Shown here: positions 1-54,616 of the stretch, one piece after another
Layout: every line of letters starts with the position of its first letter
Numbering within the stretch: the stretch's first letter is position 1
The notes under the pieces: model-generated
The model's database searches: none
Told to the model about the DNA's origin: nothing
What the model saw: only the letters and a program-made list of their open reading frames with translations
Made by a program: the position numbers and the translations under genes
Source: a virus
IMG/VR virus record: IMGVR_UViG_3300027734_000091
Span: 1 to 54,616 of that record
Direction: 5' to 3' (one strand)
DNA length: 54,616 bases

Positions 1-479
1 TCAAGAAGGACTTGGAAGCTGAGACTGTTTTGGTTCACAAGGTAGCTCTTGTTGTAAACAGCAGGGTCACGCTACTTTCGTATGGCCCAAAGGGTCGAGA
101 CACTACTCTTGATGGTTACAACTCCACTCTGTTTGGCAAAGATGCTACCCGTAATGCCGCTGTCATTGCCATGATGAATGGCGAGGTGCATTGCGACAAG
201 CTGGTTGCCTCTGGAAAAACATCGGACTGGGAAGAGAAGCAGGGCGTAGGTTACATCTGCCGTGGCTCTATTCCACCTGAAATGGGCGCATTTGAAGGCT
301 ATATTTCTGTTGGTTTTACCAAAGAACCGCAAGACCTTGGCGCTGTCAAAACGCGCATTAACTTAGCATCAACTGAAATGGCTAAATAAAATGGCACAGT
401 TTGAACCAGCTTTTGAGCAGATGATGAAAGACGAGGGCGGCTACGTCCTTCACGAAGTACCCAATGACACTGGCGGTAT
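1..479. repeat. Terminal direct repeat, left copy
   Basis: Bases 1-479 recur as 54138-54616. The only difference I see is G at 23 against A at 54160, a GAG/GAA synonymous change in a Glu codon. The repeat covers the end of the membrane-protein gene and the start of the endolysin gene, so it is not an independent mobile element. It most simply shows that the sequence closes on itself, either as an assembly overlap of a circularly permuted genome or as a true direct terminal repeat. Confidence 0.95.
3..389 (+). CDS. Membrane-anchored lysis-region protein, C-terminal part
   Basis: This is the 5'-truncated right end of a gene that is complete at 53834-54526, where its N-terminal membrane segment is present. 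The reading frame is open to the left edge, so the internal ATG-like start is not real. It stops two bases before the endolysin start. The family is not recognised; the full copy carries the description. Confidence 0.85.
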   Translation, partial: KKDLEAETVLVHKVALVVNSRVTLLSYGPKGRDTTLDGYNSTLFGKDATRNAAVIAMMNGEVHCDKLVASGKTSDWEEKQGVGYICRGSIPPEMGAFEGYISVGFTKEPQDLGAVKTRINLASTEMAK

Positions 480-906
480 GACCTATGCAGGTATTGCTCG
501 TAACAAGAACCCACAATGGGCTGGCTGGGCCCTTGTGGACAAGAAAGAGTTTGGCGGGTCTCTTACGCCTATGGTGCGTGAGTTCTATCGCATTGAGTTT
601 TGGGACAAGATGCGCGGCAATGAGATTGGCAACCAAGACGTAGCCAACACCATCTTCAATTTTGGCGTCAATGCTGGGCTAGGCATGGCTGTAAAACTGG
701 CTCAGTTGATCGTTGGGGCTACCCCTGACGGCGGGATTGGTGTTAAAACCATTGAAAAACTCAACCAAGTGACAGACGGTCAGCGGTTCAAGGAATCTTA
801 TGCCTTGGCAAAAATTGCTCGTTACGTTGAAATTTGCAACAAAAACCCTGTGCAGGTCAAGTTCCTCAAGGGTTGGATTAACCGCACACTGAAAGGTCTA
901 GCATGA
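391..906 (+). CDS. Endolysin, GH108 family lysozyme
   Basis: The 171-aa protein cuts the glycan of the host cell wall at the end of infection. Near its N-terminus it carries the glycoside hydrolase 108 signature, an E-G-G-Y motif (E15 the expected catalytic Glu) followed by P-N-D-x-G-G-x-T-x-x-G-I. The C-terminal half resembles the peptidoglycan-binding domain usual in this family, and the length is normal for the family. There is no signal peptide, so it needs a holin to reach the wall. It overlaps the downstream 3TM holin gene by four bases (ATGA), consistent with a lysis cassette. Confidence 0.9.
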   Translation: MAQFEPAFEQMMKDEGGYVLHEVPNDTGGMTYAGIARNKNPQWAGWALVDKKEFGGSLTPMVREFYRIEFWDKMRGNEIGNQDVANTIFNFGVNAGLGMAVKLAQLIVGATPDGGIGVKTIEKLNQVTDGQRFKESYALAKIARYVEICNKNPVQVKFLKGWINRTLKGLA

Positions 907-1322
907 GTTTACTAGGCGTTAGTTCTATTATTGAGGCTGTGGGCAAGGTTGCTGGTGACTTGATTACCACCGACAAAGAGCGCATGGAGATGGAGATCGA
1001 GCAACGAAAACTTGATCTTGAAGAGAAGAAGCTGGACATGGCTGGCGACATGGCGCAGATTGATGTCAATAAAGAGGAAGCCAAGAGTAGTAGCTTTTTT
1101 GTCTCTGGGTGGCGTCCGTTCATCGGTTGGGGCTGTGGCATTGCTTTCATTTACTCGGCGCTCATAGAGCCTATTTGCCGCTTTGTAGCCACCACTGTAT
1201 TCATGTACAACGGTTCATTTCCAACCATCGACACTAACCTGACCATGCAGGTGATGCTTGGGATGCTCGGTTTGGGAGCCATGAGGTCATTCGAGAAGTC
1301 TAACGGGACAGCGCGTAAGTGA
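903..1322 (+). CDS. Holin, three-TM gene-transfer-release type
   Basis: This 139-aa protein has a charged, coiled-coil-like N-terminal third (about residues 20-55). It is followed by S-G-W-R-P-F-I-G-W, two hydrophobic stretches and a final L-G-x-L-G-L-G-A-M-R-S-F-E-K segment. That pattern matches the GTA_holin_3TM family (PF11351), which permeabilises the inner membrane so endolysin can escape. The start codon overlaps the endolysin stop. A second holin-like protein lies upstream at 53312, so the lysis set may contain two pore or pore-regulating proteins. Confidence 0.85.
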   Translation: MSLLGVSSIIEAVGKVAGDLITTDKERMEMEIEQRKLDLEEKKLDMAGDMAQIDVNKEEAKSSSFFVSGWRPFIGWGCGIAFIYSALIEPICRFVATTVFMYNGSFPTIDTNLTMQVMLGMLGLGAMRSFEKSNGTARK

Positions 1323-1380
1323 CCTTGTCACAAGTTAAAAGGCAGACTAAAATGTTCCAACAAATCCACAAGGTGAACGC

Positions 1381-2016
1381 ATGACGACCGCAAGTGTTAT
1401 GACCTATGACAGTTTGGTCGAGAATATCCAGTCCTATTTAGAGCGGACGGATACGGCGACCCTTGAAAAGATACCTCTGTTCATCATGTTGACAGAGCAA
1501 ATCATTGCCAGTCAGATCAAGTTTTTGGGTAACTTGACGGTAAACACAAGCACCATGACCGCAAGTACGTCAATTATTGACAAGCCTGCTCGTTGGCATA
1601 AAACAGTCTCAATGAATATAACCGTTTCTGGTGTGCGCCAACCAGTCCTTTTGCGTAAGTATGAGTACCTGCGCGAGTATTGGCCTAACGCAACCAGCAC
1701 GGGAACACCTGCTTTTTACAGTGATTACGACTACACGCATTGGCTTGTAGCCCCAACACCTGACTTGGCTTACACGTTTGAGGTGTTGTACTACGAGCGC
1801 ATTCAACCCTTGGATTCTTCCAATCAAACCAATTGGTTCACCATCTATGCGCCCCAAGCGTTGCTGTATGGGTCTTTGTTGCAGGCTATGCCATTCCTCA
1901 AAAATGATGAGCGAATGACTATGTGGAAGGCAAACTATGACCAAATCATGCAAACCTTAATGGCTGAGGACAAGTTGCGTATTGCTGATCGTCAAGCCGT
2001 AGTAATGGACAGTTAA
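1381..2016 (+). CDS. Head-tail adaptor, SU10/phiEco32 type
   Basis: The 211-aa protein begins with the Y-D-S-L-V-x-x-I-Q-x-Y-L pattern. It continues with a helical I-P-x-F-I-x-L-x-E-x-x-I segment and ends with a W-F-x-x-Y-A-P-x-A-L-L-Y-G region. This is the layout of head-tail adaptor proteins of short-tailed phages such as SU10 (PF24175-like), which ring the portal and join it to the nozzle. An AAGGTG sequence six bases upstream supports the ATG. A second adaptor-like gene at 43219 is unusual. The fibre and nozzle genes follow directly, supporting a tail-attachment role. Confidence 0.75.
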   Translation: MTTASVMTYDSLVENIQSYLERTDTATLEKIPLFIMLTEQIIASQIKFLGNLTVNTSTMTASTSIIDKPARWHKTVSMNITVSGVRQPVLLRKYEYLREYWPNATSTGTPAFYSDYDYTHWLVAPTPDLAYTFEVLYYERIQPLDSSNQTNWFTIYAPQALLYGSLLQAMPFLKNDERMTMWKANYDQIMQTLMAEDKLRIADRQAVVMDS

Positions 2017-2025
2017 GGATAAATT

Positions 2026-3255
2026 ATGAGTTACAACAGCCCCTTTACTGGTAACGTCATCCAGCCAACGGATGTATCCTATCGCCGCATTACGCTGACG
2101 ACTGACTTGCAGTTGGAATGGCCTATCAACGGCACCTCAACCGATGATGCCGCCGCTCGTATCATGGAGGTGTCAACCGCCTCCGTCGCAAACGAATTGT
2201 GGATGCCTCCTGCTAATCAGGCGTCTGTTGGTCAAGATGCCTTGATCCGAAATGTTGGCTCTGTAACTTTATTAGTCAAAGACTACACTGGCGCAAACAC
2301 CATTGTGTCTATAGCCGCTGGACAGGCTCAGTACATTTACATCACCGCAAATCCAACCACAGCAGGTACATGGGGAATCATTGCCTATGGTATAGGTTCT
2401 TCTGGTGCGGATGCCGCTACGTTGGCTGGATACGGTCTCTTGGCTATTGGTCAAACATTGAACCAAAGCCAACCAGTTACCAATTTTGCTTCTAGCTACA
2501 CTGCTCTAACTACTGATCGTTCAAGCACTTATGTGTGGACTGGTGGTGCTGGTACATTGACTCTATCGCTGGCTTCTGCGCTTGGCGATAACTGGTTTAT
2601 GTTCTTGCGAAACAGTGGGACTGGTGCTTTGACAGTCACTGGAACCAGCGGTGACTTGATCAACGGTTCTGCATCTATTGCGCTTCAACCGACGGACTCT
2701 TGCATTATCGTTTGTAGCGGAACTCAGTTCTATACGGTTGGTTTGGGCAAGTCTACGCAGTTTGCATTCACTCAACTGTCCAAAGCCGTTTTAACTGGAA
2801 GCTACACTCTAACTGCTTCAGAGGCGTCTAACGTCATTCAAAAGTACACGGGCGCATTGACAGGAAACGTAACAATTGTGGTGCCTGCTACGGTTCAGGT
2901 GTACTACATTGTGAATGCAACAACAGGGGCATACACGGTCACAATTTCTACAGGTTCAGGTGCAACAGCGGTTTTGACTACTGGCACCCAAGCCACACTA
3001 GTTTGCGACTCTATCAATCTGTTTAACGCAAATACCATCCTTGCAGGATCGTCAACCGTTAGTTTACAAAATGGATCAGTTGGCGCACCGTCTTTAAACT
3101 TTTCATCAGAAACAACAACAGGTATTTATCGCGCCGCTTCGGGTGAATTTAATACGGCAATTCTTGGTGTTTTGAGATCAACAGTTTCTGCATCTGGGCT
3201 TGCAATTGTTGGGACTGGAACATTTAGTGGTGGTGTGCTTGGAGGCACATTTTGA
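2026..3255 (+). CDS. Tail fibre-like protein
   Basis: This 409-aa, Thr/Ser/Gly/Ala-rich, beta-structured protein has few charged residues, as in trimeric phage fibres. The N-terminal 150 residues probably form the virion-anchoring domain. A predicted beta-repeat region follows, then a C-terminal segment with T-G-I-Y-R-A-A-S-G and the end G-G-V-L-G-G-T-F, which resembles the G-G-I-S-G-G-T-F end of the fibre at 44652. The gene sits between adaptor and nozzle genes and its stop overlaps the TTG start of the nozzle gene. It probably contacts the host surface; the receptor cannot be read from the sequence. Confidence 0.65.
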   Translation: MSYNSPFTGNVIQPTDVSYRRITLTTDLQLEWPINGTSTDDAAARIMEVSTASVANELWMPPANQASVGQDALIRNVGSVTLLVKDYTGANTIVSIAAGQAQYIYITANPTTAGTWGIIAYGIGSSGADAATLAGYGLLAIGQTLNQSQPVTNFASSYTALTTDRSSTYVWTGGAGTLTLSLASALGDNWFMFLRNSGTGALTVTGTSGDLINGSASIALQPTDSCIIVCSGTQFYTVGLGKSTQFAFTQLSKAVLTGSYTLTASEASNVIQKYTGALTGNVTIVVPATVQVYYIVNATTGAYTVTISTGSGATAVLTTGTQATLVCDSINLFNANTILAGSSTVSLQNGSVGAPSLNFSSETTTGIYRAASGEFNTAILGVLRSTVSASGLAIVGTGTFSGGVLGGTF

Positions 3256-5498
3256 CTAAAAAGGTTTTTACACTAGATACCCAGCCCGGCGTCCAGCGGG
3301 ACGGAACCGTCTTTGATGCAAACTGTTACAACGACGGTCGATGGGTTCGTTTTCAACGAGGTCGCCCTCGCAAAATAGGTGGCTACAGGGCTATTGTTCA
3401 AAATGCACATGGGTACTCTCGCGGTATTTATGTCAACTCTGTTGATGGAAACAATCAGGTTTTTAATGGTTATGACGATGGGTTGGAAGTTGTCAACATT
3501 GATAACGACGGCATTGGGTCGGGGATAAATCAGTTTACTTTTACAGGAAGAGCCTTAACGCTAAACACACTTGTTGGTGGTTCTAGTTATGTAAACGCCA
3601 CTTATACGGCTGTACCGTTAACTGGAGGTTCTGGCTCTGGTGCAAAAGCCACCATTGTTGTATCTGGTGGTGCTGTGACCTCTGTGACTCTTACAAGTTA
3701 TGGCAATAACTACGTTGTTGGCAATACATTGAGCGCATCAAACACCAATCTTGGTGGCGCGGGTTCTGGGTTCTCAATTAAAGTTGCAACAATTACTACG
3801 TTTACAGCAAACGATTTAAACCTATGGCAATTTGATTCAAGTTTTGACTCGCAAGGCTCTGGCAATCAATTGTTAATAGCACACGCTGGACAAAACCTTG
3901 CGCAAATTGATTCAACTGCTTTGTCACCAGTTCTTGCTGGTAGTATTTCTGGGCTTACATTATCCCCTCTTGTAGACTCTTCTGGAACGGCTCCAACTAA
4001 CGACATCATTGAAGTTGCTGGTGGCGTGGTTGTACTGCACCCGTACATTTTTGTGTATGGGGACAATGGGTTAATTAAAAATTGTGTAGCTGGTAATCCC
4101 TACGACTGGAACGGGCCTGACTCCAATGAGACCAACGTAGCCTCTACAAAAATTGTCAAAGGTCTTCCTGTGCGCGGTGGATCAAATGCACCGTCTGGTT
4201 TGTTTTGGTCATTAGATTCTTTGATTCGCGTATCCTATACACCAACCACAATTACTGTTGGTGCAACATCTAGCACTTTTTATTGGCGCTATGACATCAT
4301 CTCTAGCCAATCATCTATTCTTTCAAGTCAGTCTGTAATTGAGTATGACGGCATTTATTATTGGTGTGGATCAGATAGGTTTTTGCTTTACAACGGTGTG
4401 GTTAAAGAAATCAAAAACACGTTTAACCAAAATTACTTTTTTGACAATTTAAACTACGCACAGCGTCAAAAAGTTTATGCCAACAAGGTTCCTCGTTTTG
4501 GTGAGATTTGGTGGTTCTTCCCATCTGGAGACTCTGAAGAGTGCAATGATGCGGTAATTTATAACGTGCGAGAAGACATTTGGTATGACGCTGGTGAGGC
4601 ATTAGGTGCAAACAGATCGGCTGGGTATTTCTCACAAGTGTTTCATTACCCAATCAATGCTGGTACAACCAAGACCACACAAGATTTGCTTTTCTCCGCA
4701 TCTATTGCAACAACCAACAGCAGTGCTGACATTACGATTGCTCCTAATAATTTGGTTGCTGTTGGGCAGTTAGTTATATCAACTAGTCTACCTACTAACA
4801 GTTTAATAACCGCCATTGTTTCAACCTTGGCATCTCCTACGGCGGTTTCTGGCGTGTCTGGTGCAAGCACGATTGTAGTTAGCAGTGCCACTGGAATTTT
4901 GCGCAATCAAGCTGTAACTGGAACAGGAATAGGAGTTGGGGCGGTTGTCACGGTTATTGCTGGTACAACAATTACATTGTCGGTTGTCAATAGCGGAACT
5001 GTATCTGGTGCGCTTTCTTTTGCTGGGTTGACTTTAACGCTATCTTTGGCGGCTACAGCAACAACAATTGAGACTGCATCATTTAACACCGTGGCTGGAT
5101 TAGTTACGCTGTGGCACCACGAGATTGGGGTAGATGAGGTAATAGCAAGCACTTCAAATGCCATTGAAAGTTACTTTGAAACATCGGACTTGGGTTGGGT
5201 GCAGGGTGGCCCGCCTCAGACCTCTCCAGTTGGGGATAATGTTTGGCTTCGCTTAGAGCGTGTTGAGCCTGACTTTATACAGACTGGCGAAATGACTTTT
5301 AGGGTGACTGGTCGATCCTTTGCACAATCTGCGGATGTTACATCTGACCCTTATACATTTGATCCAGACACTGGAAAAATTGACATGAGAGAGCAACGAC
5401 GCGAGATTCGATTGTTTTTCAAAAGCAATGTGGAGGGCGGTAACTACCAAATGGGTAAAGTTTTACTTAGCGCCACCGTTGGTGATGTGAGACCATAA
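3252..5498 (+). CDS. Tail nozzle / P22 gp10-like hub protein
   Basis: The 748-aa protein opens with G-V-Q-R-D-G-T followed by W-V-R-F-x-R-G-R-P-R-K-I-G-G-Y. I associate this pattern with nozzle or DNA-stabilisation (P22 gp10-like) proteins that form the tail below the adaptor. The interior is beta-rich with a low-complexity Val/Thr/Ala stretch near residues 500-620 that may be an inserted Ig-like or fibre-binding domain. The start is TTG at 3252, overlapping the previous stop (TTTGA), with GGAGG six bases upstream. The stop overlaps the next ATG (TAATG). Confidence 0.7.
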   Translation: MTKKVFTLDTQPGVQRDGTVFDANCYNDGRWVRFQRGRPRKIGGYRAIVQNAHGYSRGIYVNSVDGNNQVFNGYDDGLEVVNIDNDGIGSGINQFTFTGRALTLNTLVGGSSYVNATYTAVPLTGGSGSGAKATIVVSGGAVTSVTLTSYGNNYVVGNTLSASNTNLGGAGSGFSIKVATITTFTANDLNLWQFDSSFDSQGSGNQLLIAHAGQNLAQIDSTALSPVLAGSISGLTLSPLVDSSGTAPTNDIIEVAGGVVVLHPYIFVYGDNGLIKNCVAGNPYDWNGPDSNETNVASTKIVKGLPVRGGSNAPSGLFWSLDSLIRVSYTPTTITVGATSSTFYWRYDIISSQSSILSSQSVIEYDGIYYWCGSDRFLLYNGVVKEIKNTFNQNYFFDNLNYAQRQKVYANKVPRFGEIWWFFPSGDSEECNDAVIYNVREDIWYDAGEALGANRSAGYFSQVFHYPINAGTTKTTQDLLFSASIATTNSSADITIAPNNLVAVGQLVISTSLPTNSLITAIVSTLASPTAVSGVSGASTIVVSSATGILRNQAVTGTGIGVGAVVTVIAGTTITLSVVNSGTVSGALSFAGLTLTLSLAATATTIETASFNTVAGLVTLWHHEIGVDEVIASTSNAIESYFETSDLGWVQGGPPQTSPVGDNVWLRLERVEPDFIQTGEMTFRVTGRSFAQSADVTSDPYTFDPDTGKIDMREQRREIRLFFKSNVEGGNYQMGKVLLSATVGDVRP

Positions 5499-5743
5499 TG
5501 CTTGCTGTTGTCTACGACCCTCGTTACCACACCTTTGACTCGTGGGCGTCAATTATGTGTGAGGCATATGCTGGGCAACAGTTGTCAATTCCAAATGCAC
5601 AAACCGATTGGAAGCAGTGGGCAACGGGTTTAAAAGCAATTGATGTGTTTACAAATGAGGGCATACCTAGCCCTGACATCTATGATGACTGGCACGATTG
5701 GGCGGCGGCTCTAGTCGGTGCTGTTAACCAGAAGGTTAAATAA
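5498..5743 (+). CDS. Small conserved tail-region protein
   Basis: This 81-aa acidic, Trp-rich protein has six tryptophans, several in W-x-x-W or D-W-H-D-W patterns. It has no signal peptide or membrane segment. It is translationally coupled to the nozzle gene (TAATG) and lies one base ahead of the next gene. I do not recognise a named family. The position suggests a small virion or assembly protein linking nozzle and internal proteins. Confidence 0.7.
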   Translation: MLAVVYDPRYHTFDSWASIMCEAYAGQQLSIPNAQTDWKQWATGLKAIDVFTNEGIPSPDIYDDWHDWAAALVGAVNQKVK

Positions 5744-5744
5744 T

Positions 5745-8084
5745 ATGCGAAGCGGATACGACTACGAAGACGTTGAAGAAGACACTGCACCTGAAGCGGC
5801 GGCTCCTGCCGCTCCCTCTGATGAACAGATTAGAGCCTTTGTTGAAGCCAACATTGGAAACCCAGCATTGATTGCTGAAACAGCGGCGCAGTATGGTGTT
5901 TCTGTTGCTGACTTGTCTCGTGCTACTGGATACGATTCCAATGCTGTGGTCAGTTATTTTCAACAAGCTGATGTTGCTCCGCCATCTACTGGTGGTTTGA
6001 ACGCTACAAAAGTTCAAGAGCCTCCTCCGCCTCCTCCTCCAGACATTGTTGAGCCTCCACGCCCTCCAGAAATTGCTGACAACCCTCCTCCTCCAAGACC
6101 AGAGGAGCCTGTGGTTGAGCCTCCTCGTCCTCCAGAAAGACCTATTGACGAGCCTCCACGCCGTCCTGATGAGCCACCTCCTAGACCAGAACAGGAGCCA
6201 ATCTATGAGCCAAAAATTGTTGATTTAGGTGATGGCACGTTTAGAACGCCGGGCGGCACCATCATTGACAAAGATGGTTATCCAGTTACTAAAGCGCCGA
6301 CTGTTGATACAACTGCCGCCACTACAACCGCTAGTGCGACTACACCAGCCGTAACTACGCCAGCCGCAACTGCATTGCCAACTCTTACTGACTATCAAGG
6401 TAATCAGTTTGACGGTGCGCAAGTTTTAACATTAGCCCAACAGATTGCAAGCAATGCAGGCACCATGACTGGTGGCGCATTTCAAACTAAAGGCGAGAGC
6501 ATTGGGTTTGATGCAAATCAAGCAAACAATTTACTAGGTAGAAAAGCGACAGCATCCGAGCAAGTGTTGCTTGATATGGCGCGTCAGATGATTCAATCTG
6601 GCGTAACTGACTTAAGTCAATTGCAAACCAAAGACATTACAGGCAGTGCTAGTGTCAGTGTTGATCCTGACACAGGACAATACTACGCGCTTATTCCAAG
6701 TGCTGATGGTGAATCGTCTACTCGCAAGGATTTGACTCCTGATCAAGTTGCAAAAATTAGAACTGAAGAAGTTGTTGGAAGCGGTGATGAAGGATCATAT
6801 GTTCGCAAAACAATTGATGATCTAGTAACTGGAAAAGGATTGTTTGCTAATGGCAAATTGTTGTCCCAAGCGGATGCAATGAACAATCCAATTGAGTACA
6901 CCATTGGTAATACCTACACAGGTGGTGGCGGTACAAGTTATCAGTTGAAAGTTGATCCAAAGACTGGTAAGCCTGTAGTTTCTGCAAGTGGTTTTACAAC
7001 CAGCGATGCAGATTCAATTATGCCAATCATTATGATTGCGTCTAACTTTTTGTTGCCCGGCGTTGGCTCCATGCTTGCCAGCACACTTGCTGAAGCTGGC
7101 ATGAGTGAGATTGTGTCTCAAGTTGTTTCCAAGGCTGTTATTAACGGTGTAACAAGCGGAATCATGGCAGAAGCCTCTGGTGGCGATTTTGGTGATGGAT
7201 TCTTTAAGGGTGCCGTTACTGGTGCTATTTCTGCTGGCGTGGCTCCAATGATCTCCACAGCATTGCCATCAGACCTTTCACCTGCTATGTCTACTGCTTT
7301 AACTAAAGCTGGCACAGCGGCTATAACGGCTTTAGCGACGGGTAAAGATGTTGGTACTGCTGTTGGTACTCAGTTACTCAATTCTGTTGTTGGAACAGGT
7401 CTCTCTTCTGTTACTGGTGAGATGGGGCTTTCAACAGAAAATGCAAAATTGTTGAACTCTGTTTTGACTCCCGTCATAACTCAATTGGTAACAAACGGTA
7501 ATGTCAGCGATGCAACGCTAATGAATGCTGTAATGCTGGCTGGTTCTACCGTGCTTGCAAATACTGGTTCTGTTACAAATACTACGGATGTAACTACTGG
7601 CGATGACACCAGTGGTGGCGGTTTAAATTTGCTTGCACAAGATGCAAGTAACATAGTAGGAACTGGTTTGGGTGCGGTATCTACAGCAACTGGTCTGTTA
7701 AATAAAGCAACGTCTTTAACTAAGCCTGTTACCAAAGTCAACACAACAAGAGCCAATTTGACTGGTGCTTTAAAAACAAATAAACCGACAACAATAAAAA
7801 CGGCGGCTGTAAAACCTGCGGCATTAAATACACTTAATGCGGCTAAAACAACAACTTCAGCAGTAAAGCCTGCCGCTCTTGGTGCATTGAATACAGCCAA
7901 GAAAACTATGACCGCACAGCAAATGTCTCAAACAAAAGCAAGCAAACCAGCGGCACAGGTCAATGTGGCAAACTTAATACCAGTCAAAAAATCTGCGCCA
8001 CCACAAAAAGTGGATGTTAAAACCTTAATACCTGTTAAAAGCACACAGTTGCCAGCAGGCTTGAATACGAAGAAAATGGGGTAA
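5745..8084 (+). CDS. Large internal virion (ejection-like) protein
   Basis: The start was placed at the ATG at 5745, just after the upstream stop, rather than at an in-frame codon inside the previous gene. This gives 779 aa. There is a helical N-terminus, then a long Pro-rich linker (residues about 95-165) with P-P-R-P-P-E-type repeats and a Thr/Ala linker. A mid domain follows, then a Gly/Ala-rich hydrophobic segment near residues 430-520 that could insert into membranes, and a Thr/Lys/Ala tail. Such modular proteins in short-tailed phages are usually packed in the head and ejected with DNA; here that role rests on position and composition. Confidence 0.6.
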   Translation: MRSGYDYEDVEEDTAPEAAAPAAPSDEQIRAFVEANIGNPALIAETAAQYGVSVADLSRATGYDSNAVVSYFQQADVAPPSTGGLNATKVQEPPPPPPPDIVEPPRPPEIADNPPPPRPEEPVVEPPRPPERPIDEPPRRPDEPPPRPEQEPIYEPKIVDLGDGTFRTPGGTIIDKDGYPVTKAPTVDTTAATTTASATTPAVTTPAATALPTLTDYQGNQFDGAQVLTLAQQIASNAGTMTGGAFQTKGESIGFDANQANNLLGRKATASEQVLLDMARQMIQSGVTDLSQLQTKDITGSASVSVDPDTGQYYALIPSADGESSTRKDLTPDQVAKIRTEEVVGSGDEGSYVRKTIDDLVTGKGLFANGKLLSQADAMNNPIEYTIGNTYTGGGGTSYQLKVDPKTGKPVVSASGFTTSDADSIMPIIMIASNFLLPGVGSMLASTLAEAGMSEIVSQVVSKAVINGVTSGIMAEASGGDFGDGFFKGAVTGAISAGVAPMISTALPSDLSPAMSTALTKAGTAAITALATGKDVGTAVGTQLLNSVVGTGLSSVTGEMGLSTENAKLLNSVLTPVITQLVTNGNVSDATLMNAVMLAGSTVLANTGSVTNTTDVTTGDDTSGGGLNLLAQDASNIVGTGLGAVSTATGLLNKATSLTKPVTKVNTTRANLTGALKTNKPTTIKTAAVKPAALNTLNAAKTTTSAVKPAALGALNTAKKTMTAQQMSQTKASKPAAQVNVANLIPVKKSAPPQKVDVKTLIPVKSTQLPAGLNTKKMG

Positions 8085-8087
8085 ATT

Positions 8088-11000
8088 ATGGCAAGAACAG
8101 TACGCAACCCTTTGGAATTAAGAACGCCTGTCCGAACAATCAGTTCGGTGATGCGTAACGCCCCCAACAAAAGATTCAGACCTACTGAGTTAGATTTTGG
8201 TGATGACTTTGGTCGCTCGGATCGAGGTGATAGAGGTGATCAAGGCGGTCGCGGTGGCATGGGTTTTCAAGGTGATCGTCGTAGTGATCGAGGTGATTTT
8301 AGCGGTCAAGACAATTTTGGCAACTTAACTTCTGTTACTCGTGCTCCCCGTGAAACAATTTCTGGTGGCGCACCTGTATCTGGAGGCGTAACAAGTCCAG
8401 CTTTTCGTGGAACAACTTCAGGCGGTGCTCCTGTATCTCGAGGCGCAACAAATCAAGTTTCTCGTGGAGCAACTACTGCTGGCGGCGTACCAGCATCGCG
8501 TGTGCAAACAGGTACAAGCAGAGCACCACAAGCGCAAACTAATTCCATTACTTCAACAATTAAACCACCTGCCACTCAAGCTGGTGCTAAAACATCTACA
8601 GCAAAGACTACTGCTGGGACAAGCAAAACAACAAATGCTCTTAAACCAGCGGCAACCAAAACAACTGTGGCGGGTAGAACCCCTGTTGCGGCTAAAACAA
8701 CTGCTACTAAAACTCCAATTGCCGCTAAAACTACATCAACAAAGGCTCCTGTTGCGGCTAAGACTACAACTACAAAACCAGTAACAACAATAGCAAAACC
8801 TGCTGTTACTACAACTAAGCCAACAACAACAACAACTAAGCCAACAAGCAGTTTGACTAGCGCACTAAAAACTGCGGCTATTGGTGCTGGTACAGCCGCG
8901 CTAGTTAACAAGTTAATTGGTAGCAAAACTGGCACTGGAACTGGAACTGGCACTGGAACTGGAACTGTAAGACCAACTGGGACACCTCCTTTTGTTCCAC
9001 CAAAAACAACTCCAAGTGTATTAACCAAACCAACTGGCGTTACAACAAGACCAACTGGAATTCCAAATAACGTAGTAACAAAACCAACGACAACAACAAG
9101 ACCACCAAACATTCCAACAATGGGTGGAGGCACGGGAGTGAAGCCCGGAGGTGGTACAGGCGTCAAACCCCCAACAAGCGTTGTCAAACCTCCTGTTGTT
9201 CCTAAAGGTTCTACGGCAACAGCAGGTGCAACTGGTGCGTTGACTGACGAAGAAATTCAAGCTGAATTAGATCGCGTTAATGCAGAAAAAGAGGAAAATG
9301 TTGTTCCAGAAGGCGCTGTAACAAATGAGGACGGTTCTTACTCAGTTACTGAAGACGGAATGGTCACAACTTATGACAAGGATGGAAACATCATTGGCAT
9401 GGAGGCAGTTGAAGATGATACGTCTGGTGATAATATTGGCGGTGGTGCAACCGATCTTGATACATCATCTGCGGATGACGATGCACAAACCACGGATACG
9501 ACTTTAACAACTGGTGCAGATACCACCACCATGACAGACCTTGGTGAAGGTTACTTTGCTGATGCCGATGGAAACATCTATGGCTCTGATGGTAATTTAA
9601 TGTATACCGTTGGTGCGGACGGTGAATATGTTGATGCCAATGCGTCAACTGAAGACACCAGTACATCTACTATTGATGAAACAACTTATACAGACCCAGA
9701 AACAGGTTTAACTTGGAATCTCGGTGCAGATGGAGAATGGTCTCAAGAAGGATTTGATTCTTCTGCGGATGAAGATGTAACAACTTACACAGACCCAGAA
9801 ACTGGTATTACATGGAACCTTGGTGCTGATGGTGAGTGGGATCAAGAAGGTTTTGATGACACTTCTTATGAAGATACCTTGTTAGATGATACCTTGCTAG
9901 ACGACACTTCATATGATGATACTTCGTATGACGATTACGTTGACGACGGTACAGATTATGAGGAAGCTAAGGGCGGTTCAATCGTCAAAAAATACAAACG
10001 TAATGCCCGTCGTTTTGAAGACGGTGGTTTCAATACGCTTGGCTATGGCGACGATGAAGGTTATTCTGACACTGGCGAAGAAGTTCAAGACTTTCAGAAC
10101 GTCGGTTACAACTACGGTGAGTTTGACGACCCAACATTGACTGGATACACGTCAACTGGCAATCGCAACCCAGTAGGTAACACTTACTTGCGTTCAGCAT
10201 TGGCGGCAGATGATGGTGAAGATATTGTTTATCCTCCTAACCCAAGCCCCTTCTCTATGCCAGAGGGTTGGCCTGATGGCTATGTAGACAATGGTGACGG
10301 CACAGCAACCTATGTTGATGATGACGGTAGCACAATAACAATTGATGCCGATAACAACATTGTTTTTACTACTGATTCGGATGGTAATGTATTCAATTCT
10401 GAAAGAGGTGAATCAGTTTCTGGAACCTACCCTAATGAACGGGGTGAATCTGTTTCTGGAGATTATCCATTACAGGGTATTACTTCTTCTGGTTCTGGAA
10501 ACAAACCAAGTTTCTTAGCGCAACAAGAGCGTGACGAGTCTGTATCTGGGCGGTATGACAAACCAGACCAAACTGGAATTTTGGACTCATTATTAAACGC
10601 CGTGCGCGATAACCCCGGTCTGGCTGGCGGAGCCGTCGGTGCTTTGATTGCATCTTTGATGGATCAAGCAGGAGGCAGTGAGTCTGCCAATCCAAGCCAA
10701 CCCGTTGACATCTCTGAGTTAACTTCATTTGGCCCTCGCACTACTGATTTTGGTGCAGGCATGGTTGGCGGTCGTACAGGTACTGGTAGCCCAATAGTTT
10801 CTTATTCTGATTACTCAGAAGGCGGCGGAGATGAAATCATTGATGATCGCCTGTATTCTGACCTTGGAATATCTGGGTATTTAAGAGAACCCGACATGAA
10901 CAACTACAGGGATGAAGAGGGCAACCTCACAGACCAGTCTGGAAACCTTGTTGATGAATACGGCTACTTGTTAGACGATGGTTCTGGTGACTATGAGGAA

Positions 11001-11474
11001 GAAGTTCCTGAAGAAGAGACTGCTGTTGAGGACGAATACGAAACCGAAGAAGAGCCAACAATGGCGTCTGGCGGTACAACACATTACACGTTTGGTCGCG
11101 TGATGAACCCCGCTGATAATCTTGGCTTGGGTCAAGGCATGAAAAAGGGTGGTCTATCACAGGCTCACACTGTTCATAGCCATCACACCAATCCAGTGGT
11201 TAATGAACGTGTGGACTTTCGTAAAGGTTCCGCTGTTAACGGTGCAGGGGACGGTCAGTCTGATGACATCCCAGCATGGTTAGCTGATGGTGAATACGTT
11301 ATGGATGCCGAATTGGTTTCCATGTTAGGTAACGGTTCAAACAAAGCTGGTGCAAAAGTTCTTGATAAATTCCGAGAAGATATTCGCGCTCACAAAAGAA
11401 GCGCACCTCTCGGTAAAATACCACCAAAGGCTAAATCACCTTTGAACTATCTGAAGGAGTCTATGAATGGCTGA
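8088..11474 (+). CDS. Giant low-complexity virion protein
   Basis: The 1,128-aa protein is built of segments. A Gly/Arg-rich N-terminus is followed by a Thr/Lys/Ala/Pro linker, a Gly-Thr dipeptide run, an acidic Asp/Thr-rich half with a 26-aa tandem duplication, and three R-x-E-S-V-S-G-x-Y repeats. Two regions carry K-K-G-G or A-K-G-G motifs. The last 90 residues read D-D-I-P-A-W-L-A-D-G-E-Y-V-M-D-A then L-G-N-G-S-N-K-A-G-A-K; I have seen this module in many uncultured marine and freshwater phages. It likely acts in the virion interior. No enzymatic motif is visible. Confidence 0.6.
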   Translation: MARTVRNPLELRTPVRTISSVMRNAPNKRFRPTELDFGDDFGRSDRGDRGDQGGRGGMGFQGDRRSDRGDFSGQDNFGNLTSVTRAPRETISGGAPVSGGVTSPAFRGTTSGGAPVSRGATNQVSRGATTAGGVPASRVQTGTSRAPQAQTNSITSTIKPPATQAGAKTSTAKTTAGTSKTTNALKPAATKTTVAGRTPVAAKTTATKTPIAAKTTSTKAPVAAKTTTTKPVTTIAKPAVTTTKPTTTTTKPTSSLTSALKTAAIGAGTAALVNKLIGSKTGTGTGTGTGTGTVRPTGTPPFVPPKTTPSVLTKPTGVTTRPTGIPNNVVTKPTTTTRPPNIPTMGGGTGVKPGGGTGVKPPTSVVKPPVVPKGSTATAGATGALTDEEIQAELDRVNAEKEENVVPEGAVTNEDGSYSVTEDGMVTTYDKDGNIIGMEAVEDDTSGDNIGGGATDLDTSSADDDAQTTDTTLTTGADTTTMTDLGEGYFADADGNIYGSDGNLMYTVGADGEYVDANASTEDTSTSTIDETTYTDPETGLTWNLGADGEWSQEGFDSSADEDVTTYTDPETGITWNLGADGEWDQEGFDDTSYEDTLLDDTLLDDTSYDDTSYDDYVDDGTDYEEAKGGSIVKKYKRNARRFEDGGFNTLGYGDDEGYSDTGEEVQDFQNVGYNYGEFDDPTLTGYTSTGNRNPVGNTYLRSALAADDGEDIVYPPNPSPFSMPEGWPDGYVDNGDGTATYVDDDGSTITIDADNNIVFTTDSDGNVFNSERGESVSGTYPNERGESVSGDYPLQGITSSGSGNKPSFLAQQERDESVSGRYDKPDQTGILDSLLNAVRDNPGLAGGAVGALIASLMDQAGGSESANPSQPVDISELTSFGPRTTDFGAGMVGGRTGTGSPIVSYSDYSEGGGDEIIDDRLYSDLGISGYLREPDMNNYRDEEGNLTDQSGNLVDEYGYLLDDGSGDYEEEVPEEETAVEDEYETEEEPTMASGGTTHYTFGRVMNPADNLGLGQGMKKGGLSQAHTVHSHHTNPVVNERVDFRKGSAVNGAGDGQSDDIPAWLADGEYVMDAELVSMLGNGSNKAGAKVLDKFREDIRAHKRSAPLGKIPPKAKSPLNYLKESMNG
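8931..8967. repeat. Short GGMACT/GGAACT tandem repeat
   Basis: A six-base unit (GGAACT or GGCACT) repeats about six times inside the giant virion protein gene. It encodes an alternating Gly-Thr tract. Such repeats can change length by slippage in multiples of two codons without breaking the frame. Confidence 0.8.
9681..9857. repeat. 78-bp direct duplication inside virion gene
   Basis: Bases 9681-9758 and 9780-9857 are diverged copies, each encoding a 26-aa module with T-Y-T-D-P-E-T-G and W-N-L-G-A-D-G-E-W. Synonymous differences between the copies with near-identical protein suggest selection on the peptide after duplication. Short acidic D-D-T-L/S-Y repeats follow immediately. Confidence 0.8.
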
Positions 11475-12477
11475 TCTATTTCAAGGCGCGGCACTGCCTG
11501 ACGTAACCACAACTACGCAGACGCAGGACACCGCTCCCGAGTTCTATACCGACTACCTCCAAGACATTGCTAACTTGGGTCAAAGCGCCGTCCAACAGGG
11601 CGGTGTAGCAGGCTTTAGTCCATTGCAACAGCAAGCCCTTCAAATGGCTCCCAACATGGCTTTTGCTGGGACTGGCACATTGGGTCAAGCCAGCCAAATG
11701 ATTACGGGTGCAGGCGGTACACCAACCCCTGAGATTGTTGGCGGGTACATGAACCCTTATCAAGACTATGTAGTCGATGAGATGGGTCGCCTGACACAGC
11801 GCAACGTGCAAGAAAACGTGCTCCCAGCATTGGGTGCGGCGGCAACAGGTACTGGACAGTTTGGCTCACGTCGTCAACAGCAAGTTACTGGAAACACGCT
11901 TAGAGACATTCAGAGCGATTTATTGGGCAGACAGTACCAAGCCCTCAGTGGTGGGTACGACACGGCTACAAAGGCGGCTCAAGCCGATCTACAGCGCCAA
12001 TTGCAGGCTGGTCAAGGTCTTACTACTTTAGGTCAAGAGCAATACCAAACAGGTACGGGTGGTTTGTCTACGCTGTTCAACTTGGGTGCAAACGAGCAGA
12101 AACTAGGTCAAGCCGCATTGGATTACCCAATGATTCAGGCTCAAAACTACGCCAAGTTGTTGCAGGGTCAGAACATCCCCGGCGGGTCAATCAAACAAAC
12201 CGTGGCACCCGGCGCTCAGGGGCAGTTTGGTATTAGCCCATTGGCTCAAATTGGTTCTTTAGGTTCTATCTTGTATTCTTTGTACAACGGTGATCAAAAT
12301 GCCGCCGCTACAACCGCAGTGCAAGCTGGTCAACCAGTTCCAGTTAAAAGAGCGGCAGAGGGCGGTGCTGTGATGATGGCTGATGGTGGCGGTCTACAGG
12401 ACGTTATGCCAAACAATGCCGCATACCACGATGGTCAAGGTAATTATTACGACGAACACGGCTACTTAGTGGGATAA
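11467..12477 (+). CDS. Virion protein with GG-motif tail
   Basis: The 336-aa protein is Gln/Gly/Ala-rich and largely helical. A central block reads Y-M-N-P-Y-Q-D-Y-V-V-D-E-M followed by G-x-F-G-S-R-R-Q-Q; similar blocks recur in internal or tail proteins of uncultured phages. Near the C-terminus it has E-G-G-A-V-M-M-A-D-G-G-G, part of the motif shared with the proteins at 8088, 30208 and 41115. It overlaps the previous gene by eight bases. The exact function is unknown; a structural role is inferred from its position. Confidence 0.6.
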   Translation: MADLFQGAALPDVTTTTQTQDTAPEFYTDYLQDIANLGQSAVQQGGVAGFSPLQQQALQMAPNMAFAGTGTLGQASQMITGAGGTPTPEIVGGYMNPYQDYVVDEMGRLTQRNVQENVLPALGAAATGTGQFGSRRQQQVTGNTLRDIQSDLLGRQYQALSGGYDTATKAAQADLQRQLQAGQGLTTLGQEQYQTGTGGLSTLFNLGANEQKLGQAALDYPMIQAQNYAKLLQGQNIPGGSIKQTVAPGAQGQFGISPLAQIGSLGSILYSLYNGDQNAAATTAVQAGQPVPVKRAAEGGAVMMADGGGLQDVMPNNAAYHDGQGNYYDEHGYLVG

Positions 12478-12480
12478 AAA

Positions 12481-14262
12481 ATGATTGCACAACAACCACA
12501 AGGCGGATTAGGTCAAGTCTCCCAGCCACCACAGGCTAAACCCGCCGCTTTACCGCAAGGAAAACCTGCGCAAAAAACAGATCAAGCCGCTGATGCTGAT
12601 CGAATTGCGGCTGAACAGGTAACCTCTCAGGATGAGCCGTTTGATGTTAATAAAGAAATTACGAACCTGAACAAGGGTCGTATGCAGTTGGATCAGCAGA
12701 TTCAAAAAATGCAAGAGTCTTTAGCCAAGCGTCAGACATTGCCCTATGACCCACGGTTTATGGCGTTAGGTGTTGGCTTGGCTCAACCTACAAAGACGGG
12801 TCAGTTTGTTGAGTCTCTTGGTCAGGGCATGGGTAAGTTCCATGAGGCAACTATTGGTGAAAATGAGCGCCTACAAACAAACGATACACAAAACCTTGAT
12901 CTGATGATGAAGCAACAGCAGTTGCGTCAGAAGTTGGCTGGTTCTGCATATCTTCAAACTATGGGAGGCCCACAGGGTGGTGCTCCACAAGCTGGTGGTA
13001 CTCCGTTAGGCGGACTAGCGGTTCCCGCTGGCGGTACTGGTATGCCTGCTGGTGTTGGTGGTATTCCACCTGTTGGTAGTGCTCCAATGCCGCAGAGCCG
13101 ACCCGGTCTCCCCACCACGGTCACAGGCTTTGCACCCATTGGTCGCAGAGAACTTATTGCTGGTCAACAGATCGGCGACCCAGACACAGAGAAGTTTTTG
13201 TTCAACCTTCAGAAAGCTGAAGTTGAAGCCAAGAAAGCGGCAGATGCTGGCTTCACTGAGGTCACCATTCCTTACAGCGATAAAAAAGTCAGGGTTCGCA
13301 CTGAGGTGGCTGATGGATTTTTTGATGCCGCAAAACAAGCCGCTATTACTGGCAATGAACAAATCTTAATTAAATTCATGGCTGAGAACGGCATGATAAC
13401 GCCTACTAGTAAAAAGAATACGCAAGGTCAGGTTGAGTTTGAAAAACCAAAAACTGCTTTGGAAGAGGCTCAAGAAAGAGAACGTCTGACACAAACCGAA
13501 AAAACTCGTGCAGAGTCCTCAGAAAAATCTGCTGAACAGTTAAAGGCTCGTGCATCTGTTGCGTTTGATAATACTCAAACTGCAAATGACATGATCTCGT
13601 ATGCAAAGAACAACCCAGAGGTGTTCCGACTGCTTAACACTGGCAGTGTTAGAGATGTAGTGTTGCGTGCAATGGGTGCTGGTATTCAGACACCTAGCGG
13701 CTCTATCAGTTTGCCTGTTAACGAACTTAAAAAGATGGGTTTGCGCGACGAGCAGATCGATACTTTGCAAATGTTTGCTCAGTCAGCCGCACAACTCAAT
13801 ATTCAGTTTCGCAAAACCATGCAGGGTCAGGGTCAGATCACAGAGAAAGAAAGCCAACTTGCCGCAGAACTTGGTGCTATGGCAAGCGACAGCGATGTTG
13901 TCATTCGACTCAAATCTGAGTTGCTTATTGAGCGTTCTAAGTTTGATGACAAGTCATACGGTCAGTGGCTTGAGTACCGTAAGACTGGCAAGTCCTACGA
14001 CGAGTACCTGCACTCTGCTGAATACAAGGCGCTCAAAGCTGACTACTCAGACACCCTCAAAAACATTCGCGAGGCTAATGTGGAATTGCTTAGAAAGAAG
14101 CCTAAGCCAGCGGCGGCTCCTGCTACCCCAGCGGCACCTGCAACTCCGAATGCAAGACCACCAGCGGCTACGCCGTTGCCACCTACGGATTCGTCGATCC
14201 CGCCCGGCTACACGAGAGACCCAAAAACTGGCGTGATCCGCAAGAAACGCGAAGGGGAGTGA
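12481..14262 (+). CDS. Internal virion-like protein, coiled-coil
   Basis: The 593-aa protein has a Pro/Gln/Ala N-terminus and a predicted coiled coil around residues 55-85 rich in K, Q and E. A Gly/Pro-rich linker follows (about 160-215). The long helical second half ends in a Pro/Ala linker and a basic tail. There is no signal peptide or catalytic motif. It lies between the GG-motif protein and the murein hydrolase, with a one-base gap to the latter, so it probably belongs to the ejected or internal core set. Confidence 0.55.
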   Translation: MIAQQPQGGLGQVSQPPQAKPAALPQGKPAQKTDQAADADRIAAEQVTSQDEPFDVNKEITNLNKGRMQLDQQIQKMQESLAKRQTLPYDPRFMALGVGLAQPTKTGQFVESLGQGMGKFHEATIGENERLQTNDTQNLDLMMKQQQLRQKLAGSAYLQTMGGPQGGAPQAGGTPLGGLAVPAGGTGMPAGVGGIPPVGSAPMPQSRPGLPTTVTGFAPIGRRELIAGQQIGDPDTEKFLFNLQKAEVEAKKAADAGFTEVTIPYSDKKVRVRTEVADGFFDAAKQAAITGNEQILIKFMAENGMITPTSKKNTQGQVEFEKPKTALEEAQERERLTQTEKTRAESSEKSAEQLKARASVAFDNTQTANDMISYAKNNPEVFRLLNTGSVRDVVLRAMGAGIQTPSGSISLPVNELKKMGLRDEQIDTLQMFAQSAAQLNIQFRKTMQGQGQITEKESQLAAELGAMASDSDVVIRLKSELLIERSKFDDKSYGQWLEYRKTGKSYDEYLHSAEYKALKADYSDTLKNIREANVELLRKKPKPAAAPATPAAPATPNARPPAATPLPPTDSSIPPGYTRDPKTGVIRKKREGE

Positions 14263-14263
14263 T

Positions 14264-16045
14264 ATGGCTAACGACCATGTAAAAATGTTCACCGAAGAGT
14301 ATGGCCCAATTGCCATACAAGTGAGCCAGAAAACAGGTATTGCCCCCTCTGTGCTTTTGGCTCAGTGGGGCATGGAGTCTAACTACGGTCGTAGCCCAGT
14401 TGGTCACTTCAACCTTGGCAACATCAAAGATATGTCTGGTGCTGGCAAAGAAGGCACTGATAACAAAACTGGGTCAAAAGACAAATATGTTAATTTTGAA
14501 AGCCCAGAGGCTTTTGGTGACTACTATTCGCACTTTATTCGTCGCTTGTACCCTAATGCATTGAACTCTGGGGCAGACGTTTCTAAGTACACGCAAGGGT
14601 TAAATACAGGCGTAAAGGGTTCTTATTTTGAAGACTCGCCAGAAGAGTATGAAAACAAAGTGCAAGGTGCTCACAAAGCTACTACTAGTTTTTATAAAGA
14701 CCCAGAAGAGATTCCTATTGTCAAGCCAATGACTGAGGCGGAGCGCATCAAGATGGAGCGCCAAGATGCTGGAACAACTGATGAACCTCCAAAGCAAAAA
14801 CCAAAAGAAACTATTGATCCAGTCACTGGTATGGTTGTGGGTGCTGGTTCATCTGCATTAGGTCAAATTCCTTTTGAACCGCAAATGCCAACAAAAATTG
14901 ACCCATCCAAGGCGCGGGAAAAATATTTAACTGCCAAAGATGCGTCTGAGTTGGCAAGGCGAAACCTACAGAACGCGCTTCCAGAAGGTTCTTCCTATGC
15001 TGAACTAGAAGACGACTTCAAACGCGCACAACGCTTTTTGGACAACGCTAAGAATGAGTACGTTTTGGCTGAAAAAATGGCTAAGATGCCACCACCACCT
15101 ACGCCGCCTGCAATGAATGCTCCAGCGCCTGCTACGGCGGCTCCAGTGTCACGCACAACGCCCGGCGACCCCGGCGCGGTGAACTGGGTTCACTCTATGG
15201 CGGAAGACGTACCAGAAGCTGTTGCCAACAAAGCATTGAACATGAGGGCTGATAACCCTCGCGGCGGACAATTCCTGATTGACCAAGATATGCTGGCGCG
15301 AGAGAAGCAAGCCTCTCTTGGAATGGGTAACTTTGACCTAACTAAAACAACAGGCGGAACGCAGTTGATTTTGCCACCTGAAGAGAGCGCAAAAATTGAA
15401 GGTGAGTTGTCTGCCAGACAAGCTGATGATGCCGCCAAAGAAGCGGCTAGGCTCCAGCAGGCGGAGTACGACCGTTTTGTTGCCGAGCGCGAAGCTGACA
15501 TGGATCGGCGTATGCAACAGCAAAGAATGGATTCATTACGCCAACAACGTGCTATGGCTGGACAACAGTTCCAAGAAGCTAACACCGCAATGAAGACGGC
15601 TGGAACTGCGCAGGCTGGGGTTTCTAAGGCAGAAACAGCAGAAGAGTTAGCGGCGCGTCAATTGGCGCGTACAAAAGGTCAGCCGAGCATGGTGACGCGA
15701 CCCCTTGAGGTTACGGGTGTAAAGGCTGGCAAAGCAGGCATAGCGACTCGTGCAGGAATTGGTGCAATCGGTGGTTTACAAGCCGCTAGGGGTATCAATG
15801 AACTAGCCAATATGCCAATTGCTGAACTACTCAAACAATACCAAGCTGGTGATCGCAGTCCTGAGTTGCTTGCGGCTATCCAGAAAGCGGCTGGCGCTAC
15901 TGCACAAACTGGTTTTGGTGCGGCGGCTACCGTGCCAGTGATTGGCCCTAGAACCGCGAAGATCAAAGGTGCTGGTGCAATCGGTACAGGTTTAATGGGA
16001 GCCTATGAAGGCTACAAGGCGCTGACAGAAAAAGCGCCGCAATGA
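14264..16045 (+). CDS. Virion-associated murein hydrolase (GH73-like) fusion
   Basis: The N-terminal 150 residues of this 593-aa protein resemble a glucosaminidase (FlgJ/GH73, LYZ2-like) domain. Visible motifs are T-G-I-A-P-S-V-L-L-A-Q-W-G-M-E-S-N-Y-G with the expected catalytic Glu, then F-N-L-G-N-I-K and Y-x-x-F-E-S. Helical, Ala/Gln-rich regions and a hydrophobic Gly/Ala segment near residues 500-580 follow. It probably opens the peptidoglycan locally during DNA entry, as virion-borne lysozymes do. It is the last gene of the late block and is followed by a terminator. Confidence 0.75.
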   Translation: MANDHVKMFTEEYGPIAIQVSQKTGIAPSVLLAQWGMESNYGRSPVGHFNLGNIKDMSGAGKEGTDNKTGSKDKYVNFESPEAFGDYYSHFIRRLYPNALNSGADVSKYTQGLNTGVKGSYFEDSPEEYENKVQGAHKATTSFYKDPEEIPIVKPMTEAERIKMERQDAGTTDEPPKQKPKETIDPVTGMVVGAGSSALGQIPFEPQMPTKIDPSKAREKYLTAKDASELARRNLQNALPEGSSYAELEDDFKRAQRFLDNAKNEYVLAEKMAKMPPPPTPPAMNAPAPATAAPVSRTTPGDPGAVNWVHSMAEDVPEAVANKALNMRADNPRGGQFLIDQDMLAREKQASLGMGNFDLTKTTGGTQLILPPEESAKIEGELSARQADDAAKEAARLQQAEYDRFVAEREADMDRRMQQQRMDSLRQQRAMAGQQFQEANTAMKTAGTAQAGVSKAETAEELAARQLARTKGQPSMVTRPLEVTGVKAGKAGIATRAGIGAIGGLQAARGINELANMPIAELLKQYQAGDRSPELLAAIQKAAGATAQTGFGAAATVPVIGPRTAKIKGAGAIGTGLMGAYEGYKALTEKAPQ

Positions 16046-16079
16046 TTGCCATTTGAGGAGCAGTTGCCACTCTCCTTTT

Positions 16080-16104
16080 AGCCCCCCTCACAGGGGGCTT
16101 TTTT
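16080..16104 (+). terminator. Rho-independent terminator ending late block
   Basis: A seven-base-pair stem (AGCCCCC with GGGGGCT) encloses a six-base loop and runs into six T residues. It lies 35 bases after the murein hydrolase stop and between converging gene blocks. The opposite strand lacks a good T run, so it mainly serves plus-strand transcription. Confidence 0.9.
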
Positions 16105-16285
16105 ATGCTGAACCACCAGTGTTGTACAGCAATAACTGGGTTTGAAAGAAACTCTCACGAGCCTCCTCAAACCCGTCGTCATAACCTCGTTCGTAAGCCT
16201 CTTCCAAGGCTTTTAGAATTTCGGTCTCTGATTGTGCAAAGCCTTCCCAACTTCTTGGTTCAACTCGCTTACGATCTGTACGCAT
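16103..16285 (-). CDS. Small acidic helical protein
   Basis: The 60-aa protein has a basic N-terminus and a Glu-rich helix (E-E-A-Y-E-R-G-Y-D-D-G-F-E-E-A). The ATG is preceded by GGGAG at eight bases. It overlaps the next gene upstream by 73 bases in another frame; both have good ribosome sites, so both may be used. The family is not recognised. Confidence 0.5.
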   Translation of the reverse strand: MRTDRKRVEPRSWEGFAQSETEILKALEEAYERGYDDGFEEARESFFQTQLLLYNTGGSA

Positions 16286-16437
16286 CTTAGGTGCTCCCTC
16301 ATTGCAATCGTAGGCGCTACATATGCTTCAATTTTATGGGCAAACTGAATAATGTCTAATTCTTCTGCATATATTGCGTTTGGCAATTTTTCGTCGCAGT
16401 AAAAATAGACTTGTTTGATTTCTTCTTCGCTTAACAT
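16213..16437 (-). CDS. Small conserved-looking hypothetical protein
   Basis: The 74-aa protein has a predicted alpha-helical fold with a central I-Q-F-A-H-K-I-E-A segment. GAGG lies six bases before the ATG. It follows the exonuclease gene by seven bases and probably shares its leftward transcript. No motif tells its job. Confidence 0.6.
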   Translation of the reverse strand: MLSEEEIKQVYFYCDEKLPNAIYAEELDIIQFAHKIEAYVAPTIAMREHLRCVQIVSELNQEVGKALHNQRPKF

Positions 16438-16444
16438 TGATACC

Positions 16445-17215
16445 TCATTGATGTTGATTTTTAAGTTGCCAGAAAGATAGCAGGTGCATGAACATATCGA
16501 ACCCGCGACTCAAGTCCTCGGCTGACCATTCTTTGACGACGACCAGACCTTCGACATTGCGGGACACAAACACGTTCGCACACCGTGCATGGGGGATGCC
16601 TAGACCAACTCGATATGCCGAGAGTTGCATAAGGTGTTCGTCATAGGCGTCGACCTTTGCGGGGTCGGTGAACTCTTTAGTTTTGATGTCAATGACGGCG
16701 TTAAGGGTGCCAGCGCAAAATAGATCGCACTTACCTCCAAAACCCGCCTCGTGTGCAAATGAGCGCTCGGAAATCCAAACGGCTTCTCCGAAGTGCTCAG
16801 TGATGGCTTTGACACAGGCTGTAACACTCTCTTGGTGTCTTCCTGTAGGGGTATCTTCATAATGTCCTTGAATTGATGCATGGATAGCAGTTCCCGCATC
16901 CGCCGCAGATCGACCCTGTTCTTTTGAATCGTTGATGATTCGGTCGATGTATTCCTTTTCAGGTTCGTCTGGGCGGCGAGGAAGGGTTAGCGCGGCAAAC
17001 AGAACTTGTTGTTGCATCCAAGCCAGCAGAGCGGGTTTAGCGGCGACATTGAGCACCGTCGTGACCGAGGGTACCAAGTTCATCTTGCGTGCGTCACGCA
17101 GGGTTGTATTGCGCTGACCGCCCTTAGCGGCTTCAACGGTGTATTGTGGAGCACCCTCGCGGGTGTACCAATGGTTGCTCTCGCTTGCGCGAGGTGTTGA
17201 TACTGTTAGCGTCAT
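16445..17215 (-). CDS. PD-(D/E)XK exonuclease
   Basis: The 256-aa nuclease is of the RecB/Cas4-like phage exonuclease class. Visible elements are an upstream Glu (I-S-E), G-G-K-C-D (Asp at about 164), D-I-K-T-K (Asp 176, Lys 178) and the Q-L-S-A-Y helix, the classic PD-(D/E)XK core. The start was set at the ATG at 17215 because GGGAG lies seven bases upstream; a TTG two codons earlier would crowd it. It directly follows the SSB-like gene, an arrangement typical of single-strand annealing or recombination modules that resect DNA ends. Confidence 0.85.
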   Translation of the reverse strand: MTLTVSTPRASESNHWYTREGAPQYTVEAAKGGQRNTTLRDARKMNLVPSVTTVLNVAAKPALLAWMQQQVLFAALTLPRRPDEPEKEYIDRIINDSKEQGRSAADAGTAIHASIQGHYEDTPTGRHQESVTACVKAITEHFGEAVWISERSFAHEAGFGGKCDLFCAGTLNAVIDIKTKEFTDPAKVDAYDEHLMQLSAYRVGLGIPHARCANVFVSRNVEGLVVVKEWSAEDLSRGFDMFMHLLSFWQLKNQHQ

Positions 17216-17230
17216 TGACAATCTCCCGTT

Positions 17231-17875
17231 CTAAAAGGGAATGTCAGAATCTATGTCATCAAAACCAGAACTTGGTGCCTGCTTTGGTGTGGGAAGTATT
17301 TTCTTGTTCCACTCAGGAGTGGATTGAATTTTCTCTTTGATCTTGTTTCCAAAGGTCTCAAACAATGCCATGTCTGGGTTCTCTAAATCAAAAATCTTCA
17401 ACTCGTTATGACCTTCTGGCAGACCAGCTTTTTTGATCTGTGAGGACACTGGGTTAATGCTAGAGATGTTGGTGTACTCGTTGCCGTCGTTACCCTGCTC
17501 TTTGACCACAGACAACATAGCCCAAACGCCCAGCACGTTTTTCAGTTGAAACCCGTTGAGTTCGTCAGGTGTGAATGCCCGTGAGCGCCAATTCTCAAGT
17601 TCTTGTCGCAAGACTGCTTTGTCGGCAAGACTGGCGGTAAAGTTCTTGCTGATAGACATTGGCTCACCCTTGTCGGTCACAATCGGTTTGCCATCAGTGT
17701 CCTCGCTGTGAACCTCAAACTGCAACATAACCTTGGCTTGTTCTTTAGAAACACCCTTCCAAGTGGTAATTTGCGTACCCATGTCGACAATACGATAGCA
17801 CCGTGCTAGGTGCATACCAGACGGTACGGGTTTAAAGGTGGATGACCCACCTGATGCTTTCACTGTTAGTCCCAT
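17231..17875 (-). CDS. Single-stranded DNA-binding protein-like
   Basis: This 214-aa protein has a beta-rich N-terminal two thirds consistent with an OB-type fold. A flexible linker leads to an acidic tail ending D-D-I-D-S-D-I-P-F. That D-I-P-F end is the hallmark by which SSB proteins recruit replication and repair partners. It probably coats ssDNA during phage replication and recombination. An AGGAG sequence lies inside the end of the upstream 59-aa gene and the ATG overlaps that stop (TAATG), so translation is probably coupled. The exonuclease gene follows. Confidence 0.75.
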   Translation of the reverse strand: MGLTVKASGGSSTFKPVPSGMHLARCYRIVDMGTQITTWKGVSKEQAKVMLQFEVHSEDTDGKPIVTDKGEPMSISKNFTASLADKAVLRQELENWRSRAFTPDELNGFQLKNVLGVWAMLSVVKEQGNDGNEYTNISSINPVSSQIKKAGLPEGHNELKIFDLENPDMALFETFGNKIKEKIQSTPEWNKKILPTPKQAPSSGFDDIDSDIPF

Positions 17876-18054
17876 TATTCGCTCCTTAAAATTGAAATGG
17901 TCTCTAGTTTCACTGTTTGCGTTTTAGGCACTCCGCATTCACTGCGGATAATGTCCCAGTCAGCCCCTGTAGCAATACCCGCCTCAGCCCTTGCTAGGGC
18001 GTCCTCGAGCATTTGCATTCTTTCAAGCATTGCTTGTTCGTATTCGCTGTCCAT
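17875..18054 (-). CDS. 59-aa coiled-coil-like protein
   Basis: This short reading frame (ATG at 18054) encodes a helix rich in E, M, Q and A, followed by G-A-D-W-D-I-I-R-S-E. Its last codons contain the ribosome site of the SSB-like gene and its stop overlaps that ATG, which argues that it is translated. It is the first gene behind the leftward promoter. No family is recognised. Confidence 0.55.
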   Translation of the reverse strand: MDSEYEQAMLERMQMLEDALARAEAGIATGADWDIIRSECGVPKTQTVKLETISILRSE

Positions 18055-18070
18055 AATTGTTCATGGTTAG

Positions 18071-18101
18071 GTTAAACACACCACACTGTACCATGTTTAA
18101 C
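18071..18101. promoter_or_regulatory. Inverted-repeat operator candidate
   Basis: GTTAAAC at 18071-18077 and GTTTAAC at 18095-18101 form a perfect 7-bp inverted repeat around a 17-bp spacer. The right arm lies in the spacer of the leftward promoter. GTTTAA(C/T) also lies inside four early promoters further right. A GTTAACTTAAC stretch occurs at 18151. These are candidate binding sites for the adjacent Cro/YdaS-like protein; no footprint can be inferred from sequence alone. Confidence 0.5.
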
Positions 18102-18113
18102 TTGATCGTACAA
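18085..18113 (-). promoter_or_regulatory. Leftward early promoter candidate
   Basis: Reading the minus strand, TTGTAC (18113-18108), a 17-bp spacer and TACAGT (18090-18085) fit a sigma70-type promoter. It would start transcription shortly before the 59-aa gene and drive SSB and exonuclease. It overlaps the inverted repeat, so a regulator bound there should block it. Confidence 0.5.
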
Positions 18114-18119
18114 TACTAC

Positions 18120-18147
18120 TTGCACAAATATTTTTATGGTGTAAGAT
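18120..18147 (+). promoter_or_regulatory. Rightward early promoter candidate
   Basis: TTGCAC, a 16-bp AT-rich spacer and TAAGAT lie about 27 bases before the start of the Cro/YdaS-like gene. A second possible signal, TGTACC-16-TACAAT at 18087-18114, closely resembles the promoter at 21495. Which of the two is used cannot be decided from sequence. Confidence 0.4.
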
Positions 18148-18173
18148 GACGTTAACTTAACAAAAGGAGTCGC

Positions 18174-18386
18174 ATGACATTAACCGAATATTTCAACGAT
18201 AAACCAAGGGGTGCCAAGGTCGCGTTAGCCAAGACACTAGGCATCAGTAAGACATGGCTATCACTCATCATCAGTGGGCGACACCTGCCTAGCCCTGAAC
18301 TGGCTCGCGACATTGAAGCGAATACTGGCAGAAAAGTGAAGAGGGCTGATCTCAGACCCGACATATTTGGAAAGACAGCGAAATGA
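18174..18386 (+). CDS. Cro/YdaS-like transcriptional regulator
   Basis: The 70-aa protein is almost entirely a helix-turn-helix domain. A-K-x-L-G-I-S-K-T-W-L-S-L-I-I-S-G-R-H is the recognition region, and L-A-x-D-I-E-A-N-T-G-R-K-V fits the YdaS/Cro-like family. AAGGAG precedes the ATG. It stands at the head of the rightward early block beside a divergent control region, the usual place of a lambda Cro-type protein. No separate CI-like repressor was seen. The stop overlaps the initiator start (ATGA). Confidence 0.8.
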   Translation: MTLTEYFNDKPRGAKVALAKTLGISKTWLSLIISGRHLPSPELARDIEANTGRKVKRADLRPDIFGKTAK

Positions 18387-19198
18387 TTTGGTACAAATTC
18401 CACATTGGCGATTACATCTCACACACTATGCATTTAGACGATGCCGAGGACTTGGCGTATCGACGATTGTTGGATTGGTATTACATGAGCGAGAAGCCTT
18501 TGCCATTGGATGTGGCATTGGTATCTCGCCGCATTAGGTTGGACGAAGAAGTTATTGAACCCGTATTAAAAGAATTTTTTGTTAAAACCGAGGAAGGTTA
18601 TCGACACCTTCGTTGCGATGTAGAAATTACCAACTACAACATTCGCGCAGAAACCTCAAGAAGGGTTGGAAAACTGGGCGGGAAAAAGAAGCAGGTAACC
18701 TCTGAGGTAACCCGTGAGGTACCCTTTGAGGTACCCCAGCAGGGTTCGGATGAATCGTTAGGTATTACCGAACCCTTGAAGGTACCTCGAAGCCCCCCTA
18801 AACAGAACAGAACAGATACAGAACAGAACATAACTTTAGATGCTAACGCATCTATGTCGGGAACTTCGTTCCCTCCTTGTCCACACAAAGACTTATTAAA
18901 ACTTTATCAAAAGCATTTACCACACCTAACCCAACCAAGATTGTGGGAAGGCTCTAGGATGACCACCATGCGTTCAAGATGGGTTCAGGCTAGTAAACCA
19001 TCAGAATACTCGCCAAAGGGCTACAACAGCCTTGTAGACGGCTTGGCGTGGTGGGATTCTTTCTTTGGCTACATCGCTGGCGACACAAGCCTTGCAAAAG
19101 GTTTCGAGACTAACGGTAGGAATTGGCAACCAGACTTGGTTTGGATTATCAACCCGACCAACTTTGCAAAAATTATTGATGGGAAATATTCAAAATGA
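18383..19198 (+). CDS. DUF1376 (YdaU-like) replication initiator
   Basis: The 271-aa protein begins W-Y-K-F-H-I-G-D-Y and continues with L-x-x-A-E-D-L-A-Y-R-R-L-L-D-W-Y-Y, the DUF1376/YdaU domain found in phage replication proteins, where it probably acts as an O-like organiser or helicase recruiter. A low-complexity linker (about residues 95-150) separates it from a C-terminal domain with R-W-V-Q and G-L-A-W-W-D-S-F-F-G-Y. The linker DNA carries four 12-bp repeats and an inverted repeat, so the gene may contain the replication origin, as in lambda. Confidence 0.8.
   Translation: MIWYKFHIGDYISHTMHLDDAEDLAYRRLLDWYYMSEKPLPLDVALVSRRIRLDEEVIEPVLKEFFVKTEEGYRHLRCDVEITNYNIRAETSRRVGKLGGKKKQVTSEVTREVPFEVPQQGSDESLGITEPLKVPRSPPKQNRTDTEQNITLDANASMSGTSFPPCPHKDLLKLYQKHLPHLTQPRLWEGSRMTTMRSRWVQASKPSEYSPKGYNSLVDGLAWWDSFFGYIAGDTSLAKGFETNGRNWQPDLVWIINPTNFAKIIDGKYSK
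18693..18776. other. Putative replication origin: iterons and inverted repeat
   Basis: Four consecutive 12-bp units starting AGGTAACC or AGGTACCC occupy 18693-18740. A perfect 9-bp inverted repeat follows, AGGGTTCGG (18741-18749) and CCGAACCCT (18768-18776). An A-rich tract with repeated ACAGAACAGA lies at about 18800-18830. Four iterons next to an easily melted tract inside an initiator gene is the architecture of the lambda origin. The repeats also encode the linker pattern E-V-T/P, so a purely protein-level origin is possible. Confidence 0.5.
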
Positions 19199-19389
19199 CA
19201 TTTGCTAAACCAGACAAAAAGAGTGACGACTTTGATGATGACTCGCATCGGTACTGCTCGTACCCCGGTTGTCAAAACCTGTGGTCGGTCAGGATCGACA
19301 GGCAGTTATGTAGTCGCCATGCTTGGGGTGACAACCAACCTAAACGACCGATTCCCCAAAATTACTACGAAAAAGATACGGATTTTTGA
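19195..19389 (+). CDS. Small Cys/His protein, possible zinc binder
   Basis: The 64-aa protein contains C-S-Y-P-G-C, a later C-S-R-H and an acidic N-terminus, a spacing compatible with one zinc knuckle. It overlaps the initiator stop by four bases and the next ORF by one, so it lies in a tightly coupled early operon. The function is unknown. Confidence 0.65.
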   Translation: MTFAKPDKKSDDFDDDSHRYCSYPGCQNLWSVRIDRQLCSRHAWGDNQPKRPIPQNYYEKDTDF

Positions 19390-19502
19390 TGAACTTTTTT
19401 GATGCAAAGAAACTGCTGGATGAAGTGAAGGAGGGGATACAACACCCCCTGCACAAGATCACGCTGGCTCTACAACTAACTGGCGACTTAGACTTTGAAT
19501 GA
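19389..19502 (+). CDS. 37-aa early peptide
   Basis: The ATG overlaps the previous stop (TGATG). The peptide looks like a single amphipathic helix with a K-K-L-L-D-E-V-K-E-G-I-Q segment. Coupling on both sides, without a gap, favours translation. No family is recognised. Confidence 0.45.
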   Translation: MNFFDAKKLLDEVKEGIQHPLHKITLALQLTGDLDFE

Positions 19503-19737
19503 GAAGAAAGAAGGTCAAGGAGTCGATGAACATCGCCACCGTTGTCTCGTTCGGTGGGTCATCACAAAGCGCATCCAAGATCGTGCTGGTGCAATCGAGT
19601 GGCTTGAGGGTTACCGTGACCACAATGGGAAGAATCACAGAGGATGGAACAACATTCATCCCAAGTCTAGACTTGAAGAGGATGTTAAGAATCAATGGAA
19701 CAAAGGTAACAGAGGAAATGAAGGCGAATGGAAATGA
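19495..19737 (+). CDS. DUF7696-like small phage protein
   Basis: This frame opens with TTG at 19495 and gives 80 aa. It contains E-H-R-H-R-C-L-V-R-W near the start and L-E-E-D-V-K-N-Q-W-N-K-G-N-R-G-N-E-G-E-W at the end. I associate this two-block pattern with small phage proteins near RusA (DUF7696-like). An overlapping frame (19499-19741) is also open and begins with ATG, but shows no such pattern. The start codon is uncertain because no strong ribosome site is visible. Confidence 0.6.
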   Translation: MNEKKEGQGVDEHRHRCLVRWVITKRIQDRAGAIEWLEGYRDHNGKNHRGWNNIHPKSRLEEDVKNQWNKGNRGNEGEWK

Positions 19738-20081
19738 TTGAAATCACACTACCTTGGCCTCCCTCGGTCAACACATACTGGCGTAACTTTGACGGTCGCA
19801 TGATTATCAGCGCAAGAGGTCGCGAGTACCGTGAAACTGTTGGTGACCAGATGACATTGCAAAAGATGGTGAAGCACTTCAAGGGTCAACTTAAGGTTGA
19901 GATTGAAGCATTCAGACCAGACAAACGACGCAGGGATTTGGATAACCTGCTCAAAGCTACGCTGGATGGACTAGCCCATGCTGGCGTGTACGAGGATGAT
20001 TCACAGATTGTTGACCTGCGCATTTACTGGGCAAAAGACATCGGTGGAATGTTGAAGATAAAAATTGAGGAACTCGAATGA
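19728..20081 (+). CDS. rusA: RusA-type Holliday junction resolvase
   Basis: The 117-aa protein resolves branched recombination intermediates. The RusA core is clear: P-W-P-P-S-V-N near the N-terminus, R-R-R-D-L-D-N-L-L-K with Asp 70 and Asp 72, then L-D-G-L and E-D-D-S-Q-I with Asp 90/91, the expected metal-binding acids. Length matches the family. ATG at 19734, overlapping the previous stop, is an alternative start. Together with SSB and the exonuclease it suggests recombination-driven replication. Confidence 0.9.
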   Translation: MEMIEITLPWPPSVNTYWRNFDGRMIISARGREYRETVGDQMTLQKMVKHFKGQLKVEIEAFRPDKRRRDLDNLLKATLDGLAHAGVYEDDSQIVDLRIYWAKDIGGMLKIKIEELE

Positions 20082-20236
20082 AACAAGAACCAAAACTAAT
20101 CGACATCTTTGCGATGTTGGCTTTACACGCAATTTTGCGCAATGCCGATGAAGACGCGCTTCCTCAAAATATTGCTCGTGCATCGTATGACTTTGCAGAA
20201 GCAATGATGGAGGAGAGGGAGGAGCGCAATGTCTGA
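20078..20236 (+). CDS. 52-aa early helical protein
   Basis: The ATG overlaps the RusA stop (ATGA). The peptide is Ala/Glu-rich with two predicted helices, the second ending in E-E-R-E-E-R. It overlaps the next ORF by eight bases. The tight packing supports expression; the function is unknown. Confidence 0.55.
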   Translation: MKQEPKLIDIFAMLALHAILRNADEDALPQNIARASYDFAEAMMEEREERNV

Positions 20237-20345
20237 ACTTTGGAACATCATGTTGTTGGTGTTTACATTGACTGGCGCACTGTGTTGGCTATGCATGGCG
20301 GTGCTGTTAGTTTGTATTTTTTTTAGCGACAAAAGGAGCGAATGA
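20229..20345 (+). CDS. 38-aa single-pass membrane peptide
   Basis: A hydrophobic stretch of about 22 residues (L-L-V-F-T-L-T-G-A-L-C-W-L-C onwards) is followed by S-D-K-R-S-E. GGAGG lies upstream inside the previous gene. It could be a small inner-membrane effector. The last codons hold the AGGAG of the next gene. Confidence 0.55.
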   Translation: MSELWNIMLLVFTLTGALCWLCMAVLLVCIFFSDKRSE

Positions 20346-20677
20346 TGAGCGAAGAGAGAGACCCACATAAGGCTGTTGATTACATCTTGAAACACGCCGC
20401 GCTGTTTGCCAAAGCAAAGGCAGAGCGTACCTACATCGAGCATTATCGAAAGAGTCTTAAAGCCTTGTTGATGAAGCGCAGTGGCGAGTCAATGATTGGT
20501 GCGCAGGAGCGCGAAGCCTATGCGCACTCAGAGATGATTGCACTGCTGGATGGATTAAAAGAGGCTGTGGCTATCGAGGAACGCCTCAAGTGGGACATCA
20601 CAGCCGCGACATTACGCGTGGAAATATGGCGAACAGAGCAAGCGAATAACAGAGCAGAAGGGAAGGCAACATTATGA
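20342..20677 (+). CDS. Conserved early phage protein
   Basis: This helical protein of 110-111 aa has the pattern H-K-A-V-D-Y-I-L-K-H-A followed by Y-R-K-S-L-K-A-L-L-M-K. I recall this in many phages of proteobacteria beside RusA and small replication genes. No function is established to my knowledge. AGGAG spacing favours the second ATG at 20345 over the first. It is coupled to its neighbours by four-base overlaps. Confidence 0.65.
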   Translation: MMSEERDPHKAVDYILKHAALFAKAKAERTYIEHYRKSLKALLMKRSGESMIGAQEREAYAHSEMIALLDGLKEAVAIEERLKWDITAATLRVEIWRTEQANNRAEGKATL

Positions 20678-20883
20678 GAACAGAAGAAGACGAAGCATTC
20701 GAGGAATTAGAGCAATCACTTGGATGGCGTAAGCGCCAGATTGTCCAGCGTCAACTGAGTGCTGAAGAAAACATGGCACGCAATGAGGTACTTGAAGAGA
20801 TAGCCACGGTGTTTGACAAGATGAAAAACGGTGGAGATACGGTTGCCTCTTTTGCGTCCTACGTCAGGGGGATGAAGCAATGA
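20674..20883 (+). CDS. Small hypothetical early protein
   Basis: The 69-aa charged helical protein is Glu-rich at the N-terminus. It has ATGA overlaps with both neighbours. There is no membrane segment or metal motif and the family is not recognised. Confidence 0.55.
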   Translation: MRTEEDEAFEELEQSLGWRKRQIVQRQLSAEENMARNEVLEEIATVFDKMKNGGDTVASFASYVRGMKQ

Positions 20884-21026
20884 CCGATAAAGCAAAGACC
20901 TGTCAGGTGTGCCGCCTGCGACCAGCAGACAAACAGGTGAAAACCAGCAAAGGCGCTCCGCAATGGCGGTGTCAGACCTGCCATGACCTAAAAAACCGTG
21001 CAGGATTTACAAAGGGGAAGCAATGA
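20880..21026 (+). CDS. 48-aa zinc-finger protein
   Basis: Two C-x-x-C pairs (C-Q-V-C and C-Q-T-C) spaced 20 residues apart, in a basic peptide, form a plausible zinc ribbon that may bind nucleic acid. Start and stop overlap neighbouring genes by four bases. Confidence 0.6.
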   Translation: MTDKAKTCQVCRLRPADKQVKTSKGAPQWRCQTCHDLKNRAGFTKGKQ

Positions 21027-21175
21027 AAGATGACGACGACATTCAAGAATATGTTAGACCTTGGAAGGGGTTAACAGAGGATGAGGTGTTTGCACTCAGC
21101 AACACAATGCCGTATGCAGATCGTTTTGAATTTGCCAAAGCCATTGAAGCTAAGCTGAAGGAGAAAAATTCTTGA
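21023..21175 (+). CDS. 50-aa acidic early protein
   Basis: The pattern R-P-W-x-G-L-T-E-D-E followed by F-E-F-A-K-A-I-E-A-K-L-K-E-K resembles small phage proteins encoded beside HNH nucleases. GGGGAAG precedes its ATG. Its end contains the AAGGAG site of the next gene, which starts with TTG in TTGA. Confidence 0.6.
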   Translation: MKDDDDIQEYVRPWKGLTEDEVFALSNTMPYADRFEFAKAIEAKLKEKNS

Positions 21176-21471
21176 CCACGTTGAAAGAAAAAAAGCATAT
21201 GAACGCCGTGGCTGAATTAGGTTGTGCTGTATGCCGTCGCATGGGGTATGCAGGCACCCCAGCAGAACTACACCATCCAAGGCGATTGGCGGGGGGCTGG
21301 GGACGTTCTAGCCACATGAGTGTCATACCACTATGCCCAGAGCACCACAGAGGCGCTACGGGCTTGCACGGGCTTGGCACAAAGGGTTTCCCTAAGCACT
21401 GGGGCTACGACGAGGCAGACCTGCTCAAAGATACCCTCCAATTGCTAGGTGTTGCAGAAGAACAACATTAG
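21172..21471 (+). CDS. Ref/DUF968-like HNH nuclease
   Basis: The 99-aa protein has G-C-A-V-C-R, then P-A-E-L-H-H-P, R-S-S-H, I-P-L-C-P-E-H-H-R and F-x-x-x-W-G. This is the metal-binding and catalytic layout of Ref/NinG-like (DUF968-type) HNH proteins of phage recombination modules, and it probably nicks DNA during recombination. TTG at 21172 is accepted because AAGGAG lies nine bases upstream and the start overlaps the previous stop; ATG at 21199 is the alternative. Confidence 0.75.
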   Translation: MTTLKEKKHMNAVAELGCAVCRRMGYAGTPAELHHPRRLAGGWGRSSHMSVIPLCPEHHRGATGLHGLGTKGFPKHWGYDEADLLKDTLQLLGVAEEQH

Positions 21472-21494
21472 GGTATGTCCTAATAAAATAATTG

Positions 21495-21556
21495 TTGACC
21501 ATGTTTAATTTGGAGTTACACTTCATCCATCGACACAGCAATAACGCATAGTCGAT
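21495..21556 (+). promoter_or_regulatory. Early promoter module 1 with leader hairpin
   Basis: TTGACC, a 16-bp spacer containing GTTTAAT and TACACT (21517-21522) form a promoter. An AT-rich stretch (TCCTAATAAAATAATT) lies just upstream. The leader holds a 6-bp stem, ATCGAC (21529-21534) with GTCGAT (21551-21556), followed by two ACAGCGAA copies before the next ATG. The same order recurs at 24486, 25351 and 26277. Confidence 0.65.
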
Positions 21557-21578
21557 ACAGCGAATAGGAAACAGCGAA

Positions 21579-21863
21579 ATGAAAAACGATCTCAACACAA
21601 ACAGCATCGACACACTGGGCGCTTTGCTTGCTCAGATCAAAGACCTGACAGATCAGGCAGATGCCATCAAAGACAGCATCAAAGAATCCGCCAGCGCAGG
21701 CGGTGCAAAGGTTGTCGAAGGTGCCTTGTTCAAAGCCACTTACGTCGAAGCAAACCGCACAGTGTTTGACAAAGACGCATTCATCAAAGAGTTTGGCGCT
21801 GACGCATACGCCAAGTACACCAAGACCACAGCAGTGTTCTCTGTCAAGGTCACATCACGTTAA
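21579..21863 (+). CDS. Small soluble early protein
   Basis: The 94-aa protein has an N-terminal predicted coiled coil (L-L-A-Q-I-K-D-L-T-D-Q-A-D-A-I-K) and a small alpha/beta C-terminal part. AGGAAA and ACAGCGAA precede the ATG. It is the first gene behind promoter module 1 and is probably strongly expressed early. No named family is recognised. Confidence 0.65.
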   Translation: MKNDLNTNSIDTLGALLAQIKDLTDQADAIKDSIKESASAGGAKVVEGALFKATYVEANRTVFDKDAFIKEFGADAYAKYTKTTAVFSVKVTSR

Positions 21864-21870
21864 TCAACCC

Positions 21871-21884
21871 GCCCCTTCGGGGGC
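21871..21884 (+). promoter_or_regulatory. UUCG tetraloop hairpin in intergenic leader
   Basis: GCCCC-TTCG-GGGGC is a very stable tetraloop hairpin, followed by ACAGCGAAGG and the next ATG. No T run follows, so it is more likely an mRNA-stabilising or processing element than a terminator. Confidence 0.6.
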
Positions 21885-21905
21885 ATAACAGCGAAGGAAA
21901 GAGAA

Positions 21906-22106
21906 ATGATCGGAAGCCCAGAAATCTTGCACAGAAACAAAGCGCCTCGCAAAGCAGGCACGGGTACTGTGAAAATTGTAAATGTCCCACTGCTTGGCGG
22001 TTGGTACATTGTTCGCGGAAAACATCACACACCAATCAGTGGTCGTTTTGATAGTCGTGCAGATGCCGCAAATCATTTGTCTGCAAAGAATAAGGTGACA
22101 GCATGA
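21906..22106 (+). CDS. Small basic early protein
   Basis: The 66-aa protein has a G-G-W-Y-I-V-R-G-K-H-H turn and an R-A-D-A-A-N-H-L helix. It may bind nucleic acid by its charge, but no domain is recognised. GGAAAGAG precedes the start. The stop overlaps the next ATG (ATGA). Confidence 0.6.
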   Translation: MIGSPEILHRNKAPRKAGTGTVKIVNVPLLGGWYIVRGKHHTPISGRFDSRADAANHLSAKNKVTA

Positions 22107-22309
22107 AAAAAGACCCATCAATTTATTTAAGTTACAGCGAGCGCGGCTGGATTTTGATCAATCAAGGTTCACCATTGTGCGACTACAAAAAGACCAAAGC
22201 AGAGGTCATGGAGGTGGTGAAGTTTTTCAAGATCACATTGCCAGACTGCACTTGGAACGGTGATCGCGGTGAGTTTGTTGTTACAGACACCATCGAGGAA
22301 ACAACGTGA
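22103..22309 (+). CDS. Small hypothetical early protein
   Basis: The 68-aa alpha/beta protein has Y-S-E-R-G-W-I-L-I-N at the front and a W-N-G-D-R-G-E-F end. It is coupled to its neighbours by four-base overlaps on both sides. The function is unknown. Confidence 0.6.
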   Translation: MKKDPSIYLSYSERGWILINQGSPLCDYKKTKAEVMEVVKFFKITLPDCTWNGDRGEFVVTDTIEETT

Positions 22310-22605
22310 CCATATCATTTGAACAGCGTAAAAGGGACTTCTGGGACTGGCACAAGGCTAACCCAAAGGTGTGGGAATACTTTGAAAGATTTTCTCTTGA
22401 GGTGGTGCGCACTGGACGCAAGAAGGTTAGCCACTGGCTGATCATCAATCGCATACGGTGGGAGGTCTACCTTGAGACCACAGGGGAAGACTTCAAGATC
22501 AGCAACGACTACATCGCGTTTTATGCGAGGCTTTGGATAGCACGTCACCCAGAGCACAAAGACTTATTCACAATCAAGAGAATGATAGGGGAACCAAATG
22601 AGTGA
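22306..22605 (+). CDS. Conserved early phage protein
   Basis: The start is GTG inside the overlap with the previous stop. The 99-aa protein has E-Y-F-E-R-F-S-L-E, then I-N-R-I-R-W-E-V-Y-L-E-T-T-G-E-D-F-K-I-S-N and Y-A-R-L-W. I recognise this pattern from many phage genomes, in a family without a known role. It lies just upstream of the methyltransferase cluster. Confidence 0.7.
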   Translation: MTISFEQRKRDFWDWHKANPKVWEYFERFSLEVVRTGRKKVSHWLIINRIRWEVYLETTGEDFKISNDYIAFYARLWIARHPEHKDLFTIKRMIGEPNE

Positions 22606-22759
22606 AACAGTAATGAGCGAATACATCCGAGGCTTTGATCACGGGTGCGACTACATCGTGACCGAGATAGAACGATACATCAAAGAGTGCAACAGCCATG
22701 ATGCACTGGTGCTAGTTGACTTGGTTAAGCGACTCAAGATGGAAGACAAACCAAAATGA
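22598..22759 (+). CDS. 53-aa early protein
   Basis: The small acidic peptide overlaps the previous gene by eight bases and the methyltransferase start by four. The C-terminal half is a leucine-rich helix ending K-R-L-K. No family is recognised. Confidence 0.55.
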   Translation: MSETVMSEYIRGFDHGCDYIVTEIERYIKECNSHDALVLVDLVKRLKMEDKPK

Positions 22760-23781
22760 AATTCATTGAATTGTTTGCAGGCATTGGTGGGTTCCGCCTT
22801 GGATTAGAGAAGGCGGGTCACGAGTGCGTGTGGGCTAACGAATTTGTACAAAAGGCGGCAAGTATTTATGAACACAACTTTAAACACAAACCAGACACTA
22901 GAGACATTAGAACTGTTCGACCAGACGAAATCCCAGATGCAGAACTTCTATGCGGAGGATTCCCGTGCGCGACTTTCAGCGTTGCTGGAAAGCGATCTGG
23001 ATTCTCGACAGAAGATACTCGCGGTACTCTCTTTTTTGAAATCTGTCGCATTCTCAGAGACAAGCGAATACCTTATGTTTTCCTTGAAAACGTCAAAGGA
23101 CTTCTCAACCACGATGGGGGAAGAACCTTTGCTGTCATCATCTCAAGTCTTGATGAACTGGGGTACGACGTTCAATGGGAAGTTGTTAACAGCCAAAATT
23201 TCGGAGTCCCGCAAAATCGAGAACGGGTATTCATTGTCGGACATCTTAGAGGACAACCCCGACCCCAAATATTTCCTCTCGGATTCTGCGTTTCAGAAAA
23301 TGTTCTCGAAAAAGAAAAAGGAACGCAAGGAGAAATTCGAGGATGCGAATCCGAATCAGGACGACCTGTTCTCATGCCTTTTGTAACAGGCAAAGTGATG
23401 CAATTCAAAGACGTGTTCCCAACACTTGATGGTCACTACTGGAAGGGAATACAAAACAATCAAGGTCGCGGTGCTGTGATGCAGGTGCGACCAGTTTTAA
23501 CGCCTCACCGTGATAGCAAACGTCAGAACGGTCGTCGCGTTAAAGATCACAATGAGTCAGCGTTTACGTTGACTGCTCAGGACAGACATGGAGTTATTGT
23601 TGGTGAGCGCCTGCGCAGACTCACGCCACTTGAATGCGAGCGTTTGCAGGGGCTACCAGATAACTTCACAAAGTTCTATGAGGACGGCACGCAAGTAAGC
23701 GATGCAGAGCGTTATGAGCGATGCGGTCGCACTGTCACCATTCCCGTTATTTACGAAATTGCAAAGAGGTTCCCATTATGA
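22756..23781 (+). CDS. DNA C5-cytosine methyltransferase
   Basis: The 341-aa enzyme transfers a methyl group from SAM to C5 of cytosine in a specific DNA sequence. Motif I is F-A-G-I-G-G-F-R-L-G (7-16), the catalytic P-C dipeptide is at 70-71, E-N-V at 111-113, Q-N-R-E-R-V-F at 153-159, and a target-recognition stretch precedes the final T-x-x-E-C-E-R-L-Q-G-x-P. All key residues are present. No partner endonuclease is visible, so it probably protects phage DNA. A second open frame of over 500 bases lies inside it. Confidence 0.92.
   Translation: MKFIELFAGIGGFRLGLEKAGHECVWANEFVQKAASIYEHNFKHKPDTRDIRTVRPDEIPDAELLCGGFPCATFSVAGKRSGFSTEDTRGTLFFEICRILRDKRIPYVFLENVKGLLNHDGGRTFAVIISSLDELGYDVQWEVVNSQNFGVPQNRERVFIVGHLRGQPRPQIFPLGFCVSENVLEKEKGTQGEIRGCESESGRPVLMPFVTGKVMQFKDVFPTLDGHYWKGIQNNQGRGAVMQVRPVLTPHRDSKRQNGRRVKDHNESAFTLTAQDRHGVIVGERLRRLTPLECERLQGLPDNFTKFYEDGTQVSDAERYERCGRTVTIPVIYEIAKRFPL
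22868..23386 (+). CDS. Candidate overprinted gene inside methyltransferase
   Basis: A second plus-strand frame stays open from 22844 to 23386; ATG at 22868 gives 172 aa. Its product has L-K-T-S-K-D-F, then L-M-N-W-G-T-T-F-N-G-K-L-L-T-A-K and S-L-S-D-I-L-E-D-N-P-D-P-K-Y-F-L-S, ending in a Lys/Glu-rich tail. I have seen this pattern annotated separately in other phages. It may be a real dual-coded protein or the out-of-frame image of conserved methyltransferase motifs. The ribosome site is weak. Confidence 0.4.
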   Translation: MNTTLNTNQTLETLELFDQTKSQMQNFYAEDSRARLSALLESDLDSRQKILAVLSFLKSVAFSETSEYLMFSLKTSKDFSTTMGEEPLLSSSQVLMNWGTTFNGKLLTAKISESRKIENGYSLSDILEDNPDPKYFLSDSAFQKMFSKKKKERKEKFEDANPNQDDLFSCLL

Positions 23782-24452
23782 ATTCTTGGACATTTGAATC
23801 AAAAGAAATTGCAGAGACATTTGACTCTCATGTGCGCGAACAGTTACCGTGGTACGACATGGTCACCGATGCGGTGGTTTACATTGCAAGTAACTACATG
23901 ACAAAGGGTTGCGTTATCACTGAGGTTGGATCATCAACAGGCAACATGACAAAGGCGCTGTTGCCAATTTTCAATGAGCGCGATGGGGTTAGTTATCAAG
24001 CCATCGAAATAAGCGAAGAAATGTGTGAGGTGTTTAATAAAAATATTCAACACCCGTTGGTTACTTGTATGCAAGCTAACATCTTAGACTTTTCAGACGC
24101 CAACATGGATGACGTTGATACAAGCCATGTCACCATTTTGTTTTTGACTTTAATGTTTATTCCCGTTAACGAGCGCGAAAAGTTAATGAAGATGTTGATA
24201 AAAAATTCATACAAAGGTGGATGCATTATTGTGGTGGACAAGGTGCTAGATCACGGCGGGTACTTTGCGACCGTCCTGAAGCGCCTTACCATGCATTTCA
24301 AGCTACAGCAGGGCGCCAAGCCAGAGGACGTGCTCAACAAAGAGATGAGCCTAGCAGGGGTGCAGATACCTATCGACCCAGCCATTCTGGGAGAGAACGC
24401 CAAACCGTTTTTTCGCATGGGTGAGTTTGCAGGGTGGGTAATTGAGACTTAG
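23778..24452 (+). CDS. Class I SAM-dependent methyltransferase
   Basis: The start was set at ATG 23778, overlapping the previous stop, with AGAGG upstream; this gives 224 aa. The SAM-binding loop is V-I-T-E-V-G-S-S-T-G-N-M-T-K, followed by an acidic Y-Q-A-I-E-I-S-E-E and a post-I region Q-A-N-I-L-D-F. The layout resembles CmoA-like small-molecule or RNA methyltransferases rather than a DNA adenine enzyme, as no D-P-P-Y motif is seen. The substrate is unknown. Confidence 0.75.
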   Translation: MNSWTFESKEIAETFDSHVREQLPWYDMVTDAVVYIASNYMTKGCVITEVGSSTGNMTKALLPIFNERDGVSYQAIEISEEMCEVFNKNIQHPLVTCMQANILDFSDANMDDVDTSHVTILFLTLMFIPVNEREKLMKMLIKNSYKGGCIIVVDKVLDHGGYFATVLKRLTMHFKLQQGAKPEDVLNKEMSLAGVQIPIDPAILGENAKPFFRMGEFAGWVIET

Positions 24453-24485
24453 GGAAAATACTTAGAAAATATTTTTAAATAGTTG

Positions 24486-24535
24486 TTGACTCGTTTAATT
24501 TGGGGTTACAATAACTACACTGCAACATCGCAGTG
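24486..24535 (+). promoter_or_regulatory. Early promoter module 2 with leader hairpin
   Basis: TTGACT, a 15-bp spacer containing GTTTAAT and TACAAT (24507-24512) form the promoter. The leader has a perfect 6-bp stem, CACTGC (24518-24523) with GCAGTG (24530-24535), then two ACAGCGAA copies and the ArdC start. An AT-rich block precedes the -35 box. Confidence 0.65.
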
Positions 24536-24560
24536 ACAGCGAAACAAAGGACAGCGAATC

Positions 24561-25343
24561 ATGGAAAAAGCAAACTTCTCCCAACTCTTGAACGATGCCA
24601 TCAATCAGCCCGGTATCATCAGCAAGTGCTATAGCACCTTCCACGGCTACAGCCTTGGCAACCAACTCTTGGCATACAGCCAGTGCGTGGCACGCGACAT
24701 TCCCCTTGGCCCTATCGCCACATTCAAAAAGTGGAAAGACCTCGGTCGCTCTGTGAGTAAGGGTCAAAAAGCTATCGCCTTGGTAATGCCCGTCACCATC
24801 AGCAAAAAAGATGATGCAGGCGAAAAGACAGGCGAAGTGTTCTCATTGTTCACCCTGCGCAACAACTGGTTTGTGCTCGGTCAGACTGAAGGCGACGACT
24901 ACGCCGCTGAGGTGGTGATCCCAACATGGGACAAGGTCAAGGCTTTGGAAACCCTCAGCATCACAGAGGTGCCATTCAGCCACACTGATGGCAACTGCCA
25001 AGGCTACGCCTATGCGACCAGCATTGCTGTCAACCCAGTGGCTGTATTGCCCCACAAAACCCGTTTCCATGAGATCGCTCACGTCGTGCTCGGTCACACA
25101 AAGGAAGGTCAACTGTCAGACAGCGAAGCAACGCCCCGTGACGTGCGCGAAGTCGAGGCTGAGGGTGTTGCCTACATCCTGTGCTCTTTGCTCGGTCTGG
25201 AGGGCTTACACGAGTCTCGTGGCTATATCCAGAACTGGTTGCAGGGTGCAGAGGTAACCGACAAGACAGCCCAGCGCATTTTCAGCGCCGCCAACAAGAT
25301 TTTGGAGGCTGGACAGGATAAGGGTAAGTCCTTAGAAAAATAA
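24561..25343 (+). CDS. ArdC-like antirestriction metalloprotein
   Basis: The 260-aa protein has the ArdC N-terminal domain, with the pattern Y-S-L-G-N-Q-L-L and G-R-S-V-S-K-G-Q-K-A-I, which binds single-stranded DNA in the family. It also has a zinc-metallopeptidase-like domain with H-E-I-A-H at 170-174 and a later E-x-E-A-E. ArdC proteins shield incoming DNA from host restriction. It follows two methyltransferases and has its own promoter module, fitting an early defence-evasion role. Confidence 0.8.
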   Translation: MEKANFSQLLNDAINQPGIISKCYSTFHGYSLGNQLLAYSQCVARDIPLGPIATFKKWKDLGRSVSKGQKAIALVMPVTISKKDDAGEKTGEVFSLFTLRNNWFVLGQTEGDDYAAEVVIPTWDKVKALETLSITEVPFSHTDGNCQGYAYATSIAVNPVAVLPHKTRFHEIAHVVLGHTKEGQLSDSEATPRDVREVEAEGVAYILCSLLGLEGLHESRGYIQNWLQGAEVTDKTAQRIFSAANKILEAGQDKGKSLEK

Positions 25344-25350
25344 TTAGCAG

Positions 25351-25412
25351 AGGGGGTTGACGCCCCCTTTGTTTAACGTACAATTACACACATACACCGA
25401 ACGGTTCAGTGT
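25351..25412 (+). promoter_or_regulatory. Early promoter module 3, -35 in hairpin loop
   Basis: AGGGGG (25351-25356) and CCCCCT (25363-25368) form a stem whose loop is exactly the -35 box TTGACG. TTTGTTT follows, so the hairpin can also act as a terminator for ArdC. TACAAT is at 25379-25384 after a 16-bp spacer with GTTTAAC. The leader holds a stem ACACcGAA/TTCaGTGT (25394-25412) with one mismatch, then ACAGCGAA. Confidence 0.65.
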
Positions 25413-25439
25413 AAAACAGCGAAATGAAAGTGAATCCAA

Positions 25440-26255
25440 ATGACACATCCTTTTGAAAAAGCAGGCTTAGGTAAGGCTCCCTTCTCATGCACAGGCGTGA
25501 GCGAGAATGTCTGGGACAACGGCGACGGCACCACCAAGGGCGGCGGTGTCTGCGACTACTGCGGTACTGGCATTCGCTGGGAGTTCTGGATCAAGGGTTC
25601 TGTTGCTGGTGCCAAGCAGTTCAAGGTCGGTTGCGATTGCGTCGCCAAGACTGGCTGGGGGATTGATCGCTTTTTGGAAGTCCGCGCAGAGCACACACGC
25701 GCACGTCGTCAGGCTGGTGCTACAAAGCGCCGTGAGTCACGTCAGGCACGCATTGAGGCAGAACGCGCTCAGAGAGCCGCCGAGCGCCTTGTGGCTGGTC
25801 AAGCATGGCGCGACGCCAACAGCGCCTTGGTAGCCCGTTTAGAGGCTTATACGGGTGCCAATGAGTTCCTGCGCGGTTCAATCCAGAACTTGGCTTATTG
25901 GGGTAGCCTGTCAGCCCGTCAAGTAGAGGCAGTAGAGTCCTGCTTCGCGGTGATCGACCGTCAAGAGTTTGCTCGTGCTAACAGCCAGTTCATTGGCAAC
26001 GTGGGTGACAAGGTCACCGTGACAATCACCGTCGAGCGTATCGTGGTGATCAAGTCCGAGTTCTACGGTGACAACTACATCACCATCGCCCATGATGAGT
26101 CGGGCAACGTCTACACATACAAAGGCAAAACCAACATCGGTGCCAAGGGTGAGACCAACACAATCAAAGCCAGCATCAAGGCACACGTCGAGTACAAGGG
26201 CGTAAAACAGACAGCTATCCAGCGCCCAAAAGTGCTGGAAGAGGTGTTAGGGTAA
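25440..26255 (+). CDS. Zinc-finger early protein
   Basis: The 271-aa protein has C-D-Y-C-G-T-G-I-R-W near residue 38 and V-G-C-D-C-V near 62, a likely zinc-binding N-terminus. An Arg/Ala/Glu-rich helix (about 85-120) follows, then a C-terminal beta-rich domain with V-T-V-T-I-T-V-E-R-I and a final G-V-K-Q-T. I recall similar proteins in many phages, without a known function. It has its own promoter module. Confidence 0.65.
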   Translation: MTHPFEKAGLGKAPFSCTGVSENVWDNGDGTTKGGGVCDYCGTGIRWEFWIKGSVAGAKQFKVGCDCVAKTGWGIDRFLEVRAEHTRARRQAGATKRRESRQARIEAERAQRAAERLVAGQAWRDANSALVARLEAYTGANEFLRGSIQNLAYWGSLSARQVEAVESCFAVIDRQEFARANSQFIGNVGDKVTVTITVERIVVIKSEFYGDNYITIAHDESGNVYTYKGKTNIGAKGETNTIKASIKAHVEYKGVKQTAIQRPKVLEEVLG

Positions 26256-26276
26256 GTCCTAATAAAATAATTTGAT

Positions 26277-26340
26277 CGAAGGGGTTGACAGCCCTTTCGT
26301 TTAACATACAATTACACTTAAGCACCGAATATCTCGATGC
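26277..26340 (+). promoter_or_regulatory. Early promoter module 4, -35 in hairpin loop
   Basis: CGAAGGGG (26277-26284) pairs with CCCTTTCG (26292-26299), with one G-T pair. The loop is TTGACAG, containing the -35 box. TACAAT is at 26307-26312 after a 16-bp spacer with GTTTAAC. The leader stem GCAcCGA/TCGaTGC (26322-26340) has the same central C/A mismatch as module 3, and ACAGCGAAGG follows. Confidence 0.65.
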
Positions 26341-26363
26341 TAAAACAGCGAAGGAACAGTGAA

Positions 26364-26645
26364 ATGACAAACGCAACAAACGCAACACAATACTCTTGGA
26401 AATACTTGGTCTGCTCAATTGCAGTAACAGACCTTGCAGACCTTGAAAGCAATGGCGCTATCCCTAGCGATTGGAAGTTTGCAATTAAAAACGGCAACAC
26501 TTTGTACGACGAGGTTGGATCGTCATGGCGCGAGAGGTCAGACAATACGGTTTATGTGTGCCACAAAGATGCACCAGAGTCTAAATATCGTTGGTTGCAC
26601 CCCGACACAATTGTGCAAATTTATAAAGTTTCAACACACGGTTGA
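26364..26645 (+). CDS. Small hypothetical early protein
   Basis: The start was set at ATG 26364, behind the repeated leader; this gives 93 aa. The protein is Trp/Tyr-rich and mixed alpha/beta, with V-C-S-I-A-V-T-D-L-A-D-L-E and Y-R-W-L-H-P-D-T-I. No family is recognised. Its stop overlaps promoter 5. Confidence 0.6.
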   Translation: MTNATNATQYSWKYLVCSIAVTDLADLESNGAIPSDWKFAIKNGNTLYDEVGSSWRERSDNTVYVCHKDAPESKYRWLHPDTIVQIYKVSTHG

Positions 26646-26672
26646 CACCTCTCCAATTGTTTATGCTACAAT
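26642..26672 (+). promoter_or_regulatory. Early promoter 5 candidate
   Basis: TTGACA at 26642-26647 and TACAAT at 26667-26672 are good boxes, but the spacer is 19 bp, which is long. GTTTATG replaces the usual GTTTAAC. ACAGCGAAAAGG follows; no leader hairpin is seen. Confidence 0.45.
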
Positions 26673-26703
26673 TAAACCATCAACAGCGAAAAGGAAAAGC
26701 GAA

Positions 26704-26964
26704 ATGAAAACTACAGACTTCCAACACAACTTCGACAACGTCGTATCTTTTGACGACGGCGATACCGTAGAGACCGTAACAGTGGCTTACGACTACCTCC
26801 CAGAGGTGGACGGTTACGCCGAGGTCTTTGACCTGTTTGTCTTTGATGCCACTGGTGCCGACATCACCTATGACATCCCACAGGCAGAGTACCAGCGCCT
26901 GCTGGAAGAGACCAAGATTGACCACCAGCGCTTGGTGGCTGAGTCCAACGAATATGTGGAGTAA
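26704..26964 (+). CDS. Small acidic early protein
   Basis: The 86-aa protein is strongly acidic (Asp/Glu near one in four), with a beta-rich first half and a C-terminal helix with Y-Q-R-L-L-E-E-T-K. The start is preceded by AAGGAAAAGCGAA. An acidic DNA-mimic role could be imagined from composition alone but is not supported further. Confidence 0.6.
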   Translation: MKTTDFQHNFDNVVSFDDGDTVETVTVAYDYLPEVDGYAEVFDLFVFDATGADITYDIPQAEYQRLLEETKIDHQRLVAESNEYVE

Positions 26965-26968
26965 TAGC

Positions 26969-27136
26969 ATGACTGATAACCGACCACACGAGATTATCAA
27001 CAAAGAGACTGGTAAGGTAATTGGCACCTACGCCAACTATGCACAAGCCTATGCCGCATACGAGAAACTTGGCACAGGCAACGACGGCATGAGTGATCAC
27101 GCCATTGGTTTAGTTCTTGAAAGGGGAACAGCATGA
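26969..27136 (+). CDS. 55-aa early protein
   Basis: The short soluble peptide has an E-I-I-N-K-E-T-G-K-V-I-G-T-Y strand-turn-strand and an A-Q-A-Y-A-A-Y-E-K helix. It starts five bases after the previous stop and its own stop overlaps the next ATG. The function is unknown. Confidence 0.6.
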   Translation: MTDNRPHEIINKETGKVIGTYANYAQAYAAYEKLGTGNDGMSDHAIGLVLERGTA

Positions 27137-27327
27137 ATGAAGATATGGAAACAGCACTCTACACTGAACAGCAGGTTCGCATCAGCGTTGACGAGTGGGA
27201 CGACGGTGGTGTCTGGTTAGCCTTGCAGGGTCGTAATGCCAGTATGCACGCCACACTGACTCGTGCCGAGGCACAGCGGATTCTCAAGGGCTTACAAGAA
27301 ATTTTGGCAATAGAGGTGACAGCATGA
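27133..27327 (+). CDS. Small early protein
   Basis: The 64-aa protein has three strands and a final helix, with V-W-L-A-L-Q-G-R-N-A and L-T-R-A-E-A-Q-R-I-L-K-G-L. It is coupled by ATGA overlaps to both neighbours. No named family is recognised. Confidence 0.6.
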   Translation: MNEDMETALYTEQQVRISVDEWDDGGVWLALQGRNASMHATLTRAEAQRILKGLQEILAIEVTA

Positions 27328-27521
27328 ACGATATGGGAAGCCTAATGGATCAAGTACAGGCAGAACTGTATAAACAGTTTAAAGCCATCACCCCAGAGCA
27401 ACGCGCAGAGGAGGAGCGCAAGCGCCAAATCCAGCGTGACTGGGAAGCCCAGCATACGGCGTTTGAAACAGAGGAGGATCGCAATGACAAAGACAGATAC
27501 CCAGACGACGACGAAGAGTAG
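27324..27521 (+). CDS. Small charged early protein
   Basis: The 65-aa helical protein has a basic middle (E-E-E-R-K-R-Q-I-Q-R) and an acidic end D-D-D-E-E. It overlaps the next ORF by 38 bases. The function is unknown. Confidence 0.55.
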   Translation: MNDMGSLMDQVQAELYKQFKAITPEQRAEEERKRQIQRDWEAQHTAFETEEDRNDKDRYPDDDEE

Positions 27522-27672
27522 GGAGTGGAAGAGGATCACCCTCGACGACATTGACAAGCAGTGGCAGGAGTCCAAGACCGTACACCCAGCATTTGGTCGG
27601 CAAATCTGTCACTTCGCCGCTGGCATAGAGGAAACACTGAAGGAGCGCAATTATGAACAAACAGGAAATTGA
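27484..27672 (+). CDS. Small early protein
   Basis: The start was set at ATG 27484, which has GAGGATCG upstream; this gives 62 aa. Basic N-terminus, then I-T-L-D-D-I-D-K-Q-W. It overlaps both neighbours (38 and 20 bases) in other frames, so at least one boundary in this cluster may be wrong. Confidence 0.5.
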   Translation: MTKTDTQTTTKSREWKRITLDDIDKQWQESKTVHPAFGRQICHFAAGIEETLKERNYEQTGN

Positions 27673-27871
27673 CGACATGATGAAAGACCTACCAAGCCAA
27701 CAGCTACCCGACGAGACCTTGATCCAAAAGGTCACAATCGCTATAATGTTCATATTGATTTTGTTCCTGATGGTATGGGCGCCAGACTTCATTTTGACTG
27801 AGGAAGAGTGCCTACAACAAAGCCCTCGTGCTATCACCATTGGATTGTGTAGCGAACCGAAAGCGAAGTAG
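27653..27871 (+). CDS. Single-pass membrane early protein
   Basis: The 72-aa protein has an acidic cytoplasmic-looking N-terminus and one hydrophobic segment (about residues 28-45, I-A-I-M-F-I-L-I-L-F-L-M-V-W). AAGGAG precedes the ATG. It is the last gene of the early block. A role at the inner membrane is likely, but its nature is unknown. Confidence 0.6.
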   Translation: MNKQEIDDMMKDLPSQQLPDETLIQKVTIAIMFILILFLMVWAPDFILTEEECLQQSPRAITIGLCSEPKAK

Positions 27872-27872
27872 A

Positions 27873-27930
27873 CCGAACCCTCGTAGGGTACCTAACAGGG
27901 TACCTCGAGGGTACCTAACGGGTTACCAAC
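27873..27930. repeat. Iteron-like GGTACC cluster between early and late genes
   Basis: Copies AGGGTACCTAAC (27885-27896), AGGGTACCTCG (27897-27907), AGGGTACCTAAC (27908-27919) and GGGTTACCAAC (27920-27930) stand head to tail. CCGAACCCT at 27873-27881 is identical to one arm of the inverted repeat in the putative origin at 18768. It may bind the initiator or a late regulator. Confidence 0.65.
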
Positions 27931-27942
27931 AAGGGTGTCGTT

Positions 27943-28131
27943 ATGAGAACTTGTAAATGCGGCGGGTTAGTCACCGAGTATGAGGTGAAGGCTGGAACCA
28001 AGTGGGTATGCCGTGCCTGTGGACGCATCGAGGTGGTAGGTAGCGAAAACCCAAAAGGTTTGCTAAACTCTGGCGAACTAAATCAACAGGGGAATACGGG
28101 TCATGCCAGAAACCGTCAAGAAGGGGTCTAA
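27943..28131 (+). CDS. Zinc-ribbon protein upstream of terS
   Basis: The 62-aa protein has C-K-C-G-G and C-R-A-C-G separated by 16 residues, a zinc ribbon likely to contact DNA. It follows the GGTACC repeats and overlaps the terS start by 29 bases. It could be a late transcription or packaging factor by position; direct evidence is lacking. Confidence 0.55.
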   Translation: MRTCKCGGLVTEYEVKAGTKWVCRACGRIEVVGSENPKGLLNSGELNQQGNTGHARNRQEGV

Positions 28132-28693
28132 AAGCCCCGCCAAGCCTTCAAAAGCCAAGACAGAGGTGAAGGGTGCTATGACGCCTGAAAACGCCGCAGA
28201 AGCCTCAAAGCCAACAGGACGACCATCAAAGTACAGCCCAGAGATAGCAAGAGTTATCTGTGAGCAGTTAAGCGAGGGAGTACCGCTCAGGCAGATATGC
28301 AGAGAGAACGCTGGGTTCCCTGCGTGGAGAACGGTGTACGATTGGATGGGTCGCGACGAGGCTCTTTCCGCATCCATCGCACGCGCACGCGATATTGGCT
28401 ATGACGCCATTGCTGAGGAGTGCTTGCAGATTGCTGACACTGTTGAATTGGGTCAGAAGCAGGTGATGACAGACGAGGGCGCGGCAACGACGGTCGAGGA
28501 TATGCTTGGTCACCGCAGGCTACGCATTGAAACCCGCCTTAAATTGCTGGCTAAATTTCACCCCACAAAGTATGGTGACAGGGTTGCCATTGAGGGTGTA
28601 GAGGGTGGAGCACCTATTGCCACGCAGGATGCTACCGCCAGCAAGTTCCTTGAGGTGATCCGCAACATGGAAATGACCAAACGTGCAGGCTAA
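28103..28693 (+). CDS. terS: Terminase small subunit
   Basis: The 196-aa protein recognises phage DNA and starts packaging. After a Lys/Ala-rich N-terminus it has R-P-S-K-Y-S-P-E-I-A, then V-P-L-R-Q-I-C-R-E, T-V-Y-D-W-M and I-A-R-A-R-D-I-G-Y-D-A-I-A-E-E, the Sf6 gp1-like helix-turn-helix and oligomerisation region. Length fits the family. terL follows after 84 bases. Confidence 0.85.
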   Translation: MPETVKKGSKSPAKPSKAKTEVKGAMTPENAAEASKPTGRPSKYSPEIARVICEQLSEGVPLRQICRENAGFPAWRTVYDWMGRDEALSASIARARDIGYDAIAEECLQIADTVELGQKQVMTDEGAATTVEDMLGHRRLRIETRLKLLAKFHPTKYGDRVAIEGVEGGAPIATQDATASKFLEVIRNMEMTKRAG

Positions 28694-28778
28694 GTATTAC
28701 ATTCAAGCGCCAGCGGGTGCCGCAGAACACGGGGTTTTATCCGCTGTTTTGGCTGATCTGCTAAGAAAGTAATACTTA
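28691..28778. promoter_or_regulatory. Long-range inverted repeat at terS-terL junction
   Basis: TAAGTATTAC (28691-28700) and GTAATACTTA (28769-28778) are perfect 10-bp inverted copies flanking 68 bases. The left arm covers the terS stop and the right arm touches the terL ATG. It could fold in mRNA and hide the terL start, or mark a packaging site. Confidence 0.5.
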
Positions 28779-30205
28779 TGTTGGCAGAGATGTTTGATTC
28801 TGAAACCATCGCTGAGTTTGATACTCTGTCAGAGCACAATCGGATTGCTTTTATTGCCCATGCTAAGTGGATCGAGATGGCACACGCCTACCAGATACCG
28901 CCAGACCTGCACTCTGATTACACGGTGTTTTTGATGTTGGCAGGCAGGGGTGCAGGCAAGACTCGGTCAGCGGCTGAAGCCTTGTGGTGGTGGGCATGGA
29001 CGCACCCTAACACTCTGAGCGTGGTGTTGGCACCTACCAGCGGGGACTTGAAATTCACCTGCTTTGAAGGAAAATCAGGACTGCTCGAATGCATACCTAA
29101 ACCATTGGTAATTGACTACAACAAACAAGACCACCTGATCAAGCTATCGAACGGCTCCAAGATCAGGGGTGTGTCGGCTGACTCATTTGATCGACTGCGC
29201 GGTATCAACTCGTCGTTCTGTTGGTGTGATGAGTTAGCCGCATTCCAGTACCTCGGGCCTAACGAGGCGTGGGACAACATGATGCTTGGATTGAGGATTA
29301 AGCCCGACAACAGACCGCACAGCCACCCTCGCGTGATCGTGACCACAACGCCTCGACCAAAGGACTTGATCCTTGATCTGGTAGGCAGGGAAGGTGACGA
29401 CGTGGTGGTATCCCGCGCCAGCACATACGACAACGCTAAGAACCTCGACAAAGCCTTCCAGAGGCAGTTGGAGCAGTACAAGGGTACAAAGCTATACGAG
29501 CAGGAAGTTATGGGCGCTATCGTCGATTTGGAGGACGGTAAGGTGGTTACGAGGGATATGTTCCAGATGTATCCCGCTGGGAAACCGTTCCCTAAGTTTG
29601 AGTACATCCTACAGTCCTATGACTGTGCGTACACCGACAAGTCCTACAACGACCCAACAGCGTTCACGACATGGGGTGTGTTCAAGCCGATGGACGGGCC
29701 AATGTCCGTGATGCTGATCGACTGCTGGGCGGAGCACCTAACTTTCCCTAAGCTGAAGGATCGCGCTATGGATGAGTGGCGAGTGTCTTACGGTGAGGGT
29801 AAGGATGCCAAGCGCCCCGACCTAATCCTAGTCGAAGAGAAGGCGGCGGGTCTGTCTCTCATTCAAGAGTTGCAGAAAGCGCATTTGATTGTCAGGGGGT
29901 ATAACCCCGGTCGTGCGGACAAAATGCAACGCCTCCAGATCACCGCCGCTATCTTTGCCACCAAGCGGGTCTGGCTCCCTGAGTCTGAGGTGCATAAGGG
30001 TTACGTCAAAGATTGGGTGGAAGGGTTCCTATCCCAGATATGCGCATTCCCTGACAGCACGCATGACGACTACGTCGACTCAGCAACTCAGGCTATGCGG
30101 TGGTTGAAGGATGGTGGTTGGCTCGACATCGATCCTGAGCCAATGTATGATGACGACGACTACTTCGATGCCCAACCTGCGCGGGTCAACCCTTATGCCG
30201 TATAA
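28778..30205 (+). CDS. terL: Terminase large subunit
   Basis: The 475-aa packaging motor carries Walker A A-G-R-G-A-G-K-T (55-62), Walker B C-W-C-D-E (148-152) and coupling motif V-T-T-T-P-R-P. Its C-terminal RNase H-like nuclease has Asp 282 (S-Y-D-C-A-Y), E353/E354 (L-V-E-E-K) and H-D-D-Y-V-D near 429-434. All motor and nuclease residues are present. It pumps DNA into the procapsid and cuts it. Confidence 0.95.
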   Translation: MLAEMFDSETIAEFDTLSEHNRIAFIAHAKWIEMAHAYQIPPDLHSDYTVFLMLAGRGAGKTRSAAEALWWWAWTHPNTLSVVLAPTSGDLKFTCFEGKSGLLECIPKPLVIDYNKQDHLIKLSNGSKIRGVSADSFDRLRGINSSFCWCDELAAFQYLGPNEAWDNMMLGLRIKPDNRPHSHPRVIVTTTPRPKDLILDLVGREGDDVVVSRASTYDNAKNLDKAFQRQLEQYKGTKLYEQEVMGAIVDLEDGKVVTRDMFQMYPAGKPFPKFEYILQSYDCAYTDKSYNDPTAFTTWGVFKPMDGPMSVMLIDCWAEHLTFPKLKDRAMDEWRVSYGEGKDAKRPDLILVEEKAAGLSLIQELQKAHLIVRGYNPGRADKMQRLQITAAIFATKRVWLPESEVHKGYVKDWVEGFLSQICAFPDSTHDDYVDSATQAMRWLKDGGWLDIDPEPMYDDDDYFDAQPARVNPYAV

Positions 30206-30207
30206 CC

Positions 30208-33200
30208 ATGCAAAAACAGTTACAACGTAAAAAAGGCGGTCTTGCTCGAATGGCTGGCGGTGGTCAACCATCCAAAGTATTGGGTGGCAACATCATGGCT
30301 GGTGCAAGCTGGAACAGCCTAAACAACCTACTGGTCAATGACCTAACACAAGCGACAGGGCAACCCACAACAAACACAGCGGTAGGTGGTGCGACAACAG
30401 CCGACACCTATCAGCAACTGATGGACTTCATCAATGATGGTGGATCGTTTGACCCTAACGCTACAGTGTTCCTGCAAACGGGTGGCGTAGACTTTTTAAA
30501 GGGTGTACCCAAAGACGAGATCAAAGGGAACATCGACAAGATTCTTTCGACGTTAGAAGCGCAGGGTGTCAGCGTTGTTTTGACTGGCTCACCTTATGCC
30601 TCATCAATGGAGGATGTTGTCAGTAACAACTTTGATCCAAAGATTGATCCCCTTTTTCAAGAGGTTGCCAGCAAGTACAACAACGTCGCGCTGGTTGACT
30701 CAATGGGAGACATCTTGCAAGACAAGAGCCTGCTGTCTGACAACCTGCATCCTAACGAGACTGGAACCCGCAGGTATAACGACGACGTGCTGGGTGCTCT
30801 TAATCAACTGAAACAGCGTCAAGAACCGCAAACCCAAGGCGGCAGAGAAGCATCTGTGAACATTCCCCAAGAGATTGAGCGGATTACACAGGCTAGCGTT
30901 CCAGAAGAAAGGGATGTGCAAGACAACAAAGTTCAAGAGACTTTAGACATCCCTCAAGAGATTGAGCGCATCACACAAAAAAATGAACCAAGCAATGTAT
31001 TGCAAAATACTCAGGTGTCGCAAATAGCTGATCCAATTAAGCAAGAGTTTCAAGAAGCTATTACTCAACCTGCACCGCCTCCAGTTAACCTTCAGACCAC
31101 ACCAGAAGTACCAAGCACTCCAGACTACAGTCGTGCCTATGGTGCATTGGGCGGTGCTGAAAGTGTAAGCAACTTACGCAATCAGTTTTTGGGTATGGGT
31201 TTAGATGAAGGCGCTATTGGTGAAGTCTTTTCTAAATACTACTCACCTGAGTCTGATGCAACCCTTTTGGCTAAAAAAGGCGGCGCTATCCGTATGCAAG
31301 TCGGTGGTTTGACTGGACTAGCTAACCTCGGTAAAGCTGGCACCAGATTGTCTAAGGCAGAGATCGCTGGACTGCGTGCTCGAGGCATGGGGGTGCCGGG
31401 CATTGACTTCGCTGACCCTCTGAAAGCTCCCACCATGCGGATGTCTGAGGCGTTAGGTAATGTCGGCGCTGAAGGTAAGACACTAAACTTCACTGAGGCT
31501 GATCGTTCCAGAGTCTTTGCTGAAAACATGGGCGGTATAGGATTTACAGGTTTACAGAACTACTCACAACCACATAAACAGGCGCGGACTGTTTGGGGCT
31601 TTGGGAATCAATCTACCGCTGAGAAAAAGATTGCACAGAATGATCCAGAGAAAACAATATGGACAACCTACGCTGGATCACCAGAGCAACACAAATCCAA
31701 CACGGTGGTGGTCAAAGATGCCGTCAAGACACTGCAAGCGGCAAATCAAGCTGGCACTGTTAACCCAGAGCAAATCAAGCTAATCAACCAACGTATCAAG
31801 CAAGCAAAGAACGACAAGGGCAACCCGCTGTTCTCTGACGACTTTGACATTACCGACCCCCAAGCAATCAATGCGGCTACGACCTTTGAGCGCCGTACAG
31901 CTATCAGCGATGCATTGATGGGTGTGGGTGTCAGGAAGCCGATGATTAGCAAAGAGTTCAAAGCGGCTAACCCTAACGTCAAATACAACGATGCCTCAAA
32001 CATCAGTCGCATCTTGACTCGCGAGACTGACCCAGTATTGGCTAATGCAAACACGTTTGATGTTGGGCCGCACCTGTTTGTGATGGACAACAAGATCATC
32101 AACCGAGCAGACCTTAACGAGGCATTCCCAGTTCAAGTGACTGGTGACGATCTTGGTATGAGGTTTAAACCAACACCAGTTCGATCTGCCGCGCCAGAAT
32201 TTATGAAGAAAAAAGGCTACGGGCCAACCGACCCAGTCAATGCTTGGGCTATGTCGCGTGGCAACCCAAAGCAGTTTGTCAGCGAAGAGTATTTGACCAA
32301 CCTCCAAAAGGAAGGTTACAAGGATGGTGGATCAGCAGAGCGTCCACCTTTCCACGACTTCGATAAGATTATGAACCGCAAAGACGGAGGTACTGTGAAC
32401 ACATCATTTGAACAACGCCTAAAGAGCGCACTCGACCAACATATGGCTGTTGGAGGCGTCGTAGAGCGTCGCTACGCTGAAGCTGGCTCAGTTCCTGCAC
32501 CTACCCCCCAAGAGTTGGAAAAGATGGCTGACGCGCAGGGTGCGGCATTTGGTGTATTCCCCCAGATGGCAAGCCAACGGTTCCAGCAACCATCCCAAAC
32601 AATGGACAAGGCGTCTGAGATGCTGAAGGCTCAGGTTACAAAGGAGTGGGAGCAGGCGGGACGACCCGGCGGAGCCAAGGGCTTATCCCTTCGCATCGGC
32701 GCGGTGTTGGCTGGACAAGTTCCTGACATTGCTAATCTTGCGCAGAGCGTGATCCCCGGTCTAAACAAGCCTGCCTCAGTGCTCGACCCTGAAGGAGAGA
32801 AGGTCGCTAAGTTCCCCATGTCTGGTACGTCTACCGACATCAAGAACGCCATGCGCAACAAGGGAATGATCAACGAGGACGAGTACCCTATTGCTGAAAT
32901 GTTAGGTGCCTTTGCCGCACCGTATGCCGCTGTTAAAGCACCACGCGCTATTGAAGGTGGTCTTAACTCAGTGACTGCCGCCGCTCGTCGTCCATTTACC
33001 CCAGCAACTCTGACGACTGAGGCTGTTGCTCCTGACTTAGCAAAGTTCAAACCACGCGAGTTTCAAGATGAAGTTACTAGGCAAATGATTGGTGAAGGCG
33101 CGGCTGTTCCGATGACCAACATGGGTGGTCGCAAGACTACTCAGCGCGGCGGTCAAGGCGTCTACATGAACAACGAAGGACAACTTGAGTTGAACCCTAT

Positions 33201-33717
33201 GGTTGGTGTTGACGTACCTCGTGCTGGAAACCTTTCCACCAATAAATCATTGCGTCGCGACATTGCAACCGCAGGTCAAGAGTTGAACCAAGAGGCTATG
33301 GCGGCACATCGCTTTGTTCCTATGGCAACCAACAACATTAAAGATGCTACAGCGATGATGGTGACTGGCCCTAACGGTCGCGCCCTGAGCAACGAAGAAG
33401 TAATTGCGCTGGGGAAGAACATCCCCGGTCTCATCGTCAGCCACAGCCCCCGCACTGGTGGCGTGTTCCTTGCCAACGACCCTTACGCTGGCGGTGATCC
33501 AATGAAGAAGTTCCTCAACGCCCAATCCGTTGCTGGTCAAATTCTGGGAAATAAAGCCAAGATTCAATTTGGTAAAGCTGACGCTAACAAAGACTTGATG
33601 TACATGATGCGCCATCAATATGCTGAAGAAGGCGGTCGTGGTACATCCCCAACGGCGCAGGCTATACGCGAGTCACTCAAGCGCAAAGATCAAACGATCC
33701 CTACTGTGCGTAACTAA
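30208..33717 (+). CDS. Giant virion protein with degenerate SGNH domain
   Basis: Residues about 22-195 of this 1,169-aa protein follow the SGNH/GDSL hydrolase plan. Block I reads L-G-G-N-I-M-A-G where G-D-S is expected, block III T-G-G-V-D where G-x-N-D is expected, and block V S-D-N-L-H-P intact (Asp 178, His 181). The nucleophile Ser and the oxyanion Asn are therefore missing. The rest has K-K-G-G and M-A-V-G-G motifs and a 700-residue region of unknown fold. Its place between terL and portal is unusual; a virion or ejected role is likely. Confidence 0.6.
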   Translation: MQKQLQRKKGGLARMAGGGQPSKVLGGNIMAGASWNSLNNLLVNDLTQATGQPTTNTAVGGATTADTYQQLMDFINDGGSFDPNATVFLQTGGVDFLKGVPKDEIKGNIDKILSTLEAQGVSVVLTGSPYASSMEDVVSNNFDPKIDPLFQEVASKYNNVALVDSMGDILQDKSLLSDNLHPNETGTRRYNDDVLGALNQLKQRQEPQTQGGREASVNIPQEIERITQASVPEERDVQDNKVQETLDIPQEIERITQKNEPSNVLQNTQVSQIADPIKQEFQEAITQPAPPPVNLQTTPEVPSTPDYSRAYGALGGAESVSNLRNQFLGMGLDEGAIGEVFSKYYSPESDATLLAKKGGAIRMQVGGLTGLANLGKAGTRLSKAEIAGLRARGMGVPGIDFADPLKAPTMRMSEALGNVGAEGKTLNFTEADRSRVFAENMGGIGFTGLQNYSQPHKQARTVWGFGNQSTAEKKIAQNDPEKTIWTTYAGSPEQHKSNTVVVKDAVKTLQAANQAGTVNPEQIKLINQRIKQAKNDKGNPLFSDDFDITDPQAINAATTFERRTAISDALMGVGVRKPMISKEFKAANPNVKYNDASNISRILTRETDPVLANANTFDVGPHLFVMDNKIINRADLNEAFPVQVTGDDLGMRFKPTPVRSAAPEFMKKKGYGPTDPVNAWAMSRGNPKQFVSEEYLTNLQKEGYKDGGSAERPPFHDFDKIMNRKDGGTVNTSFEQRLKSALDQHMAVGGVVERRYAEAGSVPAPTPQELEKMADAQGAAFGVFPQMASQRFQQPSQTMDKASEMLKAQVTKEWEQAGRPGGAKGLSLRIGAVLAGQVPDIANLAQSVIPGLNKPASVLDPEGEKVAKFPMSGTSTDIKNAMRNKGMINEDEYPIAEMLGAFAAPYAAVKAPRAIEGGLNSVTAAARRPFTPATLTTEAVAPDLAKFKPREFQDEVTRQMIGEGAAVPMTNMGGRKTTQRGGQGVYMNNEGQLELNPMVGVDVPRAGNLSTNKSLRRDIATAGQELNQEAMAAHRFVPMATNNIKDATAMMVTGPNGRALSNEEVIALGKNIPGLIVSHSPRTGGVFLANDPYAGGDPMKKFLNAQSVAGQILGNKAKIQFGKADANKDLMYMMRHQYAEEGGRGTSPTAQAIRESLKRKDQTIPTVRN

Positions 33718-33728
33718 GGAATAAGAAC

Positions 33729-36206
33729 ATGGCAAAACAAATGCCCATCGACCAAGAATTTGACCGCTTTATTGACGGACTTAAAAACAACAAAGACGGT
33801 AGTGCTGACGTTGAAGTAGACGAAGACATCAGCGACGTTGAAGAACTAGAGGACGGCTCCGCTATCGTTCGCATGGGCGATGACAAGACGCCTGAAGAGG
33901 ATGCTGAGTTCTATGAAAACCTTTCCGAAGAAGTTGTCAACCTGTACGACCTTGACAAGATTGGAATGCGTTACCTTGACCTGATTGAGAAAGACAAGGA
34001 AGCACGAGAGCAACGCGACAAGCAGTATGAAGAAGGACTGAAACGCACGGGTTTAGGGAATGACTCACCGGGCGGTGCTCAGTTCATGGGTGCCAGCAAA
34101 GTTGTTCACCCCGTGATGGCTGAGGCGTGCGTTGACTTTGCCGCTCGTGCCATCAAGGAATTGTTCCCGCCAGATGGCCCTGTCCGCACAAAGATCATGG
34201 GCGAGGCTACTGAGGAGAAAACAGAACGAGCAGAGCGCAAACGCGACTGGGCTAACTGGCAGTTGACTGAACAGATCGAAGAGTTCCGCGATGAACAGGA
34301 ACAGTTGCTGACTCAGCTTCCCCTTGGTGGTTCGCAGTACATGAAACTGTGGTACGACGAGCAAAAAAAGCGCCCCTGCGCTGAGTTCGTTCCTATCGAC
34401 AACGTGATGCTTCCCTATGCGGCTGTGAACTTCTACACTGCCCAGCGCGTGACTGAGATGCAAGACATCACAGGGATGGAGTTCAAGCGCCGCATTGATT
34501 CTGGTTTGTACCGCGACATTGACTTTGTTCGCGCTACGTCAGAACCTGAGCAAACAGCCTCAGAAAAAGCTAACGACAAGATTGAGGGTAGGTCTTACGG
34601 TGACAACGAAGACGGTCTGCGCAAGGTTTATCACATCTACACATTCCTTGAGATTGAAGACGACCCAATTACCAAGGGCGAGTTGGCTCCCTACATCCTG
34701 ATGATTGACGAACTTGAAAGCAAAGTTCTTGGGTTGTACCGTAACTGGGAAGAGGGTGACGACACAATGACCAAGTTAGATTGGCTCATTGAGTTTAAAT
34801 TTATCCCTTGGAGGGGTGCATACGCTATTGGGCTACCCCAACTCATTGGAGGTCTCACAGCCGCCTTGACGGGTGCTCTACGCGCCTTGCTGGACACTGC
34901 GCACATCAACAACTCAGCAACGATGCTGAAGTTGAAAGGTGCAAAGGTTTCTGGTCAATCACAGAACATTGAGGTGACTCAGGTGACGGAGATCGAAGCA
35001 GGGCCGGGCGTCAACGACATCCGCCAAATCGCTATGCCCATGCCGTTCAATGCACCATCTCCCGTTCTATTCCAATTGCTTGGTTGGCTTACTACTGCCG
35101 CCAAAGGCGTGGTCACCACTGCTGAGGAAAAGATTGGTGATGTATCTGCCAATACTCCTGTGGGAACTACGCAGGCTTTGATTGAGCAAGGTGCGGCGGT
35201 GTTCTCCGCTATTCACGCACGTTTGCATGAGAGCCAGCGCAGAGTGTTAGGTGTGCTTGGTCGCATCAACCGCTGGTACTTGGACGATATGCGAAGAGGT
35301 GACGACGTTGCTGAGTTACCTATTAGCCGTGAAGACTTTAAAAAAAACAGCGACATTGTTCCTGTTTCTGATCCGCACATTTTCTCTGAAACTCAGCGCA
35401 TGGCGCAGATGCAAGCGGTGCTTCAGATGTCGGCGGCAAATCCGGGGATGTTTGACCAAAAAGCCGTGTTGAGCCGAATGCTTAAGCAGTTGAAGGTTCC
35501 TGACATTCAAGAGTTACTACCTAACGCTACTAAGCCGATGGAGCACAACGCCGCTGACGAGAACGCCGCAATGTCTTTAGGCAAATCGTCGTTTGCATAC
35601 CCTAACCAAGATCACTTAGCGCACATCCAAGTTCACCTAACTTTTGGTCTTGATCCAATGCTGGGTTCTAACAACTTGATTGCACCGAAGTTTATTCCAC
35701 AGGCTTTGGAGCACATCAAGCAACACATGATGCTGTGGTACACAAGTCAGATGAGTGCTTATGTGACTGCTGGTACGGACTTGAAGCTAGGCCCTTACGA
35801 GGACAGCAAGCTGGCTCCCGACATTGATCGCGCTATGGCTATTGCATCTGATCACGTCAAATTGGATACCGCTGAGGTTTTCAAAGGCGTGCTACCAGCC
35901 CTTCAGCAGTTGGGTCAAGTCATGCAACAGTTCAAGCCACCAGCACCTCCTATGGAAGGCGAAGCACAAGCTGTGTTGCAGGCTTCTATGGCAGAGACAC
36001 AACGACGCACTGCACGCGACCAAGCGGACATGGCGCAGAAGGCAAAAGAATTGCAAGCGAAGATCGCTATGAACGCCGAAGACAACCTGACGAAAGAACG
36101 GATGATGACGGCAGACCTCACGGTCGAAGAGATCAAATTGCAAAGGGAGCAGGAAGAGACAGCACTCAAACTGCAAAATGTTACACAACGCAACTTAGGA
36201 GATTGA
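33729..36206 (+). CDS. Portal protein
   Basis: The 825-aa protein forms the dodecameric portal ring at the head vertex through which DNA passes. After an acidic N-terminus it has G-A-S-K-V-V-H-P-V-M-A-E-A and A-I-K-E-L-F-P-P, which I associate with large portals of SU10/T7-like podoviruses. There is a long helical Gln/Ala/Glu-rich C-terminus, likely the barrel. Its length is at the upper end for portals. AAGGAATAAGAAC precedes the ATG. Confidence 0.85.
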   Translation: MAKQMPIDQEFDRFIDGLKNNKDGSADVEVDEDISDVEELEDGSAIVRMGDDKTPEEDAEFYENLSEEVVNLYDLDKIGMRYLDLIEKDKEAREQRDKQYEEGLKRTGLGNDSPGGAQFMGASKVVHPVMAEACVDFAARAIKELFPPDGPVRTKIMGEATEEKTERAERKRDWANWQLTEQIEEFRDEQEQLLTQLPLGGSQYMKLWYDEQKKRPCAEFVPIDNVMLPYAAVNFYTAQRVTEMQDITGMEFKRRIDSGLYRDIDFVRATSEPEQTASEKANDKIEGRSYGDNEDGLRKVYHIYTFLEIEDDPITKGELAPYILMIDELESKVLGLYRNWEEGDDTMTKLDWLIEFKFIPWRGAYAIGLPQLIGGLTAALTGALRALLDTAHINNSATMLKLKGAKVSGQSQNIEVTQVTEIEAGPGVNDIRQIAMPMPFNAPSPVLFQLLGWLTTAAKGVVTTAEEKIGDVSANTPVGTTQALIEQGAAVFSAIHARLHESQRRVLGVLGRINRWYLDDMRRGDDVAELPISREDFKKNSDIVPVSDPHIFSETQRMAQMQAVLQMSAANPGMFDQKAVLSRMLKQLKVPDIQELLPNATKPMEHNAADENAAMSLGKSSFAYPNQDHLAHIQVHLTFGLDPMLGSNNLIAPKFIPQALEHIKQHMMLWYTSQMSAYVTAGTDLKLGPYEDSKLAPDIDRAMAIASDHVKLDTAEVFKGVLPALQQLGQVMQQFKPPAPPMEGEAQAVLQASMAETQRRTARDQADMAQKAKELQAKIAMNAEDNLTKERMMTADLTVEEIKLQREQEETALKLQNVTQRNLGD

Positions 36207-36207
36207 A

Positions 36208-36387
36208 ATGGCTACTACTGACAAAGAGCAACAAAGCGAACAAGTCAAGCAACACACCCGCATGGCGGCTGGCGCTTGGGTTACAGGCGACACATTAAAA
36301 GAGAAGGGTACAGCGACACTACCAAAAGCTAACAGCGACCACGGGAATTTCTCCCAAAACAAGGGCGTGGACAAGAGCAACGCATGA
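36208..36387 (+). CDS. 59-aa head-region protein
   Basis: The small hydrophilic, probably disordered peptide has TTAGGAG six bases before the ATG and is coupled to the next gene (ATGA). It is probably a structural or assembly peptide by position only. Confidence 0.6.
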   Translation: MATTDKEQQSEQVKQHTRMAAGAWVTGDTLKEKGTATLPKANSDHGNFSQNKGVDKSNA

Positions 36388-36572
36388 GGTACATATCCGA
36401 CTTTATCGGTGCTGTAGAAGCGCGTAAAGCTGAGATTGCTAAGTCGGTTATTGCGGGAAACTGCATCAACTACGAGGCATATCAAAGGCTAGTCGGTACC
36501 AATGCGGGTCTTGAAGAAGCCCTTGACATCCTAAACAACCTTTTAAAGGAAGAAGAAGACGATGACAGATAG
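36384..36572 (+). CDS. Small conserved head-region protein
   Basis: The 62-aa protein is helical, with I-G-A-V-E-A-R-K and N-Y-E-A-Y-Q-R-L-V-G and an acidic end. I recall this pattern in other short-tailed phages between portal and scaffold; its function is unknown. It overlaps both neighbours. Confidence 0.65.
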   Translation: MRYISDFIGAVEARKAEIAKSVIAGNCINYEAYQRLVGTNAGLEEALDILNNLLKEEEDDDR

Positions 36573-36984
36573 CACGGTAGCGGGTAATGCCGCTGATTTG
36601 CAGGATGCTTTTCCTGCTGTAGACCCCGGAGCACTGCCCCTTGGCGCACGAGTATTAGTTCAGTTACGAATCGCCAAGAAACGAATGACAGAATCGGGGA
36701 TTATCTTGCCTGAAGAAACCCGCGATACCGAGAGGGCGCAAAACCCAGTCGGTAAAGTGGTGGCTATCGGCCCATTAGCGTTCAAGAAGCGCGACACAAT
36801 GGAGGCGTGGCCTGAAGGCTCGTGGTGCAGTGTGGGTGATTACCTGCGCGTACCCAAATGGACTGGCGACCGCTGGTTTGTTCCACATAACAACGAAGAA
36901 AACGTCGAGTTTATGGTGCTGAACGACCACGAAGTGATCGCCAAAATCACTGGTAACCCCCTTGAAGTGAAGGCATTCGTATGA
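36562..36984 (+). CDS. GroES-like co-chaperonin
   Basis: The 140-aa protein has the Cpn10 fold signature P-L-G-A-R-V-L-V-Q at 26-34, a mobile-loop-like G-I-I-L-P-E-E-T (46-53) and V-G-K-V-V-A-I-G-P, then a V-G-D-Y-L-R-V strand. By analogy to T4 gp31 it would cap host GroEL and help fold the capsid protein. It lies between portal and scaffold genes, which fits. The insertion after the mobile loop makes it longer than host GroES. Confidence 0.8.
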   Translation: MTDSTVAGNAADLQDAFPAVDPGALPLGARVLVQLRIAKKRMTESGIILPEETRDTERAQNPVGKVVAIGPLAFKKRDTMEAWPEGSWCSVGDYLRVPKWTGDRWFVPHNNEENVEFMVLNDHEVIAKITGNPLEVKAFV

Positions 36985-37979
36985 GTACCGAGCAACAAAA
37001 TGCTGAAAAGCAAGAAGTCATCACGATTCAGGAAGAAGTCGACGGTTCAGCAACAATTGAACTGCCAGATAGCATCCCATCCCCTGATGAACAGCCAGAT
37101 GCAGGTCACGAAGACTCTGATGAAGCTGATGAACGAGCCAGACGTGCTGAATTAGCCGCTGGTGGTGAGGTAGACGCCGATGCGGAGGCTCTGCGAGAGC
37201 AGAAACGTCAGAAACGACGCTCACGCAAGGAGTACCACCGCAACGTCGAGCAAGAAAAAAACGTCAAAATCCAACATTTGGAGCGCGTTAATCAAGAAAT
37301 GCTCGAGCGAATGGCGGTTTTGGAGAAAAAGTCGCATGGAAGTGAGTTAGCACGCCTTAATAAGGCGATTGAAGACCAACACAATCGCATTTTGTTTGCA
37401 AAGCAGAAGATTTCAGAGGCAACAGCCACTGGAAACGGTGATTTGCTGACTAATGCGCAGGAAATGTGGTTTGAAGCACGACGCAACGCTGAGGCTCTTG
37501 AAAACATCAAGAAAAAAGCCACGGCACCACGTCGTCAACGCACTATTCAAGCACCTGATCCAACCGTACAGAACTTTGCAAACCAATGGATGTCAAACAA
37601 TCAGTGGTATGACCCCAAAGGCAAGGATTCCGACTCAAAAATCGCTTTGACGATTGATGCGGCACTTGCTGAAGACGGTTATTCACCCCAAACTGCGGAA
37701 TTTTGGGAAGAACTTGACAACCGCTTGCAAAAGTACCTACCTCACCGTTATACTGATAACGCAAACGAGAGAACAACACAACGGAGACCCCGTAATGTAG
37801 TGACGAGTTCGGGACGCGAAGCGGCGTCGAGTAGTGGTGGTAGAAATACTTTTACTCTGAACCCAGATCAGGTCAGAGCCATGAAAGATGCGGGTATGTG
37901 GGACGATCCCGACAAGAGAGCGCGAATGGTCGCGAGGTATGCTAAAGAAGCACGTCAAAACAACGGTTATAGGAGTTGA
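36981..37979 (+). CDS. Scaffolding-like head assembly protein
   Basis: The 332-aa protein is acidic at the N-terminus, then basic and coiled-coil (about residues 65-160, rich in K, E, Q). It has a Ser/Thr/Asn linker and a C-terminal helix with M-W-D-D-P-D-K-R-A-R-M. Extended helical shape and position ahead of the capsid genes fit a scaffold. No protease is visible. Confidence 0.7.
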   Translation: MSTEQQNAEKQEVITIQEEVDGSATIELPDSIPSPDEQPDAGHEDSDEADERARRAELAAGGEVDADAEALREQKRQKRRSRKEYHRNVEQEKNVKIQHLERVNQEMLERMAVLEKKSHGSELARLNKAIEDQHNRILFAKQKISEATATGNGDLLTNAQEMWFEARRNAEALENIKKKATAPRRQRTIQAPDPTVQNFANQWMSNNQWYDPKGKDSDSKIALTIDAALAEDGYSPQTAEFWEELDNRLQKYLPHRYTDNANERTTQRRPRNVVTSSGREAASSSGGRNTFTLNPDQVRAMKDAGMWDDPDKRARMVARYAKEARQNNGYRS

Positions 37980-37981
37980 AA

Positions 37982-38521
37982 ATGGATTCTCGTTTAAAGA
38001 AAAATTTGTCTGCTGGTGGACGCGAAAGTCGCGCGAGTCTTGACCAAAGTCGAGAGGCACCCGAAGACCAGTTCGTATCATCTGATGAGCGTCGCAAGAT
38101 GTGGAAAGATGAGTGGACACAAAGCGCGTTGCCCAATGTCCCTGAAGTTAAGGGATGGCATCATTGCTGGTTATCGTCAACCAATGCGTATGACAGCATT
38201 GACAAGAGGATCAGATTAGGTTATGTACCCGTGAAAGCGGACGAGATGACTGGGTTTGATAACTATCGAGTCAAGTCTGGAGAACAAACTGGTTATATCG
38301 CGTGTAATGAGATGATCTTGTACAAAATTCCTATGGACTTGTATCAAGATGTTATGGCTCATTTTCACCATGATGCACCGCTTGAGGAAGCGAACAAGAT
38401 TCGACTGCAAGCAGAGCAACAAGTGGGACGCGATAGCCGAGGTAGACCCTTGGGACAGATTGAAGGCGATGGTATGGACAACATTGATAAACCGATACCT
38501 GCTCCGCATTTTGCTGGGTAG
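37982..38521 (+). CDS. Conserved head-region protein
   Basis: The start was set at ATG 37982 with AGGAG six bases upstream; a TTG two codons earlier is inside the ribosome site spacing. The 179-aa protein has G-W-H-H-C-W-L-S-S-T-N and R-I-R-L-G-Y-V-P-V, recalled from other aquatic podoviruses near the capsid gene. The role is unknown, probably structural. Confidence 0.65.
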   Translation: MDSRLKKNLSAGGRESRASLDQSREAPEDQFVSSDERRKMWKDEWTQSALPNVPEVKGWHHCWLSSTNAYDSIDKRIRLGYVPVKADEMTGFDNYRVKSGEQTGYIACNEMILYKIPMDLYQDVMAHFHHDAPLEEANKIRLQAEQQVGRDSRGRPLGQIEGDGMDNIDKPIPAPHFAG

Positions 38522-38550
38522 GAATGTTTTAACAAACAAGGAGTAAGACT

Positions 38551-39123
38551 ATGTCTTCAACATCTGCTCCGTTCGGTATGCGCCCATCGTTCCATCCTTC
38601 TGGTTTGGATCGCGCTGTCGCATTACCCAACGGTATCGCCTCTGCCTACGGAACTGGCATTTTAAAAGGTCAACCCGTAGCACTTAACACCAGCGGTAAC
38701 ATTATTGCCGCTACTGCTGGTAGCGCCTATCAAGGTGCTTTTGCTGGTCACGAGTACACCGACCTAACTGGTCGTCGTCTTGTCAGCAACCAATGGATTG
38801 CAAGCACTGCATACCAAACTGGTTCTGAAGTAACCTACTACTATTCTGACCCGAACATCGTTTACGACATTCAGGCTAATGGTAGTTTGGCTCAAACCTC
38901 CATTGGAGATCAAGCAGACTTTGCAAGCATTACCGCTGGTTCTACAACCACTGGTTTGTCGCAATGCATGATTTCTACCTCGTTGGCAGGTTCTAGTGCT
39001 GTTGGTGATATGCGTATCATCGGACTCACGCCTGCTGTTGACAATGCTTGGGGCGATGCTTACACAGTAGTGCAAGTACAAGTCTCTCGTAGTCAATTTG
39101 TTGCAACCATTAACGCCATCTAA
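38551..39123 (+). CDS. Head decoration-like protein
   Basis: The 190-aa beta-rich protein begins S-A-P-F-G-M-R-P-S and has G-I-L-K-G-Q-P-V-A-L and Y-Q-G-A-F-A-G motifs. It stands just before the major capsid gene with AAGGAG upstream. Decoration or capsid-stabilising proteins often occupy this place. No catalytic residues are seen. Confidence 0.6.
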   Translation: MSSTSAPFGMRPSFHPSGLDRAVALPNGIASAYGTGILKGQPVALNTSGNIIAATAGSAYQGAFAGHEYTDLTGRRLVSNQWIASTAYQTGSEVTYYYSDPNIVYDIQANGSLAQTSIGDQADFASITAGSTTTGLSQCMISTSLAGSSAVGDMRIIGLTPAVDNAWGDAYTVVQVQVSRSQFVATINAI

Positions 39124-39134
39124 GGAGTCCAATC

Positions 39135-40049
39135 ATGGCCGCACCAATGCGCAGTACGGACTTTAGAAGTATTGTTGAACCTATCCTCAACGAATGCTTC
39201 GATGGAGTCTATGACCAACGTACCGATGAATGGTCACGGGTTTTCCGTGAGCAAGAAGGTATTCCCCGTAACTACCACGAAGAACCAGTCCTTTATGGAT
39301 TTGGTGCCGCACCTCAACTTCCTGATGGAACACCTGTGTCCTATCAGCAAGGTGGTGTTCTCTTCTTGCAACGCTATGTGTACAACGTGTATGGTTTAGC
39401 CTTCGCGTTGACCAAAGTGTTGGTTGAAGATGGCGACCATATCCGTATTGGTCAGGTTTATGCACGTCACTTGGCACAGTCTTTGATTGAAACCAAAGAA
39501 ACTTTGTCAGCAAACGTGTTGAATCGTGCGTTTAACTCGAGCTACCCCGGCGGTGACGGCGTGTCTCTGAGTAATTCAGCGCACCCCATTGTGAATGGCA
39601 CATTTAGCAACTTGCTGACTACTGCCGCTAACTTGTCTCAGACTTCTCTTGAGCAGATGTTGATCCAAATCCGTCAAGCGGTGGACAACAATGGTAAGAA
39701 GATTCGTTTGGTTCCACGTCAACTGATTGTGGCACCGGGCAACGTCTTCCAAGCTGAAGTTCTGTTGAAGTCTGTCCTGCGCTCAGGTACTGGCAACAAC
39801 GACATTAACCCTGTTAAGTCTATCGGTCTTTTGGACGAAGGCGCGGCGGTGTTGTCACGTTTGACCAGTGCTACAGCATTCTGGGTACAGACTGATGCTC
39901 CTGAAGGCATGAAGTTGCTGATGCGTCGCAAACTCGAGAAAACTATGGAAGGTGATTTCGAGACCGACTCTATGCGCTACAAAGCTACAGAGCGTTACCA
40001 AGTGGGCTTCACTGATCCACGCGCCGTGTACGGCACGCCCGGCGTCTAA
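39135..40049 (+). CDS. Major capsid protein
   Basis: The 304-aa protein has Y-V-Y-N-V-Y-G-L-A-F-A-L-T-K-V-L-V-E-D, the L-V-P-R-Q-L-I-V-A-P-G-N-V region and an F-W-V-Q-T-D-A-P-E-G-M-K end, which resemble the Mu gpT-like HK97-fold head subunit. It follows the GroES, scaffold and decoration genes and is followed by a strong terminator, as expected for the most highly made late protein. AAGGAG precedes the ATG. Confidence 0.85.
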   Translation: MAAPMRSTDFRSIVEPILNECFDGVYDQRTDEWSRVFREQEGIPRNYHEEPVLYGFGAAPQLPDGTPVSYQQGGVLFLQRYVYNVYGLAFALTKVLVEDGDHIRIGQVYARHLAQSLIETKETLSANVLNRAFNSSYPGGDGVSLSNSAHPIVNGTFSNLLTTAANLSQTSLEQMLIQIRQAVDNNGKKIRLVPRQLIVAPGNVFQAEVLLKSVLRSGTGNNDINPVKSIGLLDEGAAVLSRLTSATAFWVQTDAPEGMKLLMRRKLEKTMEGDFETDSMRYKATERYQVGFTDPRAVYGTPGV

Positions 40050-40061
40050 CCCACGCCACGA

Positions 40062-40094
40062 GGGGGTTGGGATAACACCTAACCCCTTTTTTTT
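40062..40094 (+). terminator. Rho-independent terminator after capsid gene
   Basis: A nine-pair stem (GGGGTTGGG with CCTAACCCC, one G-T) with a six-base loop runs into eight T residues. It lies 13 bases after the capsid stop inside the late block. It probably ends part of the transcripts and lowers expression of the genes behind it. Confidence 0.9.
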
Positions 40095-40126
40095 AATGTT
40101 TGGTCAAACTTTTCAAGGAGCAGACC

Positions 40127-41104
40127 ATGCCCCAGTTTTCAGATGATCTTTTTCTAGGTTCCGCTATCACCTATCAAGGTGGGGATACCTATCCTGCTGT
40201 TGCGACCTTTACTGGTTCAATTTCTACCACTACACTTACAGTCACCGCGATGCTTTCTGGTGACAATATTACTGTTGGTATGTTTATTGACAGTTCAACG
40301 TCACTCACCAATGGCACCTACATTACCGCTTTTGGTACAGGTACAGGCGGTACAGGTACTTACACAGTAAGTGCTTCACAAACTGTAGCAAGCGCCACCA
40401 TCATTGGTTCTGGTAATGCTTTGTTGCAAAACCCATCCACAATGACCACAGGCGTTGGCCCCTTGGGTCGACTCTATATTTGGGACGCTGTACCACAAGC
40501 AAAACTAACAACCAACATTGTTGCCGCTGTTATCACAACTGCTACCACGCTCACGCTTGCCGCAGGTGCAGGTGTGACATCCGCAACCATAACTGGTGGT
40601 GGTACAGGTCTGCAACTTGACTGCCCTCGTGCTGTGTCTACAACCACTGGTGCTGGTTCTCCAACTTCTGTCAACATTACTGTTTCTGGTTACGACTACT
40701 ACGGTCAAGCCATGAGCGAGGTAATTGCAACAGGAACAGTGGCGTCAACAACTGTTAATGGTAAAAAAGCCTTTTACCAAATTTCCAGTGTTGTTTCTTC
40801 TGGCGCAAGCGTGGTAACCGTTGCAGTAGGTACAACCGACATCTTAGGTGCGCCACTGCGCATCACTGATCGTGGTTACGTCACCCGCGCTGGCTGGGAC
40901 AATACTTTGGCTGAAGATGCTGGCACCCTGACTGTTGCCGCTACCGCTACAGCGACTACCACAACTGGAGATGTGCGCGGAACGTACACCCCTTCTTCGG
41001 CGGCAGACGGTATCAAGCGCCTTGTGATGGGAATAGCCCTGCCAGCGATTGCGGCAGGCCCGAATGCAACCCGTGTTGGCGCGTTTGGCGTCACACAAGC
41101 ATAA
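40127..41104 (+). CDS. Beta-rich virion protein
   Basis: The start was set at ATG 40127, with AAGGAG ahead of it, rather than at an upstream in-frame codon; this gives 325 aa. The protein is Thr/Ala/Gly-rich with almost no charged residues, with [11 protein letters not shown] and a V-G-A-F-G-V-T-Q-A end. It is likely a capsid- or tail-associated structural protein. No family is recognised. Confidence 0.6.
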
Positions 41105-41114
41105 GGAGAGCAAC

Positions 41115-42221
41115 ATGGGACAATTTAAACCAATGGTCAAAATGGAGACCACAGAACCCTCAGTAGAGTTAAAACTCGCTAAGGGTGGCTCAGTCAAGAT
41201 GAAAAAAGGCGGTAGCACTACCAAAGCCAAGAAGATGGCTATGGGTGGTGGCGCTATGGACATGATGTCAGGAACACCCGCTTTGGTGGGTCGTCCTGCT
41301 GTGAATGCTCCAGTGCGCACGCCGGGCAAGCCCTCCATGATGGCTCGTCGCAAGGCAATGATGGCAAAACCTGCTATGACACCGTCTAGCCCAACAATGC
41401 CCACCATGAAAAAAGGTGGCAAGGCTGAAGGCGGCGACACTGCTCAAGACAAAGCCATGATCAAGAAAGCCTTTAAACAGCACGATATGCAAGAGCATAA
41501 AGGCGGCAAAGGCACTAACTTGAAGCTGAAAAAGGGCGGCAAGATGGCTACTGGCGGTGTAACGGACGGTCAAGGTGGTTACAAAACTGGTGGTGTTGTC
41601 CTTGGTAACGGCGGTGGCTACAAAGACGGCGGTATGCCCATGAAAGACGGTAAACCTGCTTTTATCGGCGACGGCAAAGGCATGAAAAAAGGCGGCATGG
41701 CTACAGGCGGAGTTGTTCTAGGCAATGGCGGCGGCTACAAAATGGGAGGGAAAGCCTCAAAAAAAGCCTACGCGACGGGGGGAACTGTTAATTCAGGTCG
41801 CGCCGTCGCAATGCCGCAAGGCAATAAACCAGCTTCTGCACCAGTAGCAATTAGCCGCTTGTCAGGAACTTACAAGTCTGGTGGCAAAGTTGCCCCAAAC
41901 AACAAATCCTTGCAAGCAATTAACAATGCTGAGTACGCTCCTACTATGCGTGCCGCTAAAACGGATAGCAACCTGAAATATGGTTCTCTAAAGCGGATGA
42001 AAGAGGGCGGCACTACGGATATGTCTAAGGGTGCATACGATAAAACTGGAAAGTACAACCGTGAACTTGAGGATGCAATGAATCCTCTGAGCATGATGAA
42101 AGAACTTGCTGGTAAAGCAAAAGATTACTTCATGCCAAAAGGTTCTGAGAGTGTGACCAAGACTAAAGAGTCTGTAACGGTTTCACCTGCAAGCAAGAAA
42201 CGCGGTGGTATGGTTTGTTGA
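41115..42221 (+). CDS. Lys/Gly/Met-rich KKGG-repeat virion protein
   Basis: The start was set at ATG 41115 after AAGGAG; this gives 368 aa. More than ten K-x-G-G, M-A-T-G-G or Y-K-x-G-G motifs are spread through a basic, Met-rich chain, with G-G-V-V-L-G-N-G-G-G-Y-K occurring twice. It resembles low-complexity nucleic-acid binding proteins. The same motif recurs at 8088, 11467 and 30208. It may bind DNA in the capsid. Confidence 0.6.
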   Translation: MGQFKPMVKMETTEPSVELKLAKGGSVKMKKGGSTTKAKKMAMGGGAMDMMSGTPALVGRPAVNAPVRTPGKPSMMARRKAMMAKPAMTPSSPTMPTMKKGGKAEGGDTAQDKAMIKKAFKQHDMQEHKGGKGTNLKLKKGGKMATGGVTDGQGGYKTGGVVLGNGGGYKDGGMPMKDGKPAFIGDGKGMKKGGMATGGVVLGNGGGYKMGGKASKKAYATGGTVNSGRAVAMPQGNKPASAPVAISRLSGTYKSGGKVAPNNKSLQAINNAEYAPTMRAAKTDSNLKYGSLKRMKEGGTTDMSKGAYDKTGKYNRELEDAMNPLSMMKELAGKAKDYFMPKGSESVTKTKESVTVSPASKKRGGMVC

Positions 42222-42230
42222 AATAAGGTG

Positions 42231-42250
42231 GGGGCTTCGGCTCCTGCTTT
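42231..42250 (+). terminator. Weak UUCG hairpin terminator
   Basis: GGGGC-TTCG-GCTCC (one G-T) is followed by TGCTTTTAA. The short T run makes it a weak or partial terminator; it may instead stabilise mRNA ends. Confidence 0.4.
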
Positions 42251-42265
42251 TAATTGGAGAAATGA

Positions 42266-42685
42266 ATGACTATTACGGCTACATCCCAAACATTATTTGA
42301 TGGCGAAAGAATCGCCATTATGAAGTTTTACGCATCAATGAGTACGACTGAAAATGAGTCTGCTGTTGCAAAAGTAACTCCTTCGGCATTGTTGGCATCA
42401 AGTGCAGGTGGCGCTTGTGATGCTGTGACCATTTTAAAATGCACGGCAATGACGCATGGCTTAGAAGTTCAAATGAATTGGAAAGCAAGCACACCAGTTG
42501 TTATTGAAATTATTCCGCCAAATACAAATTACACCCAAGACTTTTCAAGTTTTGGTGGTTTGTGGAACAACGCTGGTTCAGGTAAAGATGGTGTGATTAC
42601 TTTTACTACTTTAGATGGTAGTGCTGGAGATGCATACACAATCATTCTTGAAATGCAAAAACATTACGTTAATCCATTAGGTTAA
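42266..42685 (+). CDS. Small beta-rich virion protein
   Basis: The 139-aa protein with predicted beta-sandwich content has E-V-Q-M-N-W-K-A-S-T-P-V-V-I-E-I and G-D-A-Y-T-I-I-L-E. GGAG lies six bases upstream of ATG 42266. A role as a head decoration or neck protein is possible; the family is unknown. Confidence 0.55.
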   Translation: MTITATSQTLFDGERIAIMKFYASMSTTENESAVAKVTPSALLASSAGGACDAVTILKCTAMTHGLEVQMNWKASTPVVIEIIPPNTNYTQDFSSFGGLWNNAGSGKDGVITFTTLDGSAGDAYTIILEMQKHYVNPLG

Positions 42686-42687
42686 TC

Positions 42688-42966
42688 ATGCCAAGCAAAT
42701 CATCTTCTCAACACAATTTGATGGAAGCGGTCGCACATAACCCTGCGTTCGCCAAGAAGGTTGGTATTCCTCAAAAAGTCGGCAAAGATTTTGCCAAAGC
42801 TGATGAGGGAAAGAAACTTAAAGGAGGCGGCTTGTATGCAAATATCAATGCAAAACGTGAAAGAATATCTGAAGGCTCTGGGGAGAAAATGCGCAGAGTT
42901 GGTAGCAAAGGTGCGCCAACGGCTGGAGACTTTAAAGAGTCAGCAAAAACCGCCAAAGTAAAATGA
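42688..42966 (+). CDS. Small basic conserved phage protein
   Basis: The 92-aa basic protein has F-A-K-K-V-G-I-P-Q-K-V-G-K-D-F and a K-G-G-G-L-Y-A-N-I-N-A-K-R motif. I recall this pair in many podoviruses near the adaptor, with no assigned role. It overlaps the next gene by four bases. Confidence 0.65.
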   Translation: MPSKSSSQHNLMEAVAHNPAFAKKVGIPQKVGKDFAKADEGKKLKGGGLYANINAKRERISEGSGEKMRRVGSKGAPTAGDFKESAKTAKVK

Positions 42967-43217
42967 GCAAAAAAAAAGTTAATTTAGCAGTCGGTCGCGG
43001 CGAAAAGTTGCCTACTTCTAAAGGGGCTGGGTTAACTGCCAAAGGTCGAGCCAAATATAATGCGGCAACAGGCAGTAATTTAAAAGCACCTCAACCTCAA
43101 GGTGGTGCAAGAAAAGATTCTTTTTGCGCTCGAATGAGCGGGATGGCAGGCCCGATGAAGGACGAAAAAGGCAAGCCTACTCGTAAAGCGGCGGCGCTTG
43201 CACGTTGGAAGTGTTGA
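42963..43217 (+). CDS. DUF6321-like small phage protein
   Basis: The 84-aa basic protein has G-R-A-K-Y-N-A-A-T-G-S-N-L-K-A-P and F-C-A-R-M-S-G-M-A-G-P-M-K, a very conserved phage pattern (DUF6321-like). The function is unknown; the repeated position near head-tail genes suggests assembly. Confidence 0.75.
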   Translation: MSKKKVNLAVGRGEKLPTSKGAGLTAKGRAKYNAATGSNLKAPQPQGGARKDSFCARMSGMAGPMKDEKGKPTRKAAALARWKC

Positions 43218-43218
43218 T

Positions 43219-44289
43219 ATGGCGTACTCTGAAACCTACGGACAAACAGTCAATGTACAGACATTGATTGACCACGGCGCTCGACGCTGTGGGAAGCTGG
43301 CTGAAGAGTTGACTTCTGAGCAAGTTCTCTCCGCTCGTCAATCGCTTGGGTTCTTGCTTTCTAACCTTATCAATCGCGGCATTCAGTATTGGTGCATCAG
43401 CAAAGAGGTGATTGGACTTACCCCTAACAAGTATCAATACACCCTGCCTGATGGGGCTGTAGACACGCTTAATGTGCTATATCGCACTTTAAATCGTCCA
43501 GTAGGGGCGTATACCTCCTCTGCTGGCGGAACTGTTGCAAATCTTTACGATGGTGATGTTGACACTTACACCCAACAGGCTTCGGCAAACGGAAGTTTCA
43601 CGGTCAATTACGGAACGTCAAACCCCATCTATGCAGGCTCTATTGGGTTCTTACCCTACATCTCTGGTGGTGGGTCTGGAACGTGGAATATTACGCTCCA
43701 ATACTCGACTGACGGGGTAACGTATTCCACCTTGCAAAACCTTGGGGCGGTTGCGGTTAAGGACAACACATGGGTGTGGACGGACATAGACCCCGGTCAG
43801 TCCGTCGCCTACTACCGCATTCTTGCCTCCTCTGGGACTACGCTTGCTCTTCGTGAGTGGTACATCGGTAACAACAGTACCGAGGTGATGATGTCTCGCC
43901 TAAACCGCGACGACTACACCAATCTACCTAACAAGAACTTTACTGCAAACCAGCCTTTTCAGTTTTGGTTTGATCGCACTATTCCAAACCCAACGATTTA
44001 TCTTTGGCCTACCCCTAGCAATGCCTTTGTGCAGATGACGGTGTGGTATTCCACGCAAGTCATGGATGTGGGTGCTTTAACTAACGAGTTGCAGATTCCT
44101 CAGCGTTGGTACGAGGCGGTGGTGTTTATGCTGGCTCACAGGATGAGCCTTGAACTTCCACAGGTTGCAATGGATCGTGTTGGCTATCTTGAGAAGATGG
44201 CTGAAAAATATCTGTTTGAAGCGGAGCAGGAAGAGCGCGATAAATCTCCCATATATCTAGCTCCTAACATAAGTCCATACACAGCATAA
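43219..44289 (+). CDS. Adaptor/connector-like protein with inserted beta domain
   Basis: The start was set at ATG 43219, just after the previous stop. The 356-aa protein has an adaptor-like helical N-terminus (A-R-Q-S-L-G-F-L-L-S-N-L-I) and a jelly-roll-like region at about 95-215 resembling F5/8-type discoidin folds. The P-Q-R-W-Y-E-A-V-V-F-M-L-A-H-R-M C-terminal part resembles P22 gp4/SU10 adaptors. It stands far from the adaptor at 1381, so the phage encodes two related neck proteins. Confidence 0.65.
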   Translation: MAYSETYGQTVNVQTLIDHGARRCGKLAEELTSEQVLSARQSLGFLLSNLINRGIQYWCISKEVIGLTPNKYQYTLPDGAVDTLNVLYRTLNRPVGAYTSSAGGTVANLYDGDVDTYTQQASANGSFTVNYGTSNPIYAGSIGFLPYISGGGSGTWNITLQYSTDGVTYSTLQNLGAVAVKDNTWVWTDIDPGQSVAYYRILASSGTTLALREWYIGNNSTEVMMSRLNRDDYTNLPNKNFTANQPFQFWFDRTIPNPTIYLWPTPSNAFVQMTVWYSTQVMDVGALTNELQIPQRWYEAVVFMLAHRMSLELPQVAMDRVGYLEKMAEKYLFEAEQEERDKSPIYLAPNISPYTA

Positions 44290-44651
44290 TGCCAGTTTTT
44301 CTTGACACTCGTGGGTTGACATCGGTTGCCATCGCGGTTTGCGATAGGTGCAAGATGAAGGTGCCTTTTGTCACGTTGGTGGCGGATGGGAACTCGCCGG
44401 GTCTCCGCGTCTGCGCAGAACGTGGATGCAGAGATGTGCTTGATCCCTATCGTTTACCTGCTCGAAAAACCGAAAGAATCAACTTACGATTTCCTCGTCC
44501 TGATGTTAATATTGATGCTGGTGATAACTACTTGATGACTGGCGGAATAAGCCAGTTTCAAATTTCTACTGAGCAGAACACTCAAACGCCAACACAGACG
44601 GGCAACGAAGACACTCTTGCGCCAAACCCTCCAGACGATACGAGTACATAA
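44289..44651 (+). CDS. Zinc-finger head-tail region protein
   Basis: The 120-aa protein has C-D-R-C-K and C-A-E-R-G-C, a zinc-binding pair, and a disordered Thr/Pro/Asn C-terminus. Similar proteins sit next to connector genes in other aquatic phages. It overlaps the previous stop (TAATG). The function is unknown. Confidence 0.65.
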   Translation: MPVFLDTRGLTSVAIAVCDRCKMKVPFVTLVADGNSPGLRVCAERGCRDVLDPYRLPARKTERINLRFPRPDVNIDAGDNYLMTGGISQFQISTEQNTQTPTQTGNEDTLAPNPPDDTST

Positions 44652-46715
44652 ATGTCAGCACAAGTAACCATACTCCAACTGCCAGCCGCTGGTGCTATTA
44701 CAGGTACTGAGGCGGTTCCTATTGTCCAAAATGGTGTGACAGTTCAAACCACGACTGCGGCGCTTGCTGGCTCACCTGTTCAGACTTATTCTTATTTGAC
44801 GGTCACACAGACTCCTCAATTGGCAAACAGTCGGTATGTGGGGGCAACCAATGGTTTGACTGTGACCGACGGCGGAGCGCAGGGACTTTTTAATATAACG
44901 ACCACAGGCGCGTTATCTTCATTGGTGTCATCTGGTACTGGGTTTCAGGTTAAAACGTCTTCTACAGCCATTACAAACCGTTCTATAGCGGTTAGCGGTA
45001 ATGGGCTGTCAATCACCAACGGTTCTGGCGTATCTGGCGACCCAACCATTGCTTTGAGCGGTCAGGTGTTGAATTTTGCCAATGCCAGCTTCAATGGGCT
45101 TGTGGCGCTTTCAACTGGTGGTGCTATTACTTCTGCGACCATCACAGGAACCGCAAGTCAAATTGGCGTTGCAAACGGAACTGGCGTAAGCGGTAATCCA
45201 ACGATTTCTTTGGCTACTGACCCTGTAATACCCGGCACTGGGGGGGTCGTTGTTCCCGCTGGCACAACAGGTCAGCGCGGAACATCTACGTTAGGTAACT
45301 TTCGTTTCAACTCAACAACTGGTTTGTTTGAGGGATACAACGGGGCTTGGACTGCATTTGCCTCTGGTTCTGGTGTTACTTCTGTAGCAACTGGAACTGG
45401 GCTGACGGGAGGCCCAATCACCTCCACAGGAACAATCAGCATTGATGTGACTGGCGTTTCCGCAGGAACCTACGGCTCGTCTTTAGTTGTTCCAGTTATT
45501 GCGGTGAATGCACAGGGTCAGATTACAAGTGCAACAAACACAACAATCAACGCTGTAACGCTGACTACGGGTACGATTTCAACAACCCCATCTAATTCAA
45601 CCGACATAGCCAACAAGGCGTATGTCGATACAGTTGCGCAGGGGTTAGACACCAAAGCCTCGGTGATAGCTGGCACAACGGCAAACATCACTTTGAGTGG
45701 CACCCAAACCATTGACGGTATTGTTTTGGTTTCTGGTGATCGTGTGTTGGTGAAGAATCAAACTTTGCCAGCAAACAATGGACTCTACCTTTGTGCGGCG
45801 GGTGCGTGGACAAGAACCACGGACATGGACACTTGGGCGGAAGTCCCCGGCGCGTACGTCTTCGTAGAGACTGGCTCTACCCTTGCTGATACAGGTTGGG
45901 TTTGCACATCCGATGCTGGCGGCACGATTGGTGTTACTGCCATCACATGGGCGCAGTTCTCAGGCGCAGGCTCTGGCGTAAGTTCAATTACTTTTGGCTC
46001 TACTGGATTGACTCCAGCAACGGCGACTACAGGTGCTGTAACTGTTGCAGGGACGCTCGCGCTTGCTAACGGCGGTACTGGACAGACCACAGCGGCGGCG
46101 GCTATTACAGCCCTGACAGGTACGCAGACAAGCGCATATTATTTACGCTCTAACGGTACAAACGCTACGCTGTCTGCTTTGTCTGCGGCTGACTTGACAG
46201 GCACGGTGGCTATCGCTTCTGGCGGTACAGGTCAGACAACAGCTTCTGCGGCGTTCAATGCGCTGTCTCCTGTTACGACTACAGGTGATTTAATTATTGG
46301 TAACGGAACCAATAGTGCAACACGTTTGGCTATTGGCGCTAACGGATATTTGCTGACATCCAACGGAACAACAGCATCTTGGGTTGCCGCGCCAGCAAGT
46401 GGTGTAACCACATTTAGCGCAGGAACTACGGGTTTGACGCCCTCAAGCGCAACTGGTGGTGCGGTTACTTTGGCTGGAACTTTGGCAGTTCTTAATGGTG
46501 GAACTGGGGCAACAGTAGCCTCAACTGCAAGAACAAACTTAGTTGCCGCCAAATCAGGCACTAACAGTGACATCACAGAGTTGTACGCGTTGAACGGAAC
46601 GGCTGGTGGTGTGGCTTATCAAAACGTATCAAATCAACTGATAATGGGGTCAGCATTGACATTTGACGGCTCGATGTTATTTGTGCCGGGTGGTATCTCA
46701 GGAGGAACTTTCTAA
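44652..46715 (+). CDS. Tail fibre with GGTGxT repeats
   Basis: The 687-aa fibre starts with an anchor domain and a long Ser/Thr/Gly beta region. It contains the common fibre domain with I-D-G-I-V-L-V-S-G-D-R-V-L-V-K-N and N-N-G-L-Y-L, then G-G-T-G-Q-T-T-A repeats typical of phage trimeric fibres. The end reads G-G-I-S-G-G-T-F. It probably contacts receptors or carries the adhesins encoded downstream. Confidence 0.75.
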   Translation: MSAQVTILQLPAAGAITGTEAVPIVQNGVTVQTTTAALAGSPVQTYSYLTVTQTPQLANSRYVGATNGLTVTDGGAQGLFNITTTGALSSLVSSGTGFQVKTSSTAITNRSIAVSGNGLSITNGSGVSGDPTIALSGQVLNFANASFNGLVALSTGGAITSATITGTASQIGVANGTGVSGNPTISLATDPVIPGTGGVVVPAGTTGQRGTSTLGNFRFNSTTGLFEGYNGAWTAFASGSGVTSVATGTGLTGGPITSTGTISIDVTGVSAGTYGSSLVVPVIAVNAQGQITSATNTTINAVTLTTGTISTTPSNSTDIANKAYVDTVAQGLDTKASVIAGTTANITLSGTQTIDGIVLVSGDRVLVKNQTLPANNGLYLCAAGAWTRTTDMDTWAEVPGAYVFVETGSTLADTGWVCTSDAGGTIGVTAITWAQFSGAGSGVSSITFGSTGLTPATATTGAVTVAGTLALANGGTGQTTAAAAITALTGTQTSAYYLRSNGTNATLSALSAADLTGTVAIASGGTGQTTASAAFNALSPVTTTGDLIIGNGTNSATRLAIGANGYLLTSNGTTASWVAAPASGVTTFSAGTTGLTPSSATGGAVTLAGTLAVLNGGTGATVASTARTNLVAAKSGTNSDITELYALNGTAGGVAYQNVSNQLIMGSALTFDGSMLFVPGGISGGTF

Positions 46716-47272
46716 TGGCGGCTACAAACTTTACACCAATCTCGCTGTACTACAGCACGACTGCGGCGGCTACACCGTCTGCTGGAAATCTTGTTGCTGG
46801 CGAGTTAGCACTTAACACACTTGATGAAAAGCTGTACTTTAAGAACAGTACAGGTACTGTCAAACTGCTTGCTAGTAATGCAGGTTCAGCAGGATCAGTC
46901 ACAAGCGTTGCGGCTACTGTTCCCACGTTCTTGTCAATTGCAGGGTCTCCAATTACCACGAGCGGTACGCTTGCAATTACCTTGTCTGGTACAGCGTTAC
47001 CCGTAGCTAACGGCGGTACAGGCTTGACATCAGGAACTTCTGGCGGTGTTCTAGCCTACACAGCATCTGGCACATTGGCATCTTCTGCGGCACTAACTCA
47101 GTATGGTGTTGTTTATGGAGGAGGTGCTGGTGTTGCTCCCTCGGCTACTGCTAATGGTACAACTGGTCAATATCTGCAAGCAAACACTGGCAGTGCGCCT
47201 ACATGGGTAACACCTTCTTCTGGTGTGACAACTGGTAAAGCCATTGCGATGGCAATGATTTTTGGATTCTAA
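46715..47272 (+). CDS. Short fibre-like protein
   Basis: The 185-aa protein begins with a segment found in phage fibre N-termini (A-G-E-L-A-L-N-T-L-D-E-K-L-Y-F-K-N), then V-T-S-V and A-N-G-G-T-G-L-T-S-G, shared with the fibre before it. Overlap TAATG and GGAGG upstream. It may add to or extend the tail fibre. Confidence 0.7.
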   Translation: MAATNFTPISLYYSTTAAATPSAGNLVAGELALNTLDEKLYFKNSTGTVKLLASNAGSAGSVTSVAATVPTFLSIAGSPITTSGTLAITLSGTALPVANGGTGLTSGTSGGVLAYTASGTLASSAALTQYGVVYGGGAGVAPSATANGTTGQYLQANTGSAPTWVTPSSGVTTGKAIAMAMIFGF

Positions 47273-47284
47273 GGAGCGATAAAC

Positions 47285-47689
47285 ATGGCAAATCCTAATA
47301 TTGTCAACGTCACAAGTATTTATGGGAATGTGGCGTATGTCACTCCTAGTGCTACGAGTGTCTCGACTGCATGGACTTACAACGGCACTACGGCGTTGAC
47401 TGGTCTCACACCCGCTGTTGGCACGGTCAATCGTGTCACTAGCATTGTTGTGGCTAACGTCACTTCATCTGCGGCAAACTGCACAGTACAGATTTCAAAC
47501 AATCCCACGTTTGCTTCTGGCACTGCATATAGCATTGCGTATCAGATCAGTGTGCCTCCAAATGCATCATTGATTGTGACTGATAAGACCTCATCGTTTT
47601 ATGTGACTGAAAACCAGTCTGTAGGTGTGATCTCTGGAACAGCCAGCGCATTGGTTTATACAGCCACATTTGAAGCAATCACATCTTAA
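47285..47689 (+). CDS. Small beta-sandwich virion protein
   Basis: The 134-aa protein is almost free of charged residues and predicted all-beta, with Y-V-T-P-S-A-T-S-V-S and I-Q-I-S-V-P-P-N-A-type strands. It lies between fibre and adhesin genes with AAGGAG upstream, so a tail-tip structural role is likely. The family is unrecognised. Confidence 0.55.
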   Translation: MANPNIVNVTSIYGNVAYVTPSATSVSTAWTYNGTTALTGLTPAVGTVNRVTSIVVANVTSSAANCTVQISNNPTFASGTAYSIAYQISVPPNASLIVTDKTSSFYVTENQSVGVISGTASALVYTATFEAITS

Positions 47690-47701
47690 TAGGAGGCTTT
47701 C

Positions 47702-48625
47702 ATGTCTCTTACAAAAGTTGGTGGAATTCTTTCCGCTGGTTTAAACGGCATTAACTACCCTGTCACAGCGGTGGAATACTTATGTGTGGCTGGCGGGGGT
47801 GGAGGTGGCGTAAGTAGCGCCAATACGCCCGGAGGTGGCGGTGGTGGTGCTGGTGGTTTACTTACAGCTACTGGATACACAATAACTGTTGGCTCTAGCA
47901 TTACTGTAACGGTAGGTGCTGGAGGTGCTGGATCATCTACAAATAACACTGCTGGCAGTCAAGGTTCAAGTTCTGTTTTTGGCGCTATTACGTCTACAGG
48001 TGGCGGCGGAGGTGGCGCATACAGTGGCGGCACGGCTACTTCTGGCGGTTCTGGCGGTGGTGGCGGATGGCAAGGAGGATCAGGCAATAATGGCGGCGCA
48101 GGAACTTCTGGTCAGGGGAATGCTGGCGGTAACGCTTATTCTGCTGGAAATTTTCAAGGTGGTGCGGGCGGCGGCGGCGCAGGTTCAGCGGGATTAACTC
48201 CTACTGCAAGTACAAATTTAGGCGGTAATGGTGGTGCAGGTATTGCATCATCTATTTCAGGCGCACAAATTCAATATGCTAGTGGTGGAGGTGGCGGCGG
48301 TGGATTTGGTCAAAGTCCAGCAGGTGCGGGTGGATTGGGCGGTACTAATACATCTGGTAATGGGGGTACAGCGGCAAATCCAGCCAATTCACTAAATCTG
48401 GGAACTGCGGCAATTGCAAATACTGGAAATGGCGGGGGTGGAGCAGGTGCAACATTTCCAACTTACAGCACAGTAGCTGGAGCCGCAGGAGGCTCTGGCA
48501 TCGTAATCCTACGCTACCCATCTTACTTAGCCCCTGCTACGTCAACAACTGGATCACCAGAAACATACATTGCTGGCGGATGGCGTGTGTACGAGTTTGT
48601 AGCATCTGGAACAATTACATTCTGA
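47702..48625 (+). CDS. Glycine-rich adhesin, type A copy 1
   Basis: The 307-aa protein has a 25-aa N-terminus (K-V-G-G-I-L-S-A-G-L), one glycine-rich domain opening V-E-Y-L-C-V-A-G-G-G-G and ending G-G-S-G-I-V-I-L-R-Y-P, then a Y-E-F-V-A-S-G-T-I-T-F cap. Poly-Gly domains of this kind (as in S16 gp38) form polyglycine II bundles whose loops touch receptors. It is the first of four such genes. Confidence 0.75.
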   Translation: MSLTKVGGILSAGLNGINYPVTAVEYLCVAGGGGGGVSSANTPGGGGGGAGGLLTATGYTITVGSSITVTVGAGGAGSSTNNTAGSQGSSSVFGAITSTGGGGGGAYSGGTATSGGSGGGGGWQGGSGNNGGAGTSGQGNAGGNAYSAGNFQGGAGGGGAGSAGLTPTASTNLGGNGGAGIASSISGAQIQYASGGGGGGGFGQSPAGAGGLGGTNTSGNGGTAANPANSLNLGTAAIANTGNGGGGAGATFPTYSTVAGAAGGSGIVILRYPSYLAPATSTTGSPETYIAGGWRVYEFVASGTITF

Positions 48626-48631
48626 GGATAT

Positions 48632-50257
48632 ATGGCACAAGGTCTTTTTACACTCAGACAAGTTAACCAAGCTATTCGTCAAGGCGCATGGTCAGCATTT
48701 AATCCACCTCAGTGGGTAGAGTACCTTGTTGTTGCTGGCGGTGGCGGTGGTGGAAAAGGAAACGGTGGCGGGGGTGGTGCTGGTGGTTTGTTAACTGGTA
48801 TGGTTCCTGTTACGGCTGGCACTTCTTACACGGTTACTGTTGGTACAGGTGGTGCTGGTGCAACTAGCTTTGTTGGCACATCTGGTGTTAATTCTGTTTT
48901 TGGCCCTATTACCTCTACAGGTGGCGGTGGCGGTGGTGGTGGCTCTTCCACTCCCCCAGTGTCTGGTGGCTCTGGCGGTGGCGCAGGAACTACTGGTGCT
49001 TTGCCCGGAGCGCAAGGCGTATCAGGCCAAGGTAATGCTGGCGGAGCTAGTATTGCCAGTGGCATTTACCCCGGAGGCGGTGGTGGTGGCGCTGGGACTA
49101 TAGGGCTTACTGGAGGCTCTGTTGGAGGTAACGGTGGTGCTGGTATTGCATCTGCTATTAGTGGAACAGTAACTACTTATAGCGGAGGCGGTGGTGGCGG
49201 CACTGACTCAGGCACTGCTGGCACAGGCGGTGTAGGTGGAGGTGGTTCTGGTGGCTCAAATGCGGTAGGTGTTGCTGGTACTGTTAGCACAGGCGGCGGT
49301 GGAGGCGGTGCAGGATATTCAAGTGGTACTGTTGGCGGCGCAGGTGGTTCAGGCATCGTAGTAGTCAGATACCCCGGCTCTGTGCAGTTTTACACTGGTG
49401 GAACTGTTTCTGCTAATGGCGGGTATGTCATACATACATTTGCCTCGTCTGGAACACTAGCCCCAACAACGCCAACTCCTGCATTAACAAATGTATTTGT
49501 GTTTACTAGTTCTACCATATGGATTGCCCCTGTTGGTGCTACACAAGTTGAATACTTGGTTGTAGGCGGTGGCGGTGCTGGTTCTGGTAACGACAACAAT
49601 GGATGGGGCGCTGGCGGCGGCGGTGCTGGCGGATTCCGTACTGCTACAGGTCTTTCCGTAACTGCTGGAACTTCTTATACGGTGACGGTTGGTGCTGGTG
49701 GCAAAACTACATTTGGGCCAACAAACGCATCTTCAGGTACTGCTTCTGTATTTTCTACGATAACTTCCGCTGGCGGCGGTTATGGCGCTGTAACAACCGT
49801 TAACGATGCCGCTGGTGGAAACGGTGGTTCAGGCGGTGGTGGTTCTGGCGCAGGGTTAGGAGGAACTGGAAACACCCCATCTACATCTCCATCTCAAGGT
49901 AGCAACGGTGGAAATGGGTTTTTTGCTGGCAGTTATTGCGGCGGCGGCGGTGGTGGTGCTAGTGCAGTTGGAGGAAACGGTACAACAAATGCAGGGGGCA
50001 ATGGCGGTGCTGGTACTGCGGCTAGTGCTAATCTTGGTGGCGCTACCTATGCTGGCGGCGGCGGCGGTAGTACATATAACGGTATATTTCCGGGTGGAAC
50101 GGGTGGTAGTGGCGGCGGCGGTGCTGGCGGTGCGGCGGTCAATGGAACAAACGGTACGGCAGGTACAGGCGGCGGCGGTGGTGGCGGCGGTGCGGCAGCA
50201 CCGGGGTATTTTGGCGGCAACGGCGGCTCTGGCATTGTGATTATTAAATGGAGTTGA
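48632..50257 (+). CDS. Glycine-rich adhesin, type B copy 1
   Basis: The 541-aa protein has a 30-aa N-terminus with T-L-R-Q-V-N-Q-A-I-R and two glycine-rich modules, each opening V-E-Y-L-V-V and ending G-G-S-G-I-V. Its start resembles that of the protein at 51530, its type partner. It ends directly after the second module, without the final cap seen in the other copies. It is probably a receptor-binding tip protein. Confidence 0.75.
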   Translation: MAQGLFTLRQVNQAIRQGAWSAFNPPQWVEYLVVAGGGGGGKGNGGGGGAGGLLTGMVPVTAGTSYTVTVGTGGAGATSFVGTSGVNSVFGPITSTGGGGGGGGSSTPPVSGGSGGGAGTTGALPGAQGVSGQGNAGGASIASGIYPGGGGGGAGTIGLTGGSVGGNGGAGIASAISGTVTTYSGGGGGGTDSGTAGTGGVGGGGSGGSNAVGVAGTVSTGGGGGGAGYSSGTVGGAGGSGIVVVRYPGSVQFYTGGTVSANGGYVIHTFASSGTLAPTTPTPALTNVFVFTSSTIWIAPVGATQVEYLVVGGGGAGSGNDNNGWGAGGGGAGGFRTATGLSVTAGTSYTVTVGAGGKTTFGPTNASSGTASVFSTITSAGGGYGAVTTVNDAAGGNGGSGGGGSGAGLGGTGNTPSTSPSQGSNGGNGFFAGSYCGGGGGGASAVGGNGTTNAGGNGGAGTAASANLGGATYAGGGGGSTYNGIFPGGTGGSGGGGAGGAAVNGTNGTAGTGGGGGGGGAAAPGYFGGNGGSGIVIIKWS

Positions 50258-50258
50258 A

Positions 50259-51152
50259 ATGAGTCAAACTTTATTAGGTGGATTCCTTTCCGCAACCTTT
50301 AACCCACTGTCTGGTGCGCCTACGACTGTTGAATATCTAGTGGTCGCTGGTGGTGGTGGTGCAGGCGGTGGAGGTGGTGGAGCAGGTGGTCTTTTGACTG
50401 CGGCTGGCTTTGCTGTTGCCGCTGGTTCTGCTTTAACTGTTACTGTGGGTGCTGGTGGTGCAGGTGCGGCAACTGTTAGCGGTGCTATTGGTAATGGAAC
50501 CATCGGTTCTAATTCTGTTTTTAGTTCTATTACTGCTACGGGTGGTGGTTTTGGTGGTGGCCCAAACGCCACTCAGAATGGTGGTGCTGGCGGTTCTGGT
50601 GGTGGCGGTAGTCAAGATGGAAATTCAACTGGCGGCGCTGGCACATCTGGTCAAGGCAATGCAGGCGGTGGTTCAGGCGGTACTTACCCGCCCGGTTACT
50701 TTGCCGCTGGTGGCGGTGGTGGAGCAGGTTCTATTGGTGGAAATTCTTTAGTAGTTGCGTCTGGTTCTTTAGGCGCTGGTGGCAATGGTGGTACTGGACT
50801 TTGCTCAACCATTACAGGCGCAAGAGTGTTTTACGCTGGCGGCGGTGGCGGTGGGTCTAGTACAAACACATCCACTTTAACTACTGGTGGTCTGGGCGGC
50901 GGTGGAGGCGGTGGCAATGGCGGTCTAGCGGCTTCTCAAAACGGCAATCCGGGTACAGCCAACACAGGTGGCGGTGGAGGCGGAGCCGAATTTGAAGGTA
51001 CTTCTGCTGGCACTGGTGGCTCTGGCATTGTCATCATTCGTTGGCCTTCATCACAATCACCACCCACTTCCACAACAGGAAGCCCTCAGATAAACTACTC
51101 TGATGGGTATCAGATTTATACTTTCACATCTTCTGGCACTATTACTTTTTAA
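50259..51152 (+). CDS. Glycine-rich adhesin, type A copy 2
   Basis: The 297-aa protein has a short N-terminus like the gene at 47702 (L-L-G-G-F-L-S-A-T-F), one glycine-rich module and a Y-T-F-T-S-S-G-T-I-T-F cap. It is one base after the previous stop. It is the second A copy in an A-B-A-B order. Confidence 0.75.
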   Translation: MSQTLLGGFLSATFNPLSGAPTTVEYLVVAGGGGAGGGGGGAGGLLTAAGFAVAAGSALTVTVGAGGAGAATVSGAIGNGTIGSNSVFSSITATGGGFGGGPNATQNGGAGGSGGGGSQDGNSTGGAGTSGQGNAGGGSGGTYPPGYFAAGGGGGAGSIGGNSLVVASGSLGAGGNGGTGLCSTITGARVFYAGGGGGGSSTNTSTLTTGGLGGGGGGGNGGLAASQNGNPGTANTGGGGGGAEFEGTSAGTGGSGIVIIRWPSSQSPPTSTTGSPQINYSDGYQIYTFTSSGTITF

Positions 51153-51161
51153 GGAGCAAAC

Positions 51162-51518
51162 ATGAGCCATTTCGCTAAAGTAGAAAACGGTGTAGTGACG
51201 CAAGTCATCGTCATCGAGCAGGACGTTTTGAACACAGGTCACTGGGGCGATCCAGCATCTTGGGTTCAGACAAGTTACAACACTTCTGGTGGAGTTCACT
51301 CACAAGGTGGTACGCCACTGCGTAAGAATTTTGCTGGTATTGGATATACATACGACTCAGGCCGTGATGCGTTTATTCCTCCCAAGCCATTTGCGTCTTG
51401 GTTGTTGGATGAAGCCACTTGCCATTGGAATGCACCAACACCCATGCCCGTAGAAGAAGGTAAACGCTTTACATGGGACGAACCCACAACATCTTGGGTT
51501 GAAGTAGTTACTGCCTAA
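51162..51518 (+). CDS. Cyanophage-type conserved small tail protein
   Basis: The 118-aa protein has S-H-F-A-K-V, W-V-Q-T-S-Y-N-T-x-G-G, P-L-R-K-N-F-A-G-I-G-Y-T-Y-D and F-I-P-P-K-P-F, a very conserved phage protein known from cyanophages and marine myoviruses. No firm function is known. It stands among the adhesin genes and may help their assembly. AAGGAG precedes the start. Confidence 0.75.
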   Translation: MSHFAKVENGVVTQVIVIEQDVLNTGHWGDPASWVQTSYNTSGGVHSQGGTPLRKNFAGIGYTYDSGRDAFIPPKPFASWLLDEATCHWNAPTPMPVEEGKRFTWDEPTTSWVEVVTA

Positions 51519-51529
51519 TAGGAATAATC

Positions 51530-53164
51530 ATGGCTCAATACAGTGGAATGTGGACGCTAAGTCAGGTCAGTCAAGCCGTAAAAGACTTGAACTGGACGGG
51601 TCTACCTCCGTCTGTTGTTGAGTATTTGATTGTTGCTGGCGGCGGTGGTGGCGGAGATTCTTATGCAGGTGGCGGCGGAGCAGGTGGACTGCTTGCTGGC
51701 TATGCTGGTATTACCTCTGGGGCTTCTTACTTTGTAACGGTTGGTGCGGCTGGTGCGGGTTCTACAAGTCAATCCTCTGCGGGTTCAACTGGTGGTGTAT
51801 CTGTTTTTGATGCAACTGTGTCTAATGGAACTACAGGGCGAATTGTTGCAAGTGGTGGCGGCGGTGGTGGAAGTAACCTTTTAACTTCTGGAGTCTCTGG
51901 TGGTTCGGGTGGTGGTGCTTCACAATCTACAGTTGTTGGTGCAGGTATTTCTGGTCAAGGCAACGCTGGCGGTTCTGGTGCAACAGGTGCTCAATATGGC
52001 GCAGGGGGCGGTGGTGGTGCTGGAACTATTGGACTAAACGGAATAACAGGCTCTAGTGCTGGTAATGGTGGTGCAGGGATTGCGTCATCTATTTCTGGCT
52101 CTGTTGTTACATACGCTGGTGGCGGTGGTGGAGGGATAAATTCTGGTACTGCTGGAACAGGAGGCGTAGGTGGTGGCGGTGCTGGTTCTACAGGAACTGG
52201 AAGCAATGGAACCGCCAATACAGGTGGTGGTGGTGGAGGTGGAGGTGGAGGTGGAGGTGGTGATGGTGGCGCTGGCGGTTCAGGCGTTGTCATTCTTCGC
52301 TACCCCGGCTCAATTCAATATTTCACTGGTGGCACAGTAACCTATGCCGCTGGTAATGTCGTTCACACATTTACATCTTCAGGCACATTGGCTCCTACTA
52401 CGCCTACACAGTTATTAGTGGTAAATTATTTAGTCGTTGCTGGTGGTGCAGGTGGTGGAAATGGTTTGACTGGCGTTGAAAACGGCGGTGGCGGTGGCGC
52501 AGGTGGATTATTAACAGAGGGTTTAATTGTAACTGCTGGTAATACTTACACTGTAACTGTCGGCTCTGGCGGGGTAAGCAATACAAATGGCACTAATTCT
52601 GTTTTTAGTTCAATAACTGCCACTGGCGGAGGCCGTGGTGATGGATTACTTGCGGCGGCAGTTGGAGGTTCTGGGGGTGGTGGCGGTGGCGCAACAGCGG
52701 CTTCTGGAGCCGCAGGCACATCTGGACAGGGCAATACTGGTGGTAATGGCGGTAGCGACTCTGGTGGTGGAGGAGGTGGCGCTGGTGCATTTGGGGCGAA
52801 TGGTAATCCTTCATCCGCAAATGGCGGTAATGGAATTGCATCATTTATTTCAGGAACATCTACTTACTACGCAGGGGGAGGTGGTGGTGGCGGTGCGGCG
52901 GCAGGTGCAGGCGGGTTAGGTGGCGGCGGCGCGGGTGGTGATAACGATGCTCCAACCCCTGCGGTTGCTGGAACTGTAAACACTGGCGGCGGCGGCGGTG
53001 GTGGAAGAGGTAGCGTAAGCGAAGTTGGCGCTTCTGGAGGTTCAGGTGTTGTCATTCTTAGCCTAGTTAGTGCGGCATCATCAACTACAGGTTCACCAAC
53101 GGTTACAACTTCTGGCGGCAGGACGATTTATACCTTCACGGCTTCTGGAACAATCACGATCTAA
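51530..53164 (+). CDS. Glycine-rich adhesin, type B copy 2
   Basis: The 544-aa protein has an N-terminus like that at 48632 (T-L-S-Q-V-S-Q-A-V-K), two glycine-rich modules (opening V-E-Y-L-I-V and V-N-Y-L-V-V) and a Y-T-F-T-A-S-G-T-I-T-I end. Runs of Gly up to twelve residues occur. It is probably a receptor-binding protein; sequence differences to 48632 are concentrated in the loops. Confidence 0.75.
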   Translation: MAQYSGMWTLSQVSQAVKDLNWTGLPPSVVEYLIVAGGGGGGDSYAGGGGAGGLLAGYAGITSGASYFVTVGAAGAGSTSQSSAGSTGGVSVFDATVSNGTTGRIVASGGGGGGSNLLTSGVSGGSGGGASQSTVVGAGISGQGNAGGSGATGAQYGAGGGGGAGTIGLNGITGSSAGNGGAGIASSISGSVVTYAGGGGGGINSGTAGTGGVGGGGAGSTGTGSNGTANTGGGGGGGGGGGGGDGGAGGSGVVILRYPGSIQYFTGGTVTYAAGNVVHTFTSSGTLAPTTPTQLLVVNYLVVAGGAGGGNGLTGVENGGGGGAGGLLTEGLIVTAGNTYTVTVGSGGVSNTNGTNSVFSSITATGGGRGDGLLAAAVGGSGGGGGGATAASGAAGTSGQGNTGGNGGSDSGGGGGGAGAFGANGNPSSANGGNGIASFISGTSTYYAGGGGGGGAAAGAGGLGGGGAGGDNDAPTPAVAGTVNTGGGGGGGRGSVSEVGASGGSGVVILSLVSAASSTTGSPTVTTSGGRTIYTFTASGTITI

Positions 53165-53172
53165 GGTTTAAC

Positions 53173-53319
53173 ATGGAAATCAAACTATCAATCAACACAA
53201 TCAATCAGATTCTTGGTTACTTGGGTTCACGCCCATACCAAGAGGTGTTTCAATTGATTGAAGTTATTCAAAAAGAAGCCAAGGAGCAGTCTGCGCCCGT
53301 AGAGGATCAGAATGCCTGA
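53173..53319 (+). CDS. 48-aa conserved phage peptide
   Basis: The pattern N-Q-I-L-G-Y-L-G-S-R-P-Y-Q-E-V-F-Q-L-I-E recurs in many phages of aquatic bacteria next to lysis genes. The ORF is short but the pattern is firm. The stop overlaps the next gene by eight bases. No function is known. Confidence 0.7.
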   Translation: MEIKLSINTINQILGYLGSRPYQEVFQLIEVIQKEAKEQSAPVEDQNA

Positions 53320-53527
53320 TATTGAAGAATTGGCGACGGAGACAGACAAGCGATTGGCTGTGCATGAGGCTGTCTGTCAACAACGCCATGATGCAATACA
53401 ACAGAGGTTTGATGATGGTTCTAAAAGAATGCAACGCATTGAATATATTTTGTATGCGCTGATTGTGGCTGTGCTGTTTGGCCCCGGCGTGGCTGGAGAG
53501 TTTGTAAAAAAGTTATTGGGTATTTAA
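53312..53527 (+). CDS. Holin-like protein with C-terminal TM
   Basis: The 71-aa protein has a helical amphipathic front with R-L-A-V-H-E-A-V-C-Q-Q-R-H-D-A-I-Q and one membrane segment (about 46-63, Y-I-L-Y-A-L-I-V-A-V-L-F-G). This XhlA-like layout is typical of small lysis helpers. It is the first gene of the lysis group before 53547 and the endolysin. Confidence 0.6.
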   Translation: MPDIEELATETDKRLAVHEAVCQQRHDAIQQRFDDGSKRMQRIEYILYALIVAVLFGPGVAGEFVKKLLGI

Positions 53528-53546
53528 CCAGAGACTAACATGACAT

Positions 53547-53834
53547 ATGCGCTGGCTCATACTGTTACTGCTGTTAGGGCTGGTTGGAGCCGTAGCCAAG
53601 AATGGCTGTTATGTCCGCGAGTTTTATGGAATTGGTTATACAGTCCACAACCCTATAGAGCGTTACACAGAGATGCTGGCTTGGTTAGAGCGCAATGCAT
53701 CCCACTGCAAGACAAACGACTATGTGATGATTTGGAACAATCTACCCAATTGGGCAGGAACTTCAGACACTGCGCAACTTAGAAGCGCGGTCATCAAAGG
53801 TTACACAGATGCACTTGATCGAGAGAAAAAATAA
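53547..53834 (+). CDS. Exported lysis-region protein
   Basis: The 95-aa protein begins M-R-W-L-I-L-L-L-L-L-G-L-V-G-A-V-A, a classical signal peptide. The mature part has two Cys residues that might form a disulphide. It may act in the periplasm, for example as an unusual spanin or regulator; no lipobox is seen. An alternative ORF in another frame (53540-53782) lacks such features. Confidence 0.6.
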   Translation: MRWLILLLLLGLVGAVAKNGCYVREFYGIGYTVHNPIERYTEMLAWLERNASHCKTNDYVMIWNNLPNWAGTSDTAQLRSAVIKGYTDALDREKK

Positions 53835-54526
53835 TGGTTACAAAGAAAGTCCCAGCCAAAGTAGCGCCTGTTAAGCGACGAACAGCCACACCAAAAGTTG
53901 AGGTTGCTTTTAAGCCAGAAGCCAAAAAAGATGACAGTACCGTTGGCAAAGTAATTGGCTTAATTGAGTGGGTGGATAATCCTTTTAAACTGTTCACGGT
54001 CATCTTGCTGTCGTTCCTGTTTTTTTTGGGCTATTTTGCTTGGGATTCACGCACGGTCATCCTGAACGCCATCACAAACTCAAGCCATCAGCCCCAACTT
54101 AAAGAGATCAAAGTTTTAGAACACGTTGCTGAAAGACTCAAGAAGGACTTGGAAGCTGAAACTGTTTTGGTTCACAAGGTAGCTCTTGTTGTAAACAGCA
54201 GGGTCACGCTACTTTCGTATGGCCCAAAGGGTCGAGACACTACTCTTGATGGTTACAACTCCACTCTGTTTGGCAAAGATGCTACCCGTAATGCCGCTGT
54301 CATTGCCATGATGAATGGCGAGGTGCATTGCGACAAGCTGGTTGCCTCTGGAAAAACATCGGACTGGGAAGAGAAGCAGGGCGTAGGTTACATCTGCCGT
54401 GGCTCTATTCCACCTGAAATGGGCGCATTTGAAGGCTATATTTCTGTTGGTTTTACCAAAGAACCGCAAGACCTTGGCGCTGTCAAAACGCGCATTAACT
54501 TAGCATCAACTGAAATGGCTAAATAA
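53834..54526 (+). CDS. Single-pass membrane lysis-region protein, complete
   Basis: The 230-aa protein has a Lys/Val-rich N-terminus and a membrane segment at about 54-71 (L-F-T-V-I-L-L-S-F-L-F-F-L-G). A short coiled coil and a periplasmic domain with V-H-C-D-K-L-V and Y-I-C-R-G-S follow. Its C-terminal part is also present at 3-389. Topology N-in, C-out would suit an endolysin or membrane regulator; the family is unknown. Confidence 0.65.
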   Translation: MVTKKVPAKVAPVKRRTATPKVEVAFKPEAKKDDSTVGKVIGLIEWVDNPFKLFTVILLSFLFFLGYFAWDSRTVILNAITNSSHQPQLKEIKVLEHVAERLKKDLEAETVLVHKVALVVNSRVTLLSYGPKGRDTTLDGYNSTLFGKDATRNAAVIAMMNGEVHCDKLVASGKTSDWEEKQGVGYICRGSIPPEMGAFEGYISVGFTKEPQDLGAVKTRINLASTEMAK

Positions 54527-54616
54527 AATGGCACAGTTTGAACCAGCTTTTGAGCAGATGATGAAAGACGAGGGCGGCTACGTCCTTCACGAAGTACCCA
54601 ATGACACTGGCGGTAT
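54138..54616. repeat. Terminal direct repeat, right copy
   Basis: It matches bases 1-479 except position 54160 (A against G). The right copy keeps the whole 230-aa gene and the first 89 bases of the endolysin gene. A single difference between the copies suggests either strain variation in the sample or a sequencing error. Confidence 0.95.
54528..54616 (+). CDS. Endolysin gene, truncated by window end
   Basis: This is the first 29 codons of the GH108 endolysin, identical to 391-479. It is cut only by the window end; the full gene is at 391-906. Confidence 0.9.
   Translation, partial: MAQFEPAFEQMMKDEGGYVLHEVPNDTGG

Follow-up and report, generated by a model that had tools for sequence, protein, structure and literature searches.

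In the C5 cytosine DNA methyltransferase M.EcoHK31I, the coding sequence of the small polypeptide lies within that of the large one, in a different reading frame. The enzyme (YGGCCR) is described, in the part of PMC3404938 that cites Lee et al. 1995, as being composed of a large and a small polypeptide, with motif IX carried by the small one. M.AquI (CYCGRG) is split once, and its second polypeptide, with motifs IX-X, completes the small domain (PMC3404938). When the chain of a C5 enzyme is interrupted between motif VIII and the recognition domain, either naturally or artificially, the pieces reassemble to an active enzyme (PMC3404938, PMC5944983). A pair annotated as C5 methyltransferase alpha and beta subunits is also found in Streptococcus phage MM1 1998 (GenBank DQ113772, orf13/orf14), where beta is nested in the +1 frame of alpha and motif IX/X belongs to alpha.

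The locus described here shares this last layout. It lies in a stretch of DNA of 54,616 nucleotides from an uncultured virus record (IMGVR_UViG_3300027734_000091), hereafter referred to as the window; the features of alpha and beta given below are all on its plus strand. The beta of the window displays 51% identity over 138 residues with that of phage MM1 1998 (tblastn E 4e-23 for the MM1 1998-type beta subunit) and its alpha is composed of 341 aa versus 385 aa in this phage, the likeness being one of sequence only. The window resembles M.EcoHK31I by its two polypeptides, the small one nested in the large one, a comparison based on the described architecture, but motif IX is in the small polypeptide of M.EcoHK31I and in the alpha of the window. 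E. coli genomes searched with the conserved 231 bases for a relative of M.EcoHK31I gave no match. The second polypeptide of M.AquI completes the small domain, as is proposed here for beta, but the window has motifs IX-X in alpha and thus is not an M.AquI-type split. The single-chain enzymes M.HhaI, M.HaeIII, Dcm and M.MpeI are homologues of alpha and need no second protein. The window is assigned to the known two-subunit class of C5 enzymes, and within it to the subtype of which phage MM1 already has an annotated example.

The alpha gene (22756..23781) encodes a C5 cytosine DNA methyltransferase of 341 aa in which motifs I-VIII, IX and X are all present. It passed the curated cut-off of PF00145 (280.5 bits for a cut-off of 22, E 2.8e-83) with the catalytic motifs present, and matched TIGR00675 dcm (E 6.8e-86) and M.HhaI (phmmer, E 5.5e-54). 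Its PC motif, ENV and QNRER are all invariant or nearly so among 38 sequences. Residues Q153, R155, E156 and R157 of the motif VIII core QNRERV (23212..23229), which is also read in the +1 frame within beta, are unchanged across these sequences, as are R287, T290, P291, E293 and C294 of motif IX. The latter (RLTPLECERLQGLPDNF, 23614..23664), identified by alignment to motif IX-X of M.HhaI, is present in alpha and absent from the translation of the beta ORF. The fold predicted for alpha (AF2) is similar to that of M.HhaI, motifs I-VIII and IX-X folding alike. Codons 177-233 (23284..23454) are mostly predicted to be disordered, with pLDDT values below 50 for residues 177-215 and 221-233. Single-chain enzymes carry a beta-like element in this region; the alpha of the window is devoid of any in-frame KYFLS-type element after motif VIII.

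The initial annotation had reported a long second plus frame inside the methyltransferase gene, and this frame was recovered exactly as described: the +1-frame ORF of alpha extends from a TTG at 22844 to 23386 (180 aa) and contains LMNWGTTFNGK and SLSDILEDNPDPKYFLS. TTG 22844 was rejected as the start of beta, since the frame is interrupted by a stop just downstream of its position in many relatives. For this reason, and because 27 of 29 deduplicated relatives retain ATG 22868 (codon 38 of alpha), the two others lacking it at that codon, the start was moved to this ATG, which from the sequences compared is most likely the true one. Beta is accordingly delimited from ATG 22868 to its TAA (22868..23386) as a predicted protein of 172 aa, supported by its match to phrog_16143 (PHROG 16143, E 9.4e-31; conserved core at 22925..23299), the kept ATG, the open frame and the synonymous constraint. 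Its putative ribosome-binding region, located inside alpha (22848..22867), is of AAGGAG type in many relatives, and an SD of at least 5 nt precedes the beta ATG in 15 of the 29 relatives versus 4.4% of background positions; that of the window itself is weak (aaggcggcaag, score 0).

The length of the ORF is by itself weak to modest evidence for beta, an equally long +1 ORF being obtained in 22 of 2000 synonymous-codon shuffles of the alpha gene (p ~0.01); the comparative conservation is strong evidence. Frequent stops among relatives, or synonymous rates equal to those of the rest of the gene, had been put forward in the initial annotation as signs against a second protein. The beta frame is open across the conserved region in all of the 40-odd viral relatives checked, and also in bacterial and archaeal ones, and synonymous rates are lower inside the overlap. 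The four-fold degenerate third positions of alpha correspond to second positions of beta codons; among 29 viral relatives they differ in 34% of comparisons in the overlap core versus 66% outside, and four-fold divergence is lower within the overlap in all 14 disjoint pairs out of 14 (sign test p 1.2e-4). The stretch of lowered synonymous divergence begins around the beta ATG and extends about as far as the conserved part of beta does. Constraint is strongest at 23236..23325, where 10-14% of comparisons differ at four-fold sites versus 66% outside, with a divergence of 0.095 (9.5%) at alpha codons 161-175. The earlier proposal that two proteins are encoded by one stretch is therefore upheld by the reduced synonymous change, the conserved start and SD, the absence of stops and an independent annotation.

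The distribution of beta is broad. By tblastn it matched 199 phage records, mostly of Streptococcus, and 54 plasmids, and a scan of one genome per species retrieved 29 beta loci in many phyla and one archaeon. It occurs in Bacillota, Bacteroidota, a Desulfocapsaceae MAG, Fermentibacteria, Shapirobacteria, a Methanosarcinaceae archaeon and phages, and was also found in a Methanobacterium virus. All 95 beta matches (at least 40 bits; loci from different searches, including several redundant copies of the same contigs) overlap a C5 methyltransferase gene in frame +1, and none is located away from one. Over the same codons, control C5 genes from 61 Bacillota genomes, picked regardless of beta, contain 4-13 stops, with the exception of the seed genome's own pair (0 stops) and of an EcoHK31I-like gene, L132 (2 stops). 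In the single-chain C5 genes L015/L108 and L091, 10-11 stops interrupt the +1 frame there.

An element resembling the last third (~50 residues) of beta, L-DIL..D.KYFLS, is found in-frame after motif VIII in the single-chain enzymes L015 and L091, and relatives of the latter chosen independently of the motif (L141-L143) retain a KYYL block at this place. A viral search with the L091 protein returned no relatives. In beta, the corresponding element (WG-NGK-TAK...SLSDILE..DPKYFLS) spans 23153..23302. Aligned with hhalign, beta and the in-frame element gave a probability of 95.5 and a score of 54.8, the best of 100 column-shuffled decoys scoring 19.2. Once the KYFLS block was removed, the score was 21.8 for a decoy maximum of 22.6, one of the 100 decoys being equally good, a score within the decoy range which indicates that the similarity is concentrated in this block. 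The resemblance noticed earlier between the second frame and an in-frame inter-motif region of other C5 enzymes thus holds, mainly through KYFLS. The structural model of beta is confident only for residues ~121-155 (pLDDT 87-93 for ~121-150) and poor outside them, N-terminal part included (mean pLDDT 58.8); this model matched no PDB fold, and the beta profile had no significant match among PDB sequences. Natural fusions also occur. In L060/L061, L067 and L089 (L060:3001-4069, L067:2260-3385, L089:2128-3604), alpha terminates a short distance past motif VIII, and the recognition region and motif IX/X are encoded by a continuation of the beta ORF, so that beta and the small domain form one chain there. 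The loci L060, L067 and L089 resemble the M.AquI split, whereas the window does not.

These observations show dual coding, a conserved start, +1 linkage at every locus, a C-terminal part of beta similar in sequence to the in-frame element, and the existence of fusion loci. Considering sequences, models and analogy together, the locus very probably corresponds to a two-subunit C5 cytosine DNA methyltransferase encoded by one DNA stretch, in which the predicted beta would give a small-domain element in trans. Alpha, in frame 0, would bring the catalytic motifs I-VIII, a variable target-recognition region and motifs IX-X, and beta, in frame +1, would have an independent start at ATG 22868 within the alpha message. 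Beta would most likely bind alpha and contribute, in trans, the segment with which the small DNA-binding domain of single-chain C5 enzymes opens after motif VIII; both polypeptides together would then make up the active enzyme. The physical association of alpha and beta, the need for both subunits and the biological role are what we infer from this architecture; the product would presumably methylate the phage DNA and thereby protect it from host restriction.

The possibility that the second frame is a mere echo of methyltransferase motif conservation, with no protein behind it, was evaluated by shuffling synonymous codons within each alpha gene, protein and codon counts being preserved, and scoring the +1 frame with a beta profile from the opposite set (cellular genomes for viral genes, viral for cellular). 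The +1 frame of the window scored 152.4 bits with the cellular-genome HMM, whereas 300 shuffles had a mean of 78.4 and a maximum of 111.2, and in each of the 16 genes out of 16 none of the 300 shuffles matched the observed score. The echo suspected in the initial annotation does exist and is considerable, shuffled genes retaining about half of the beta score, and the ORF length at the probability given above is also in its favour, but it never reaches the observed score and fails to account for the conservation of beta. The reduced four-fold divergence, the conserved ATG and SD and the stops in ordinary C5 genes argue against it as well. Already contradicted by the synonymous-site and shuffle tests, this explanation is extremely improbable, and beta is judged from the compared sequences to be a real overlapping protein, more than an echo of alpha. 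The large echo in the shuffles is also a warning: when a distant C5 gene matches the beta profile weakly in its +1 frame, homology is not thereby proven.

An origin of the second frame in an old frameshift, as also envisaged in the initial annotation, or a programmed frameshifting joining alpha to beta, appears very unlikely. The C-terminal half of the enzyme is in the beta frame in L060, L067 and L089, which implies a past frame change in evolution, but in the window frame 0 encodes an intact alpha that reaches through motif X, beta possesses a conserved ATG of its own, frequently preceded by an SD, and the same bases are read, and under selection, in both frames. Moreover, the element of single-chain enzymes is located downstream of motif VIII, on different DNA, and a search behind it for a duplicated motif VIII or a frame-shifted remnant revealed nothing. 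A real beta with a separate function, for instance a regulator or an anti-restriction protein merely sharing the methyltransferase DNA, would fit with its lack of sequence match among solved structures and with an N-terminal part that folds poorly alone. This alternative is nevertheless unlikely, considering that beta is never without a C5 methyltransferase in the 95 matches, that in L060, L067 and L089 it forms one chain with the recognition region and motif IX/X and that its C-terminal element is in-frame in single-chain C5 enzymes.

Besides the subtype of the window, an EcoHK31I-like group (L062/L101-L107, L117 and L118) is composed of short alphas without recognised motif IX, plus +1 ORFs. 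The beta of L062, the one fully read member of this group, ends in a motif-IX-like MGFP..W, as described for M.EcoHK31I. A relationship of this group with the beta of the window is suggested by profile scores that are only partly above the echo level; these scores were rejected as a proof of homology, since synonymous shuffles score similarly in several genes of the group. Genes 89 and 88 of Mycobacterium phage Cookiedough (L116:1344-2343), both annotated as "DNA methylase", share 155 bases, read with a +1 frame offset, and this pair is a further predicted, divergent, C5 enzyme both split and overlapping.

Downstream of alpha, a class I SAM-dependent methyltransferase gene (23778-24452) overlaps the alpha stop by ATGA, and is followed by an ArdC-like gene (24561-25343) encoding ArdcN (E 3.8e-10) and a zincin-like peptidase. 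These genes suggest a possible anti-restriction cluster. A RecA-dependent nuclease (PF16786, 21172-21471) and a RusA resolvase (19728-20081) are encoded upstream of the methyltransferase. GGCC is strongly under-represented in the whole window (38 occurrences for ~179 expected), AGCT and CCGG are also low and YGGCCR occurs once. A direct repeat of a few hundred bases is present at the record ends (~21-479 and ~54158-54616), exact 30-mers at 100, 300 and 400 recurring at an offset of ~54137; the record may thus be a complete genome with terminal repeats.

A tentative reading, which we regard as possible but doubtful, is that the L-DIL..D.KYFLS element has two alternative genetic arrangements: single-chain enzymes encode it in-frame downstream of motif VIII, and split enzymes read it from the +1 frame across motifs VI-VIII. 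As the same DNA cannot be the ancestor of both, this would imply either a convergence by overprinting in the overlapping frame or a copying of the overlapping ORF in-frame by single-chain enzymes. If true, either route would be rare, with a gene's second frame having given rise to a needed part of the enzyme that the gene encodes.

The two-in-one layout is of a known kind but rarely noticed, and its conservation across many phages, bacteria and archaea is established here; the overlap represents a widely conserved same-strand dual-coding region of ~400 bases. The relatives being mostly annotated as one methyltransferase gene, the second subunit is usually missed, and recoding the codons of a cloned alpha would silently remove beta. 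The family comes with built-in controls, namely single-chain relatives without the overlap and natural fusions revealing what beta belongs to, and offers a concrete system in which to study how an enzyme can come to have one of its needed parts encoded in a second frame.
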